From the NCBI GenBank assembly GCA_948443805.1, contig CAOJUB010000015.1, positions 1-42,000 on the forward strand: a stretch of DNA of 42,000 nucleotides, read 5' to 3'. Position numbers and translations under genes: made by a program. Shown here piece by piece: positions 1 through 42,000 of this stretch. The notes under the pieces were generated by a model. It did not search any database, was not told the DNA's origin, and saw nothing but the letters and a program-made list of their open reading frames with translations. The stretch's first letter is position 1. Each line of letters begins with the position of its first letter. Source of the stretch: an uncultured Clostridia bacterium. Lineage in GTDB: Bacteria; Bacillota; Clostridia; Oscillospirales; UBA644.

Positions 1-162
1 GATATATTCGCTGAGGGACATCCCGCACAAAATGCCGAAAATCCGCTGAAAATAAAAGGGCGAACAGGCCGCGCGGCGTGCCGCTTCCTGAATATCCAGG
101 TGGTCCGCCAGGTGGGTTTCAATATAATCAACCGCATGCTGCATTCCGGTAATCCAGTCCAT
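1..162 (-). CDS. AraC-family transcriptional regulator, N-terminal part (cut by window edge)
   Basis: The gene starts at 162 and runs off the left edge, leaving 54 codons. The peptide begins MDWITGMQHAVDYIETHLAD and continues with a helix-turn-helix pattern (DIQEAARRAACSPFYFQRIF), which is the usual first helix-turn-helix of AraC/XylS DNA-binding domains. Here it sits at the very N-terminus, as in regulators that carry the DNA-binding domain first and an effector-binding (often GyrI-like) domain after it; that second domain is outside the window. The start is supported by an AAGGGAG ribosome binding site 8 nt upstream. A TATAAT-like -10 lies at 190-195 on the same strand, but its -35 is poor. 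The ligand and targets cannot be inferred. Confidence 0.8.
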   Translation of the reverse strand, partial: MDWITGMQHAVDYIETHLADHLDIQEAARRAACSPFYFQRIFGILCGMSLSEYI

Positions 163-290
163 CCCTGCCACTCCCTTCCGTACGCTTTTATTATAACGGA
201 AATAAAAAAACGTTTCCTGACTATTTCTGCTCTCTTCGGCCAGATCGCCCCCTGCTTTTCATCGTTTCTTTGCTTTTTCAAAAACAGATT

Positions 291-1181
291 TCAATCCATA
301 AATTTCATTGTTTTATCTACGGCATTCAGACAAACCCGTCCGCCGATCGGCAGAATGGCATGATTGATTCCATGGCCGAAATCATCGCAATATACAACCG
401 GAATCTGGTTCTTTTCTCCCAAACGTTTTAACCGATCCAACAACGGCTCAGAAAGAGGCGTAGAATAATGTCCGAACAGCAGCCCGGAAACATTTTTCAT
501 AAAACCGCTCTGTTCAATATGCGATAAAAGAGGGCTGATTTCCGGGACACTCGAAAACATTTCATGATCCTCCAGAAACAGCACATATTGCTTCGTTTGA
601 TCAAAAACAAAAAAAGGACTGCCTAACGAAAGAGCAAAATTCAGCAGATATCCGCCGATCAGAATCCCCTCGCCGACACCGCCGCACAAGGTATGCCATT
701 GACTATTCGAAACAAAGTTTTCCGCAGCGCCGTCAACCAGATGAGAAAAAAACTGTTTTTGGGTATAAACCGCCGGCGGGGCATAATTTCCGGGAGTCTG
801 CCCATAATACGTAATCAAACCGGTTTTCATATAAATGGCGTTTAAAAGAGAAGTTCCGTCGCTGTAACTTAAAAACAACTTGGGATTTTTTATAATCTGT
901 GCATAATCAATGAGCGGAAGAAGGTCAATACTGCCGTTTCCGCCGCCGAAAAAAATCAATTTCACGCACGGATCGGCCACCATTTCATTAAAATCGTCAG
1001 CCCGTTCTTGTTCCGAAGCCAGATAGCCGACAGTGTTTTTATACAGGTTTTTCCCCGTTTTCACCGGAAAACCCAGGGAACGCAGACAGGAAATAATCGG
1101 CCGGTACTGTTCGGCCTCCGCAACATGACTTGGCGATATAAGACCAATGGTGTCTCCTTTTTTCAGACAGTTTGCCCGCAT
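291..1181 (-). CDS. S66-family serine peptidase (LD-carboxypeptidase / MccF-like)
   Basis: A 296-residue protein of the S66 family, whose members trim the terminal D-Ala from muropeptide tetrapeptides (LdcA) or detoxify peptide-nucleotide antibiotics such as microcin C (MccF). The family's Ser-Glu-His triad is visible: Ser107 in SYSDGTSLL, Glu204 in FLEDHE and His270 in the FGHGINHAILPIG block. The protein opens with KKGDTIGLISPS, typical of the N-terminal domain, and the length is normal. I chose the ATG at 1181 because GGAGAG lies 8 nt upstream; an in-frame ATG at 1217 has no such site. It is last in a minus-strand run with the exporter, YbaK and SLOG genes. I cannot separate LdcA from MccF function by sequence. 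There is no signal peptide, so it probably acts in the cytoplasm. Confidence 0.85.
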   Translation of the reverse strand: MRANCLKKGDTIGLISPSHVAEAEQYRPIISCLRSLGFPVKTGKNLYKNTVGYLASEQERADDFNEMVADPCVKLIFFGGGNGSIDLLPLIDYAQIIKNPKLFLSYSDGTSLLNAIYMKTGLITYYGQTPGNYAPPAVYTQKQFFSHLVDGAAENFVSNSQWHTLCGGVGEGILIGGYLLNFALSLGSPFFVFDQTKQYVLFLEDHEMFSSVPEISPLLSHIEQSGFMKNVSGLLFGHYSTPLSEPLLDRLKRLGEKNQIPVVYCDDFGHGINHAILPIGGRVCLNAVDKTMKFMD

Positions 1182-1241
1182 AAAAAAGTCTCTCCGTTTC
1201 TTGATAAATCCAGCCAATCGGATTTCCGCCCGATAAAATTT

Positions 1242-2021
1242 TTACCGGACAAAAAATTTAACGCTGAGAATCAGAACGCCTAATACCAAAAGGATCACCC
1301 CGACTGCCCGGTTCAGAGTTTCAGGTTTGGCTTTGTTTGCAAATTTTGCCGCAATTCTTGCCCAAAGAAGTGTTGAAAGAACGCAGACAATCAAACAAAA
1401 GACATCCGGCGCCCCGCCCATGGCAAAATGACTGGCAGCCCCGGTAAAGGCGGTAAAAGCCATAATGAAAACGCTGGTACCGACCGCCGTTTTCAATTCA
1501 TATCCCATTACCGAAGTTAAGATCAAAAGCATCATCATTCCGCCGCCGGCGCCGACAAAGCCGCAGATAAACCCGATCATCATCCCGCAGAAAAGAGACT
1601 GGATCATCCGTTTCTTGGGACTTACCGAAGCCATTTTTTCCTTGGTTGTCATCACCGGTTTCACAATAAATTTCAAGCCGAGAAGCATGGTCATAAACAC
1701 ACTGAAACTTCCCATGGTTGTATTCGGCAGTAAGCTGGAAACCCAGCTGCCGACAACGGTAAAGCATAAAACGCTCAGCATCATCGCAATACCGTTGCGG
1801 ATATCTAGATTTTTATTTTTCCCGTAGGTATACGCACTGACGGCGCTGGCAAGAACATCGCTGGCAAGAGCGATCCCTACCGCGGTGTAAGCATCCATGC
1901 CGAGAAAGGTAATCAGCATCGGACTGATAACCGCCGCCGCGCTCATTCCGGCAAAGCCGGTCCCCAGACCGGCGCCGATACCGGCGACAAAGCAAACCAA
2001 AAATTGAATGACAAACTCCAT
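1242..2021 (-). CDS. TSUP-family membrane transporter (TauE/SafE type)
   Basis: A 259-residue integral membrane protein of the TSUP (TauE/SafE) family, whose characterised members move sulfite, sulfoacetate, thiosulfate or related sulfur anions. About eight hydrophobic segments are visible. Each half opens with a glycine-rich motif: GIGAGLGTGFAG near residue 13 and FICGFVGAGGGMMM near residue 150. This pseudo-twofold arrangement of two four-helix halves is the family signature. The start at 2021 is chosen because GGAG lies 6 nt upstream; an alternative ATG at 2033 overlaps that site. The gene lies 27 bp after the YbaK gene and 60 bp before the S66 peptidase, in the same orientation, so co-transcription is likely. 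Substrate is unknown; a sulfur compound is inferred from the family only. Confidence 0.85.
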   Translation of the reverse strand: MEFVIQFLVCFVAGIGAGLGTGFAGMSAAAVISPMLITFLGMDAYTAVGIALASDVLASAVSAYTYGKNKNLDIRNGIAMMLSVLCFTVVGSWVSSLLPNTTMGSFSVFMTMLLGLKFIVKPVMTTKEKMASVSPKKRMIQSLFCGMMIGFICGFVGAGGGMMMLLILTSVMGYELKTAVGTSVFIMAFTAFTGAASHFAMGGAPDVFCLIVCVLSTLLWARIAAKFANKAKPETLNRAVGVILLVLGVLILSVKFFVR

Positions 2022-2048
2022 AAAAATCTCCATTTTTCACAACAGAAC

Positions 2049-2531
2049 TTAGTCGCAGATTGAAAAAAGCGAAGCCGGACAAACCGTTTTCAGGTCTTTG
2101 AAACAAAGTTCAACCTGATAGCCGATTTTTCCCGCGCTGAACATAATCGTATCAAATTTTTCAGCCGATTCGTCGAAAACTGTCGAAAAAAACTTTTTCA
2201 TTCCGATCGGCGAGCAACCGCCGTGTATATAACCGGTCAACGGCAGCAAATCTTTTTGCCGGATCATTTCTATTTTCTTTTCCCCAACGCTTTTCGCCGC
2301 TTTTTTCAAATTCAGTTCCCGGCAGACAGGAACGACAAAAACATAGTGTTTTCCCGAAGCAGACACCGTAACCAGCGTTTTGAAAACCCGGGCGGGGTCT
2401 TGCTGCAAAGCAGCAGCAACCGATAAACCGTCCACCGCGCCGGACTGCAGATAGCAATGCCCCTGATAAGGTATTTTTTTACTCTCCAGCAGACGCATGA
2501 CGTTTGTTTTTTCTTCCGCCAAAACCCTCAC
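2049..2531 (-). CDS. ybaK: YbaK/EbsC-family Cys-tRNA(Pro) deacylase
   Basis: A 160-residue single-domain protein of the YbaK/ProX editing family, which hydrolyses Cys-tRNA(Pro) and sometimes other mischarged tRNAs in trans, protecting translation fidelity. Family features are the KTNVMRLLESKKIPY start, the VFKTLV block containing the conserved lysine, and the glycine-rich GYIHGGCSPIGMKK loop. Translation starts at a GTG (2531-2529) that overlaps the stop codon of the upstream SLOG gene (GTGA), with AAGGAG 5 nt upstream, so the two genes are probably translationally coupled. An in-frame ATG at the VMRLL position would be too far into the fold. The assignment to the family is firm; the exact tRNA substrate is inferred from better-studied relatives. 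Confidence 0.9.
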   Translation of the reverse strand: MRVLAEEKTNVMRLLESKKIPYQGHCYLQSGAVDGLSVAAALQQDPARVFKTLVTVSASGKHYVFVVPVCRELNLKKAAKSVGEKKIEMIRQKDLLPLTGYIHGGCSPIGMKKFFSTVFDESAEKFDTIMFSAGKIGYQVELCFKDLKTVCPASLFSICD

Positions 2532-3142
2532 CCTTTCTCCTTTTTTCCCGGATGCAGAACAATCGTTTCGATGCCCTTGCGCAGTGCCATCTCTATTGTA
2601 TTCTGCGTTCCGCCCGATGCGTCTCCGTCATAAACGGCAATCAGCAGATCGGCATGCTTTACCATAAACGAATTGCGGATATTCGGCGAAGAACGGGTAT
2701 ATTTTTCGCTTGCCACATAGACATGCGAACATTGAGAAAGCAGATCATGATACCGTTCCTTCTGCCAATTCATCCAACGGGCGGGCTGAGAAAGGGACGG
2801 CAGCGCTGCATAAAGCGCAATATCCGGATAACTTCGTTTCAGATCCAAAACCGCTACGGCAGCCCATTGGTCAACGCCGAGCGCCATGCCTGAAATGAAA
2901 TTCCGGTATCCCCGGCTGACGGCAAGCGCAATCTGCCGATGAATTTCGCCCATCAATTTCAAACAGGACGGGTCTTTTTCCCCGTCAAACGGCATTTTTT
3001 CGGGACGGTGTCCGGTAAAAGCACAGACTTTTCCCTGAAAAACGGCATGTTCCAAATCATAATCGTACCGGATGGAAGACTCCGTTGTTTTCTTTTGAAA
3101 AAGACTGATAAAATTATCAAATTTCGTCATCGTTTCATCCAT
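2528..3142 (-). CDS. SLOG-family protein (DUF1273 / YpsA-like)
   Basis: A 204-residue Rossmann-like protein of the SLOG superfamily, DUF1273/YpsA branch. Visible hallmarks are the nucleotide-binding-like FTGHRPEKMP loop near residue 42, the GMALGVDQWAA segment (residues about 105-115), and the late YDGDASGGTQNTIEMAL segment that closes the ligand pocket. SLOG domains are thought to bind nucleotide-derived or NAD-related ligands; Bacillus YpsA affects cell division. No enzymatic role can be claimed here. The start is uncertain: ATG at 3142 or 3130, neither with a good ribosome binding site. The ATG at 3142 lies about 22 bp after a terminator-like hairpin. The 3' end overlaps the YbaK gene. Confidence 0.8.
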   Translation of the reverse strand: MDETMTKFDNFISLFQKKTTESSIRYDYDLEHAVFQGKVCAFTGHRPEKMPFDGEKDPSCLKLMGEIHRQIALAVSRGYRNFISGMALGVDQWAAVAVLDLKRSYPDIALYAALPSLSQPARWMNWQKERYHDLLSQCSHVYVASEKYTRSSPNIRNSFMVKHADLLIAVYDGDASGGTQNTIEMALRKGIETIVLHPGKKEKG

Positions 3143-3150
3143 AAAAACAA

Positions 3151-3191
3151 TAAAAAGAGGAAGCGGAACCCCTCGATAACGGGGGGTTCCG
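3151..3191 (-). terminator. Rho-independent terminator after PFOR
   Basis: A 9-bp perfect stem (3164-3172 with 3183-3191, GGAACCCC core) and a 10-nt loop are followed on the minus strand by a T-rich run ending in TTTTT near 3151. It lies between the PFOR stop (3211) and the SLOG start (3142), so it probably ends the PFOR transcript. It also forms the immediate upstream region of the SLOG gene. Confidence 0.75.
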
Positions 3192-3210
3192 GATCATTAC
3201 GAAAAAGAAA

Positions 3211-6200
3211 TTATTTTTCGCTCATTTTTTCCAGTTTTGCTCTCTTTTCCTTCGCGTCGGCCTCCGCCTTTTCGAAGAGCGTCTCCGCTCTTTCCGGGAA
3301 GGACCGGGCAAGAGCCGAGTAACGGACTTCATTCATAATAAAGTCTTTATACTCGCCGGTGGGAGCCTTGCTGTCGAGAACAAACGGATTCTTGCCTTCC
3401 GCCGCAAGCCGCGGATCATAGCGGAACATATTCCAGTAACCGGCAGCTACCGCAGCTTTGGTTTCTGCCATCGGATTATTCATACCGCCCTTGATACCAT
3501 GGTTGATACAGGGAGCGTAAGCAATAATGATCGACGGGCCCTTATAGCTTTCCGCCTCAGTAATCGCTTTGATGGTTTGATTGAAATCAGCGCCCATAGC
3601 AACCATCGCAACATATACATAGCCGTAACTCATGGCGATCGCCGCAAGATCCTTTTTCTTTACGCCTTTACCGGCCGCCGCGAACTGTGCAACAGAACCG
3701 ATCGGCGTAGATTTGGAGGCCTGACCGCCGGTATTCGAATAAACCTCGGTATCAAATACCATGATATTAACGTCTTCACCCGAAGCGATAACATGGTCGA
3801 GACCGCCGAAGCCGATATCATAAGCCCAGCCGTCGCCGCCGAAGATCCACATGGATTTCTTCACCAGCATATCGGCGTTTTCTTTAATATATTTTCCGTT
3901 TTCACAACCGCATCCGCAAGCATCGATCGCCGCAAGCAGTTTATCGGCAGCCGCTTTGGAAGCAGCCGCATCATCTTTACCGGTAAGCCATTCTTCCGCA
4001 GCCGCTTTGACATCCGCATTCGTCGCGTTGGCAGCCACGTCGGAAACAACGCTGGCAAGCTTGTCTCTGCGCTGTTTTACCGCAAGGAACATGCCGTAAC
4101 CGTATTCTGCGTTATCTTCAAACAAGGAGTTTGCCCAGGCAGGACCTTTCCCCTCTTTGTTGACGGTATACGGCGTAGACGGAGCGGAACCGCCCCAGAT
4201 CGAAGAACATCCGGTTGCATTGGCAATATACATTCTGTCGCCGAAGAGCTGGGTAATCAGCTTGGCATACGGCGTCTCGCCGCAGCCGGGACATGCGCCG
4301 TTGAACTCAAGCAGCGGCTGTTTGAACTGCGAACCTTTTACTGTGGTTTCAGCAAACGGAACATTTTTATCGGAAACCTTTGCAAAAGAATAATCAAATT
4401 TCGCCTGCTCGGCTCTCTGGGTATCGAGAGGTTTCATAACCAGCGCTTTATTCTTCGCCGGGCATACGTTAGCACAGCTTCCGCATCCGGTACAGTCAAG
4501 AACCGAAACGTTTAAGGCAAACTTGTATTCCTCTGCGCCTTTTCCCATCATCGGCTTGGATTTAAAGCCTTCGGGAGCGGCAGAAAGCTCATTCTCATTC
4601 AGAACGAACGGACGGATAACCGCGTGCGGGCAGACATAGGAACACTGGTTGCACTGAATACAGTTTTCCGGAATCCATTCGGGCACATCAACGGCAATGC
4701 CTCTCTTTTCAAAAGCTGCCGTACCCTGCGGGAGCGTTCCGTCGGCATGTTTTGCGAAAACCGAAACCGGGATATCGTCGCCCTTCTGGCTGTTGGAAGG
4801 AATCAAAACTTCTTCCACATATTCTTTCAGGAAAGCGTCGGAAGCTTCCACAGCGGGAGCCGCAACAGATCCCTCGGCTTTCGCCCAGTCGGCGGGAACA
4901 GCGATCTCTTTCACATTTTCAATGCCCTTATCGATAGCGGCATAGTTCATGTTGACAACAGCTTCGCCTTTTTTGCCGTAAGATTTCACAACGGCTTCTT
5001 TCATATATTTTACGGCATCTTCCAGCGGAATGATGTTTGCAATCTTAAAGAAAGCGGACTGCAGAATCATATTGATCCGGTTGCCGAGGCCGATCTCTTT
5101 GGCAATGCCCACACCGTCAACCGTATACAGTTTTACGTTTCTTTCCGCGATATCTCTCTTAAATTTTGCGGGAAGACGCTCGGAAAGTTCTTCTACCGAC
5201 CAATCGCTGTTCAGAAGAAGCGAAGCGCCGTCTTTCAAGTCGGCCGTAATATCGTATTTCCCGACATAAGAAATATTATGGCAGGCGACAAAGTCAGCCT
5301 TATTGACATAATAAGTCGATTTGATCGGAGATTTTCCGAATCTCAAGTGAGAAATGGTAATACCGCCGGATTTCTTCGAGTCATAAGCGAAATAGGCCTG
5401 CGCATACATATCGGTATGGTCGCCGATGATTTTGATGGAGTTTTTGTTCGCACCGACCGTACCGTCAGAACCAAGACCCCAGAATTTGCAGGCAACCGTA
5501 TCGGCAGGAGCGGTAACGGGATGTTCGGTTACCGGAAGGCTGAGTTTGGTTACGTCGTCGTTGATACCGATTGTAAATCCGTTTACGGGAGCCGACGATT
5601 TCAGGTTCTCATATACGGCGATAATCTGACCCGGAGTCGTGTCTTTCGAACCGAGACCGTAACGGCCGCCGACAACGGTGCATTTTTCAAATTCAGACCC
5701 TTTCAGGGCAGTAACAACGTCCAGATAAAGCGGTTCGCCCAGAGAACCGGGTTCTTTCGTTCTATCCAGAACCGCAATGTTTTTCACCGTTTTCGGCAAA
5801 ACAGAAAGCAGATGTTTTACAGAGAACGGACGATACAGTCTGACCTTAACCAAGCCGACTTTTTCGCCTTTCGCCGTCAGATAATCGATGGTTTCTTCCG
5901 CAGTATCGCAAACCGAACCCATTGCAATAATAACCTTGTCCGCATCCGGCGCACCGTAATAATCAAAGAGATGATAGCTTTTTCCAGTTTTGGCGTTGAC
6001 CTGATTCATATAATCTTCAACAACGTCAACAATTGCGGTATAGTAAGTATTGGCCGCTTCTTTTGCCTGGAAGAAAATGTCGGGGTTCTGCGCAGAACCG
6101 CGGAGAACCGGGTGTTCCGGATTCAAAGAACGTTTTTTGAAATCGGCGATAGCGTCCATATCCACCATCTCGGCAAGGTCTTTGTAATCCCAGACTTCGA

Positions 6201-6747
6201 TCTTCTGGATCTCATGAGAAGTTCTGAAACCATCAAAGAAATGGATAAACGGAACGCGGCCTTTGATCGTGGACAGATGGGCAACGGCGCCAAGATCCAT
6301 AACTTCCTGAACGTTGCTTGAAGAAAGCATGGCATAACCGGTCTGGCGGCAAGCCATAACGTCGGAATGATCGCCGAAAATAGACAGAGCGTGCGTAGCC
6401 AGCGCACGGGCAGAAACGTGGATAACGTTAGGAAGCAATTCTCCCGCGATCTTATACATATTCGGGATCATCAGGAGAAGACCCTGAGAAGCGGTATACG
6501 TCGTCGTCAGAGCACCGGCGGACAAAGAACCGTGAACCGCGCCCGCAGCACCGGCTTCCGACTGCATTTCCGCAACCTTTACCTGCTGTCCGAAAATATT
6601 TTTCTGTCCTCCGGCAGACCAGGAGTCGGTCACCTCGGCCATAACGGAAGATGGCGTTATGGGATAGATGGCTGCGACTTCGGTAAATGCATAGGACACA
6701 TGAGCGGCAGCATTGTTGCCGTCCATGGTTTTCATTTTTCTTGCCAT
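3211..6747 (-). CDS. nifJ: Pyruvate:ferredoxin (flavodoxin) oxidoreductase, single-chain
   Basis: An 1178-residue one-chain PFOR that oxidises pyruvate with CoA to acetyl-CoA and CO2, reducing ferredoxin. Domains in order: N-terminal TPP/pyrimidine domain with YPITPSS and the GAVHGSLSAGA region, the transketolase-C-like domain, the gamma domain, a two-cluster ferredoxin insert (CIQCNQCSYVCPH and CTGCGSCANVCPA, about residues 697-760), then the TPP-binding C-terminal domain with ACPGCGETPYAKL (proximal cluster) and GGDGWAYDIGFGGLDH. The C-terminal part also has YSNTGGQASKSTPIG. Length is typical. The start at 6747 has GGAGGT 6 nt upstream; the reading frame stays open further upstream but without a site. 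It is monocistronic, with its own promoter (6794-6822) and terminator. Functionally it feeds reduced ferredoxin to the HydABC hydrogenase encoded at 16529-24850. Confidence 0.97.
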   Translation of the reverse strand: MARKMKTMDGNNAAAHVSYAFTEVAAIYPITPSSVMAEVTDSWSAGGQKNIFGQQVKVAEMQSEAGAAGAVHGSLSAGALTTTYTASQGLLLMIPNMYKIAGELLPNVIHVSARALATHALSIFGDHSDVMACRQTGYAMLSSSNVQEVMDLGAVAHLSTIKGRVPFIHFFDGFRTSHEIQKIEVWDYKDLAEMVDMDAIADFKKRSLNPEHPVLRGSAQNPDIFFQAKEAANTYYTAIVDVVEDYMNQVNAKTGKSYHLFDYYGAPDADKVIIAMGSVCDTAEETIDYLTAKGEKVGLVKVRLYRPFSVKHLLSVLPKTVKNIAVLDRTKEPGSLGEPLYLDVVTALKGSEFEKCTVVGGRYGLGSKDTTPGQIIAVYENLKSSAPVNGFTIGINDDVTKLSLPVTEHPVTAPADTVACKFWGLGSDGTVGANKNSIKIIGDHTDMYAQAYFAYDSKKSGGITISHLRFGKSPIKSTYYVNKADFVACHNISYVGKYDITADLKDGASLLLNSDWSVEELSERLPAKFKRDIAERNVKLYTVDGVGIAKEIGLGNRINMILQSAFFKIANIIPLEDAVKYMKEAVVKSYGKKGEAVVNMNYAAIDKGIENVKEIAVPADWAKAEGSVAAPAVEASDAFLKEYVEEVLIPSNSQKGDDIPVSVFAKHADGTLPQGTAAFEKRGIAVDVPEWIPENCIQCNQCSYVCPHAVIRPFVLNENELSAAPEGFKSKPMMGKGAEEYKFALNVSVLDCTGCGSCANVCPAKNKALVMKPLDTQRAEQAKFDYSFAKVSDKNVPFAETTVKGSQFKQPLLEFNGACPGCGETPYAKLITQLFGDRMYIANATGCSSIWGGSAPSTPYTVNKEGKGPAWANSLFEDNAEYGYGMFLAVKQRRDKLASVVSDVAANATNADVKAAAEEWLTGKDDAAASKAAADKLLAAIDACGCGCENGKYIKENADMLVKKSMWIFGGDGWAYDIGFGGLDHVIASGEDVNIMVFDTEVYSNTGGQASKSTPIGSVAQFAAAGKGVKKKDLAAIAMSYGYVYVAMVAMGADFNQTIKAITEAESYKGPSIIIAYAPCINHGIKGGMNNPMAETKAAVAAGYWNMFRYDPRLAAEGKNPFVLDSKAPTGEYKDFIMNEVRYSALARSFPERAETLFEKAEADAKEKRAKLEKMSEK

Positions 6748-6782
6748 ATATTTACCTCCGAATAAAATGATTTGCAATTTTT

Positions 6783-6823
6783 CTTTACATTTTATTTTAT
6801 CACTTTTTCCAAAAGATGTAAAG
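6783..6823 (-). promoter_or_regulatory. PFOR promoter with an 8-bp inverted repeat
   Basis: On the minus strand a -35 TTTACA (6817-6822) and -10 TAAAAT (6794-6799) are separated by exactly 17 bp. An exact 8-bp inverted repeat, CTTTACAT (6783-6790) and ATGTAAAG (6816-6823), brackets the promoter with 25 nt between the arms. One arm contains the -35 and the other lies just downstream of the -10. The promoter call is solid; an operator role for the repeat is inference. Confidence 0.7.
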
Positions 6824-6850
6824 AGCTGCAGCCAAAATGTCATTAAATAT

Positions 6851-6885
6851 TAAAAATTCAAAAGCCCCTCAAAAGAGGGGTTTTG
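6851..6885 (-). terminator. Terminator after the small 60-residue gene
   Basis: CCCCTC (6865-6870), an AAAA loop and GAGGGG (6875-6880) form a 6-bp GC stem extended by CAAAA/TTTTG with one bulged base. On the minus strand it is followed by a T-rich tract. It separates the small gene at 6892 from the PFOR promoter. Confidence 0.7.
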
Positions 6886-6891
6886 AAAGGG

Positions 6892-7074
6892 TCAGTCCGC
6901 ATTTTTGTTTTTATCGTAATCAAAGCCTTCCATGGCAGGGTCGAACGCCTCGGTTTCTTCAGCGGCGTCCATCCGAACAGACATCGAAGGAGACCGGCTG
7001 ATTCCCCGGTGACTGTTATAGCTGTGAAGCCGGGAATCCGGATTCTTCCGGCTGTTTTCCTTTTGTTTTCCCAT
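6892..7074 (-). CDS. Small hydrophilic protein of unknown function, 60 residues
   Basis: I do not recognise this protein. It is very polar, with basic and Asn/Ser-rich character at the start (MGKQKENSRKNPDSRLHSYN), then RGISRSPSM, then an acidic C-terminal part (AAEETEAFDPAMEGFDYD). It has no membrane segment and no cysteines, and is probably largely disordered. Support for it being real: an AAAGGAA ribosome binding site about 8 nt before the ATG at 7074, terminators directly upstream (7162-7187) and downstream (6859-6885) so it has its own transcription unit, and a possible TTGTGA-16-TATATT promoter between them. Small polar proteins of this style are common in sporulating Clostridia, but no role can be assigned. 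Confidence 0.6.
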   Translation of the reverse strand: MGKQKENSRKNPDSRLHSYNSHRGISRSPSMSVRMDAAEETEAFDPAMEGFDYDKNKNAD

Positions 7075-7154
7075 TCATTTTCTTCCTTTCCGAACCATTT
7101 AACTTTACCTTTTCCGAAAAAGAAAAAAATATACAACAACCATTCTGTTTCACA

Positions 7155-7198
7155 AAAAAATAAACTCCCGTACAAAAACGGGAGTTTTTCTTTTTTCT
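7155..7198. terminator. Bidirectional terminator after the sugar kinase
   Basis: A 9-bp perfect stem (7162-7170 AAACTCCCG with 7179-7187) and an 8-nt loop are flanked by an A7 run on one side and T-rich sequence on the other. On the minus strand it ends transcription of the kinase gene with seven consecutive Ts. Confidence 0.8.
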
Positions 7199-7202
7199 TT
7201 TT

Positions 7203-8351
7203 TTATTTTCCGATATGTTTTGCCGCTTCGGTATGTACCGTCTCGTTGAGAGAATCAAACATTTTTTCCATCTCGGAAACCAGTTTCATCTGCGTGCGGC
7301 AGCGGTCGAGATTCTGACCGGGTCTGGTGGTTCTGAAATAGGTATCGCCGTTCAGATAATCGGCAAGGAACCGGGAGCCGCATTCTAGCGTCATCATAAT
7401 GGCGCCCCAAACCATATTATCAATCTCGCACGGCGTAAGCGCCTGGCTGGATGCTTCCAGAAAACCGCGGGCAAACGCATCAAAATTTTCCCGCTTGAAA
7501 TAAACTTTGCTCAGGTCTTTCTCGTCTTCGGCAGCGGAGTTTGAACAAGAACGGATGGCATCGCCGAAATCATTGACCGAAAGCCCCGGCATAACGGTAT
7601 CCAAATCGATAATGCAAACGCCTTCGCCGGTCTGATCGTCAATCAGCACGTTATTGCATTTGGTATCGTTATGCGTTACGCGGAGAGGCAGTTTTCCCTC
7701 TTTCTGCAGATCGTTGAACCGGGAAGCAATCTTCCGTCGTTCTTCAAAGAAAGCAATCTCTTCCTGCACTTCGGAAACCCGCCCCGCCTGATCGGCAGCA
7801 ATTGCCTGATCGAGCTGATTGTATCTCGCAGCGGTATTATGAAAATCCGGAATCGTCTCAAAAAGCGTATCCATCGGAAAATCGGAAAGAAGCATCTGGA
7901 ATTTTCCGAAAGAAAGCCCGGCATTATAAAGAATATCCGTATTGGGCGCTTCGTTATAGGTAGACGCATTATCCACATATTTATAGACGCGCCAGAAATG
8001 ATTTTCCTCATCGATGTAATAATACAACCCGGTTTCTTCCGCTTTCTGGAATTCAAGAACCCGCCGGTCATAGGACTCACCCATGCTCACATATTTATTC
8101 CGGATATATTCGGTAACGGCAGAGATGTTGGACATAACCTCATCCGGTTTCTTGAAAACATTGGTATTGATCGCCTGAAAAGTATATTTTTCAACGGCGT
8201 CTCCGTTGCGGTAAACAACCTTGAACGTTTCGTTGATATGACCGGTAATAATAGGAACAATTTCCGTAATTTCACCTTTTCTGCCAAATACACGGCCGGT
8301 AGCCTCGATTTCCGTTCTCGTAATACCGTGACTGATAAACTCTTCTCCCAT
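7203..8351 (-). CDS. NahK-type sugar 1-kinase (aminoglycoside phosphotransferase fold)
   Basis: A 382-residue kinase of the aminoglycoside phosphotransferase fold that best fits N-acetylhexosamine 1-kinase (NahK). NahK phosphorylates GlcNAc, GalNAc and related sugars at C1 in mucin or milk-oligosaccharide use. The catalytic loop RVTHNDTKCNNVLID (His227, Asp229) and the metal-binding DLDT segment about 20 residues later match the NahK version of the motif rather than antibiotic kinases. GHINETFKV near residue 38 is the nucleotide-binding strand. The start at 8351 is chosen for AGGAG 8 nt upstream; 13 further upstream codons are open but lack a site. No LNB phosphorylase or sugar-uptake gene is adjacent, so the substrate stays open. 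Cytoplasmic. Confidence 0.85.
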   Translation of the reverse strand: MGEEFISHGITRTEIEATGRVFGRKGEITEIVPIITGHINETFKVVYRNGDAVEKYTFQAINTNVFKKPDEVMSNISAVTEYIRNKYVSMGESYDRRVLEFQKAEETGLYYYIDEENHFWRVYKYVDNASTYNEAPNTDILYNAGLSFGKFQMLLSDFPMDTLFETIPDFHNTAARYNQLDQAIAADQAGRVSEVQEEIAFFEERRKIASRFNDLQKEGKLPLRVTHNDTKCNNVLIDDQTGEGVCIIDLDTVMPGLSVNDFGDAIRSCSNSAAEDEKDLSKVYFKRENFDAFARGFLEASSQALTPCEIDNMVWGAIMMTLECGSRFLADYLNGDTYFRTTRPGQNLDRCRTQMKLVSEMEKMFDSLNETVHTEAAKHIGK

Positions 8352-8423
8352 ACAAAAAACTCCTACTGTGTTATTTTTCATCAATATCAAAACATGATTG
8401 GCTCATCTTTCGATAGGATCTAT

Positions 8424-8465
8424 AAAAAAACCCGCTATCATAAATTATTCAAATCCGGGTCTTTT
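8424..8465 (-). terminator. Possible terminator after the carboxypeptidase-like gene
   Basis: ACCCG (8430-8434) and CGGGT (8456-8460) can pair, and the minus strand then runs into seven Ts. The loop is 21 nt and the stem only 5 bp, so this is a weak call based mainly on the T tract and position. Confidence 0.4.
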
Positions 8466-8492
8466 TGCCAAAATACAGGTAAAAACCGTGAA

Positions 8493-10244
8493 TTATTTTT
8501 TCTTTTTTCTGCGGTTTTTCTTTGATTTCTGCGATTTGTTTTCTTGAACCGGAGCCACATTCTCTTCGCGAACGGCTTCCGGAGCGGAAACTTCAGCAGT
8601 ATTTTCTGCCGAAGAATAAAACGCCGGTTTTCCTTCTTCCGGCGAAGACGGTTCCACCGTTGTTTCCGGCTCTGAAACAGACATTTCCGCCGTTTTCTGT
8701 TCCGTCTTCCCTTCTGCCGAAGACGGCTGCTCGGCAGGCGTGTTTTCCGTCTCTTCTTTCTGCTCTTCCGGAGCGACTTCCGTTGCCGGCGCCGAATCGG
8801 GTACGGTTTCTTCCGACTCTCCGTCGGCAGAAACGGAAGGTGCAGCAGATTCCAGCATTTCTTCCAAAACGTCTTCCGGTTTTTCCTCATCCGGCAAACC
8901 CTCTTCCCTGCGGCGGCTGCCGGCTATAACCACAATCACAGCAATCAGTAAAACGACGGCGCCAACGGCGGCAAGAAGATACCATTTATACTGCGTCAGA
9001 AGCTCTCCCCAGGCGATGTTGACAGAATGAGATTTCTCCTCGGCGGGAAGAACTTCATCCGAAACATACAGCGGAGCGGAACAAAGCGGCCGGGATTCAT
9101 ACTTCAGATCGGCCACAGCCATCAGCTGCCCGGGTTCCTTCGACTCGGAATAGATATAGTTTCTCTGATAATCAAAAGAAAATTTTTCGCGGACAAACGC
9201 TTCGTCCGAACGGATTTTTTCAAGTATTTCCCGGAGAAATACGCGGTTGGAATAATCGACGGCCTGAATATAACAGGCCCGGTTCTGGTCATAATAGCTG
9301 ACCTTTTCTTCTTTCGCCAGAATGGCAGCGACTTCCGCCAGCGTAGAAACAGCATACCGGTCGTATATCGTCTGATGCAGTTCAATTACCGAAGGAAGAA
9401 TCACAGAAAATTCCTGATTCTGGAATAGAACCGCAGTACAGGTTGTAAAGTCCCGCCTGTCAATACAGGCATAGACCGTTCCGACATCCGGAGAAAGCCC
9501 ATACAGCACAGAAACCATGCCGGGAACTGCCGTTGCAGGAAGAACGCTGTCATACGATTTTTCCAGCCTTGTCGCCGATTCCGAAACCGTATAGGACGAC
9601 TGCGAAAGGATATTCATCAGCGTTTCGTTTGCAGCAACCGCTTCCAGCAGCGAAATAATATCGGCAAACGACGTGGTCTGTTCCGGAGAAGCAACGCCGT
9701 TGACCGAAGTAAAATACGTTCCGCTCATATTTAAAACGCTGGCCTTATAATTCATCCGTTCCAGATAGGAAGAATACCGGTCGCCGATCGCAACGGCAAG
9801 AATGGCCGCCGCATCCTGAGAACGGCACAGAAGCATTAAAGACAGCAAATCCCGGTAGGTTACCTTTGCCCAGTTCGGAATCTGAAGATTGCCGACATCG
9901 GTAATATAAGGGAACTCGGTCATATTCACCGTAAAGGTTTGATCCAGCCCGGCTTCGTCGAACTCCTCAACAACAATCAGCGCGCTGACAAGTAACGCAA
10001 CCTCCGCAGGCATGGAAAAAACAGCCGACGCATTTTTTTCCGCCATATGCGTTCCCCCTGAAACCTCAGCAGAAACGCCTCCGATCAACGAATCCGAAAA
10101 AGAAAGAGGAGACGTCTCTCCGATCACCGTTCCGCTGTCGTTATAAGCCGAAACGCGCAACGGCAGACAAACCGACAGAATAAAAGACAAGGAGACAATC
10201 AGCGCCGAAAACCGGCAAATAACGTTTTTTACCCCGTGTTTCAT
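8493..10244 (-). CDS. Membrane-anchored D-Ala-D-Ala carboxypeptidase relative with eroded active site
   Basis: A 583-residue protein. It has an N-terminal signal/anchor (residues 1-33), an extracellular S11 (DacF/PBP5-like) domain, a single transmembrane helix near residues 420-442 (WYLLAAVGAVVLLIAVIVVIAG) with RRR after it, and a 137-residue cytoplasmic tail. The tail is rich in Glu/Pro/Ser/Thr and ends in a Lys/Arg cluster (KSKKNRRKKKK). The fold is recognised from PAEVALLVSALIVVE (79-93), LLSLMLLCRSQDAAAIL (133-149) and SVNGVASPEQ. The enzyme motifs are missing: SxxK would fall at Glu81 and Leu84, SxN reads R-S-Q-D (141-144), and no KTG is present before the last strands. It probably does not cut peptidoglycan and may bind it or act as a scaffold. 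The promoter is near-consensus (10303-10331). The ribosome binding site is weak (GGGG). Confidence 0.75.
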   Translation of the reverse strand: MKHGVKNVICRFSALIVSLSFILSVCLPLRVSAYNDSGTVIGETSPLSFSDSLIGGVSAEVSGGTHMAEKNASAVFSMPAEVALLVSALIVVEEFDEAGLDQTFTVNMTEFPYITDVGNLQIPNWAKVTYRDLLSLMLLCRSQDAAAILAVAIGDRYSSYLERMNYKASVLNMSGTYFTSVNGVASPEQTTSFADIISLLEAVAANETLMNILSQSSYTVSESATRLEKSYDSVLPATAVPGMVSVLYGLSPDVGTVYACIDRRDFTTCTAVLFQNQEFSVILPSVIELHQTIYDRYAVSTLAEVAAILAKEEKVSYYDQNRACYIQAVDYSNRVFLREILEKIRSDEAFVREKFSFDYQRNYIYSESKEPGQLMAVADLKYESRPLCSAPLYVSDEVLPAEEKSHSVNIAWGELLTQYKWYLLAAVGAVVLLIAVIVVIAGSRRREEGLPDEEKPEDVLEEMLESAAPSVSADGESEETVPDSAPATEVAPEEQKEETENTPAEQPSSAEGKTEQKTAEMSVSEPETTVEPSSPEEGKPAFYSSAENTAEVSAPEAVREENVAPVQENKSQKSKKNRRKKKK

Positions 10245-10302
10245 CGAAAAAGCCCCGCTTTCTGAAATTATAATATTGTATTATTACCCCAATATCCGAA
10301 TT

Positions 10303-10331
10303 ATTATAACACAGTTTCCATAGAATGTCAA
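10303..10331 (-). promoter_or_regulatory. Consensus sigma-A promoter for the carboxypeptidase-like gene
   Basis: On the minus strand, TTGACA (10326-10331), 17 bp, TATAAT (10303-10308). It is a full match to the consensus hexamers, back to back with the dus promoter; the two -35 boxes are 14 bp apart. Confidence 0.85.
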
Positions 10332-10345
10332 TACCTTACAATTTC

Positions 10346-10374
10346 TTGACAAAAGAAAAAAAACGCGATATAAT
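10346..10374 (+). promoter_or_regulatory. Consensus sigma-A promoter for dus
   Basis: TTGACA (10346-10351), 17 bp, TATAAT (10369-10374). Perfect hexamers, about 30 nt upstream of the TTG start codon at 10408. Confidence 0.85.
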
Positions 10375-10407
10375 ATTCTCGTAAAAAACCGAAAAGGAAG
10401 TGGAAGA

Positions 10408-11364
10408 TTGTTTTCCGAAAACCGTCCGGCGCTTTTTCTCGCCCCTCTGGCAGGGATCACAGACAGCGCCTTCCGGCAGACCTGCAAAGAATACGGCGCC
10501 GATTATACCGTCAGCGAAATGATCAGCGCGAAAGGACTTTATTACCGCGATAAAAAAACCGGCAATCTTCTCCGGTTTGAAGAATGCGAAAGGCCGATCG
10601 GCATTCAGGTTTTCGGTTCCGAACCGGACATCGTCGCCTTTGCCGTCCGGGAAATCACCGAAAAAAACAAACCCGATTTCATTGATATCAATATGGGATG
10701 TCCCATGCCGAAAATCGTCAATAACGGCGACGGAAGCGCCTTGCTCAAAAACCCAAAACAAATTTTTGCCGTGGTATCGGCGGCGCGAAAGGCAACCTCC
10801 CTGCCCCTGTCGGTTAAAATCCGGAAAGGTTTTTATGAAAATGAAGAAACGGCGCCGGAAAACGCAAAAGTGATCGAAAGCGCAGGCGCGGATTTCATTA
10901 CCGTACACGGAAGAACCCGGGAACAAATGTACAGCGGGCTTTCCGATGCGGAAACCATCCGAAAAACCAAACAGGCGGTGTCTATTCCGGTTATCGCCAA
11001 CGGCGATGTTTTCTCCGCAGACGACGCCGGCGCCCTGCTGCAAAAAACCGACTGCGACGGCGTTATGGTAGCCAGAGGGGCGCTCGGCAACCCTTTTATT
11101 TTTGAAGAAATAAAAAGTCTTTTTGAAAAGAAACCCTATACACCGCCCTCCGGCCGGCAACGGCTGGACGCCGCCCTTCGTCACATCCGCCTTTCCTGCG
11201 AAAAAAAAGGAGAAAAAATCGCCATACCGGAAGCCAGGAAACATATGGCCTGGTACATCAAGGGGATGCGGGGAGCATCGAAGGCAAAAACCCGGATATT
11301 TACAGCCAAAACACTTTCGGAACTGGAAGAAATCATCGCTGAATTTGCGACAAACCTGCAATAA
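10408..11364 (+). CDS. dus: tRNA-dihydrouridine synthase (DusB-like)
   Basis: A 318-residue FMN-dependent TIM-barrel enzyme that reduces specific uridines in the tRNA D-loop to dihydrouridine. Diagnostic blocks are LAPLAGITDSAFR at the start of the barrel, DFIDINMGCPMPKIV (the Cys of MGCP is the catalytic general acid), LSVKIRKGF, FITVHGRTREQMYSG and the FMN phosphate-binding IPVIANGDV plus GVMVARGALGNPFIF. The length is normal for bacterial Dus. It begins with TTG; AAGGAAG lies 7 nt upstream and no in-frame ATG would keep the first barrel strand. It is transcribed alone from a perfect promoter and ends at a strong hairpin (11393-11437). The branch (DusB versus DusA/C) is judged from general resemblance only. 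Confidence 0.93.
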   Translation: MFSENRPALFLAPLAGITDSAFRQTCKEYGADYTVSEMISAKGLYYRDKKTGNLLRFEECERPIGIQVFGSEPDIVAFAVREITEKNKPDFIDINMGCPMPKIVNNGDGSALLKNPKQIFAVVSAARKATSLPLSVKIRKGFYENEETAPENAKVIESAGADFITVHGRTREQMYSGLSDAETIRKTKQAVSIPVIANGDVFSADDAGALLQKTDCDGVMVARGALGNPFIFEEIKSLFEKKPYTPPSGRQRLDAALRHIRLSCEKKGEKIAIPEARKHMAWYIKGMRGASKAKTRIFTAKTLSELEEIIAEFATNLQ

Positions 11365-11392
11365 AACCAAACACCGTATCCCGCTAAGAAAC

Positions 11393-11437
11393 AAAAAAGC
11401 CATGGTAACCGGACAGCCGGAAACGATGGCTTTTTTT
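11393..11437. terminator. Bidirectional terminator between dus and the ThuA gene
   Basis: AAAAAAGCCAT (11393-11403) pairs with ATGGCTTTTTT (11426-11436), with an internal CCGG/CCGG pairing. T tracts on both strands let it serve the plus-strand dus gene and the convergent minus-strand ThuA gene. Confidence 0.85.
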
Positions 11438-11466
11438 ATTGCAACAGACAAACGGACAGTAAAATG

Positions 11467-12231
11467 TTATTTCTTCATATCATCCAGAATGGGAGGCCGA
11501 TCCGTGACTTCCGGTTCCAGCGGTTCTTTGAAATGACCGCCCTCAAAATCCGGGATGATGCCGGGCGTTGCCCAACGAACGGCGTTTTTCAGAATTTTGA
11601 TAATATTTTCATTGTAGAAAGACGGGCAGGTTTCATGTCCCGGATGAAAATAGAAAATCTTTCCGGCGCCTCTCGTAAACGTGCAGCCGCCGCGGAAGAC
11701 ATTGCCGCCTTTATACCAAGTGATAAAAACGATATCGTCCGGTTTCGGAATACTGAAATACTCCCCGTACATCTCTTCCGATTCCAGCGGAAATTCCAGC
11801 GGAACGCCCTGCGCGATCGGATGAAGCGGCGCTACCGTCCAGACTCTTGCTTTTTCGTTATAGGCACGCCAATGCAGCGAACAGGGCGCGCCCATCAGTT
11901 TCTTAAAAATTTTGCTGTAGTGCGCGGAATGCATGGCAATCAGCCCCATACCGCCGAAAATAACCCGGTTCATAATCCGTTCGACAACCTCGTCCTTAAC
12001 CTCGTGATGCCGCATATGCCCCCACCACATCAGGACGTCGGTGTTATTGAGAACTTCTTCGGAAAGGCCGTGTTCCTCATCTTTTTCCAGCCAAGCCGTT
12101 GTGATTTCGAAATCCTCTTCGTCTCCGAGCACTTTTTTCAGATGTTCATGAATCCCTTCGGGATACACTTTTTTTACTTCGTCATTGGTCTGTTCATGCC
12201 AATATTCATTCCAGATCGTAACTCTTATCAC
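11467..12231 (-). CDS. ThuA-domain protein (trehalose utilisation / class I GAT-like fold)
   Basis: A 254-residue ThuA-family protein. ThuA was named from the rhizobial trehalose/sucrose utilisation locus and has a glutamine-amidotransferase-like fold, but its chemistry is poorly defined. Visible blocks are the N-terminal strand IRVTIWNEYWHE, DVLMWWGHMRHHEV (near residue 65), the conserved GGMGLIAMHSAHYSKIFKKLMG segment, and FRGGCTFTRGAGKIFYFHPGHET near the end. The start codon is GTG with GGAGGG 6 nt upstream. A TTGCAA-17-TATGAT promoter lies at 12290-12318, and a small hairpin (CGCAC/GTGCG, 12244-12257) sits just before the ribosome binding site. The neighbours are not sugar genes, so the role remains open; carbohydrate metabolism is inferred from the family. 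Confidence 0.85.
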   Translation of the reverse strand: MIRVTIWNEYWHEQTNDEVKKVYPEGIHEHLKKVLGDEEDFEITTAWLEKDEEHGLSEEVLNNTDVLMWWGHMRHHEVKDEVVERIMNRVIFGGMGLIAMHSAHYSKIFKKLMGAPCSLHWRAYNEKARVWTVAPLHPIAQGVPLEFPLESEEMYGEYFSIPKPDDIVFITWYKGGNVFRGGCTFTRGAGKIFYFHPGHETCPSFYNENIIKILKNAVRWATPGIIPDFEGGHFKEPLEPEVTDRPPILDDMKK

Positions 12232-12289
12232 GATAATCCCTCCCGCACTACGGTGCGACTTTCAAATTCGGCTCGGTCAGCCTGCCCCT

Positions 12290-12318
12290 ATCATAGCACA
12301 ATTCCCATTTCTTTGCAA
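12290..12318 (-). promoter_or_regulatory. Promoter of the ThuA gene
   Basis: On the minus strand, TTGCAA (12313-12318), 17 bp, TATGAT (12290-12295). The leader of about 50 nt contains a 5-bp hairpin (12244-12248 with 12253-12257) directly before the GGAGGG site. Confidence 0.7.
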
Positions 12319-12382
12319 TAGGAAAAAATCAAAAAAAATGAAAATTTTGTATTTTTTCTCCGATCAGGACAGCAGACTGTTT

Positions 12383-13522
12383 TTATTCCTTCTCTCCGCT
12401 TTCCTCAGCCGGAACGTTGACCTCGGCAATCTGATCTTTCAGATACGCAACAACCTTTTCCGTCAGAAAATACATCCGCATAAATCCGTCTCCGTATTGA
12501 TCGACAAGAGCCTGGCCGTTTTCCACAGACTGATCCAGCGCCAAGTCTTCCAGCATTTCTTTATATTCTTCCTCCGTAAAGGAAATATCCTGATCCCGCG
12601 CGATCTTTTCAGCGACAAAACAGTCCCGGACATACGCCTCCGCGTCTTTTTGAAGCAATTCCTGAAACGCCTCTTCCGTCATGCCGTACGCAGAAAGATA
12701 GTCGGCAAACGCCATGCCGTACTGTTCCGCGATTTTCTGATAATACGCGGTGTTATCCTGCAGATACCGGTCGATTTCTTCCTGCGGATACTGTTTTACC
12801 GTAGCGGTTTCGGAAACCAGTTTCCATTTATAGGAATCCAGATTGTTCCGGATTCTTTCCGAATTGGATTTCTGAACGGTTTTTCTGGCATAAGCCCGAT
12901 ATGCGTCCACGGTTTCCACAGCAGTCTCTCCATCGGTAAGCGCCAGCCCTTTTACAAAATCATCGGTCAGTTCGGGCGTGTAATATTCCCGGATCTCATA
13001 TGTCGTGATCGCAAAATTGACGGCTTTTCCCGCATAGGCCTCATTCCGGACATTCTCCGGAAAAACAAGATCAACGCTGACCGATTCTCCGGGCATAAGG
13101 CCGATCAAGGCTTCTTCAAAACCTTCGACATGATTGCCGGCGCCGACGGTGCATTCATACAGTTTCTCGGCGTCTTCATACGAGCAGTCGTCCGCTTTGA
13201 CGCCTTCAACCGTTCCGACAAACGTAATGGCGACAACGTCGTTTTCAGCAATCGGCCGGTCGGTAATCTTCTTCACCCCGGGATTACTCCGGAGCATATT
13301 GGCAATATAGCTTTCAACCTCCTCATCGGTCGGTTCAGGGTTGACATCCAGCGTCAGAGAAGAATAATCGGGAAGTTCCAGATATTCCGAAAGATCCGCG
13401 ATACCGTCATAATAATACAGCGCAGTCTCCGGCGTACGGATTTTTTTCTGAGGACCGCAAGCCGAAAGAACAAAGGCGCTCATCATCGCCAGAACAAGAA
13501 ACAGCGACACATATTTTTTCAT
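12383..13522 (-). CDS. Secreted trigger-factor-like lipoprotein with FKBP-type PPIase domain
   Basis: A 379-residue predicted lipoprotein. The lipobox LSAC places the lipidated cysteine at residue 22 after a classical signal peptide (MKKYVSLFLVLAMMSAF). The mature part resembles trigger factor without its ribosome-binding domain. It has an FKBP-like peptidyl-prolyl isomerase domain with DVVAITFVGTVEG, then VGAGNHVEGFEEALIGLMPGE and VFPENV...AGKAVNF, and then a long helical C-terminal region resembling the trigger factor/SurA chaperone arms (YPQEEIDRYLQDNTAYY onward). It probably helps fold exported proteins at the outer face of the membrane, in the role PrsA plays in Bacillus; that is inference. 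The start at 13522 has GGGAG 5 nt upstream. An in-frame open extension exists through the leader but would bury the signal peptide. Confidence 0.85.
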   Translation of the reverse strand: MKKYVSLFLVLAMMSAFVLSACGPQKKIRTPETALYYYDGIADLSEYLELPDYSSLTLDVNPEPTDEEVESYIANMLRSNPGVKKITDRPIAENDVVAITFVGTVEGVKADDCSYEDAEKLYECTVGAGNHVEGFEEALIGLMPGESVSVDLVFPENVRNEAYAGKAVNFAITTYEIREYYTPELTDDFVKGLALTDGETAVETVDAYRAYARKTVQKSNSERIRNNLDSYKWKLVSETATVKQYPQEEIDRYLQDNTAYYQKIAEQYGMAFADYLSAYGMTEEAFQELLQKDAEAYVRDCFVAEKIARDQDISFTEEEYKEMLEDLALDQSVENGQALVDQYGDGFMRMYFLTEKVVAYLKDQIAEVNVPAEESGEKE

Positions 13523-13536
13523 AAAGACTCCCATCT

Positions 13537-13551
13537 GCCGGCAGCGCCGGC
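13537..13551 (-). promoter_or_regulatory. Leader hairpin before the lipoprotein ribosome binding site
   Basis: GCCGGC (13537-13542) and GCCGGC (13546-13551) form a 6-bp all-GC hairpin with a 3-nt loop, ending about 7 nt before the GGGAG ribosome binding site. The leader from the promoter is about 140 nt long. A role in translation control is possible but unproven. Confidence 0.4.
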
Positions 13552-13667
13552 TTTTATCCAATTCCATTGAAAAACAATCTTTTTTTCCCCGATGAATATC
13601 CTGCCGTTTTTTACAAAGAATAAACCAACAGGCCACCGGGGGAAAACATTTTTTTGTTCTGTATTTA

Positions 13668-13696
13668 ATCATATCAGATTATTTTCCCTCTGTCAA
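13668..13696 (-). promoter_or_regulatory. Promoter of the trigger-factor-like lipoprotein gene
   Basis: On the minus strand, TTGACA (13691-13696), 17 bp, TATGAT (13668-13673). It leaves a leader of roughly 140 nt before the ATG at 13522. Confidence 0.8.
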
Positions 13697-13761
13697 GCAA
13701 AAGAAAACGAACAAAAAATAACATTCGCGTCGCAGAGAAACAGACAGGAAAGGATAAAAAC

Positions 13762-14187
13762 ATGACAGGAATCATCTTCTCAATCGTTGCCGGAGCCGCC
13801 ATGAGCCTTCAGGGCGTTTTCAACACCCGGCTCGGAGAAAAAATAGGAACATATGAAGCCAATACTTTTGTTCAGGGGACGGCGTTTCTCCTCTCGCTGA
13901 TCGCCGTATGGTTTCTGGGGAAAGGGTCTTTTAAAGAAATCGGCGCGGTCAACAAAATCTACCTTCTCGGCGGCGTGCTCGGCATGATCATCACCGTCAC
14001 GGTCATGTTCTCTATCCAGGGACTTTCGCCGACAACGGCAATTTCCATTATCCTAATTTCCCAGCTGGCCGTTGCCGCCCTGATCGACGCCTTCGGGTGG
14101 TTCGGAACCGAACAGATGCCGTTCGGGCTGACAAAATATATCGGACTGGCGCTGATGATCGCCGGTGTCATCGTTTTCAAAAGGTAA
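13762..14187 (+). CDS. YdcZ/DUF606-family DMT-superfamily membrane protein
   Basis: A 141-residue protein with about five hydrophobic helices, matching the short DUF606/YdcZ branch of the drug/metabolite transporter superfamily. Visible landmarks are the start IIFSIVAGAAMSLQGVFNTRLGE, GVLGMIITVTVMFSIQGLSPTTAISIILISQLAVA, and the final ALMIAGVIVFKR. Members are half-size relatives of EamA transporters that are likely to work as dimers; substrates are unknown. A good ribosome binding site (AGGAAAGGAT) lies 6 nt before the ATG. It stands alone, divergent from the lipoprotein gene and convergent with the M14-like gene. A palindromic sequence (14189-14218) between the convergent stops may help end transcription but lacks a T tract. 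Confidence 0.85.
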   Translation: MTGIIFSIVAGAAMSLQGVFNTRLGEKIGTYEANTFVQGTAFLLSLIAVWFLGKGSFKEIGAVNKIYLLGGVLGMIITVTVMFSIQGLSPTTAISIILISQLAVAALIDAFGWFGTEQMPFGLTKYIGLALMIAGVIVFKR

Positions 14188-14210
14188 TCTTCCGCGCCGG
14201 TTTTCGCCGG

Positions 14211-15038
14211 TCAGGAAGCCACAACCCCGCAAACCGAAAAAATTTCCCGGATATTGGTCATCATCCGGTCGGACAGGATCAGTTCCGCGCAGGGAATTCC
14301 CAGGCCGCCCATGATCCAGCTGCGAAGCGTACTGAATTTCAGCCGGTCGTCCGTAAAAATCGGAATCCCGAAATATTTCGAGATAATCTTGCCGCTTTTT
14401 GCGGAATTTTTCACAAAATTCTCGCGGTAGGTGCAAGAAAGGCCGTCCTGCTCCCCGCGGGAAAAAATAAAAACAAAATCGAACGGAATACGAAGCAGAA
14501 AACGGGAAAGCGCGGCGCTTTCCCGTTCACTTTCGGGATATTCGCCGCAGTAGCCGCGGGCGGAGGGGCCGACAGACGCGGTTATTTTTTTTGCTTTTTC
14601 CCAATCGCCGTCGTGATTCAACGAAAGATCGACCCCCCGGACATTGCTGCGCCAACCGGAAAAATCGCCGGAACAATTCATTTTTTTCATTCGCTCTTCA
14701 AACGGATTATTTGCTGTAAATATCCCATTTACAATATCCACACCGTCGGGATTAGGTCGGGGAATCAGATATAAAGTATGATAAGAAAAAAATTCTTTTA
14801 TATTAAAAAAAGGATTTTTTCCGTTCCCTGCCGCAAGCCCGCGCCCCCACGCCGTCATCGCATCGCCGATTTCCCAGCAGAGCGAAGAATAATCGCAGAG
14901 AAAAAGAAGATTTTTCGGACCGTTTCCCAGTTTCGCGCAAAAAATCTCCTGACCGAGCCATGAATCACCAATTTTCTGACAAAAAATCCCCTCGGAATCA
15001 AAACCGGCTTTGATTTCCTTATTTTTTATTGTTTCCAT
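14211..15038 (-). CDS. M14 carboxypeptidase-fold protein lacking the zinc ligands
   Basis: A 275-residue protein with the M14 (zinc carboxypeptidase) scaffold of gamma-D-glutamyl-diamino acid peptidases. The recognisable parts are YLIPRPNPDGVDIVNGIF, then GWRSNVRGVDLSLNHDGDW, which aligns with the substrate-binding Arg segment and the usual GVDLN(R/L)N, and a late GIPCAEL that carries the position of the catalytic Glu. The zinc site appears lost. Where HxxE belongs the protein reads YSSLCWE (50-56), and where the third ligand (HxQGEE-like) belongs it reads FSRGEQDG. It is therefore probably not a peptidase; binding a peptide or cell-wall fragment is a guess. The start has GGCGGG 6 nt upstream. 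No signal peptide. It is divergent from the Nudix/LexA-like pair across a shared palindrome. Confidence 0.7.
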   Translation of the reverse strand: METIKNKEIKAGFDSEGIFCQKIGDSWLGQEIFCAKLGNGPKNLLFLCDYSSLCWEIGDAMTAWGRGLAAGNGKNPFFNIKEFFSYHTLYLIPRPNPDGVDIVNGIFTANNPFEERMKKMNCSGDFSGWRSNVRGVDLSLNHDGDWEKAKKITASVGPSARGYCGEYPESERESAALSRFLLRIPFDFVFIFSRGEQDGLSCTYRENFVKNSAKSGKIISKYFGIPIFTDDRLKFSTLRSWIMGGLGIPCAELILSDRMMTNIREIFSVCGVVAS

Positions 15039-15060
15039 GATTATCCCGCCTTTCCTAAAC

Positions 15061-15096
15061 TATCATATTTACAAATCGGTGTAAATATGATATAAT
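15061..15096 (+). promoter_or_regulatory. Nudix/LexA-like promoter overlaid by a perfect 13-bp inverted repeat
   Basis: TTTACA (15068-15073), 17 bp, TATAAT (15091-15096) form a strong promoter. A perfect 13-bp inverted repeat (15061-15073 with 15080-15092, half-site TATCATATTTACA) with a 6-nt centre covers the -35, the spacer and the first bases of the -10. On the other strand the same palindrome overlaps where a promoter for the divergent M14-like gene would lie (TTTACA at 15080-15085). A dimeric repressor bound here should block both. The LexA-like protein encoded downstream is the natural candidate; that link is inference. Confidence 0.8.
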
Positions 15097-15102
15097 ACAT
15101 GC

Positions 15103-15205
15103 GAAAAAGTTAGACAGAAGCGTTGCGGCAAAGCCCTTGTTTCACCGCGCCCTCTTGCGTGACCGAAGCGCCGCAGAAATCGTATCTGCAAGCTAGTTAA
15201 AAACG
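15103..15205 (+). promoter_or_regulatory. Structured leader of the Nudix/LexA-like operon
   Basis: About 120 nt separate the promoter from the Nudix start. TTGCGGC (15123-15129) can pair with GCCGCAG (15170-15176), enclosing a hairpin TCACCGC/GCGTGA (15142-15162, one bulge). A second hairpin, GCAGA (15173-15177) with TCTGC (15185-15189), uses the same bases as the closing stem, so the two folds exclude each other. I did not recognise a known riboswitch class. A cis-regulatory RNA role is a hypothesis. Confidence 0.4.
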
Positions 15206-15222
15206 AAAGGAACCATATAAAA

Positions 15223-15762
15223 ATGCGACCGAATACAATCGAATCGAAAGAAATCTACAAAGGAAAAATTTTAGATTTATATCAGGACACCATTTTGCTT
15301 GAAAACGGTTCGGAAGCAAAGCGGGAAGTCGTCCGGCACAAAAAAGCAGCCTGTATTTTCGCCTATGACGACGATTTCGCCTATCTGGCGGAACAGTACC
15401 GACACCCGATAGGAAAACCGGTTCTTGAGATCGCGGCAGGGATTTGCGAGGAACATGAAAATCCCGTTTCAACGGCGAAAAGAGAGTTGAAAGAGGAACT
15501 GAACGCCCTCTGCGGAGAACCGGTTTTTCTGGGTGAATACTATTCCTCGCCCGGATTCTGCGATGAAATTATTTATATGTATGCAGCCAAAGTGACGGGG
15601 TTTGAAAAGGGGACGCAGGACGAAGACGAATTTGTAACAACAAGAAAAATTCCGCTTGAAACCTTCTACCGTATGATCGACACCGGAGAAATCAAAGACG
15701 GAAAAACCATTGCCGCAGTCTGTAAATTCCGGTGCCGGCAGAAAACGGAGCAAACCCGATGA
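15223..15762 (+). CDS. Nudix hydrolase, ADP-ribose pyrophosphatase type
   Basis: A 179-residue Nudix enzyme of the ADP-ribose pyrophosphatase (NudF-like) group, which splits ADP-ribose to AMP and ribose 5-phosphate. The Nudix box is readable at residues about 73-95: G, five residues, E, then NPVSTAK and RELKEEL. The usual Gly near the end of the box is Asn, a minor departure. The N-terminal ESKEIYKGKILDLYQDTILLENG and the YRHPIGKPVLEIAAG strand before the box are typical of this group; a later EYYSSPGFCDEIIYMY completes the fold. The ribosome binding site AAAGGA is about 11 nt from the ATG, which is slightly long. The stop overlaps the start of the LexA-like gene (ATGA), so they are coupled. 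Confidence 0.92.
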   Translation: MRPNTIESKEIYKGKILDLYQDTILLENGSEAKREVVRHKKAACIFAYDDDFAYLAEQYRHPIGKPVLEIAAGICEEHENPVSTAKRELKEELNALCGEPVFLGEYYSSPGFCDEIIYMYAAKVTGFEKGTQDEDEFVTTRKIPLETFYRMIDTGEIKDGKTIAAVCKFRCRQKTEQTR

Positions 15763-16331
15763 AAAACAACACGCGCCGGACAACCCGGCAAAAAATTTTT
15801 CTTTACATAAAAAAAGAAATTGATAAAAACGGCTATCTTCCGTCATTACGGCAAATCGGAAAAGCGGTAGGATTAGCCTCCCCCTCATCGGTCAAGCGCC
15901 ATGTCGATATTCTGGAAAGCGAAGGCTGGATTCCCGCCAAGCGCACGGATTCTGCAGAAAAAGCATACACCGAAACGCCGGTCTATACTGAAAAGCAACT
16001 TTCGGAACACCGTTTCCCCGCTGCGGTAAAGGAACGGCTGTATCTTCCCTGCCGGCAGCCGAACGACGGCCTGTTTGCCATACGGGTGCCAGACGACGCG
16101 CTTTCGGGAATCGGTATACGGAAAAACGATTTTGTCGTTGCGGAAAAGAAAAACGATATCGCAAGCGGCGATCCGGGCGTGTTTTTGGTTCACGGGCGCG
16201 TGTATATCCGAACCTTCCGGCTGTCGAATGAGGGATTTGTCCTTACAGCGGAAAACGAAGCGTTTGAAGAGATTGACTGCAAAGAATTTACACTGCTGGG
16301 GAAAATCATAGCCGTTCAGCGTTTTTTCTGA
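15759..16331 (+). CDS. LexA-like repressor without the autocleavage dyad
   Basis: A 190-residue protein with LexA architecture. Residues 8-60 form the winged helix (RQKIFLYIKKEIDKNGYLPS, then LRQIGKAVGLASPSSVKRHV), and residues about 94-190 the S24-like C-terminal domain. In LexA, Ser of the GDSM motif and a later Lys cut an Ala-Gly bond. Here the Ser position is Ala114 in RVPDDALSGIGI, the Lys position is Arg151 in VYIRTF, and no Ala-Gly site is evident in the linker before YLPCRQP. It should bind DNA but not self-cleave in response to RecA, so it is probably a constitutive or ligand-controlled repressor rather than the SOS regulator. The ATG at 15759 has CGGAG 8 nt upstream and overlaps the Nudix stop. 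The palindrome at 15061-15092 is its likely own operator. Confidence 0.75.
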   Translation: MKNNTRRTTRQKIFLYIKKEIDKNGYLPSLRQIGKAVGLASPSSVKRHVDILESEGWIPAKRTDSAEKAYTETPVYTEKQLSEHRFPAAVKERLYLPCRQPNDGLFAIRVPDDALSGIGIRKNDFVVAEKKNDIASGDPGVFLVHGRVYIRTFRLSNEGFVLTAENEAFEEIDCKEFTLLGKIIAVQRFF

Positions 16332-16411
16332 AACATTTTTTCTTCTCCGGGAAAATCCGGAAACCGCCGCCCCGCAAAACCGAACATTTTTCGACAAAAG
16401 AGAAAAACAAC

Positions 16412-16440
16412 TTCAATTTCCCCTTCACTTATGTTATAAT
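16412..16440 (+). promoter_or_regulatory. Promoter of the hydrogenase operon
   Basis: A perfect -10 TATAAT (16435-16440) is preceded at 17 bp by a weak -35 TTCAAT (16412-16417). The weak -35 suggests help from an activator. The 90-nt leader holds two small hairpins (ATGCT/AGCAT at 16457-16478 and CAGGT/ACCTG at 16481-16493). I found no clear Rex palindrome. Confidence 0.65.
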
Positions 16441-16528
16441 TATGTCAATTTGTGATATGCTTATACCATTTTGAGCATAACAGGTTTCACCTGAACAAAA
16501 TTTTTCAGTATAGAAAGGAAACACAATC

Positions 16529-17026
16529 ATGCCTGCACCGAAAGTGTGTAAAATTCCTTTTTCGGGAACGCCCGAACAGGAACAGAAACTCATGAAGGTC
16601 ATTGAAGACCTCAAAGAAACAAAAGGAGCTTTGATGCCCGTTATGCAGAAAGCTCAGGAAATCTACGGTTATCTTCCGATCGAAGTTCAGCGGATGATCG
16701 CCGACGGCCTTAACGTTCCGCTGGAAGAAGTGTACGGCGTTGCAACGTTTTACGCGCAGTTCGCCCTGAATCCGAAAGGGAAATACAAAATCGGCGTATG
16801 TTTGGGAACGGCCTGCTATGTTAAGGGCGCGCAGGAAGTGTTTGATAAAGTCTGCGACGTTCTTCATATCACGGGCGGAGACGTGACCGAAGACGGAAAA
16901 TTCTCGCTTGACGCAACGCGCTGTATCGGCTGCTGCGGCCTGGCGCCCGTCATGACGGTCAACGACGATGTTTACGGAAAAATCACGGCGGATCAGGTAG
17001 AAGAAATTCTGAAAAAATACAACTAA
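16529..17026 (+). CDS. hydC: HydC / NuoE-like [2Fe-2S] subunit of the trimeric [FeFe]-hydrogenase
   Basis: A 165-residue thioredoxin-like [2Fe-2S] protein homologous to the 24-kDa (NuoE) subunit of complex I, here the smallest subunit of a HydABC hydrogenase. The helical N-terminal part GALMPVMQKAQEIYGYLP and the four cluster ligands in VCLGTACYVKG and RCIGCCGLAPV are all present, with the VYGVATFYAQF block before them. In electron-confurcating/bifurcating HydABC enzymes this subunit passes electrons within the NADH-oxidising arm. The ribosome binding site (AAAGGAAA) precedes the ATG. It is the first gene of the locus, and seven small regulatory-type genes separate it from HydB and HydA. Confidence 0.93.
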   Translation: MPAPKVCKIPFSGTPEQEQKLMKVIEDLKETKGALMPVMQKAQEIYGYLPIEVQRMIADGLNVPLEEVYGVATFYAQFALNPKGKYKIGVCLGTACYVKGAQEVFDKVCDVLHITGGDVTEDGKFSLDATRCIGCCGLAPVMTVNDDVYGKITADQVEEILKKYN

Positions 17027-17076
17027 AACCGCCCCCGCTTATTTATGCCGCGCGCAAGCGCAGAACGGAGATTTGT

Positions 17077-17427
17077 ATGAAAATCAAAGAGATTGTTTCC
17101 ATCCTGGACGCAGACATCCTCTGCGGCGAGGAACATCTGGAAAACGAAGTCCATTCCGCCTGCGGAGCAGATATGATGAGCGACGTGCTTGCTTTCGTCA
17201 AGGAACAGGCGGTTCTTCTGACCGGTCTGATCAATCCCCAGGTTGTCCGAACGGCGGAAATGATGGATATGCGCTGTATTGTGTTTGTCCGCGGAAAAAC
17301 GCCGCCGCAGGAAGTTATCGAATTGGCCAAGGAAACCGGCCTTGTTCTGCTCGCCTCAAAAGAAAGAATGTATCCGGCCTGCGGCAAACTCTACGCCACC
17401 GGTCTTTCAGGCGGAGGGACAGTCTGA
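17077..17427 (+). CDS. DRTGG-domain protein (first copy)
   Basis: A 116-residue protein consisting of one DRTGG domain, a small Rossmann-like unit first noted beside CBS domains and in phosphotransacetylase- and BioD-like proteins; it probably binds a small ligand or partner. Visible features are MKIKEIVSILDADILCGEE, the HSACGADMMSDVLAF segment at the DRTGG position, and ETGLVLLASKERMYPACGKLYATG. The biochemical role of free-standing DRTGG proteins is not established. The gene follows HydC by 50 bp with CGGAG 7 nt before the ATG and overlaps the next gene (TGATG). Stand-alone DRTGG genes next to HATPase and PHP genes recur in hydrogenase loci of anaerobes, so a regulatory function is inferred. 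Confidence 0.8.
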   Translation: MKIKEIVSILDADILCGEEHLENEVHSACGADMMSDVLAFVKEQAVLLTGLINPQVVRTAEMMDMRCIVFVRGKTPPQEVIELAKETGLVLLASKERMYPACGKLYATGLSGGGTV

Positions 17428-17852
17428 TGAGCGAGCCGGTAACCTTTCATTTTGACGTTGAAGGGGATAACTTCGCCTCTGCGGGCGAAGCCTCGGTCAG
17501 CATCAAAAAAATACTCCGGCAGCTGAATATCGACCCCGAAACCATCCGGAAAGTATCCATTGCGATGTACGAAGGCGAAATCAACATGGTCATCCATGCA
17601 AACGGCGGTTCCGCCGACGTTCTCATCTTCCCGGACAAAATCAGAATCATTCTGGAAGACACCGGGCCGGGTATCGCGGATATTTCTCTGGCTATGCAGG
17701 AAGGGTGGTCCACCGCAAAGGAAAATGTGCGGAATCTCGGTTTCGGAGCGGGTATGGGGCTGCCGAATATGAAAAAGTATACAGATAAAATGGATATAGA
17801 ATCCGAATTAGGTAAAGGAACAAAAGTCACTATGGAAGTCTTTATTCAGTAA
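17427..17852 (+). CDS. HATPase-domain anti-sigma-factor-like protein (RsbW/SpoIIAB type)
   Basis: A 141-residue GHKL ATP-binding protein related to serine-kinase anti-sigma factors. The N box is IAMYEGEINMVIHA (residues about 47-60), G1 is ILEDTGPGIADIS, and G2 is LGFGAGMGLPNMKKY, followed by SELGKGTKVTM. All ATP-binding elements are intact. Relatives phosphorylate an anti-sigma antagonist or sequester a sigma factor, but no STAS partner is encoded nearby, so the partner here may be a neighbouring DRTGG or [2Fe-2S] protein. The ATG at 17427 overlaps the preceding stop, with GGAGG 9 nt upstream, so it is translated with the first DRTGG gene. Confidence 0.85.
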   Translation: MSEPVTFHFDVEGDNFASAGEASVSIKKILRQLNIDPETIRKVSIAMYEGEINMVIHANGGSADVLIFPDKIRIILEDTGPGIADISLAMQEGWSTAKENVRNLGFGAGMGLPNMKKYTDKMDIESELGKGTKVTMEVFIQ

Positions 17853-17882
17853 AAACTTCCGGAAAAGACCAAGGAGGTTCTT

Positions 17883-19184
17883 ATGCCTCAGTACAAACAC
17901 TCAGTATCTCTGACCGAAGATAAATGCAACGGCTGCACAAACTGCTTAAAACGGTGTCCGACCGAAGCGATCCGGATACGGAACGGCCATGCGGTAATCA
18001 AAACGGAGCGGTGTATCGACTGCGGGGAATGTATCCGGCGCTGTCCGTACAATGCAAAAAAGGCGACCTATGATCCTTTGGAATCCATTCAGGAATACCG
18101 TTGGAAAATCGCGCTTCCAGCACCGGCACTTTTCGGTCAGTTCGATCATCTCAACGATTTGGATTACGTTCTCAACGGCCTGATCGAGTTCGGCTTTGAC
18201 GATGTTTTTGAAGTTGCCAGAGGGGCGGAACTGGTTTCCGAATATACCCGGCTGTATCTGCGAAACAAAGCTTCCGGCGATCTGGTGATCAGTTCCGCCT
18301 GCCCTGCTGTCACACGGCTGATCAGCGTGCGGTTTCCTTCTCTCTGCAAAAACCTGCTGCCGATCCTGCCTCCGGTAGAACTGGCGGCAAGAGTGGCAAG
18401 AAAAGAAGCAAAGCGGAAGAACCCTGAACTCCGGGATGAAGATATCGGCGTTTTTTTCATTTCTCCCTGCCCGGCAAAGGTCAGCTATGTAAAAAATCCA
18501 ATCGGCGTTCAAAAAAGCGCAGTGGATAAAGTCCTTTCTATAAGCGATATCTATTTTAAACTGATTTCCATCATGTCGAAGATTAAAAATCCGTGGCCGC
18601 TTTCTTCAACCGGGCTGATCGGTATCGGCTGGGCGGGAACCGGCGGCGAAGCTTCGGCGCTGTTCAACGACAAATACCTGGCTGCGGACGGAATAGAAAA
18701 TGTCATTCAGGTTCTGGACGCTATTGAAAACGGAAACATTTCCGGGTTGGAATTTGTAGAATTAAACGCCTGCAACGGCGGCTGCGTCGGCGGAACAATG
18801 AATGTGGAAAATCCGTACATATCCAAAGCACGGCTGCAAAACCTGAAACGTTTTTTGCCGGTATCCATGAACCATGTACCGCTGAATATTGGCGGCGAAC
18901 AAAACAAAGAAATTCCGAAAGAAACAATGTGGGAAACCGGCGTTGAATATTCTCCGGTACTGCAGCTGGACGACGACACGATACAGGCCATGCGGAAAAT
19001 GGGAGAAATACAAAAATTGACCAAATCCTTTCCGAATCTGGACTGCGGCTCCTGCGGCGCCCCCTCCTGCCGTGCGCTGGCGGAAGATATTGTCCGGGGA
19101 GAAGCCGATGAAGACAGCTGCATGATGAAATGGAAAGAAAAAATGCAAAGCCTGCGGGAGGGAAAAAACAGCAATGACGGTTAA
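17883..19184 (+). CDS. Sensory-type [FeFe]-hydrogenase-like protein (H-cluster domain with added Fe-S domains)
   Basis: A 433-residue protein. The N-terminus has two [4Fe-4S] motifs (CNGCTNCLKRCP, CIDCGECIRRCP), the centre is an [FeFe]-hydrogenase large-subunit domain, and the C-terminus ends in a four-Cys cluster domain (DCGSCGAPSCRALAEDI...DSC). The H-cluster loops are L1 SSACPAV (137-143), L2 SPCPAK (194-199) and L3 NACNGGC (295-301), so four ligand cysteines are kept. The proton-transfer Cys of TSCCP is Ala139, as in HydS-type sensory hydrogenases, and the GGG after L3 is degraded. It lacks the small-subunit-like tail. I read it as a low-turnover H2 or redox sensor acting with the adjacent HATPase, DRTGG and PHP proteins. 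The start has AGGAGG upstream. It overlaps the next gene. Confidence 0.85.
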   Translation: MPQYKHSVSLTEDKCNGCTNCLKRCPTEAIRIRNGHAVIKTERCIDCGECIRRCPYNAKKATYDPLESIQEYRWKIALPAPALFGQFDHLNDLDYVLNGLIEFGFDDVFEVARGAELVSEYTRLYLRNKASGDLVISSACPAVTRLISVRFPSLCKNLLPILPPVELAARVARKEAKRKNPELRDEDIGVFFISPCPAKVSYVKNPIGVQKSAVDKVLSISDIYFKLISIMSKIKNPWPLSSTGLIGIGWAGTGGEASALFNDKYLAADGIENVIQVLDAIENGNISGLEFVELNACNGGCVGGTMNVENPYISKARLQNLKRFLPVSMNHVPLNIGGEQNKEIPKETMWETGVEYSPVLQLDDDTIQAMRKMGEIQKLTKSFPNLDCGSCGAPSCRALAEDIVRGEADEDSCMMKWKEKMQSLREGKNSNDG

Positions 19185-19512
19185 ACAATTGGCGGAAAAG
19201 CTTTCACTTCAGGCTCTTTCCCTGCCGGAGCCGGACAGAGAAATCACCGGAGGCTATGCAGGCGATCTGTTAAGCTGGGTGATGGGAAGAGCACAGAGCG
19301 GCGACGCATGGCTCACCATTATGACAAATCTGAATATCATTGCTGTCGCTTCGCTTGCCGACACCGCCTGCATTATTATCGCGGAAAATTCAGAAACGAC
19401 GGAAGAACTGGTTCAAACAGCGGCTCAAAAAGGAATCAATCTCCTGAAAAGCGAACAGCCGGTATTTTCCCTCGCCGCGCAGATCAGCGCGTTTCTTGCC
19501 GAACAAGAATGA
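19174..19512 (+). CDS. DRTGG-domain protein (second copy)
   Basis: A 112-residue single DRTGG domain. The name-giving motif is better kept than in the first copy: DREITGGYAGDLLSWVMGRAQSGDAWLTI (about residues 22-50). It is followed by LNIIAVASLADTACIII and a C-terminal LLKSEQPVFSLAAQI. The start lies inside the end of the sensory hydrogenase gene (11-bp overlap), with a GGGAGGG site about 11 nt upstream. The stop overlaps the PHP start (ATGA). Having two divergent DRTGG paralogues in one operon suggests they may pair with each other or serve the two HATPase proteins separately; this is inference. Confidence 0.85.
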   Translation: MTVKQLAEKLSLQALSLPEPDREITGGYAGDLLSWVMGRAQSGDAWLTIMTNLNIIAVASLADTACIIIAENSETTEELVQTAAQKGINLLKSEQPVFSLAAQISAFLAEQE

Positions 19513-20264
19513 ACCGGTATTATTACGATCTGCACATTCATTCCTGTCTCTCGCCCTGCGGAAACGACGATATGACGCCGAACAACATCGCCGGCATGGC
19601 AATGCTCAAAGGCCTGAACATCGTTGCGCTGACCGATCATAATTCCTGCAAAAACTGCCCGGCTTTTTTCAAGGCCTGTGAAAATTTCGGCCTGATACCG
19701 ATTGCCGGCATGGAATTAACAACAGCCGAAGATATTCATATTGTCTGTCTGTTTTATACGCTGGAACAGGCCATGGCTTTCGACCGGGAAATCGAAAAAC
19801 ACCGGCAGAAAATACCTAACCGGCCGGAAATCTTTGGAAATCAGCAGATTTTGGACGAAGAAGACCGTCTGACCGGTCAGGAAGAAACGCTATTGATAAA
19901 CGCGACCGACCTTGACATGGCGGCAGCGACAGAAACCGTGCGGAAATTCGGCGGAATCGTCTATCCCGCGCATATCGACCGGCCGGCAAACGGAATGGTA
20001 GAAACGCTTGGAACAATTCCTAAAGAATATGATTTTACCTGCGTTGAATTTTACGACAGAACCGTCACGCAGACCTATATTTCCCGCTTTGGGCTGGAAA
20101 CCATGAAAATCGTCTGCAGTTCCGATGCGCATTATCTAGAAAACATCAGCGAAGCGGAAAATTATTTTACTTTTGACGACGATCCGTACTGCGGAAAGGC
20201 CTCTGCAAAAATCCTGCTCGATTATCTCGGCTCTCCCGGGAGAAAGGAACCGACGCCGCGATGA
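19509..20264 (+). CDS. PHP-domain metal-dependent phosphoesterase
   Basis: A 251-residue PHP domain protein. The metal-ligand motifs are visible: DLHIHSCLSPCG at residues 6-17, ALTDHNSCKNC near 42, GMELTTAEDIHIV near 68, YPAHIDRP near 155, and CSSDAHYLENI near 200. These match the Asp/His-rich trinuclear metal site of TrpH-like nucleotidases and phosphoesterases. Substrate is unknown; known relatives hydrolyse nucleoside 3',5'-bisphosphates or short oligonucleotides. The ATG at 19509 overlaps the preceding DRTGG stop and no strong ribosome binding site is present, so translation is probably coupled. PHP genes of this type accompany HydABC regulatory genes in other anaerobes, which suggests a role in signalling or cofactor repair. 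Confidence 0.88.
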   Translation: MNRYYYDLHIHSCLSPCGNDDMTPNNIAGMAMLKGLNIVALTDHNSCKNCPAFFKACENFGLIPIAGMELTTAEDIHIVCLFYTLEQAMAFDREIEKHRQKIPNRPEIFGNQQILDEEDRLTGQEETLLINATDLDMAAATETVRKFGGIVYPAHIDRPANGMVETLGTIPKEYDFTCVEFYDRTVTQTYISRFGLETMKIVCSSDAHYLENISEAENYFTFDDDPYCGKASAKILLDYLGSPGRKEPTPR

Positions 20265-20809
20265 AAGAATTGTCTCTGAATATCCTGGATATAGCCAAAA
20301 ACTCGGTAACGGCAGGCGCAAAACATATCGGCATACTGCTTCACGAAGAAGCTGACGGCTGGCTGACGCTGACGATTCAGGACGACGGAAAGGGAATGGA
20401 TGAAGAAACGCTCCGCCGGGTAACCGACCCGTTTTATACTACAAGAACAACCCGGAAAGTCGGAATGGGGATTCCCCTGCTGACGCTGGCCGCGGAACAA
20501 ACCGGCGGCACGGTAACGATCCGTTCGCGGCCGAAAGAAACGCATCCGGACGATCACGGAACCGAAGTTCTCGCAACCTTTCAAACCCGACATCTTGATT
20601 TCACCCCGCTGGGAAACGTTACCGACTCGCTTTGCGTTTTGATTCAGGGCAATCCGGAAATTGATTTTACCTTTATCCATACAGCGCCGACTTTCTCGGT
20701 CGCCTTTTCTACCGAGGAAATCCGGCAGATACTCGGAAACGAAGTATCGCTTGCAGAATACGAAGTAATCGCTTGGATTCGCGGTTATATAGAACAACAA
20801 TACGAATAA
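20261..20809 (+). CDS. HATPase-domain protein, histidine-kinase-like without receiver or sensor
   Basis: A 182-residue GHKL ATPase. The N box is LNILDIAKNSVTAGAKHI (residues about 6-23), G1 IQDDGKGMDEETL, F box DPFYTTRTT, and G2 KVGMGIPLLTLAAEQTGG, with GTEVLATF after it. It resembles the catalytic domain of sensor histidine kinases but has no dimerisation/phospho-acceptor helix or sensor domain. A C-terminal 75-residue extension (LTDSL-like strand through IAWIRGYIEQQYE) is not recognised. The start overlaps the PHP stop (ATGA). It is the second HATPase of the operon. It probably signals through protein interaction with the DRTGG or [2Fe-2S] partners; that is inference. Confidence 0.85.
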   Translation: MKELSLNILDIAKNSVTAGAKHIGILLHEEADGWLTLTIQDDGKGMDEETLRRVTDPFYTTRTTRKVGMGIPLLTLAAEQTGGTVTIRSRPKETHPDDHGTEVLATFQTRHLDFTPLGNVTDSLCVLIQGNPEIDFTFIHTAPTFSVAFSTEEIRQILGNEVSLAEYEVIAWIRGYIEQQYE

Positions 20810-20890
20810 AACTTCTTCCGGAAAACGGAACGGAGCTTTTTCATATATCAGGTGCATGAATTTTTAAAATATTTTGGAGGTGCGCTCTCA

Positions 20891-21271
20891 ATGAAGAGTC
20901 TGGCAGAACTTGAAGCTATCAGAGAGAAAATGAAGGGAAAAGTCGCAATCAGAGACACGGCGGACAATACCGTTCGGGTTGTTGTCGGCATGGCGACCTG
21001 CGGCATTGCAGCAGGCGCAAGACCGGTGCTGAACGCCTTGGCGGAAGCGGTTGACAAACAGCAGCTTTCCGACCATGTTACCGTCACGCAGACAGGCTGT
21101 ATCGGTATATGCCAGTTTGAGCCGGTTGTTGAAGTTTTCGAACAGGGCAAGGAAAAGGTGACCTATGTCAAAATGTCGCCGGAAAAAGCCCGGAAAATCG
21201 TTGAAGAACATATCAAAGGCGGCAAAGTCGTCACGGAATATACCATCGGCGCTTACAAAGACGCCAAATAA
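20891..21271 (+). CDS. Thioredoxin-like [2Fe-2S] ferredoxin-domain protein
   Basis: A 126-residue protein with a helical N-terminus followed by a thioredoxin-like [2Fe-2S] fold. The ligands are in VVGMATCGIAAGAR and TQTGCIGICQFEP (a CxxxC pair); the spacing resembles the NuoE C-terminal domain and the first domain of HydB. It is commonly annotated as (2Fe-2S) ferredoxin-domain or NADH dehydrogenase-like protein in HydABC loci, including that of Thermotoga as I recall it. It may shuttle electrons between the sensory hydrogenase and the enzyme, or be an accessory subunit. The start at 20891 has GGAGG 10 nt upstream; an earlier in-frame ATG at 20852 lies before that site and is less likely. Confidence 0.85.
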   Translation: MKSLAELEAIREKMKGKVAIRDTADNTVRVVVGMATCGIAAGARPVLNALAEAVDKQQLSDHVTVTQTGCIGICQFEPVVEVFEQGKEKVTYVKMSPEKARKIVEEHIKGGKVVTEYTIGAYKDAK

Positions 21272-21284
21272 GGAGGAAAGAGTA

Positions 21285-23093
21285 ATGATTCGTTCTCACG
21301 TGCTGATTTGCGGAGGTACAGGCTGTACTTCCTCCGGAAGCAACACTTTAAGAAATGTGCTGGAAGAACAGCTGAAAGCCAAAGGTCTTGACGAAGAAGT
21401 AAAAGTTGTAAAGACCGGATGTTTCGGCCTTTGCGCTCTCGGTCCGATTATGATCGTCTATCCCGAGGGAACATTCTACAGCATGGTAAAAGAAGAAGAT
21501 ATTCCTGAAATTGTGGAAGAGCATCTTCTGAAAGGCCGTCCGGTAGACCGTTTGATCTATAAAGACACCGGAGACGCCGAAGAAAAAGCCGAAGTGGATA
21601 AACTCATTTCGCTCAACGACACGGCTTTCTATAAAAAGCAGCACCGTGTCGCGCTCCGCAACTGCGGCGTTATCAATCCTGAAAACATTGACGAATATAT
21701 TGCCATGGACGGATATAAAGCGCTGGGAAAAGTGCTGACAGAAATGACGCCGGACGACGTCATCGACGCGGTTAAGAAATCCGGACTGCGCGGCAGAGGC
21801 GGCGGCGGATTTTCCACCGGTCTGAAATGGCAGCTGGCAAAAAACATTGTTCCTAACGCCGATCAGAAATACGTTTGCTGCAACGCCGACGAAGGCGACC
21901 CCGGTGCGTTTATGGACCGGTCGGTTCTGGAAGGCGACCCGCATACGGTCATTGAAGCAATGGCTATCGCCGGTTATGCAATCGGCGCCAATCAGGGATA
22001 TGTCTATATCCGCGCAGAATATCCGATTGCCGTACACCGTTTGCAGATCGCTATTGACCAGGCAAGAGAATACGGTCTTCTAGGCAAAGATATTTTCGGC
22101 ACAGGTTTTGATTTTGACATGGACATCCGTCTTGGCGCAGGCGCGTTTGTCTGCGGAGAAGAAACGGCGCTGATGACCTCCATAGAAGGCCGCCGCGGCG
22201 AACCCAGACCCCGTCCCCCCTTCCCTGCCGAAAAAGGTCTATTTGCCAAACCCACCCTGCTGAACAATGTGGAAACCTATGCGAACATCACCCAGATCAT
22301 CCTGAACGGACCCGAATGGTTCGCGGCCATGGGCACCGAAAAGAGCAAAGGGACCAAGGTTTTTGCGCTCGGCGGAAAAATTACGCATACCGGTTTGGTT
22401 GAAATTCCGATGGGAACCACCCTGCGTACCGTTATCGAAGATATCGGCGGCGGCATTCCCAACGGCAAAAAATTTAAAGCCGCACAGACCGGCGGCCCTT
22501 CGGGCGGATGCATTCCTGCGGAACATATGGATATTCCGATCGACTATGACAACCTGATCTCCATTGGTTCCATGATGGGTTCGGGCGGTCTGATCGTTAT
22601 GGACGAAGACAACTGTATGGTTGACATTGCCAAATTCTTTCTGGAATTTACCGTTGACGAATCCTGCGGTAAATGTACCCCCTGCCGGATCGGAAACAAA
22701 AGACTGCTGGAGCTGCTCAACAAAATTACCGAAGGCAAAGGAACCATGGAAGACCTCGACAAGATGGAAGAACTTTGCTATTACATTAAAAACAACTCCC
22801 TCTGCGGACTCGGCCAGACAGCGCCGAACCCCGTACTGTCGACGCTGCGGTTTTTCCGTGATGAATATATCGCCCATATTCAGGACAAAACCTGTCCTGC
22901 AGGCGTATGCAAAAAGCTTGTGAAGTTTGAAATCACCGATGCCTGCAAGGGCTGTACCAAGTGCGCAAGAAACTGCCCGGTTGACGCGATTTCCGGCGCA
23001 ATCCGTGAAAAACACGTAATCAATCAGGACAAGTGTATCAAATGCGGCGCTTGTATCGACAATTGCTCGTTCAAAGCAATTATTAAGAAATAG
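21285..23093 (+). CDS. hydB: HydB / NuoF-like NADH- and FMN-binding hydrogenase subunit
   Basis: A 602-residue subunit that oxidises or reduces NAD(H) in the HydABC hydrogenase. Domains in order: an N-terminal thioredoxin-like [2Fe-2S] domain (CGGTGC and TGCFGLCALGP), the NuoF core with the FMN/NADH glycine-rich GLRGRGGGGFSTGLKW and ADEGDPGAFMDR, the SLBB region, a [4Fe-4S] motif in SCGKCTPCRIGNKRL, and a C-terminal two-cluster ferredoxin domain (CKGCTKCARNCP, CIKCGACIDNCS). The extra C-terminal clusters distinguish HydB from complex I NuoF and are used in flavin-based electron bifurcation with ferredoxin. The start at 21285 has AGGAGG 8 nt upstream. The gene is 13 bp after the [2Fe-2S] gene and 14 bp before HydA. 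Confidence 0.96.
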   Translation: MIRSHVLICGGTGCTSSGSNTLRNVLEEQLKAKGLDEEVKVVKTGCFGLCALGPIMIVYPEGTFYSMVKEEDIPEIVEEHLLKGRPVDRLIYKDTGDAEEKAEVDKLISLNDTAFYKKQHRVALRNCGVINPENIDEYIAMDGYKALGKVLTEMTPDDVIDAVKKSGLRGRGGGGFSTGLKWQLAKNIVPNADQKYVCCNADEGDPGAFMDRSVLEGDPHTVIEAMAIAGYAIGANQGYVYIRAEYPIAVHRLQIAIDQAREYGLLGKDIFGTGFDFDMDIRLGAGAFVCGEETALMTSIEGRRGEPRPRPPFPAEKGLFAKPTLLNNVETYANITQIILNGPEWFAAMGTEKSKGTKVFALGGKITHTGLVEIPMGTTLRTVIEDIGGGIPNGKKFKAAQTGGPSGGCIPAEHMDIPIDYDNLISIGSMMGSGGLIVMDEDNCMVDIAKFFLEFTVDESCGKCTPCRIGNKRLLELLNKITEGKGTMEDLDKMEELCYYIKNNSLCGLGQTAPNPVLSTLRFFRDEYIAHIQDKTCPAGVCKKLVKFEITDACKGCTKCARNCPVDAISGAIREKHVINQDKCIKCGACIDNCSFKAIIKK

Positions 23094-23107
23094 GAGGAAG
23101 AACCGAG

Positions 23108-24850
23108 ATGGCTGATATCAATCTGAAAATCAACGGACTGCCGGTAACCGTACCTGCGGGCACGACCATTCTGGAAGCGGCAAAATCCGTTGGCATAAAA
23201 ATTCCGACCCTCTGCTTTCTCAAAGACATTAACGAGATCGGCGCCTGCCGGATCTGCGTTGTTGAGGTGAAGGGAGCCAGAAGCCTTGCCGCTTCCTGCG
23301 TCTACCCCGTAGCGGAAGGCATGGAGGTATTTACCAATACCCCCGCCGTAAGAAAATCCAGAAAAATGACTTTGGAACTGCTGCTTTCGGTTCACGACAG
23401 AAAATGTCTGTCCTGCTCCAGAAGCCAGAACTGCGAATTGCAGGCTCTCGCGCTGGAATACGGCATTGAAGACGCCGGAAGATTTGACGGCGTAAAACCG
23501 GAATACACCAAAGACGATTCCAATGCCTATCTTGTCAGAGACAACAATAAATGTATCCTCTGCCGCCGTTGTGTTGCGGTTTGCAGCAAAAATCAGGGCG
23601 CAGGCGTTATCGGCGCGAACGAAAGAGGTTTTGACACCAACATCGGCTCTGCGTTTGATATGGAACTCAAGGACGTTTCCTGCATCGGCTGCGGACAGTG
23701 CGTTGCCGTCTGCCCGACCGGCGCGCTTACCGAAAAGGACGATACCGATCTGGTATGGGATGCCATTGCCGATCCGGAAAAACATGTCGTCATCGCTCCG
23801 GCACCCGCCGTCCGGGTTACCCTCGGCGAATGTTTTGACATGCCGATCGGAACCAATGTGGAAGGTAAAATGGTCGCTGCGATGAGACGGCTTGGCGTTG
23901 ACGCCGTTATGGATGTGGACGTTGCCGCCGATATCACGATCATGGAAGAAGGAACCGAATTTATCAACCGGGTTCAGAACAACGGAACGCTTCCTCTCAT
24001 CACCTCATGTTCTCCCGGATGGATCAAATTCTGCGAACACTATTACCCAGAATTTATCCCGAATCTTTCCAGCTGCAAATCGCCGCAGGGAATGTACGGC
24101 GCGCTGATGAAATCCTATTATGCGGAAAAACAGGGAATCGACCCGAAAAATATCTTTGTCGTTGGCGTTATGCCCTGTACGGCGAAGAAATTCGAAAGAA
24201 CCCGCGAAGGGTATTCGGTAGACGGTCTGCCGGATATCGACGCCGCCATCACAACCCGGGAACTGGCGAAAATGATCCGGAACGCCGGAATCAATTTCAC
24301 CGCGCTGCCTGACGAGGATTTCGATCCGCTGTTCGGCGAAGCAACCGGCGCCGGCCACATCTTCGGCGCAACCGGCGGCGTAATGGAAGCCGCGCTCCGC
24401 ACCGTGGTTGAAGTGCTGGAAAAGAAAGAGCTGGAAAAACTGGAATTTACCGAAGTCCGGGGTATGCAGGGCGTCAAGGAAGCGTCTTACAACGTTGCCG
24501 GCATGGAGGTAAAACTCGCGGTTGTTTCCGGAACGGCCAACGCAGCAAAACTGCTAGAGGAAATCAAAGCCGGAAAAGCAAACTATCACTTTATTGAAGT
24601 AATGGCCTGCCCCGGCGGCTGTATCAACGGAGGCGGTCAGCCGATCCACGATGCTTATACAAGAGCAAATACCGATATTAAGGGACTGCGCGCCGCCGCG
24701 CTTTACACCGCGGACGAAAAGGAAACATTGCGCAAATCTCACAACAGTCCGATTGTCAAGGAAATTTACGAAAATTATCTGGGAGAATGCGGCGGACATA
24801 AAGCACACCATCTGCTTCACACCTCCTATGTTCCCAGAAAGAAAAACTAA
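23108..24850 (+). CDS. hydA: HydA, catalytic [FeFe]-hydrogenase subunit
   Basis: A 580-residue catalytic subunit that makes or consumes H2. Domains in order: plant-type [2Fe-2S] domain (C-x10-C-x2-C around GACRICVVEVKG), a His/Cys-ligated cluster (HDRKCLSCSRSQNC), two [4Fe-4S] clusters (CILCRRCVAVCS, CIGCGQCVAVCP), then the H domain with VMPCTAKKFE and VMACPGGCINGGGQP, ending in a small-subunit-like tail (YLGECGGHKAHHLLHTSY). The L1 loop reads TSCSPGW at 299-305 rather than the textbook TSCCPxW. That variant may be normal in multimeric HydA proteins, but I could not confirm this. A strong ribosome binding site (AGGAGGAA) precedes the start. A terminator follows at 24858. No maturase (HydE, HydF, HydG) is in the window, so those must be elsewhere. 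Confidence 0.97.
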   Translation: MADINLKINGLPVTVPAGTTILEAAKSVGIKIPTLCFLKDINEIGACRICVVEVKGARSLAASCVYPVAEGMEVFTNTPAVRKSRKMTLELLLSVHDRKCLSCSRSQNCELQALALEYGIEDAGRFDGVKPEYTKDDSNAYLVRDNNKCILCRRCVAVCSKNQGAGVIGANERGFDTNIGSAFDMELKDVSCIGCGQCVAVCPTGALTEKDDTDLVWDAIADPEKHVVIAPAPAVRVTLGECFDMPIGTNVEGKMVAAMRRLGVDAVMDVDVAADITIMEEGTEFINRVQNNGTLPLITSCSPGWIKFCEHYYPEFIPNLSSCKSPQGMYGALMKSYYAEKQGIDPKNIFVVGVMPCTAKKFERTREGYSVDGLPDIDAAITTRELAKMIRNAGINFTALPDEDFDPLFGEATGAGHIFGATGGVMEAALRTVVEVLEKKELEKLEFTEVRGMQGVKEASYNVAGMEVKLAVVSGTANAAKLLEEIKAGKANYHFIEVMACPGGCINGGGQPIHDAYTRANTDIKGLRAAALYTADEKETLRKSHNSPIVKEIYENYLGECGGHKAHHLLHTSYVPRKKN

Positions 24851-24857
24851 AGGACCG

Positions 24858-24889
24858 ATAGTGTCCCCTTCTTCGGGGACACTATTTCT
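24858..24889 (+). terminator. Terminator of the hydrogenase operon
   Basis: An 11-bp perfect stem (24858-24868 ATAGTGTCCCC with 24875-24885) with a TTCTTC loop follows the HydA stop by 8 bp. The T tract is short (TTTCTC), but the stem is very stable. Confidence 0.8.
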
Positions 24890-24936
24890 CATATTATACG
24901 ACATACTTGTGACATATTTTGTTCATTTTTAAAGGA

Positions 24937-24965
24937 TTGACAAAAACCGAATAAAATGCTACAAT
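24937..24965 (+). promoter_or_regulatory. Promoter of the secreted Cys-motif protein gene
   Basis: TTGACA (24937-24942), 17 bp, TACAAT (24960-24965). It lies about 40 nt before the ATG and directly after the hydrogenase terminator. Confidence 0.8.
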
Positions 24966-25006
24966 ATATCTGTAGTATGACTCTACTATATCAGGAGGAA
25001 ACGATA

Positions 25007-26410
25007 ATGAAAAAATTCACTTCTCTTTTTGTGGTTGTCCTTCTTCTGGCAGCATTTTCCCTCTCTACCTTTGCAGCGGGAGACATCTATGCCAGCACGA
25101 CAATCGAAGATGGTAAAATCGGAGACGTGTTTGCCGCAACCTCTGCTATGCAGTGGGATCCGAAAACAGTCGATGGCGTTCTCGATTTTGACAAAGAAGC
25201 GGCCACAACTTATTATACCACCCCGGATGAACTCAAAGGAAAAGTTCCGGCTGCTTATACCTGGAAAATGGATCTGTATCTTTATGGAACAGAAACCCAG
25301 GACGGAAACGGATCGGTTAACGGAAACACCAACAAATTCAAATATTACGATTCCAGTTTTATGTTCCGGTTCGGCGGAGAAAAAAACTGCTGTTTCTATG
25401 CGAAATACAATTTCAAACTGAAGCAGTACGAATTGATTTATCAGCCGAGAGACAAAAAGAAAGTTCTCGATCCGGAAGATCAGTGGATGCTGGAAGAAAA
25501 AGACCCTGAAGTTCTGGAACAGAAACTGATCACCCTGCCGGAAGAACTGACGATGAACGAATGGCACGAAGTTGTTCTTCAGATTTCGAAAAACGGTGAA
25601 GTCAGACTGTATGTTGACGACCAGATCAAACTGAAATATGTTGATAATATCCTTCAGGGCGAAATTAAAAGCAAAAAAACCGGCGAAGTAATTCAGACAT
25701 TCCCGCTCACGGTTGACCCCAAATGCGATAATGCGAACAAAATCTTCACCAAATACAATCTTCAGCTGAAGATGGACAATATTATGCTTGCCGATTCGGA
25801 ATATTATGATTTCCATACTTTTGACGAAAGCAGAACAACGGTTGTTGACGCAAAAGAATTTGAAGACGGCGCTATCACCAAATACTGCAAAAACTGCAAC
25901 GAAGCCTGCGTAACGGTACTTCCGGCACTGGGATGTGCAGGACATATCGGCGGAACGGCAACCTGCACCTCAAAAGCAGTCTGCTCTAAATGCGGCGTAA
26001 AATACGGTCAGATGGCCGATCATGCATGGGGCTCCGATGTTGTTGTAGAATCTCAGGCAACGTCTCTGAAAGAAGGACGTTCCTATGTCACCTGCAGCGT
26101 TTGTGGCGCGAAAAAATATACCGTAACGATTCTGGATCCGAATAACCCCGACCCCAGCGATCCGATTTACAAAGACGGTTATGTTGTTCCCGCTCCGGGC
26201 GACAACGACGGTCAGAACAACGGCGATAACAATGCTGACCAGAATGGCAGCGACAAAAATGAACCGGATACGAACAAACAGCCCAATGGCGGCGGAAATA
26301 AAAAAGACGACAACAAAGCAAACCCCGGAACCTCCGACCTGGATGTTTTCGGACTTGCTGCTCTTGTCTCTGTTGCAGGACTTACCCTTGTAATCAAAAA
26401 GAGAGTATAA
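25007..26410 (+). CDS. Secreted, membrane-anchored protein with LamG-like region and Cys-motif repeats
   Basis: A 467-residue exported protein. Residues 1-24 are a signal peptide (VVVLLLAAFSLSTFAA). The following ~280 residues look like one beta-rich module of concanavalin/LamG type (a FMFRFGGEKNCCFYAKYNF strand; NEWHEVVLQISKNGEVRLYVDD is typical of LamG). Then come two Cys/His segments (KYCKNCNEACVTV and VCSKCGVKYG, then YVTCSVCGAKKYTVTI), a motif type widespread in Clostridial surface proteins. An Asn/Asp/Lys-rich low-complexity linker leads to the C-terminal anchor FGLAALVSVAGLTLVIKKRV preceded by NPGTSD. There is no LPxTG. It probably binds a surface or environmental ligand; the ligand is unknown. 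AGGAGG lies 8 nt before the ATG at 25007. Confidence 0.8.
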   Translation: MKKFTSLFVVVLLLAAFSLSTFAAGDIYASTTIEDGKIGDVFAATSAMQWDPKTVDGVLDFDKEAATTYYTTPDELKGKVPAAYTWKMDLYLYGTETQDGNGSVNGNTNKFKYYDSSFMFRFGGEKNCCFYAKYNFKLKQYELIYQPRDKKKVLDPEDQWMLEEKDPEVLEQKLITLPEELTMNEWHEVVLQISKNGEVRLYVDDQIKLKYVDNILQGEIKSKKTGEVIQTFPLTVDPKCDNANKIFTKYNLQLKMDNIMLADSEYYDFHTFDESRTTVVDAKEFEDGAITKYCKNCNEACVTVLPALGCAGHIGGTATCTSKAVCSKCGVKYGQMADHAWGSDVVVESQATSLKEGRSYVTCSVCGAKKYTVTILDPNNPDPSDPIYKDGYVVPAPGDNDGQNNGDNNADQNGSDKNEPDTNKQPNGGGNKKDDNKANPGTSDLDVFGLAALVSVAGLTLVIKKRV

Positions 26411-26425
26411 AAATAAAATTTTCAG

Positions 26426-26459
26426 AAAAAGAGGACGCCAAAACCGCGTCCTCTTTTTT
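26426..26459 (+). terminator. Terminator after the secreted protein gene
   Basis: GAGGACGC (26431-26438) and GCGTCCTC (26446-26453) form an 8-bp stem extended by AAAAA/TTTTT, followed by a T6 run. It is a classical intrinsic terminator. Confidence 0.9.
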
Positions 26460-26526
26460 CTATTCCCTTTCAGATAAAGCGCGTGGGCTATTCACATAAA
26501 AGTAACATTTTTTTTCAGGAAAATGC

Positions 26527-26555
26527 TTGCAATCAAAACGAAAATACGATATAAT
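26527..26555 (+). promoter_or_regulatory. recA promoter
   Basis: TTGCAA (26527-26532), 17 bp, TATAAT (26550-26555). I saw no GAACN4GTTC-type Firmicute SOS box around it. Confidence 0.8.
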
Positions 26556-26577
26556 ATATTTGTATAGGTTTCCCATG

Positions 26578-26630
26578 TTCCGCACCTTTCAGAGAATGCG
26601 GAAAAACGACTGATAGCCGCTCAAAGCGGC
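26578..26630 (+). promoter_or_regulatory. Two hairpins in the recA leader
   Basis: TTCCGCA (26578-26584) pairs with TGCGGAA (26597-26603), and GCCGCT (26616-26621) pairs with AGCGGC (26625-26630) over a 3-nt loop. The second ends 5 nt before the GGAG ribosome binding site (26636-26639). Such stems could tune translation or stabilise the mRNA; no function is proven. Confidence 0.5.
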
Positions 26631-26645
26631 GGAATGGAGACAGGT

Positions 26646-27752
26646 ATGAACGAAAGCAAGAAAAAAGCATTGGATATGGCAATTTCCCAAATTGAAAAAG
26701 ATTTTGGCAAAGGTTCCGTTATGACGCTGGGAGAAAACGAAACCATGAATATTGACCATATTTCAACCGGTTCCTTTTCTCTGGACATTGCTCTTGGCAT
26801 AGGCGGCGTTCCGAAGGGACGAATCGTAGAAATCTACGGGCCTGAAAGCTCCGGTAAAACCACGGTGGCTCTCCATATCGTTGCCGAAGCGCAAAAAACA
26901 GGCGGCGTTGCCGCATTTATCGATGCAGAACATGCGCTTGACCCGATCTATGCACAGAATCTCGGCGTAGATATTGATTCACTGCTGGTCTCTCAGCCGG
27001 ACAACGGAGAGCAGGCGCTTGAAATTACAGAAACCCTTGTCCGTTCCGGCGCTATCGATGTGATCGTTATCGACTCGGTAGCCGCTCTTGTCCCCCGTCA
27101 GGAAATCGAAGGAGAAATGGGAGACAGCCATGTCGGCCTTCACGCCCGTCTGATGTCTCAGGCGCTTCGAAAACTGGCCGGAATCATCAACCGAACCTCC
27201 TGCGTTGCGATCTTTATCAATCAGCTCCGAGAAAAAGTCGGGCAGGCTTACGGAAACCCAGAAACCACAACCGGCGGCCGGGCGCTGAAATTCTATGCTT
27301 CGGTTCGTCTCGACGTCAGAAGGATTGAAACACTGAAAGTCGGAACGGAAGCCGTTGGTTCCAGAACAAAAGTCAAGGTTGTTAAAAATAAAGTGGCTCC
27401 CCCCTTTAAGGACGCAGAATTTGATATCATGTACGGCAAAGGCATTTCCAAAGAAGGCGAGGTTCTCGACAGCGCCGTAAAACTGGAAATTGTCCAAAAA
27501 TCCGGCGGTTGGTTCTCCTACGGCGGCGAACGGCTCGGTCAGGGACGGGACAACGTAAAAAAACTGATAAAAAGCAAACCGGAACTGCGGCAGGAACTGG
27601 AAGAAAAAATCAAGGAAGCGCTCAGCACAACCGCTTCAGCAAAAGAGAAATCCAGTGAAGTCACAGCGGCAGTTAAGGCAGGAAAAAAAGGAAAATCAAC
27701 AAAAAAGGCAGATATCAATGTCAACGCCGAAGACTTTGACACCGAAGACTGA
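26646..27752 (+). CDS. recA: RecA recombinase
   Basis: A 368-residue RecA, the strand-exchange ATPase of homologous recombination and co-protease of the SOS response. The Walker A motif GPESSGKTT, the [22 protein letters not shown] segment (Walker B and loop 1), [10 protein letters not shown], and loop 2 with [14 protein letters not shown] are all intact. The C-terminal region is Lys-rich and ends acidic (NAEDFDTED). I chose the ATG at 26646 because GGAG lies 6 nt upstream; an in-frame ATG at 26634 would place this site inside the gene. The stop codon overlaps recX (TGATG). It has its own promoter and two leader hairpins. It heads the long co-directional run to 35676. Confidence 0.98.
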
Positions 27753-28219
27753 TGATGGAACCCTATATCAAATACGCAATTTATCTGTTGGAAAAGCGGG
27801 ATTATTCCCGAAAAGACCTGATAAAAAAAATTGCTGAAAAATACCCGGAAGAACAGGCGGAAAAAGCTGCGGATTATTGCGAAGAACGGAGATATATTGA
27901 CGACCTCCGCTACGCGCGCCGCCTGTGGGAACGATATTCCGAAAAATACGGAGAAAAAAGGATCCGCGAGGAGCTCTATAAACGGGGAATTGACCGGGAA
28001 ACGGCACAGCAAGTGGAAGAAGAAATGACCGACCGGGAAAAAGAATGGGAAAAAACCGCTCTTCTTCTCCGGCAGAAAATGAGAAACCGGCCGTTTTCCG
28101 ACAAAAAAGAAGAAAACAAAATCTATGCCTTTCTGGCAAGAAAAGGCTTCTCGTCCGAGATAATCGGGCAAGTAATCCGAGAATACAAAGAAGATAGCGA
28201 ACAATATGATGAAGAATAA
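27752..28219 (+). CDS. recX: RecX, regulator of RecA
   Basis: A 155-residue helical protein of the RecX family, which binds RecA filaments and limits or modulates their activity. The three-helix repeats are visible: YLLEKRDYSRKDLIKKI, then YCEERRYIDDLRYARRLWERYSEKYGEKRIREELYKRGI, and a C-terminal AFLARKGFSSEIIGQVI. The length is normal. The start overlaps the recA stop (ATG at 27752; a second ATG follows at 27755) with no strong ribosome binding site, so translation probably depends on recA. The end overlaps rimO by 14 bp. A recA-recX pair is the standard arrangement, and the tight overlap would keep the two proteins in proportion. Confidence 0.93.
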   Translation: MMEPYIKYAIYLLEKRDYSRKDLIKKIAEKYPEEQAEKAADYCEERRYIDDLRYARRLWERYSEKYGEKRIREELYKRGIDRETAQQVEEEMTDREKEWEKTALLLRQKMRNRPFSDKKEENKIYAFLARKGFSSEIIGQVIREYKEDSEQYDEE

Positions 28220-29537
28220 AACAATTAACAATATCGGCGTAATCTCGCTGGGATGCGCAAAAAACCGGGTAGACTGTGAAGTGATGATCCAGAAGCTTCT
28301 GGACGCCGGATATCAGTTATGCGACGATTACAACGCCTGCGATGCCATCATCGTCAATACCTGCGCATTCATCGGGCCGGCAAAAGAAGAGGCCGTCCAG
28401 AACATACTGGAAGCGGCTTCTTACAAAAGCTACGGGCTGAAAAAGCTGATTGTTACCGGATGTCTGGCACAGCGTTACGGTAACGAACTGATTCAGCTGA
28501 TTCCGGAAATCGACGCAATGCTCGGCGTCAAAAACTTCGACAAAATCCTTGAAGCGCTCCGCGAAGAAAAAGCCCTGTCCGAAATTGCACCGCTCACCCT
28601 CCCCTCTCCGGAAGGCCCCCGGAGCCTGACGACAGAAAACTACTCCGTTTATCTGAAAATTGCCGAAGGCTGCTCCAACCGGTGCGCTTACTGCGTTATC
28701 CCGTCCATTCGGGGAGATTTTATGCCGCGGCGCGTAGAAAATATATTGCAGGAAGCGAAAGCACTTGCCCAAAACGGGGCAAAAGAAATCAATATCATTG
28801 CACAAGATATCACCCGGCATCCCGGTCTGATCGAAATCATAAAGGGAATCTGCGCCATTGATTCGGTTGCCTGGATTCGTCTTCTTTATCTGTATCCGGA
28901 TGAGATTACCCCGGAACTGATCGATCTGATTGCAAAAGAAGAAAAAATCGTGAAATATATCGATATTCCATTGCAGCACGCGGCAAATCCGGTTTTAAAA
29001 CGGATGAACCGGAGGGGAACGCAAAAAGACTACCGGAAGCTGATCGCCTCTCTCCGGAAGAAAATACCGCAGATGGCGCTCCGCACAACCTTTATCACCG
29101 GTTTTCCCGGTGAAACAAAACAGGATTTTGCCGACCTGTTTCAGTTTATCCGCGATATCCGTTTTCAAAATCTGGGGGTTTTCCCTTATTCCCGCGAAGA
29201 AGGAACCAAAGCCGCCGGTTACTGCGGTCAGCTGTCCGAAAAAACAAAACAGCGGCGGGCAGAACAGCTGATGCAGCTGCAATACGGGATTCTGGACGAA
29301 ATCAACCAGACATTCGTAGGCAACACCTACACCGTTCTCTGTGAGGGAGAAGCCGAGATAGAAAGCACGGAAAAAAATCTCTATAAAGGACGCGCGTATT
29401 TCCAGGCGCCGGAAGTTGACGGCATGATTTATTTTACCTCGCCCCAACCCTGCAAAGCGGGAGAATTTTACCCTGTCACCCTTCTCAAATACGACTGCTA
29501 TGACTTTTACGGTCAGGCGTTATGGAAAGAAAGCTGA
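28206..29537 (+). CDS. rimO: RimO, ribosomal protein S12 methylthiotransferase
   Basis: A 443-residue radical-SAM methylthiotransferase that adds a methylthio group to Asp of ribosomal protein S12. The UPF0004 N-terminal domain carries three cluster cysteines (SLGCAKNRVD, NTCAFIGPAKEEA, VTGCLAQRY). The radical-SAM triad is CSNRCAYCVIP, and the fold continues with IAQDITRHPG and YPDEITPELI. A C-terminal TRAM domain is readable (NQTFVGNTYTVLCEGEAE to GEFYPVTLLKYDCYDFYGQAL). Compared with MiaB, the GCAKNRVD and AFIGPAKEEA motifs point to RimO. The start overlaps recX by 14 bp; two consecutive ATGs are available. It belongs to the recA run. Confidence 0.94.
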   Translation: MMKNKTINNIGVISLGCAKNRVDCEVMIQKLLDAGYQLCDDYNACDAIIVNTCAFIGPAKEEAVQNILEAASYKSYGLKKLIVTGCLAQRYGNELIQLIPEIDAMLGVKNFDKILEALREEKALSEIAPLTLPSPEGPRSLTTENYSVYLKIAEGCSNRCAYCVIPSIRGDFMPRRVENILQEAKALAQNGAKEINIIAQDITRHPGLIEIIKGICAIDSVAWIRLLYLYPDEITPELIDLIAKEEKIVKYIDIPLQHAANPVLKRMNRRGTQKDYRKLIASLRKKIPQMALRTTFITGFPGETKQDFADLFQFIRDIRFQNLGVFPYSREEGTKAAGYCGQLSEKTKQRRAEQLMQLQYGILDEINQTFVGNTYTVLCEGEAEIESTEKNLYKGRAYFQAPEVDGMIYFTSPQPCKAGEFYPVTLLKYDCYDFYGQALWKES

Positions 29538-29541
29538 TGAT

Positions 29542-30132
29542 ATGAATATAAAAAAAATTCCAAACATCCTTTGTCTAATCCGCATTTGTCTGATTCCCTT
29601 TATCCTGCTCTTTTTGCTTGAAAATCCGCTTGTCAGCAGGATTCCGGCAACGGTAAGGATACTGACGGCCGGTTTGCTGTATGCCGCAGCCATGCTGACC
29701 GATCTTTTCGATGGAAAAATCGCACGGAAATACGACGCGGTTACCGATTTCGGCAAATTTATTGATCCGATTGCCGATAAAATGCTGGTTCTCAGTATTT
29801 TGCTTGCATTTGTAGATATGAAACTGATTTCCGCTGTTCCTGTTATTCTTGTCTTGGCCAGAGAATTTTTAGTGACCGGTCTTAGGCTTGCCGCTATGAA
29901 TAAAGGAACGGTTGTTGCAGCCAATATCTGGGGAAAAGCAAAAACCATGACGCAAGCCATTTTGATCGGAATATCCTTTCTTTCGATGCTTGCCGCCTGT
30001 ATTCTGGGCGACGGCAGCATCACTGCCTATCTGCTGAATCTTCCCGGCCTGCTTGCCTGGATCACCGCGGCCGTTACCGTTATATCCGGCATTACCTATG
30101 CCATTGAATGTAAAGAATTTATCAAATTATAA
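29542..30132 (+). CDS. pgsA: CDP-diacylglycerol-glycerol-3-phosphate 3-phosphatidyltransferase
   Basis: A 196-residue membrane enzyme that makes phosphatidylglycerol phosphate from CDP-diacylglycerol and glycerol 3-phosphate. The CDP-alcohol phosphotransferase motif DG-xx-AR-x8-G-xxx-D-xxx-D is complete in LFDGKIARKYDAVTDFGKFIDPIADK (about residues 57-83). It opens with NIKKIPNILCLIRICLIPFILLF, typical of PgsA, and has about six membrane helices. The start at 29542 is 4 bp after the rimO stop; upstream GGAAAG is weak, so coupling with rimO is likely. A recA/rimO/pgsA neighbourhood is common in Firmicutes. Confidence 0.94.
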   Translation: MNIKKIPNILCLIRICLIPFILLFLLENPLVSRIPATVRILTAGLLYAAAMLTDLFDGKIARKYDAVTDFGKFIDPIADKMLVLSILLAFVDMKLISAVPVILVLAREFLVTGLRLAAMNKGTVVAANIWGKAKTMTQAILIGISFLSMLAACILGDGSITAYLLNLPGLLAWITAAVTVISGITYAIECKEFIKL

Positions 30133-30168
30133 TCCCCGCAAAAGAAAAAGAGAGAATGGTGAAATCGT

Positions 30169-31557
30169 ATGCTTTTATATAATTCCATGACAAACAGAAA
30201 AGAAGAATTTGCTCCGGAAGGCGCGTCCGTTAAAATTTATGCCTGCGGACCGACTGTTTACGATTATTTTCATATCGGAAACGGACGTTCTTTTCTGATT
30301 TTTGATACTCTGAGACGATATCTGGAATTTAAAGGATATCAGGTCGAATTTGTTCAGAATTTTACCGACGTCGATGATAAAATGATCAACCGGGCCAATC
30401 AGGAAAAGATCTCCATCGGCCAACTGGCCGAACGTTTTATTTCCGAATATTATCATGACGCTGACGGCCTGAACATCAAGCGGGCAACGGTAAACCCCAG
30501 AGCGACAGAAAACATTGACCACATCATTGAAATGATCTCTGCGCTGATTGAAAAAGGGCATGCCTATCCCAGCGACGGAAGCGTTTATTTCCGGGTTCGG
30601 AGTTATCGGGAATACGGCAAACTTTTCAAACAGTCGATTGAAGACCTGGAAGCCGGCGCGCGCGTCAATGTAGATGAAAAAAAAGAAGATGCGCTGGATT
30701 TTGCGCTCTGGAAAAAAACAAAACCGGGAGAACCGTACTGGGAATCTCCCTGGGGGCTCGGCAGGCCGGGCTGGCATATTGAATGCAGTGTTATGGCCAA
30801 ACAATTCCTCGGAAACACCATTGATATCCACTGCGGCGGAAACGATCTAAAATTCCCCCACCACGAAAATGAAATCGCCCAATCCGAATGCGCCAACGGC
30901 TGTCTTTTCTCAAAATTCTGGTTCCATGTCGGGTTTGTCAATATTAACAATGAAAAAATGAGTAAATCAAAAAATAACTTCTTTACCGTCCGGGATCTTT
31001 CCTCTGTTTACGGCTATGAGCCGCTCCGGTATTTCGCGATTTCCGCCCATTACAGAAACCCGATCAACTATGAACCGGACATCATTGAGCAGGCAAAAGC
31101 CTCACTGGAACGCCTTTACAACTGCGCCGATAATCTGGATTATCTGGCGGAAAACGCCGTCTCGGAAGACCGTGGCGAAAAAATACTCGAAAATTTTGAC
31201 GCTTACCGGACAAAGTTTACCGAAGCAATGGACGATGATCTGAACACGGCAAACGCCCTTTCCGTTTTGTTTGATTTTGCAAAGGAAATCAATATCACGG
31301 TTTCCGACGCCTCTTATGCAAAAGAATTTTATCAGAAACTCAAAGAAAAGTTTGTTTCGCTTTGCCGCGTGCTCGGTCTGCTTTATAACCAGGGTAAATC
31401 TTCTATTGATGAAGAAATCGAAGCCCTGATTGCCCAGCGGCAGGCCGCAAGGAAAGAAAAAAATTTCCAAAAAGCCGACCAAATCCGCGATCAGCTGAAA
31501 GACATGGGCATCACGCTCGAAGATACACCGACCGGAGTAAAATGGAAAAAAGCCTGA
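30169..31557 (+). CDS. cysS: Cysteinyl-tRNA synthetase
   Basis: A 462-residue class I aminoacyl-tRNA synthetase that charges tRNA(Cys). The zinc and substrate-site start VKIYACGPTVYDYFHIGNGRSF includes the HIGN version of HIGH. GRPGWHIECSVMAKQFLG and GGNDLKFPHHENEIAQSE carry the other zinc ligands, and KMSKSKNN is the KMSKS loop. The DALR-like helical region and C-terminal anticodon part are present, and the length is normal. The start is 36 bp after pgsA with an AGAGAATGG-type site. The last 16 bp overlap recG. No T-box is visible upstream. Confidence 0.97.
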   Translation: MLLYNSMTNRKEEFAPEGASVKIYACGPTVYDYFHIGNGRSFLIFDTLRRYLEFKGYQVEFVQNFTDVDDKMINRANQEKISIGQLAERFISEYYHDADGLNIKRATVNPRATENIDHIIEMISALIEKGHAYPSDGSVYFRVRSYREYGKLFKQSIEDLEAGARVNVDEKKEDALDFALWKKTKPGEPYWESPWGLGRPGWHIECSVMAKQFLGNTIDIHCGGNDLKFPHHENEIAQSECANGCLFSKFWFHVGFVNINNEKMSKSKNNFFTVRDLSSVYGYEPLRYFAISAHYRNPINYEPDIIEQAKASLERLYNCADNLDYLAENAVSEDRGEKILENFDAYRTKFTEAMDDDLNTANALSVLFDFAKEINITVSDASYAKEFYQKLKEKFVSLCRVLGLLYNQGKSSIDEEIEALIAQRQAARKEKNFQKADQIRDQLKDMGITLEDTPTGVKWKKA

Positions 31558-33644
31558 CGAAAATTAAAGGGATCGGCGTCAAACGGGCAGAAATCCTCCA
31601 CGCCATGGGGATCAACACGACCGACGATCTGCTTGGCTTTCTTCCGCGGGATTATCTGGATTTGACGAAAATTACGCCGATTTCCGAAATGGAAGCCGGA
31701 GAAACCGTGCTGTTATCCGGCACGGTTTCTTCTGATATCAAAACCCGCAGAATCAAAAATATGACGATCTATACCTTTGATGTGCAGGACGAAAGCCCTG
31801 AAACGTTCGGAAAACCGGATACGGTGCGGGTAACGCTGTTCAATCAAAAATATACGGCAGAAAAACTTTTCAAAGGAAAAAGAATCTATCTTTACGGAAA
31901 AGCAGAAGTATTTGGCCGTTTTGCCGATCTGAAAAGCCCGGTAGTGGAAACAGACTGGGAACCCGGCCTGCGGGCGATTTATCCCCTGAAGGCAGGAATC
32001 AGCCGGAAGCTGATCAGCAATTCCGTTAAATGCCTTCTTTTCGGTTCTGCCGCTCCCCTTCCGCAGGAAAGAGAAAAAGCGCTTGAAAAAATTGAAATAG
32101 AAGACGTCCTGCCGGAAAACCTCCGGAAAAAATATTCTCTCTGCAGCGCCGGACAGGCTTATCTGGACATTCATTTTCCGTTTGATTATTCACAGGTAGA
32201 ATCGGCAAGAAAACGGCTGGCTTTTGAAGAATTGCTGTTCTTTCAAATCTGCCTGAAAATGATGAAAAAAAGAATTCAGCAGCAGGCAGCGCCCCAAATG
32301 AAAACCCAAAGCCTATCTGCGTTTTTCTCGGCGCTTCCCTTTTCTTTAACGGAAGCGCAGCGGCGGGTCATCAACGAAGCCATGGAAGATATGAAAAAAA
32401 ACGTCCCGATGTCGCGCGTTGTTCAGGGAGACGTAGGCAGCGGAAAAACAGCCGTTGCGGCGGCGCTCTGTTATTTCGCCTTTCAAAACGGCGGGCAGGC
32501 CTGCCTGATGGTTCCGACGGAGATTCTGGCAATTCAGCACTACAATGACTTATCTCCTCTTTTAGAAACTTTTCATATCGCAGTCGCACTGCTGACAGGC
32601 AGCACCCCGGCAAAAGAAAAAAAACAAATCAAACAGGCGCTGGCCGAAGGAAATATTCATCTGCTGATCGGAACACATTCTTTAATTGAAGAAGATGTTC
32701 TGTTTCAAAACCTGGTGTTGGCCGTGACAGACGAACAGCACCGTTTCGGCGTAAACCAGCGAGCCAGACTTTCGGCAAAAGGAAAAAACGGCAAAGCGCC
32801 GCATGTATTGGTTATGTCCGCTACGCCGATTCCCCGCAGCCTTGCCATGATTTTATACGGTGACATGGATATTTCCGTAATCGATCAGCTGCCGCCCGGG
32901 AGACAAAAAGTATCTACTTTTCTTCTCCATTCAGAATACAACAGAAAAATGTACCGCTATGTTGCCGATCAGGTAAACGAAGGAAACCAGGCCTATGTGG
33001 TCTGTCCGCTCGTTGAAGAAAGCGATAATGAGAATCTGAAAGCTGTAGAAAGCTTTGCGGAAGAATTACAAAAAGAATATCTGCCGCCGGAACAGGTAAA
33101 AGTGGCCTATCTGCACGGGAAAATGCCGGCCAAGCAAAAGGATCAGATCCTGAAAGATTTTTCGGAAAATAAAATCAATCTGCTGGTTTCCACTACAGTA
33201 ATCGAAGTCGGGGTCAATATTCCAAATGCCACAGTCATGATTATACAAAACGCAGAACGTTTCGGCCTATCCCAGCTGCACCAGCTGCGGGGCCGCGTTG
33301 GAAGAAGCAGCAAAAAATCGTATTGTTTTCTGATTTCCGATACCAGAAACGAAGCAACGCTGGAACGGCTTCAGGCCTTTTGCCAGACCAACGACGGATT
33401 TCTGATCAGTAAAAAAGACCTGGAACTGCGGGGGCCCGGTGATTTTTTCGGAAGCAGACAACACGGTCTTCCGCCGTTCCGCATTGCCGATCTGGTTCAG
33501 GATATGCATCTGTTTCTTTCCGCAAAAGAAGCGGCCGAAGAGATTATGAAAAACCCGGAATGGCATAAACAACCGGAAAATCAATTGCTGAAACAAAAAG
33601 CCGCACGGATTTTTATTCAGGCGGAAACTCAAAATACGATTTGA
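31542..33644 (+). CDS. recG: RecG, branch-migration DNA helicase
   Basis: A 700-residue ATP-dependent helicase that remodels stalled forks and branched recombination intermediates. It has an N-terminal wedge/OB region (KIKGIGVKRAEILHAMGI, then VLLSGTVSSD) and helicase motifs: Walker A GDVGSGKTAVAAA, DEQHRFGV for motif II, MSATPIPRSLAM for motif III, and the C-terminal VSTTVIEVGVNIPNA and QLRGRVGRS. TRG-type DLELRGPGDFFGSRQHGLP lies near the end. Length fits the family. Its start lies within cysS (16-bp overlap) with CGGAG 4 nt before the ATG. It joins recA and recX in the same co-directional run. Confidence 0.97.
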   Translation: MEKSLTKIKGIGVKRAEILHAMGINTTDDLLGFLPRDYLDLTKITPISEMEAGETVLLSGTVSSDIKTRRIKNMTIYTFDVQDESPETFGKPDTVRVTLFNQKYTAEKLFKGKRIYLYGKAEVFGRFADLKSPVVETDWEPGLRAIYPLKAGISRKLISNSVKCLLFGSAAPLPQEREKALEKIEIEDVLPENLRKKYSLCSAGQAYLDIHFPFDYSQVESARKRLAFEELLFFQICLKMMKKRIQQQAAPQMKTQSLSAFFSALPFSLTEAQRRVINEAMEDMKKNVPMSRVVQGDVGSGKTAVAAALCYFAFQNGGQACLMVPTEILAIQHYNDLSPLLETFHIAVALLTGSTPAKEKKQIKQALAEGNIHLLIGTHSLIEEDVLFQNLVLAVTDEQHRFGVNQRARLSAKGKNGKAPHVLVMSATPIPRSLAMILYGDMDISVIDQLPPGRQKVSTFLLHSEYNRKMYRYVADQVNEGNQAYVVCPLVEESDNENLKAVESFAEELQKEYLPPEQVKVAYLHGKMPAKQKDQILKDFSENKINLLVSTTVIEVGVNIPNATVMIIQNAERFGLSQLHQLRGRVGRSSKKSYCFLISDTRNEATLERLQAFCQTNDGFLISKKDLELRGPGDFFGSRQHGLPPFRIADLVQDMHLFLSAKEAAEEIMKNPEWHKQPENQLLKQKAARIFIQAETQNTI

Positions 33645-33688
33645 TAATTACAATCATGCCGCAGTCAGCGGCGGGGGGAAATGATTCT

Positions 33689-34789
33689 ATGAAAGTACTG
33701 ATTCTTTCCTGCGGAACCGGAGGAGGACACAATGCCGCCGGCCGGGCGATCGAAGAAGAATTTTTACGTAGAAATATCGACTGCACCATGAAAGATTTTC
33801 ATGAACTGACGTCCAGGAACACGGCAAAAAAAGTGAAGAATATCTATTTATGGAGCACCATGAAAGCGCCGTTTGTCTTTAAATATGCGTATAAAGCGGG
33901 AGCGAAAATATCCTCAAGCAAATATAAATCACCGGTGTATGCAGCCAATATTTTCAACGCGCCAAAACTCAAACAGTATATCGAGGAAAACGGGTATGAC
34001 GCGATTGTAACCCCGCACCTCTTCCCTGCTGAAACGCTGACAAGAATCCGCAAAAAGAATCAGATAGCCTTCAAAACCTTTTTTATCGCAACCGACTATA
34101 CCTGCACTCCTTTCACAGAGGAAACCGAATCCGATTATTATTTTATCCCTCACCCGGCATTAGAACAGGAATATATCAGCCGCGGCATCCGCCGGGAAAA
34201 ACTTGTTTCGTTCGGAATTCCGGTTTCCGGGAAATTCGGCGCGGAAATAAAAAAAGAAACGGCAAGAAAAGAACTTTCTCTGCCCCAGGAAAAACCGATT
34301 TATCTTATCATGTCGGGAAGCATGGGTTACGGAGATATCGGAGAGATGATTTACCAGCTTTCTGAAGAAACCGAAAAAGACGCCTACATCCTTGCCGTAA
34401 CCGGAGAAAACCAACCGCTGAAAAAAGAGCTGGAACAACGCTTTACAGACGATAAAAAAGTAACGGTTCTTGGATATACCGATCAGGTAGCGCTGTATAT
34501 GAAAGCAGCCGATGCGGTTTTCACAAAGCCAGGAGGACTTACCTCAACAGAAGCAGCGGCAAGCCGAATTCCTATTGTGCACACCAAACCCATTCCCGGC
34601 TGCGAAGACAAAAACTGCGCTTTTTTTGAGAATTTAGGCATGTCGGTTTTTTATGACGGAAAAAATATGAAAAAAATTGTCGAAACCCTGAATCGATCAA
34701 AAGAAGCTATGCTGAAAAGCCAGGGAAAAAATATTGACCCGAAATCCGCCGAAAAGATATGCGATTTTATCGAAAAACAAATGCAGTAA
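33689..34789 (+). CDS. MGDG-synthase-family glycosyltransferase (UgtP-like)
   Basis: A 366-residue GT28-type glycosyltransferase of the monogalactosyldiacylglycerol synthase family, which transfers hexose from a UDP-sugar to diacylglycerol (as UgtP/YpfP) to make glycolipids or lipoteichoic-acid anchors. The N-terminal MKVLILSCGTGGGHNAAGRAI is the acceptor-domain signature; the C-terminal domain shows YLIMSGSMGYGDI and the donor-binding AVFTKPGGLTSTEAAASRIPIVHT. The start at 33689 is preferred over an upstream in-frame ATG because the body of the family begins there; GGGGGG lies about 9 nt upstream. It is 44 bp after recG and just before the PlsY-like gene, which supports a role in membrane lipids. 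Confidence 0.88.
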   Translation: MKVLILSCGTGGGHNAAGRAIEEEFLRRNIDCTMKDFHELTSRNTAKKVKNIYLWSTMKAPFVFKYAYKAGAKISSSKYKSPVYAANIFNAPKLKQYIEENGYDAIVTPHLFPAETLTRIRKKNQIAFKTFFIATDYTCTPFTEETESDYYFIPHPALEQEYISRGIRREKLVSFGIPVSGKFGAEIKKETARKELSLPQEKPIYLIMSGSMGYGDIGEMIYQLSEETEKDAYILAVTGENQPLKKELEQRFTDDKKVTVLGYTDQVALYMKAADAVFTKPGGLTSTEAAASRIPIVHTKPIPGCEDKNCAFFENLGMSVFYDGKNMKKIVETLNRSKEAMLKSQGKNIDPKSAEKICDFIEKQMQ

Positions 34790-34822
34790 TCCATCGTTTC
34801 AGAAAAAGAAAGGAGACAACCT

Positions 34823-35455
34823 ATGATTGTAAAAGAAATTGCGCTTGTCCTGCTCGGCTATCTTTCCGGAAGCATGCTTTTCTGCAAATGGTTTCCTAAA
34901 AAAATCCGGGGAATCGATGTTGCTGCGCTAAGCGATGACCATAACCCGGGAACTGCCAACACTTTTAAGCAGGCAGGAATCGGGATTGGAATCCTGTGTC
35001 TGATTTTTGAACTGTCAAAAGGAATTGTACCCGTACTGTCGGCCATTCTTGTCTGCGGATATGAAGCGGTTTTGTTCCCGCTGATTATGGCGGCGCCGGC
35101 AATCGGCCATGCCTTTCCGCTTTTCAATAATTTCTGCGGAGGAAAAGCCATTGCCGTCACATTCGGCGTTTTGATCGGCCTGGCGGCGGTGGAACCCTTC
35201 CCCCTGATCCTTCTCTGCGGGCTGTACTTATTTTTCTCGCTTGTTGTTATTATCGACCCGAATGAAAAACGAACGATGACCACCTTTTTTCTGTTTGCAG
35301 CCGGCAATATGCTTATGTTCTGCCTTGGCAGACTGAAAGCAACGGTTGCCGTTGGATGCCTTTGCCTTTCGCTCGTTGTTCTGCATAAAAACAAGGGAAA
35401 AGAATTGGTGACCTTCAAAGACATGCGTCTGGCATTTTTTAAAACAGACAAATAA
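34823..35455 (+). CDS. PlsY-like glycerol-3-phosphate acyltransferase
   Basis: A 210-residue membrane protein of the PlsY family, which acylates glycerol 3-phosphate from acyl-phosphate. The three cytoplasmic motifs can be seen: GYLSGSMLFCKW plus DHNPGTANTFKQ (motif 1), GHAFPLFNNFCGGKAIAVTFGVL (motif 2), and the later cytoplasmic loop around DPNEKRTMTT. Motif 2 has GGKAIAV where standard PlsY has GGKGVAT, so this is a divergent branch, frequent in Clostridia. It has about five membrane helices. AAAGGAGA precedes the ATG. With pgsA and the glycosyltransferase upstream it makes this stretch a lipid-synthesis segment. A second, canonical PlsY may exist elsewhere. Confidence 0.85.
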   Translation: MIVKEIALVLLGYLSGSMLFCKWFPKKIRGIDVAALSDDHNPGTANTFKQAGIGIGILCLIFELSKGIVPVLSAILVCGYEAVLFPLIMAAPAIGHAFPLFNNFCGGKAIAVTFGVLIGLAAVEPFPLILLCGLYLFFSLVVIIDPNEKRTMTTFFLFAAGNMLMFCLGRLKATVAVGCLCLSLVVLHKNKGKELVTFKDMRLAFFKTDK

Positions 35456-35469
35456 ACAGGAGAAAAACG

Positions 35470-35676
35470 ATGAAACAAAATATAGAATTTTGTACCTGTA
35501 CACAAACCAAATGCCGCTGGCATCCGAAAAATCATACCGATGGATGCACACCGTGCATTCAAAAAAACCTAAAAAACGGTGAAATCCCAAGCTGCTTTTT
35601 TAACCTGACCGGGAAAGCCAATCAGCGAAAGGGCGATACCATCGAAGATTTTGCAAAGCTGGTTCTGGAAAAATAA
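35470..35676 (+). CDS. Small Cys-rich protein (DUF6485-like)
   Basis: A 68-residue protein with five cysteines (CTCTQTKCRWH, GCTPCIQKN, SCFFNL) arranged as a probable small metal-binding site, then a short helix (DTIEDFAKLVLEK). The pattern and the NGEIPSCFF segment resemble the small DUF6485 family of anaerobes, from memory. AGGAG lies 7 nt before the ATG and the gene is 14 bp after the PlsY-like gene. It is the last gene of the run and is followed by a hairpin. Function unknown; zinc binding is inferred from the cysteine spacing. Confidence 0.75.
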   Translation: MKQNIEFCTCTQTKCRWHPKNHTDGCTPCIQKNLKNGEIPSCFFNLTGKANQRKGDTIEDFAKLVLEK

Positions 35677-35689
35677 AAATTACAGTAAG

Positions 35690-35726
35690 TAAAAAAAATC
35701 GGAGGAACCGTTTCATTCCTCCGATT
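35690..35726. terminator. Bidirectional terminator between the lipid run and the acetyltransferase
   Basis: An 11-bp perfect stem (35697-35707 with 35716-35726, core TCGGAGGAA) and an 8-nt loop. On the minus strand it runs into eight Ts, a very good terminator for the acetyltransferase; on the plus strand the T tract is poor but the stem is strong. Confidence 0.85.
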
Positions 35727-35847
35727 CTCATTATCCCCACTCGACAAATCCTATTTGGGGCTGTACTTTCAGTGCTTTCACAGACATAACATTTCATGTT
35801 GATTTCCAGGGTATTCAGCAATAAAAGATGTCTCGCAAAACTGGAAC
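35727..35847. other. Intergenic segment with a possible gene remnant
   Basis: This 120-bp stretch downstream of the acetyltransferase has no convincing gene. A minus-strand open frame from 35821 (MLNTLEINMKCYVCESTEST) runs through the terminator and lacks a ribosome binding site. The DNA looks unlike the neighbouring genes, and I have a vague impression of having met similar tails beside mobile resistance or acetyltransferase genes. I cannot confirm that. Confidence 0.3.
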
Positions 35848-36297
35848 TTATCGTTCCTTTACCATAACATAATTTGTTAGATAAGTTCCCTGCCGTTTTG
35901 CCTGTTGTTCCTTTACAACTTGATAGCCTCTCTTTTCAAAAAAAGGTCTTGCTGTAACAGAAGCGTGTGTTATTATATTGCCTTCAACTGCCAGTTCCAG
36001 TTGATTGCAAATAGCAGTTGCTATCCCTCTTCCTTGATAATTAGCATGAACAAATAGACGGTCAAGGTAACCCGTTTTATCTATATCACCAAAACCGACA
36101 ATAACATTATTTTCAACAGCGACAATACTATAATGTTCTTGTAGTGACTGATTCCATTTTTCTAAATCTACTTCTCCTGTTGCCCATACATCAAGTTGTT
36201 CTTTTGTATAGTCTTTTACATTAACAGTATGAACTGTATTATAAAACAGCTCTGTACATTCTCTGCAATCTGATTGCTGGTATTTTCTAATTTCCAC
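35848..36297 (-). CDS. GNAT-family N-acetyltransferase, probably acquired
   Basis: A 149-residue GNAT acetyltransferase. The acetyl-CoA-binding motif A is LDRLFVHANYQGRGIATAICNQLE (Q/RxxGxG/A pattern), preceded by NVIVGFGDIDKTGY and followed by ASVTARPFFEKRGYQVV. The substrate is unknown; such proteins acetylate antibiotics, polyamines or protein N-termini. I chose the GTG at 36297 because GGGG lies upstream and the family usually begins with IRKY; the TTG at 36324 is an alternative. A TTTACT-16-TAAAAT promoter lies at 36331-36358. The gene is visibly AT-richer than its neighbours (for example only 18 G/C among bases 36181-36240) and is bracketed by two terminators, which suggests horizontal acquisition. 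Confidence 0.85.
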   Translation of the reverse strand: MEIRKYQQSDCRECTELFYNTVHTVNVKDYTKEQLDVWATGEVDLEKWNQSLQEHYSIVAVENNVIVGFGDIDKTGYLDRLFVHANYQGRGIATAICNQLELAVEGNIITHASVTARPFFEKRGYQVVKEQQAKRQGTYLTNYVMVKER

Positions 36298-36330
36298 TTT
36301 TTTATACGCCCCTTTTATCTTCAAATTCCG

Positions 36331-36358
36331 ATTTTATCGCTCTCTTTATAACAGTAAA
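36331..36358 (-). promoter_or_regulatory. Probable promoter of the acetyltransferase gene
   Basis: On the minus strand, TTTACT (36353-36358), 16 bp, TAAAAT (36331-36336). It begins immediately after the T tract of the PEP carboxykinase terminator, so the gene does not depend on readthrough. Confidence 0.6.
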
Positions 36359-36360
36359 GT

Positions 36361-36394
36361 AAAAAAAAGCCATCCGTTGAACGGATGGCTTTTT
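36361..36394 (-). terminator. Terminator of PEP carboxykinase
   Basis: A 13-bp perfect stem (36364-36376 with 36382-36394, core GCCATCCG) and a 5-nt loop, with an uninterrupted T8 on the minus strand. Strong intrinsic terminator. Confidence 0.92.
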
Positions 36395-36408
36395 CAATGA
36401 TAAAAAAC

Positions 36409-38175
36409 TTATTTCAGACGGTCTTCAAACGCGGCGAGCTGTTTCAGAAGCTCTTCCGGCATTCTCTCACCGATCTTATCATAGAAGCCCTTGAGGTTCT
36501 CAATATCTTCTTTCCAGAGATTCTTGTCAACAGAAAGCAGTTCTTTCAAAACATTGATGTCAACGCCTTCCGCTTCCAGGCCGGAAATATCGATATCTTC
36601 CGGTTTCGGCAGATAACCGATCGCACTTTCATCCGCATCCTTTTTGCCGGCGCATCTGTCAAGAATCCAGAGAAGAACACGCATGTTATCACCGAATCCC
36701 GGCCAGATGAAGTGACCTTCATCATCGGTTCTGAACCAGTTAACATTAAAGATTTTCGGCGGATTGGGGATTTTTTTGCCCATTTCAATCCAGTGAGCAA
36801 AATAATCGCCCATATTGTAACCGCAGAACGGAAGCATTGCCATCGGGTCTCTTCTGACAACGCCGACAGCGCCGGAAGCAGCCGCAGTTGTTTCAGAAGC
36901 CATAGCAGAACCGACGAAGACGCCATGATTCCAGTCGAACGACTGATAAACCAGCGGAGCGGTTTTTGCTCTTCTGCCACCAAAGATAATCGCATCGATC
37001 GGAACACCGGTCGTGCTGTTGAATTCAGAAGAAATGCAGGGGCAGTTGACGGCTCTTGCGGTAAAGCGGGAATTCGGATGCGCGCCTTTTTCGCCGAGAG
37101 AAGCATCCCATTTTTCGCCTTTCCAGTTAAGCGCATTGGTCGGCGGCGTCTTGTTCAGGCCTTCCCACCAAACGGTATTATCGTCAAGATTATGAACAAC
37201 GTTGGTAAAAATCGTATCTCTTTCTGTGGTATGCAGCGCGTTGGGGTTGGATTTGAGGTTGGTTCCCGGGGCAACGCCGAAGAAACCGTTTTCAGGATTC
37301 ATCGCCCACAGTCTACCGTCCGGACCGATCCGCAGCCAAGCGATATCATCACCGACGCACCATACTTTATAGCCTTTTTCCTGAAGGAATTTCGGCGGAA
37401 TCAGCATAGCAAGATTGGTTTTGCCGCAGGCAGAAGGAAATGCTGCGGTAACATAATGAATTTCCCCGTTGGGATATTCAATTCCCAGAATGAGCATATG
37501 TTCAGCAAGCCAGCCTTCATTATGCGCAAGAAAAGAAGCAATACGCAGCGCGAAACATTTTTTACCCAAAAGAACATTTCCGCCGTAACCGGAGTTAACC
37601 GACATGATGGTGTTATCTTCGGGGAACTGAACGATATAACGGTTTTCTTCGTCCAAATCTTTCTTTGCATGAAGACCTTTTACAAATTCCGCGCTGTCGC
37701 CCAGAGCGTCGACCACTTCTTTGCCGACCCGGGTCATAATCAGCATGTTCAGAACAACGTAAATCGAATCGGTCAGTTCAAAACCGATCTTCGAGAACGG
37801 AGAACCGATAACGCCCATGCTGTACGGAATCACATACATCGTTTTTCCCTGCATGGAACCATCGTAAAGCGCGTACAGCTTTTCATACATTTCTTTCGGA
37901 TCGCACCAGTTATTGGTATTTCCTGCGTCTTCTTTCTTCGAAGTGCAGATAAAGGTTCTTCCCTCTACGCGAGCAACGTCGTTTACTGCCGTTCTGTGCA
38001 GATAGCAGCCGGGAAGTTTTTCCTGGTTCAGTTTGATCATTTCGCCGGTGGAGCAAGCTTCTTCCCGCAGGGCTTCCGCCTGTGCATCGCTGCCGTCGAT
38101 CCAAACGACTTTATCGGGTTTGGTAAGGGCTTTCATTTCTTCAAGCCAGTTCAATACCGCTTTGTTTGTTGTCAT
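36409..38175 (-). CDS. pckG: Phosphoenolpyruvate carboxykinase, GTP-dependent type
   Basis: A 588-residue PEP carboxykinase of the GTP-using family, interconverting oxaloacetate + GTP and PEP + CO2 + GDP. In fermenting anaerobes it can run toward oxaloacetate to start the succinate branch; direction here is not visible. The P-loop is FPSACGKTNLAML, the metal-binding kinase-2 segment CVGDDIAWLRIG, and the substrate-site region SGYGGNVLLGKKCFALRIAS. The guanine-recognising part FCGYNMGDYFAHW and VNWFRTDDEGHFIWPGFGDNMRVL are characteristic of the GTP type. The start at 38175 has GAGGTG 6 nt upstream; 11 upstream codons are open but lack a site. Monocistronic, with its own promoter and terminator. 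Confidence 0.97.
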   Translation of the reverse strand: MTTNKAVLNWLEEMKALTKPDKVVWIDGSDAQAEALREEACSTGEMIKLNQEKLPGCYLHRTAVNDVARVEGRTFICTSKKEDAGNTNNWCDPKEMYEKLYALYDGSMQGKTMYVIPYSMGVIGSPFSKIGFELTDSIYVVLNMLIMTRVGKEVVDALGDSAEFVKGLHAKKDLDEENRYIVQFPEDNTIMSVNSGYGGNVLLGKKCFALRIASFLAHNEGWLAEHMLILGIEYPNGEIHYVTAAFPSACGKTNLAMLIPPKFLQEKGYKVWCVGDDIAWLRIGPDGRLWAMNPENGFFGVAPGTNLKSNPNALHTTERDTIFTNVVHNLDDNTVWWEGLNKTPPTNALNWKGEKWDASLGEKGAHPNSRFTARAVNCPCISSEFNSTTGVPIDAIIFGGRRAKTAPLVYQSFDWNHGVFVGSAMASETTAAASGAVGVVRRDPMAMLPFCGYNMGDYFAHWIEMGKKIPNPPKIFNVNWFRTDDEGHFIWPGFGDNMRVLLWILDRCAGKKDADESAIGYLPKPEDIDISGLEAEGVDINVLKELLSVDKNLWKEDIENLKGFYDKIGERMPEELLKQLAAFEDRLK

Positions 38176-38270
38176 AGAAAACACCTCGTATAACATGATA
38201 TTGTTCAATTTAGGTTCTGAAAGAAACCTTCAATATCACCGATCTGGAAAGCCAAATCTTTTACATTATC

Positions 38271-38299
38271 ATTATAGCAAAGGCTTCCGGAATTTTCAA
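38271..38299 (-). promoter_or_regulatory. Promoter of PEP carboxykinase
   Basis: On the minus strand, TTGAAA (38294-38299), 17 bp, TATAAT (38271-38276). The leader is about 90 nt. No obvious catabolite-repression (cre) palindrome was noticed. Confidence 0.8.
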
Positions 38300-38423
38300 G
38301 GTCTTTTTTGTAACAGTTTTCAAACAAAATCCGCCTATTCCGCCGGTCAAAACCTAACTGCATGATAAAATTTTAACAGACTCCGGTTTCAACAGAATTT
38401 AACCCGAAATTATCCATAAAAAT

Positions 38424-38458
38424 AAAAGCCCCCCGCCGTTTTGTGGCGGAAGGCTTTT
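38424..38458 (-). terminator. Terminator of the SDR-aldolase-reductase-dehydrogenase cluster
   Basis: AAAAGCC (38424-38430) pairs with GGCTTTT (38452-38458), with an inner CGCC/GGCG pairing and T-rich sequence beyond on the minus strand. It lies 12 bp after the Gfo/Idh/MocA stop. Confidence 0.75.
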
Positions 38459-38470
38459 GGGAGTATACAT

Positions 38471-39442
38471 CTATAGATCCAGTTCGGAAAGCAGGATTTT
38501 CCGGCCGTTCTCTTCCCGGCTGCGAAGACCGAGAATCACCAGTTTCATCAATTCCACCGTTTCTTCAAAGGGAAACGGTTCTTCGCCGGTACGAAGCCAG
38601 TGAACAAACAAATCCAACTGCTTTTTAAAAGCGTAATAGGAATCGCCGTCATCAATATACCGCGTGCCCTTTGTACCGATTATCAGCGTTCCCGCGCCGG
38701 CCATATGCAGGTTCTGCGCAATATCTACCCGGCAGCCGCTCTGATGTTCCAGATGAACCGAAGTCTGTTCATAGGTTCCGGTATTCTGAACCGAAAGGAA
38801 ACCCGGTCCCAAAAGAGGATATACCGCCTCCAGCGCATGAATTCCGTAAGTCTCGTATTTCTTCGGCATCGGCTGGCAGATATAAACCAAATCGCCGAGT
38901 TCATAATGGCTGCGGTAAAAAGGCTCCATTTCCTTGCAATACCGCATCGAAGAGGAGGAAAGAAAATGCGCGCCGTTTTTCCGTTTGTTCAGAAACCAGC
39001 GAAGATCCTCTTCCCTGTTTACCAGAGGTTTATCAATAAACATCGGTATTCCCGCATCCAGAAACGGCTTGCAGCGTTGTACATGTTCATCGCCGGCGTC
39101 GGTTGCACAGATAACGGCGTCAACCTGCCCGATCATCGCAAGCGGATCCTCTACGACATTCGGAATATTCGAAGCTTTCGCAATTTTTTCGGCTTCGTCT
39201 CTATCGGCGTAACCGGTGCAGCAAATATGCGTGATATGCGCCCCTTCTATTCCGAACGTATGCGGCGGCTGCTTGGAAAGATACTCCGGGATGACCGGAA
39301 ACGGACAATCTTTCATCGCGACCGGATCAAAGCCGTTCAGCATAGCGCTCCAGGAATAAGGATGACCGTTGCCCTCGGTCATGCCGAGAATTCCGATTTT
39401 CAGTTCTTTCTGTCCCAAAGGAAAACTCATGGTTCCATTCAC
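38471..39442 (-). CDS. Gfo/Idh/MocA-family oxidoreductase
   Basis: A 323-residue NAD(P)-dependent dehydrogenase of the Gfo/Idh/MocA family, which oxidises sugars, inositols or sugar acids. The Rossmann start reads KIGILGMTEGNGHPYSW instead of the plain GxGxxG, a form seen in some uncharacterised members. The conserved DAVICATDAGDEHVQ and FIDKPLVN (EKP-type motif with the catalytic Lys) follow. The C-terminal domain has YETYGIHALEAVYPLLG with the usual His. Substrate unknown. Start ambiguous: ATG at 39442 or 39430, both with weak ribosome binding sites. It lies 17 bp after the interrupted aldo/keto reductase and ends the cluster. Confidence 0.85.
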   Translation of the reverse strand: MNGTMSFPLGQKELKIGILGMTEGNGHPYSWSAMLNGFDPVAMKDCPFPVIPEYLSKQPPHTFGIEGAHITHICCTGYADRDEAEKIAKASNIPNVVEDPLAMIGQVDAVICATDAGDEHVQRCKPFLDAGIPMFIDKPLVNREEDLRWFLNKRKNGAHFLSSSSMRYCKEMEPFYRSHYELGDLVYICQPMPKKYETYGIHALEAVYPLLGPGFLSVQNTGTYEQTSVHLEHQSGCRVDIAQNLHMAGAGTLIIGTKGTRYIDDGDSYYAFKKQLDLFVHWLRTGEEPFPFEETVELMKLVILGLRSREENGRKILLSELDL

Positions 39443-39459
39443 TTCTTTCTGTATCTAAA

Positions 39460-40398
39460 TCAATTTTTCGGCCGGGAAAGGACCTCCATAATTTTCGGAA
39501 TATTAACATTTTCAAAAGTTTTCCGGATATCATCAAGCGTTTTTTCGGAAATCCTGCGGCTTTGAAAATGTCGAATATCACTACGAACCTGCTCTTCGGT
39601 ATCCGCACCGATCACAAGACTTGCAACCCCGTCAAGATCACGGATAAAGGCGATGGCCAGCTCCGCCACAGTCATGCCTTCCCGCTCGGCATATTCCCGG
39701 ATTTTCCGGATCGGACCGGCGGCATAATCGATCAGATCCCGGTCGGTAAACCGCTCCGGATCCATAAAAAACAGCCCCTGCATAAAAACGCTGCGGACAA
39801 ACACCGTGACCCCGCGCTCTTTTAGCCGGGAAATATAACCCTTCTGAATCAGGCGCTGGTCAAAAATACTCATCGGCACCTGGGTCGAAGTAAAAACATC
39901 ATAACGCAGCATATTATCGAGATCCTCTCCGGTATAAACCGAAACGCCGACCGTATCGGTCAGTCCCCGCTTGACCAGCGACTCCATGACCGGCACAATC
40001 CGGTCGCCATAGGCAATCAGGTTTTTCGCTGCGTGCAGCATAAGATTGTCAACCTTTTTAAGACCGAGCTTTTCCAGGGAAGTCTCTGCGCTCCGAATAA
40101 TTTCTCGTTCTATCTGAACCGGCTCAAATGCGGTGACATCCGGAATTTTCGTTGTAATATACGTAATTTTTCCTTAATACTGATAAAAAAAACGGCCGAG
40201 AACTTCTTCCGAATTCCCGTAGACACGGGCGGTATCAATCGAAGAAATCCCGTTATCCAAGGCGGCGGAAAGCATGGAAAAACTTTTTTTTTCGTCCGGC
40301 TGACCGCAGGTATTGTTGATGCCATAATTCATGCCAAGCTGAACCGTGCCAAGCGACATACGGGAAATGTTTTTTCCGCCGACAGTAACAAAATCCAT
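39460..40398 (-). pseudogene. Aldo/keto reductase interrupted by one in-frame TAA
   Basis: The reading frame from the ATG at 40398 encodes an aldo/keto reductase: ISRMSLGTVQLGMNYGI, then ISSIDTARVYGNSEEVLGRFF (the catalytic Asp and Tyr region). The codon at 40176-40174 is TAA. The same frame continues without shift into GKITYITTKIPDVTAFEP, LEKLGLKKVDNLMLHAAKN (catalytic Lys/His region), and TDTVGVSVYTGEDLDN to the stop at 39460. So a single ochre codon splits an otherwise complete ~312-residue protein at about residue 75. Possibilities are a recent nonsense mutation, a base error, or rare readthrough. The downstream part lacks the N-terminal barrel and is unlikely to work alone. Gene spacing of the cluster is intact. 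Confidence 0.85.
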
Positions 40399-40407
40399 CC
40401 TCCCCAC

Positions 40408-41190
40408 CTACCTTTTGCAATCTTTATCGCCGCAGGACCCGACAATTCCCAGATAATAATCCGAAAGAGCAACAACATCCGCACCGAGACTGATATAGGT
40501 ATAACCCAGATCAACAAGTTCATCCATATTGCCCGGCCCGCCGACCGTACCGGCAAATTTTCCGTATTTGCGCGCCGTTTCAGCAATCCGTTTTCTTGTT
40601 TCGGCAATCTTCGGGTTTGAAAAATCATTCGGGCAGCCGATTCCCTGGCTGAAATCCGCAGGACCGAAAAAAATCATATCAATACCGGGAAGCGCACAAA
40701 TCTCCTCTAATTCGTCCAGCGGTTCCGGATCCTCAATCTGAACAATCACCAACCGCTGTTCATTCGCCTGACGGAGATATTCATCGGCATCGACCAAACA
40801 GTATTTACCGTCGGCATTGCCGCCGTCAAGCGGCCGCCGGCCGATCGGATGAAATTTGGTATAATACACAATTTTTTTTGCTTCTTCCAGGCTCATCAAA
40901 TGCGGCACCATAATCGCCGCGGAATCGGCCTCCAGCGGATTGACCAGATCGCTGTAGCTTCCCCGCTTTACCCGGGTAACCACATCACAGTCATAATTTT
41001 TCGCTGCCCGAACGGCGTTCTCAATAAAAGACAGATCGTTTGAAATATGCTCCAGATCAACCCAGATACTGTCAAACCCGCACATAGCGGCAAGTTCCGC
41101 GTTGCGAAGATCGCTTAAATTAAGTTTGATTCCGGTTGCGACTTTCCCGCTTTTCATCCGGCGGAGAATCCGGCTTTCTCTCATCTTCAT
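40408..41190 (-). CDS. HpcH/HpaI-family aldolase
   Basis: A 260-residue class II metal-dependent aldolase of the HpcH/HpaI family (relatives include 2-keto-3-deoxy-rhamnonate aldolase and 4-hydroxy-2-oxoheptanedioate aldolase), which splits 2-keto-3-deoxy acids to pyruvate plus an aldehyde. Family motifs are GFDSIWVDLEHISND, AAIMVPHLMSLEEA, FHPIGRRPLDGGNADGKY (phosphate/substrate Arg), VIVQIEDPEPLDELEEI (metal-binding Glu) and IDMIFFGPADFSQGIG (metal-binding Asp). A strong AAGGAGG site lies 9 nt before the ATG at 41190. It lies between the SDR and the broken aldo/keto reductase, consistent with a non-phosphorylating sugar-acid route. The C-terminal Cys-containing tail SCGDKDCKR is unusual. 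Confidence 0.9.
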   Translation of the reverse strand: MKMRESRILRRMKSGKVATGIKLNLSDLRNAELAAMCGFDSIWVDLEHISNDLSFIENAVRAAKNYDCDVVTRVKRGSYSDLVNPLEADSAAIMVPHLMSLEEAKKIVYYTKFHPIGRRPLDGGNADGKYCLVDADEYLRQANEQRLVIVQIEDPEPLDELEEICALPGIDMIFFGPADFSQGIGCPNDFSNPKIAETRKRIAETARKYGKFAGTVGGPGNMDELVDLGYTYISLGADVVALSDYYLGIVGSCGDKDCKR

Positions 41191-41207
41191 ATCCTTCTTC
41201 CTCCTTT

Positions 41208-41999
41208 TTATTTTGCGGAATATCCGCCGTCAAGCGGAATAACCGCGCCGGTCATGTAAGCCGAAGCATCAGAAGCCAGATAAACCAGAAGTCCCATCAC
41301 GTCGGTATCGTTGGCCATCCGTTTCAAAAAGGTCGCGGCATAATATTTTTCCAGGAATTTCGGATCCTGCCGGTTAAAAAATCCACCCAGTGCAATGCAG
41401 TTGCAGCGCACCTGCTTCGTTCCGTAATAAGAAGCAATCAGCCGGGTCAGATTGTGCATGCCGCCCTTATGGAAAAAGTAGTCCGGCGCACCCGAAGCGT
41501 CCATTTCAGGCAGCCCTTGATACAACGTATCGTTCGACCCCAGATTTCCCATATACGAACCGATATTAATAATGCTGCCGCCTCCGATCTCCGCCATATG
41601 ATTGCCGAAAGCCCGGGTAATCATAAACAAACCGGTCGCGTTGATATGCATACTTTGTTCAAAATCATTGATATCGCCGTTAAAATCGCCCATTTTCCGG
41701 AAAACCGAATTATTCACCAGAATATCAACTTTTCCGAATTTCTGAACCATCCGGTCCCGAAGCGCAAGAATGCTCTGTTCATCCCCCTGATCGTAGCTGT
41801 CGGCATAAACGTTATCCATTCCCTGCGCTTTCAATTCTTCCACAAAGTCCTGATTGGCTTTCAGGTTTCGGGAGGCCGTGCAGACAGAGGCGCCGGCCTG
41901 CGCCAGCCCGATCACCATCTGACGTCCGTAATTTCCGCTTCCGCCGGTAACCAGCGCTACTTTTCCTGTCAGTTTAAATTGATCGAGTATATTTTTCAT
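41208..41999 (-). CDS. Short-chain dehydrogenase/reductase
   Basis: A 263-residue classical SDR. The NAD(P)-binding motif is LVTGGSGNYGRQM (TGxxxGxG pattern), VDILVNNSVF is the NNxG-type strand with Ser in place of the usual Ala-Gly, the catalytic Ser is in INIGSYMGN, and the catalytic Tyr-xxx-Lys is YFFHK. The insertion between Ser and Tyr (GSNDTLYQGLPEMDASGAPD) is longer than usual. The C-terminal VRCNCIALGGFF and SAYMTGAVIPLDGGYSAK are typical. The ATG is at the right edge, so its ribosome binding site and any upstream operon genes are outside the window. It probably oxidises a sugar or sugar acid whose product the adjacent aldolase cleaves. Confidence 0.9.
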   Translation of the reverse strand: MKNILDQFKLTGKVALVTGGSGNYGRQMVIGLAQAGASVCTASRNLKANQDFVEELKAQGMDNVYADSYDQGDEQSILALRDRMVQKFGKVDILVNNSVFRKMGDFNGDINDFEQSMHINATGLFMITRAFGNHMAEIGGGSIINIGSYMGNLGSNDTLYQGLPEMDASGAPDYFFHKGGMHNLTRLIASYYGTKQVRCNCIALGGFFNRQDPKFLEKYYAATFLKRMANDTDVMGLLVYLASDASAYMTGAVIPLDGGYSAK

Positions 42000-42000
42000 A

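Follow-up and report, generated by a model that had tools for sequence, protein, structure and literature searches.

The closest precedent for a LexA protein without self-cleavage is that of Synechocystis sp. PCC 6803, in which the Ala-Gly pair is replaced by Gly-Gly and the catalytic Ser by Asp. This protein is thought not to cleave itself and to act outside the SOS response, and it regulates the hydrogenase operon (PMC3091678, PMC7567884). A LexA-type DNA-binding domain without self-cleavage was also described in gp6 of the phage GIL01, a truncated, phage-encoded activator that contains the DNA-binding domain only (PMC6182141). FddR of Francisella has kept the catalytic dyad and is damage-responsive; it is an S24 repressor in a genome without canonical LexA (PMC13148647). 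Our literature search on LexA in Oscillospirales found nothing.

In our study, a stretch of 42,000 nucleotides from an uncultured Clostridia bacterium of the order Oscillospirales (contig CAOJUB010000015.1, positions 1 to 42,000), hereafter the window, was found to contain a LexA orthologue that was altered in place; the source is a gut bacterium. LexA is defined by self-cleavage, and here all three catalytic features are gone while the gene still stands in its operon. It adds to Synechocystis another case, which arose independently and in which the loss is more complete. Both proteins are orthologues without Ala-Gly and Ser, and the window gene also adjoins a hydrogenase cluster. The two belong to different phyla and lost the residues independently, and the window LexA has lost the Lys too. 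The hydrogenase neighbourhood may mean nothing, because canonical LexAs share it. We lean, with moderate confidence, towards reading the window LexA as a non-proteolytic, autoregulated repressor of the Nudix-LexA operon that is cut off from the SOS response.

The LexA gene and its locus

The open reading frame codes for 190 amino acids plus a stop codon. Its ATG at 15759 overlaps the stop codon of the Nudix gene as ATGA, and its codon-position GC resembles that of the adjoining genes. In Pfam, LexA_DNA_bind (E 1.5e-13) and Peptidase_S24 (E 5.8e-12) were both over the cut-off and the predicted structure had the LexA fold, which bears out the original prediction of a LexA layout with a winged helix. 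With the NCBIfam equivalog TIGR00498 lexA the frame scored 80.3 bits, under the cut-off of 110.95 bits. The features of the locus are listed in Table 1.

Table 1. Features of the Nudix-LexA locus and its surroundings, in positions of the window.
Feature	Position	Strand	Support
Divergent M14 zinc carboxypeptidase-like gene; conserved neighbourhood; also faces the candidate operator	14211..15038	-	
Perfect 13-bp inverted repeat TATCATATTTACA-AATCGG-TGTAAATATGATA, candidate operator	15061..15092	.	0/4000 randomisations
Sigma-70-type promoter of the Nudix-LexA operon (TTTACA, 17 bp, TATAAT)	15068..15096	+	
Nudix hydrolase with a nearly complete Nudix box; Pro 15 residues after the box	15223..15762	+	
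LexA orthologue without scissile pair, Ser and Lys	15759..16331	+	Pfam/NCBIfam, 66-sequence alignment, AF2 model, PDB fold match
Winged-helix DNA-binding domain, residues 1-61, recognition helix 42-54	15759..15941	+	
Scissile Ala-Gly position, here Leu81-Ser82	15999..16004	+	A and G in 64/64 relatives
Catalytic Ser position, here Ala114 (GCG)	16098..16100	+	S in 64/64 relatives
Catalytic Lys position, here Arg151 (CGA)	16209..16211	+	K in 64/64 relatives
NuoE-like gene (2Fe-2S, thioredoxin fold) that opens the [FeFe]-hydrogenase (group A6) cluster after LexA	16529..17026	+	

The gene had been taken for a LexA paralogue, with a canonical LexA possibly encoded elsewhere, and neither expectation held. 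The gene order divergent M14, Nudix, LexA, NuoE-like is common to the genomes G003 (genus g4), G002 (g3), G017 and G019 (both g7); the last two were compared gene by gene and the remaining g7 genomes for the adjacency of Nudix and LexA. At this locus, the LexA of G002 and of five g7 genomes was canonical. The genome of the window has a size of 1.81 Mb and is 98.85% complete. No second protein in it scored as LexA over its length, and the only other proteins of LexA-like fold were an XRE-S24 protein and a signal peptidase. Because the gene has the same neighbours as the canonical LexAs of the sister genera and no other LexA is found in the genome, it is the LexA orthologue itself and not a paralogue. 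The canonical LexAs of g7 and G002 resemble it in gene position, Nudix partner and domain order, but they keep Ala-Gly, Ser and Lys, and their identity to it is only about 30%. The hydrogenase cluster spans 16529-24850 of the window, and its first genes come after LexA in the sister genera as well.

Cleavage residues and fold

To set the catalytic columns, the protein was aligned with E. coli LexA and with 64 LexA orthologues of Oscillospirales from many families; these 64, the window LexA and the LexA of G003 make up the alignment of 66 sequences. Ala-Gly, Ser and Lys were absent from two of the 66, the window protein and that of G003, which belong to the same family. The alignment agreed with the predicted Ala114 and Arg151 at the dyad positions, without a gap at either, and placed Leu-Ser where an Ala-Gly pair had been noted as missing. 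The LexA of G003 contained Thr-Asn, Gln and Ala at these positions. A sequencing error, against which the substitutions had to be checked, is unlikely, because the changes affect three catalytic features separately and all three are also missing from a second genus. As judged from this alignment, the catalytic residues of the window LexA are lost, and with the scissile pair, Ser and Lys all replaced, the protein is unable to self-cleave by any known LexA chemistry, as had been proposed. It is extremely improbable that it still cleaves itself through a displaced dyad or another scissile bond. A serine, Ser116, does lie two residues past the lost Ser position, but an Arg at the position of the general base is not expected to do the job of Lys, the alignment is ungapped at both sites and the scissile pair is gone as well.

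The AF2 model of the window LexA had a mean pLDDT of 88.5, and its best structure matches in the PDB were LexA. When the model was superposed on E. coli LexA S119A, the C-terminal domain matched with a Z of 16.0 and an rmsd of 2.7 A. The model of the G003 protein, whose reading frame is open, was LexA-like at lower confidence (pLDDT 80.3). Agreement of the winged helix with the 64-sequence consensus was 0.45 (minimum of working LexAs 0.36, median 0.58), and that of the C-terminal domain was 0.31, where the other LexAs reached at least 0.57. By alignment and model, the window LexA has a normal winged helix and a C-terminal domain that is predicted to be folded but has diverged. The recognition helix contained Lys46, against His in 52 of the 64 relatives; therefore, the operator may have changed. 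The two cleavage-dead LexAs, of the window and of G003, shared only 28% identity, and much of the protein may therefore be weakly constrained.

History within the family

In the RecA tree, in which several forks are poorly supported, the genera g3 and g7 with canonical LexA were split from g1, g4, g5, g2 and g6. Cleavage-dead LexA was found in g1, the genus of the window, and in g4, and the two are separated by long RecA branches. Genus g5 contained a related Nudix without an adjoining LexA, which in G005 and G011 stood beside a DMT transporter gene; in the window, this gene is found two genes upstream. No LexA over the cut-off was found in the well-assembled g5 genomes. On one reading, self-cleavage was lost early in the group of g1, g4, g5, g2 and g6 and the gene was later lost in several lines; alternatively, g1 and g4 may have lost self-cleavage in two independent events.

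The same pattern could be that of a relic on its way to loss: SOS control would have been abandoned in the clade, LexA would be gone from g5, g2 and g6, and the protein would have little function left in g1 and g4. We consider this rather unlikely. The g5 locus with Nudix alone next to the DMT gene, the g5 genomes without LexA and the strongly diverged C-terminal domain are consistent with it. Against it, the frames are open at full length in two genera with long RecA branches between them, the DNA-binding domain lies inside the normal range of LexAs, the start codon of LexA is tightly coupled to the stop of the Nudix gene, and the fold is predicted at high confidence. The open frames, together with the same loss by different residues in two deep genera, argue against simple decay. 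As the sister genera carry an intact LexA in this position, the two cleavage-dead genera offer a clean before-and-after comparison for the change from a one-shot protease switch to an ordinary repressor; counting Synechocystis, such a conversion would have taken place independently at least twice.

Nudix pairing

Coupling of the repressor to the Nudix hydrolase, with the substrate or product of the enzyme as its signal, was part of the original prediction. The operon is real; the signal found no support, since the pairing also occurs with canonical LexA. The same Nudix adjoins a fully canonical LexA in the sister genera, and one other family of Oscillospirales shows this arrangement as well. 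When 30 loci of the sampled order were inspected for the pair, it was found in family f1 and in one case in f21. Of 80 Nudix loci in named genomes, a single one had an adjacent LexA, which was canonical, and this speaks against a recurrence of Nudix with cleavage-dead LexA. When named genomes were scanned at the DNA level with the window protein as the sole query, no relative was found. Because canonical LexAs have the same Nudix neighbour, the pairing is older than the catalytic loss, and it therefore gives no evidence for the Nudix substrate or product as a signal.

The Pro located 15 residues after the Nudix box is what we take to be the signature of ADP-ribose pyrophosphatases. A ligand-responsive repressor, with the Nudix substrate or product, for example ADP-ribose, as its effector, would suit this signature and the retention of the overlapping two-gene operon in both cleavage-dead genera. 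We regard it as distinctly unlikely, as the canonical LexAs beside the same Nudix in the sister genera and in the other family need no such signal.

Relationship to the SOS response

The gene encoding RecA was found at 26634-27752, and RecX and a Y-family polymerase are also encoded in the genome. As the original prediction had stated, inspection by eye revealed nothing resembling a LexA box upstream of recA; this is a weak point, because the sister genera with canonical LexA are also without a standard box there. A role outside the SOS response, which had also been suggested, is rated as probable. The case is also a warning that an SOS response does not follow from an automatic annotation as LexA.

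The motif GAAC-N4-GTTTG was frequent in the lexA promoters of the order and was not found in genus g7. In g7, the motif TTTTCGAACAA was present at recA and at the lexA operon, but also upstream of unrelated genes, and it was not seen at the gene of the Y-family polymerase. As neither motif could be established as the LexA box of g7, we infer, and do not observe, the loss of the SOS regulon. A conserved CGAACAAATT block was present upstream of recA in g7 (L054-L056, L059, L060), and a near copy of it was found at the Nudix-lexA promoter of G016 (L013, upstream of Nudix). The block is possibly an unusual LexA box.

It is very unlikely that the window LexA still runs a damage regulon from which it is released by host proteases, by displacement through RecA or by trans cleavage through another S24 protein. 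It is the sole LexA of the genome, and RecA, RecX and the Y-family polymerase are present, as such a regulon would lead one to expect; but visual inspection of recA revealed no site of the LexA-box kind, the His of the recognition helix has changed to Lys, and no Ala-Gly bond is available for cleavage in trans.

An S24 regulator of the XRE type that keeps Ser, Lys and Ala-Gly was found on another contig of the same genome (G000 contig C25, L038:5520-6146). Its gene directly follows ligA and the gene for a UvrD/HelD-like helicase, which are read in the same direction. This protein is a candidate replacement damage-responsive repressor. The genome resembles that of Francisella in having another S24 repressor and no canonical LexA, and the counterpart of FddR here would be the XRE-S24 protein of contig C25, not the window LexA.

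Promoter, candidate operator and proposed regulation

The Nudix-LexA promoter matched 11 of the 12 consensus bases and contained TG ahead of the second hexamer. The inverted repeat upstream of the operon covers the TTTACA of the -35 element and the spacer. None of the Markov-chain randomisations, which were made on the 184-bp intergenic region, gave such a repeat (Table 1). Three other perfect repeats (13, 13 and 15 bp) were found within the window; length alone is therefore no proof, and the position carries more weight. The core of the repeat was matched perfectly nowhere else in the genome, and at two or fewer mismatches it had 8 genome sites, mostly intragenic, against 3 for the reversed control. 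In the comparison of one g1 genome with G003 of g4, the repeat was not present in the G003 promoter, and therefore it is not callable as conserved. It is plausible as the candidate operator of the Nudix-LexA promoter, and it could also belong to another regulator. The recognition helix of GIL01 gp6 contains Lys38, and its palindrome has CACA/TGTG arms (PMC6182141), by which no correspondence to Lys46 of the window LexA is implied.

As an autorepressor, the window LexA would bind DNA, probably as a dimer, and would repress its own Nudix-LexA operon through the inverted repeat that overlaps the promoter; repression would perhaps extend to the divergent M14 peptidase gene. RecA is unable to release the protein through induced self-cleavage, because neither the dyad nor the scissile bond is left. 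The repressor might set a steady level of the operon, including the ADP-ribose-pyrophosphatase-like Nudix, or might answer a non-proteolytic signal. Repressor activity, use of this operator and the signal are what we infer. A wider scheme can be drawn for the clade as a whole, and we hold it to be unlikely: SOS control would have been taken from LexA, the protein would have been kept as a stable autorepressor that governs ADP-ribose hydrolysis from an operator of a new type, TTTACA-N6-TGTAAA, and damage sensing would have moved to the S24 repressor by ligA and the helicase. In G003, tandem copies of ATCGAACAATAAAAA were found upstream of the Nudix-LexA operon (L035:2219-2250), at the place where the window has the inverted repeat.
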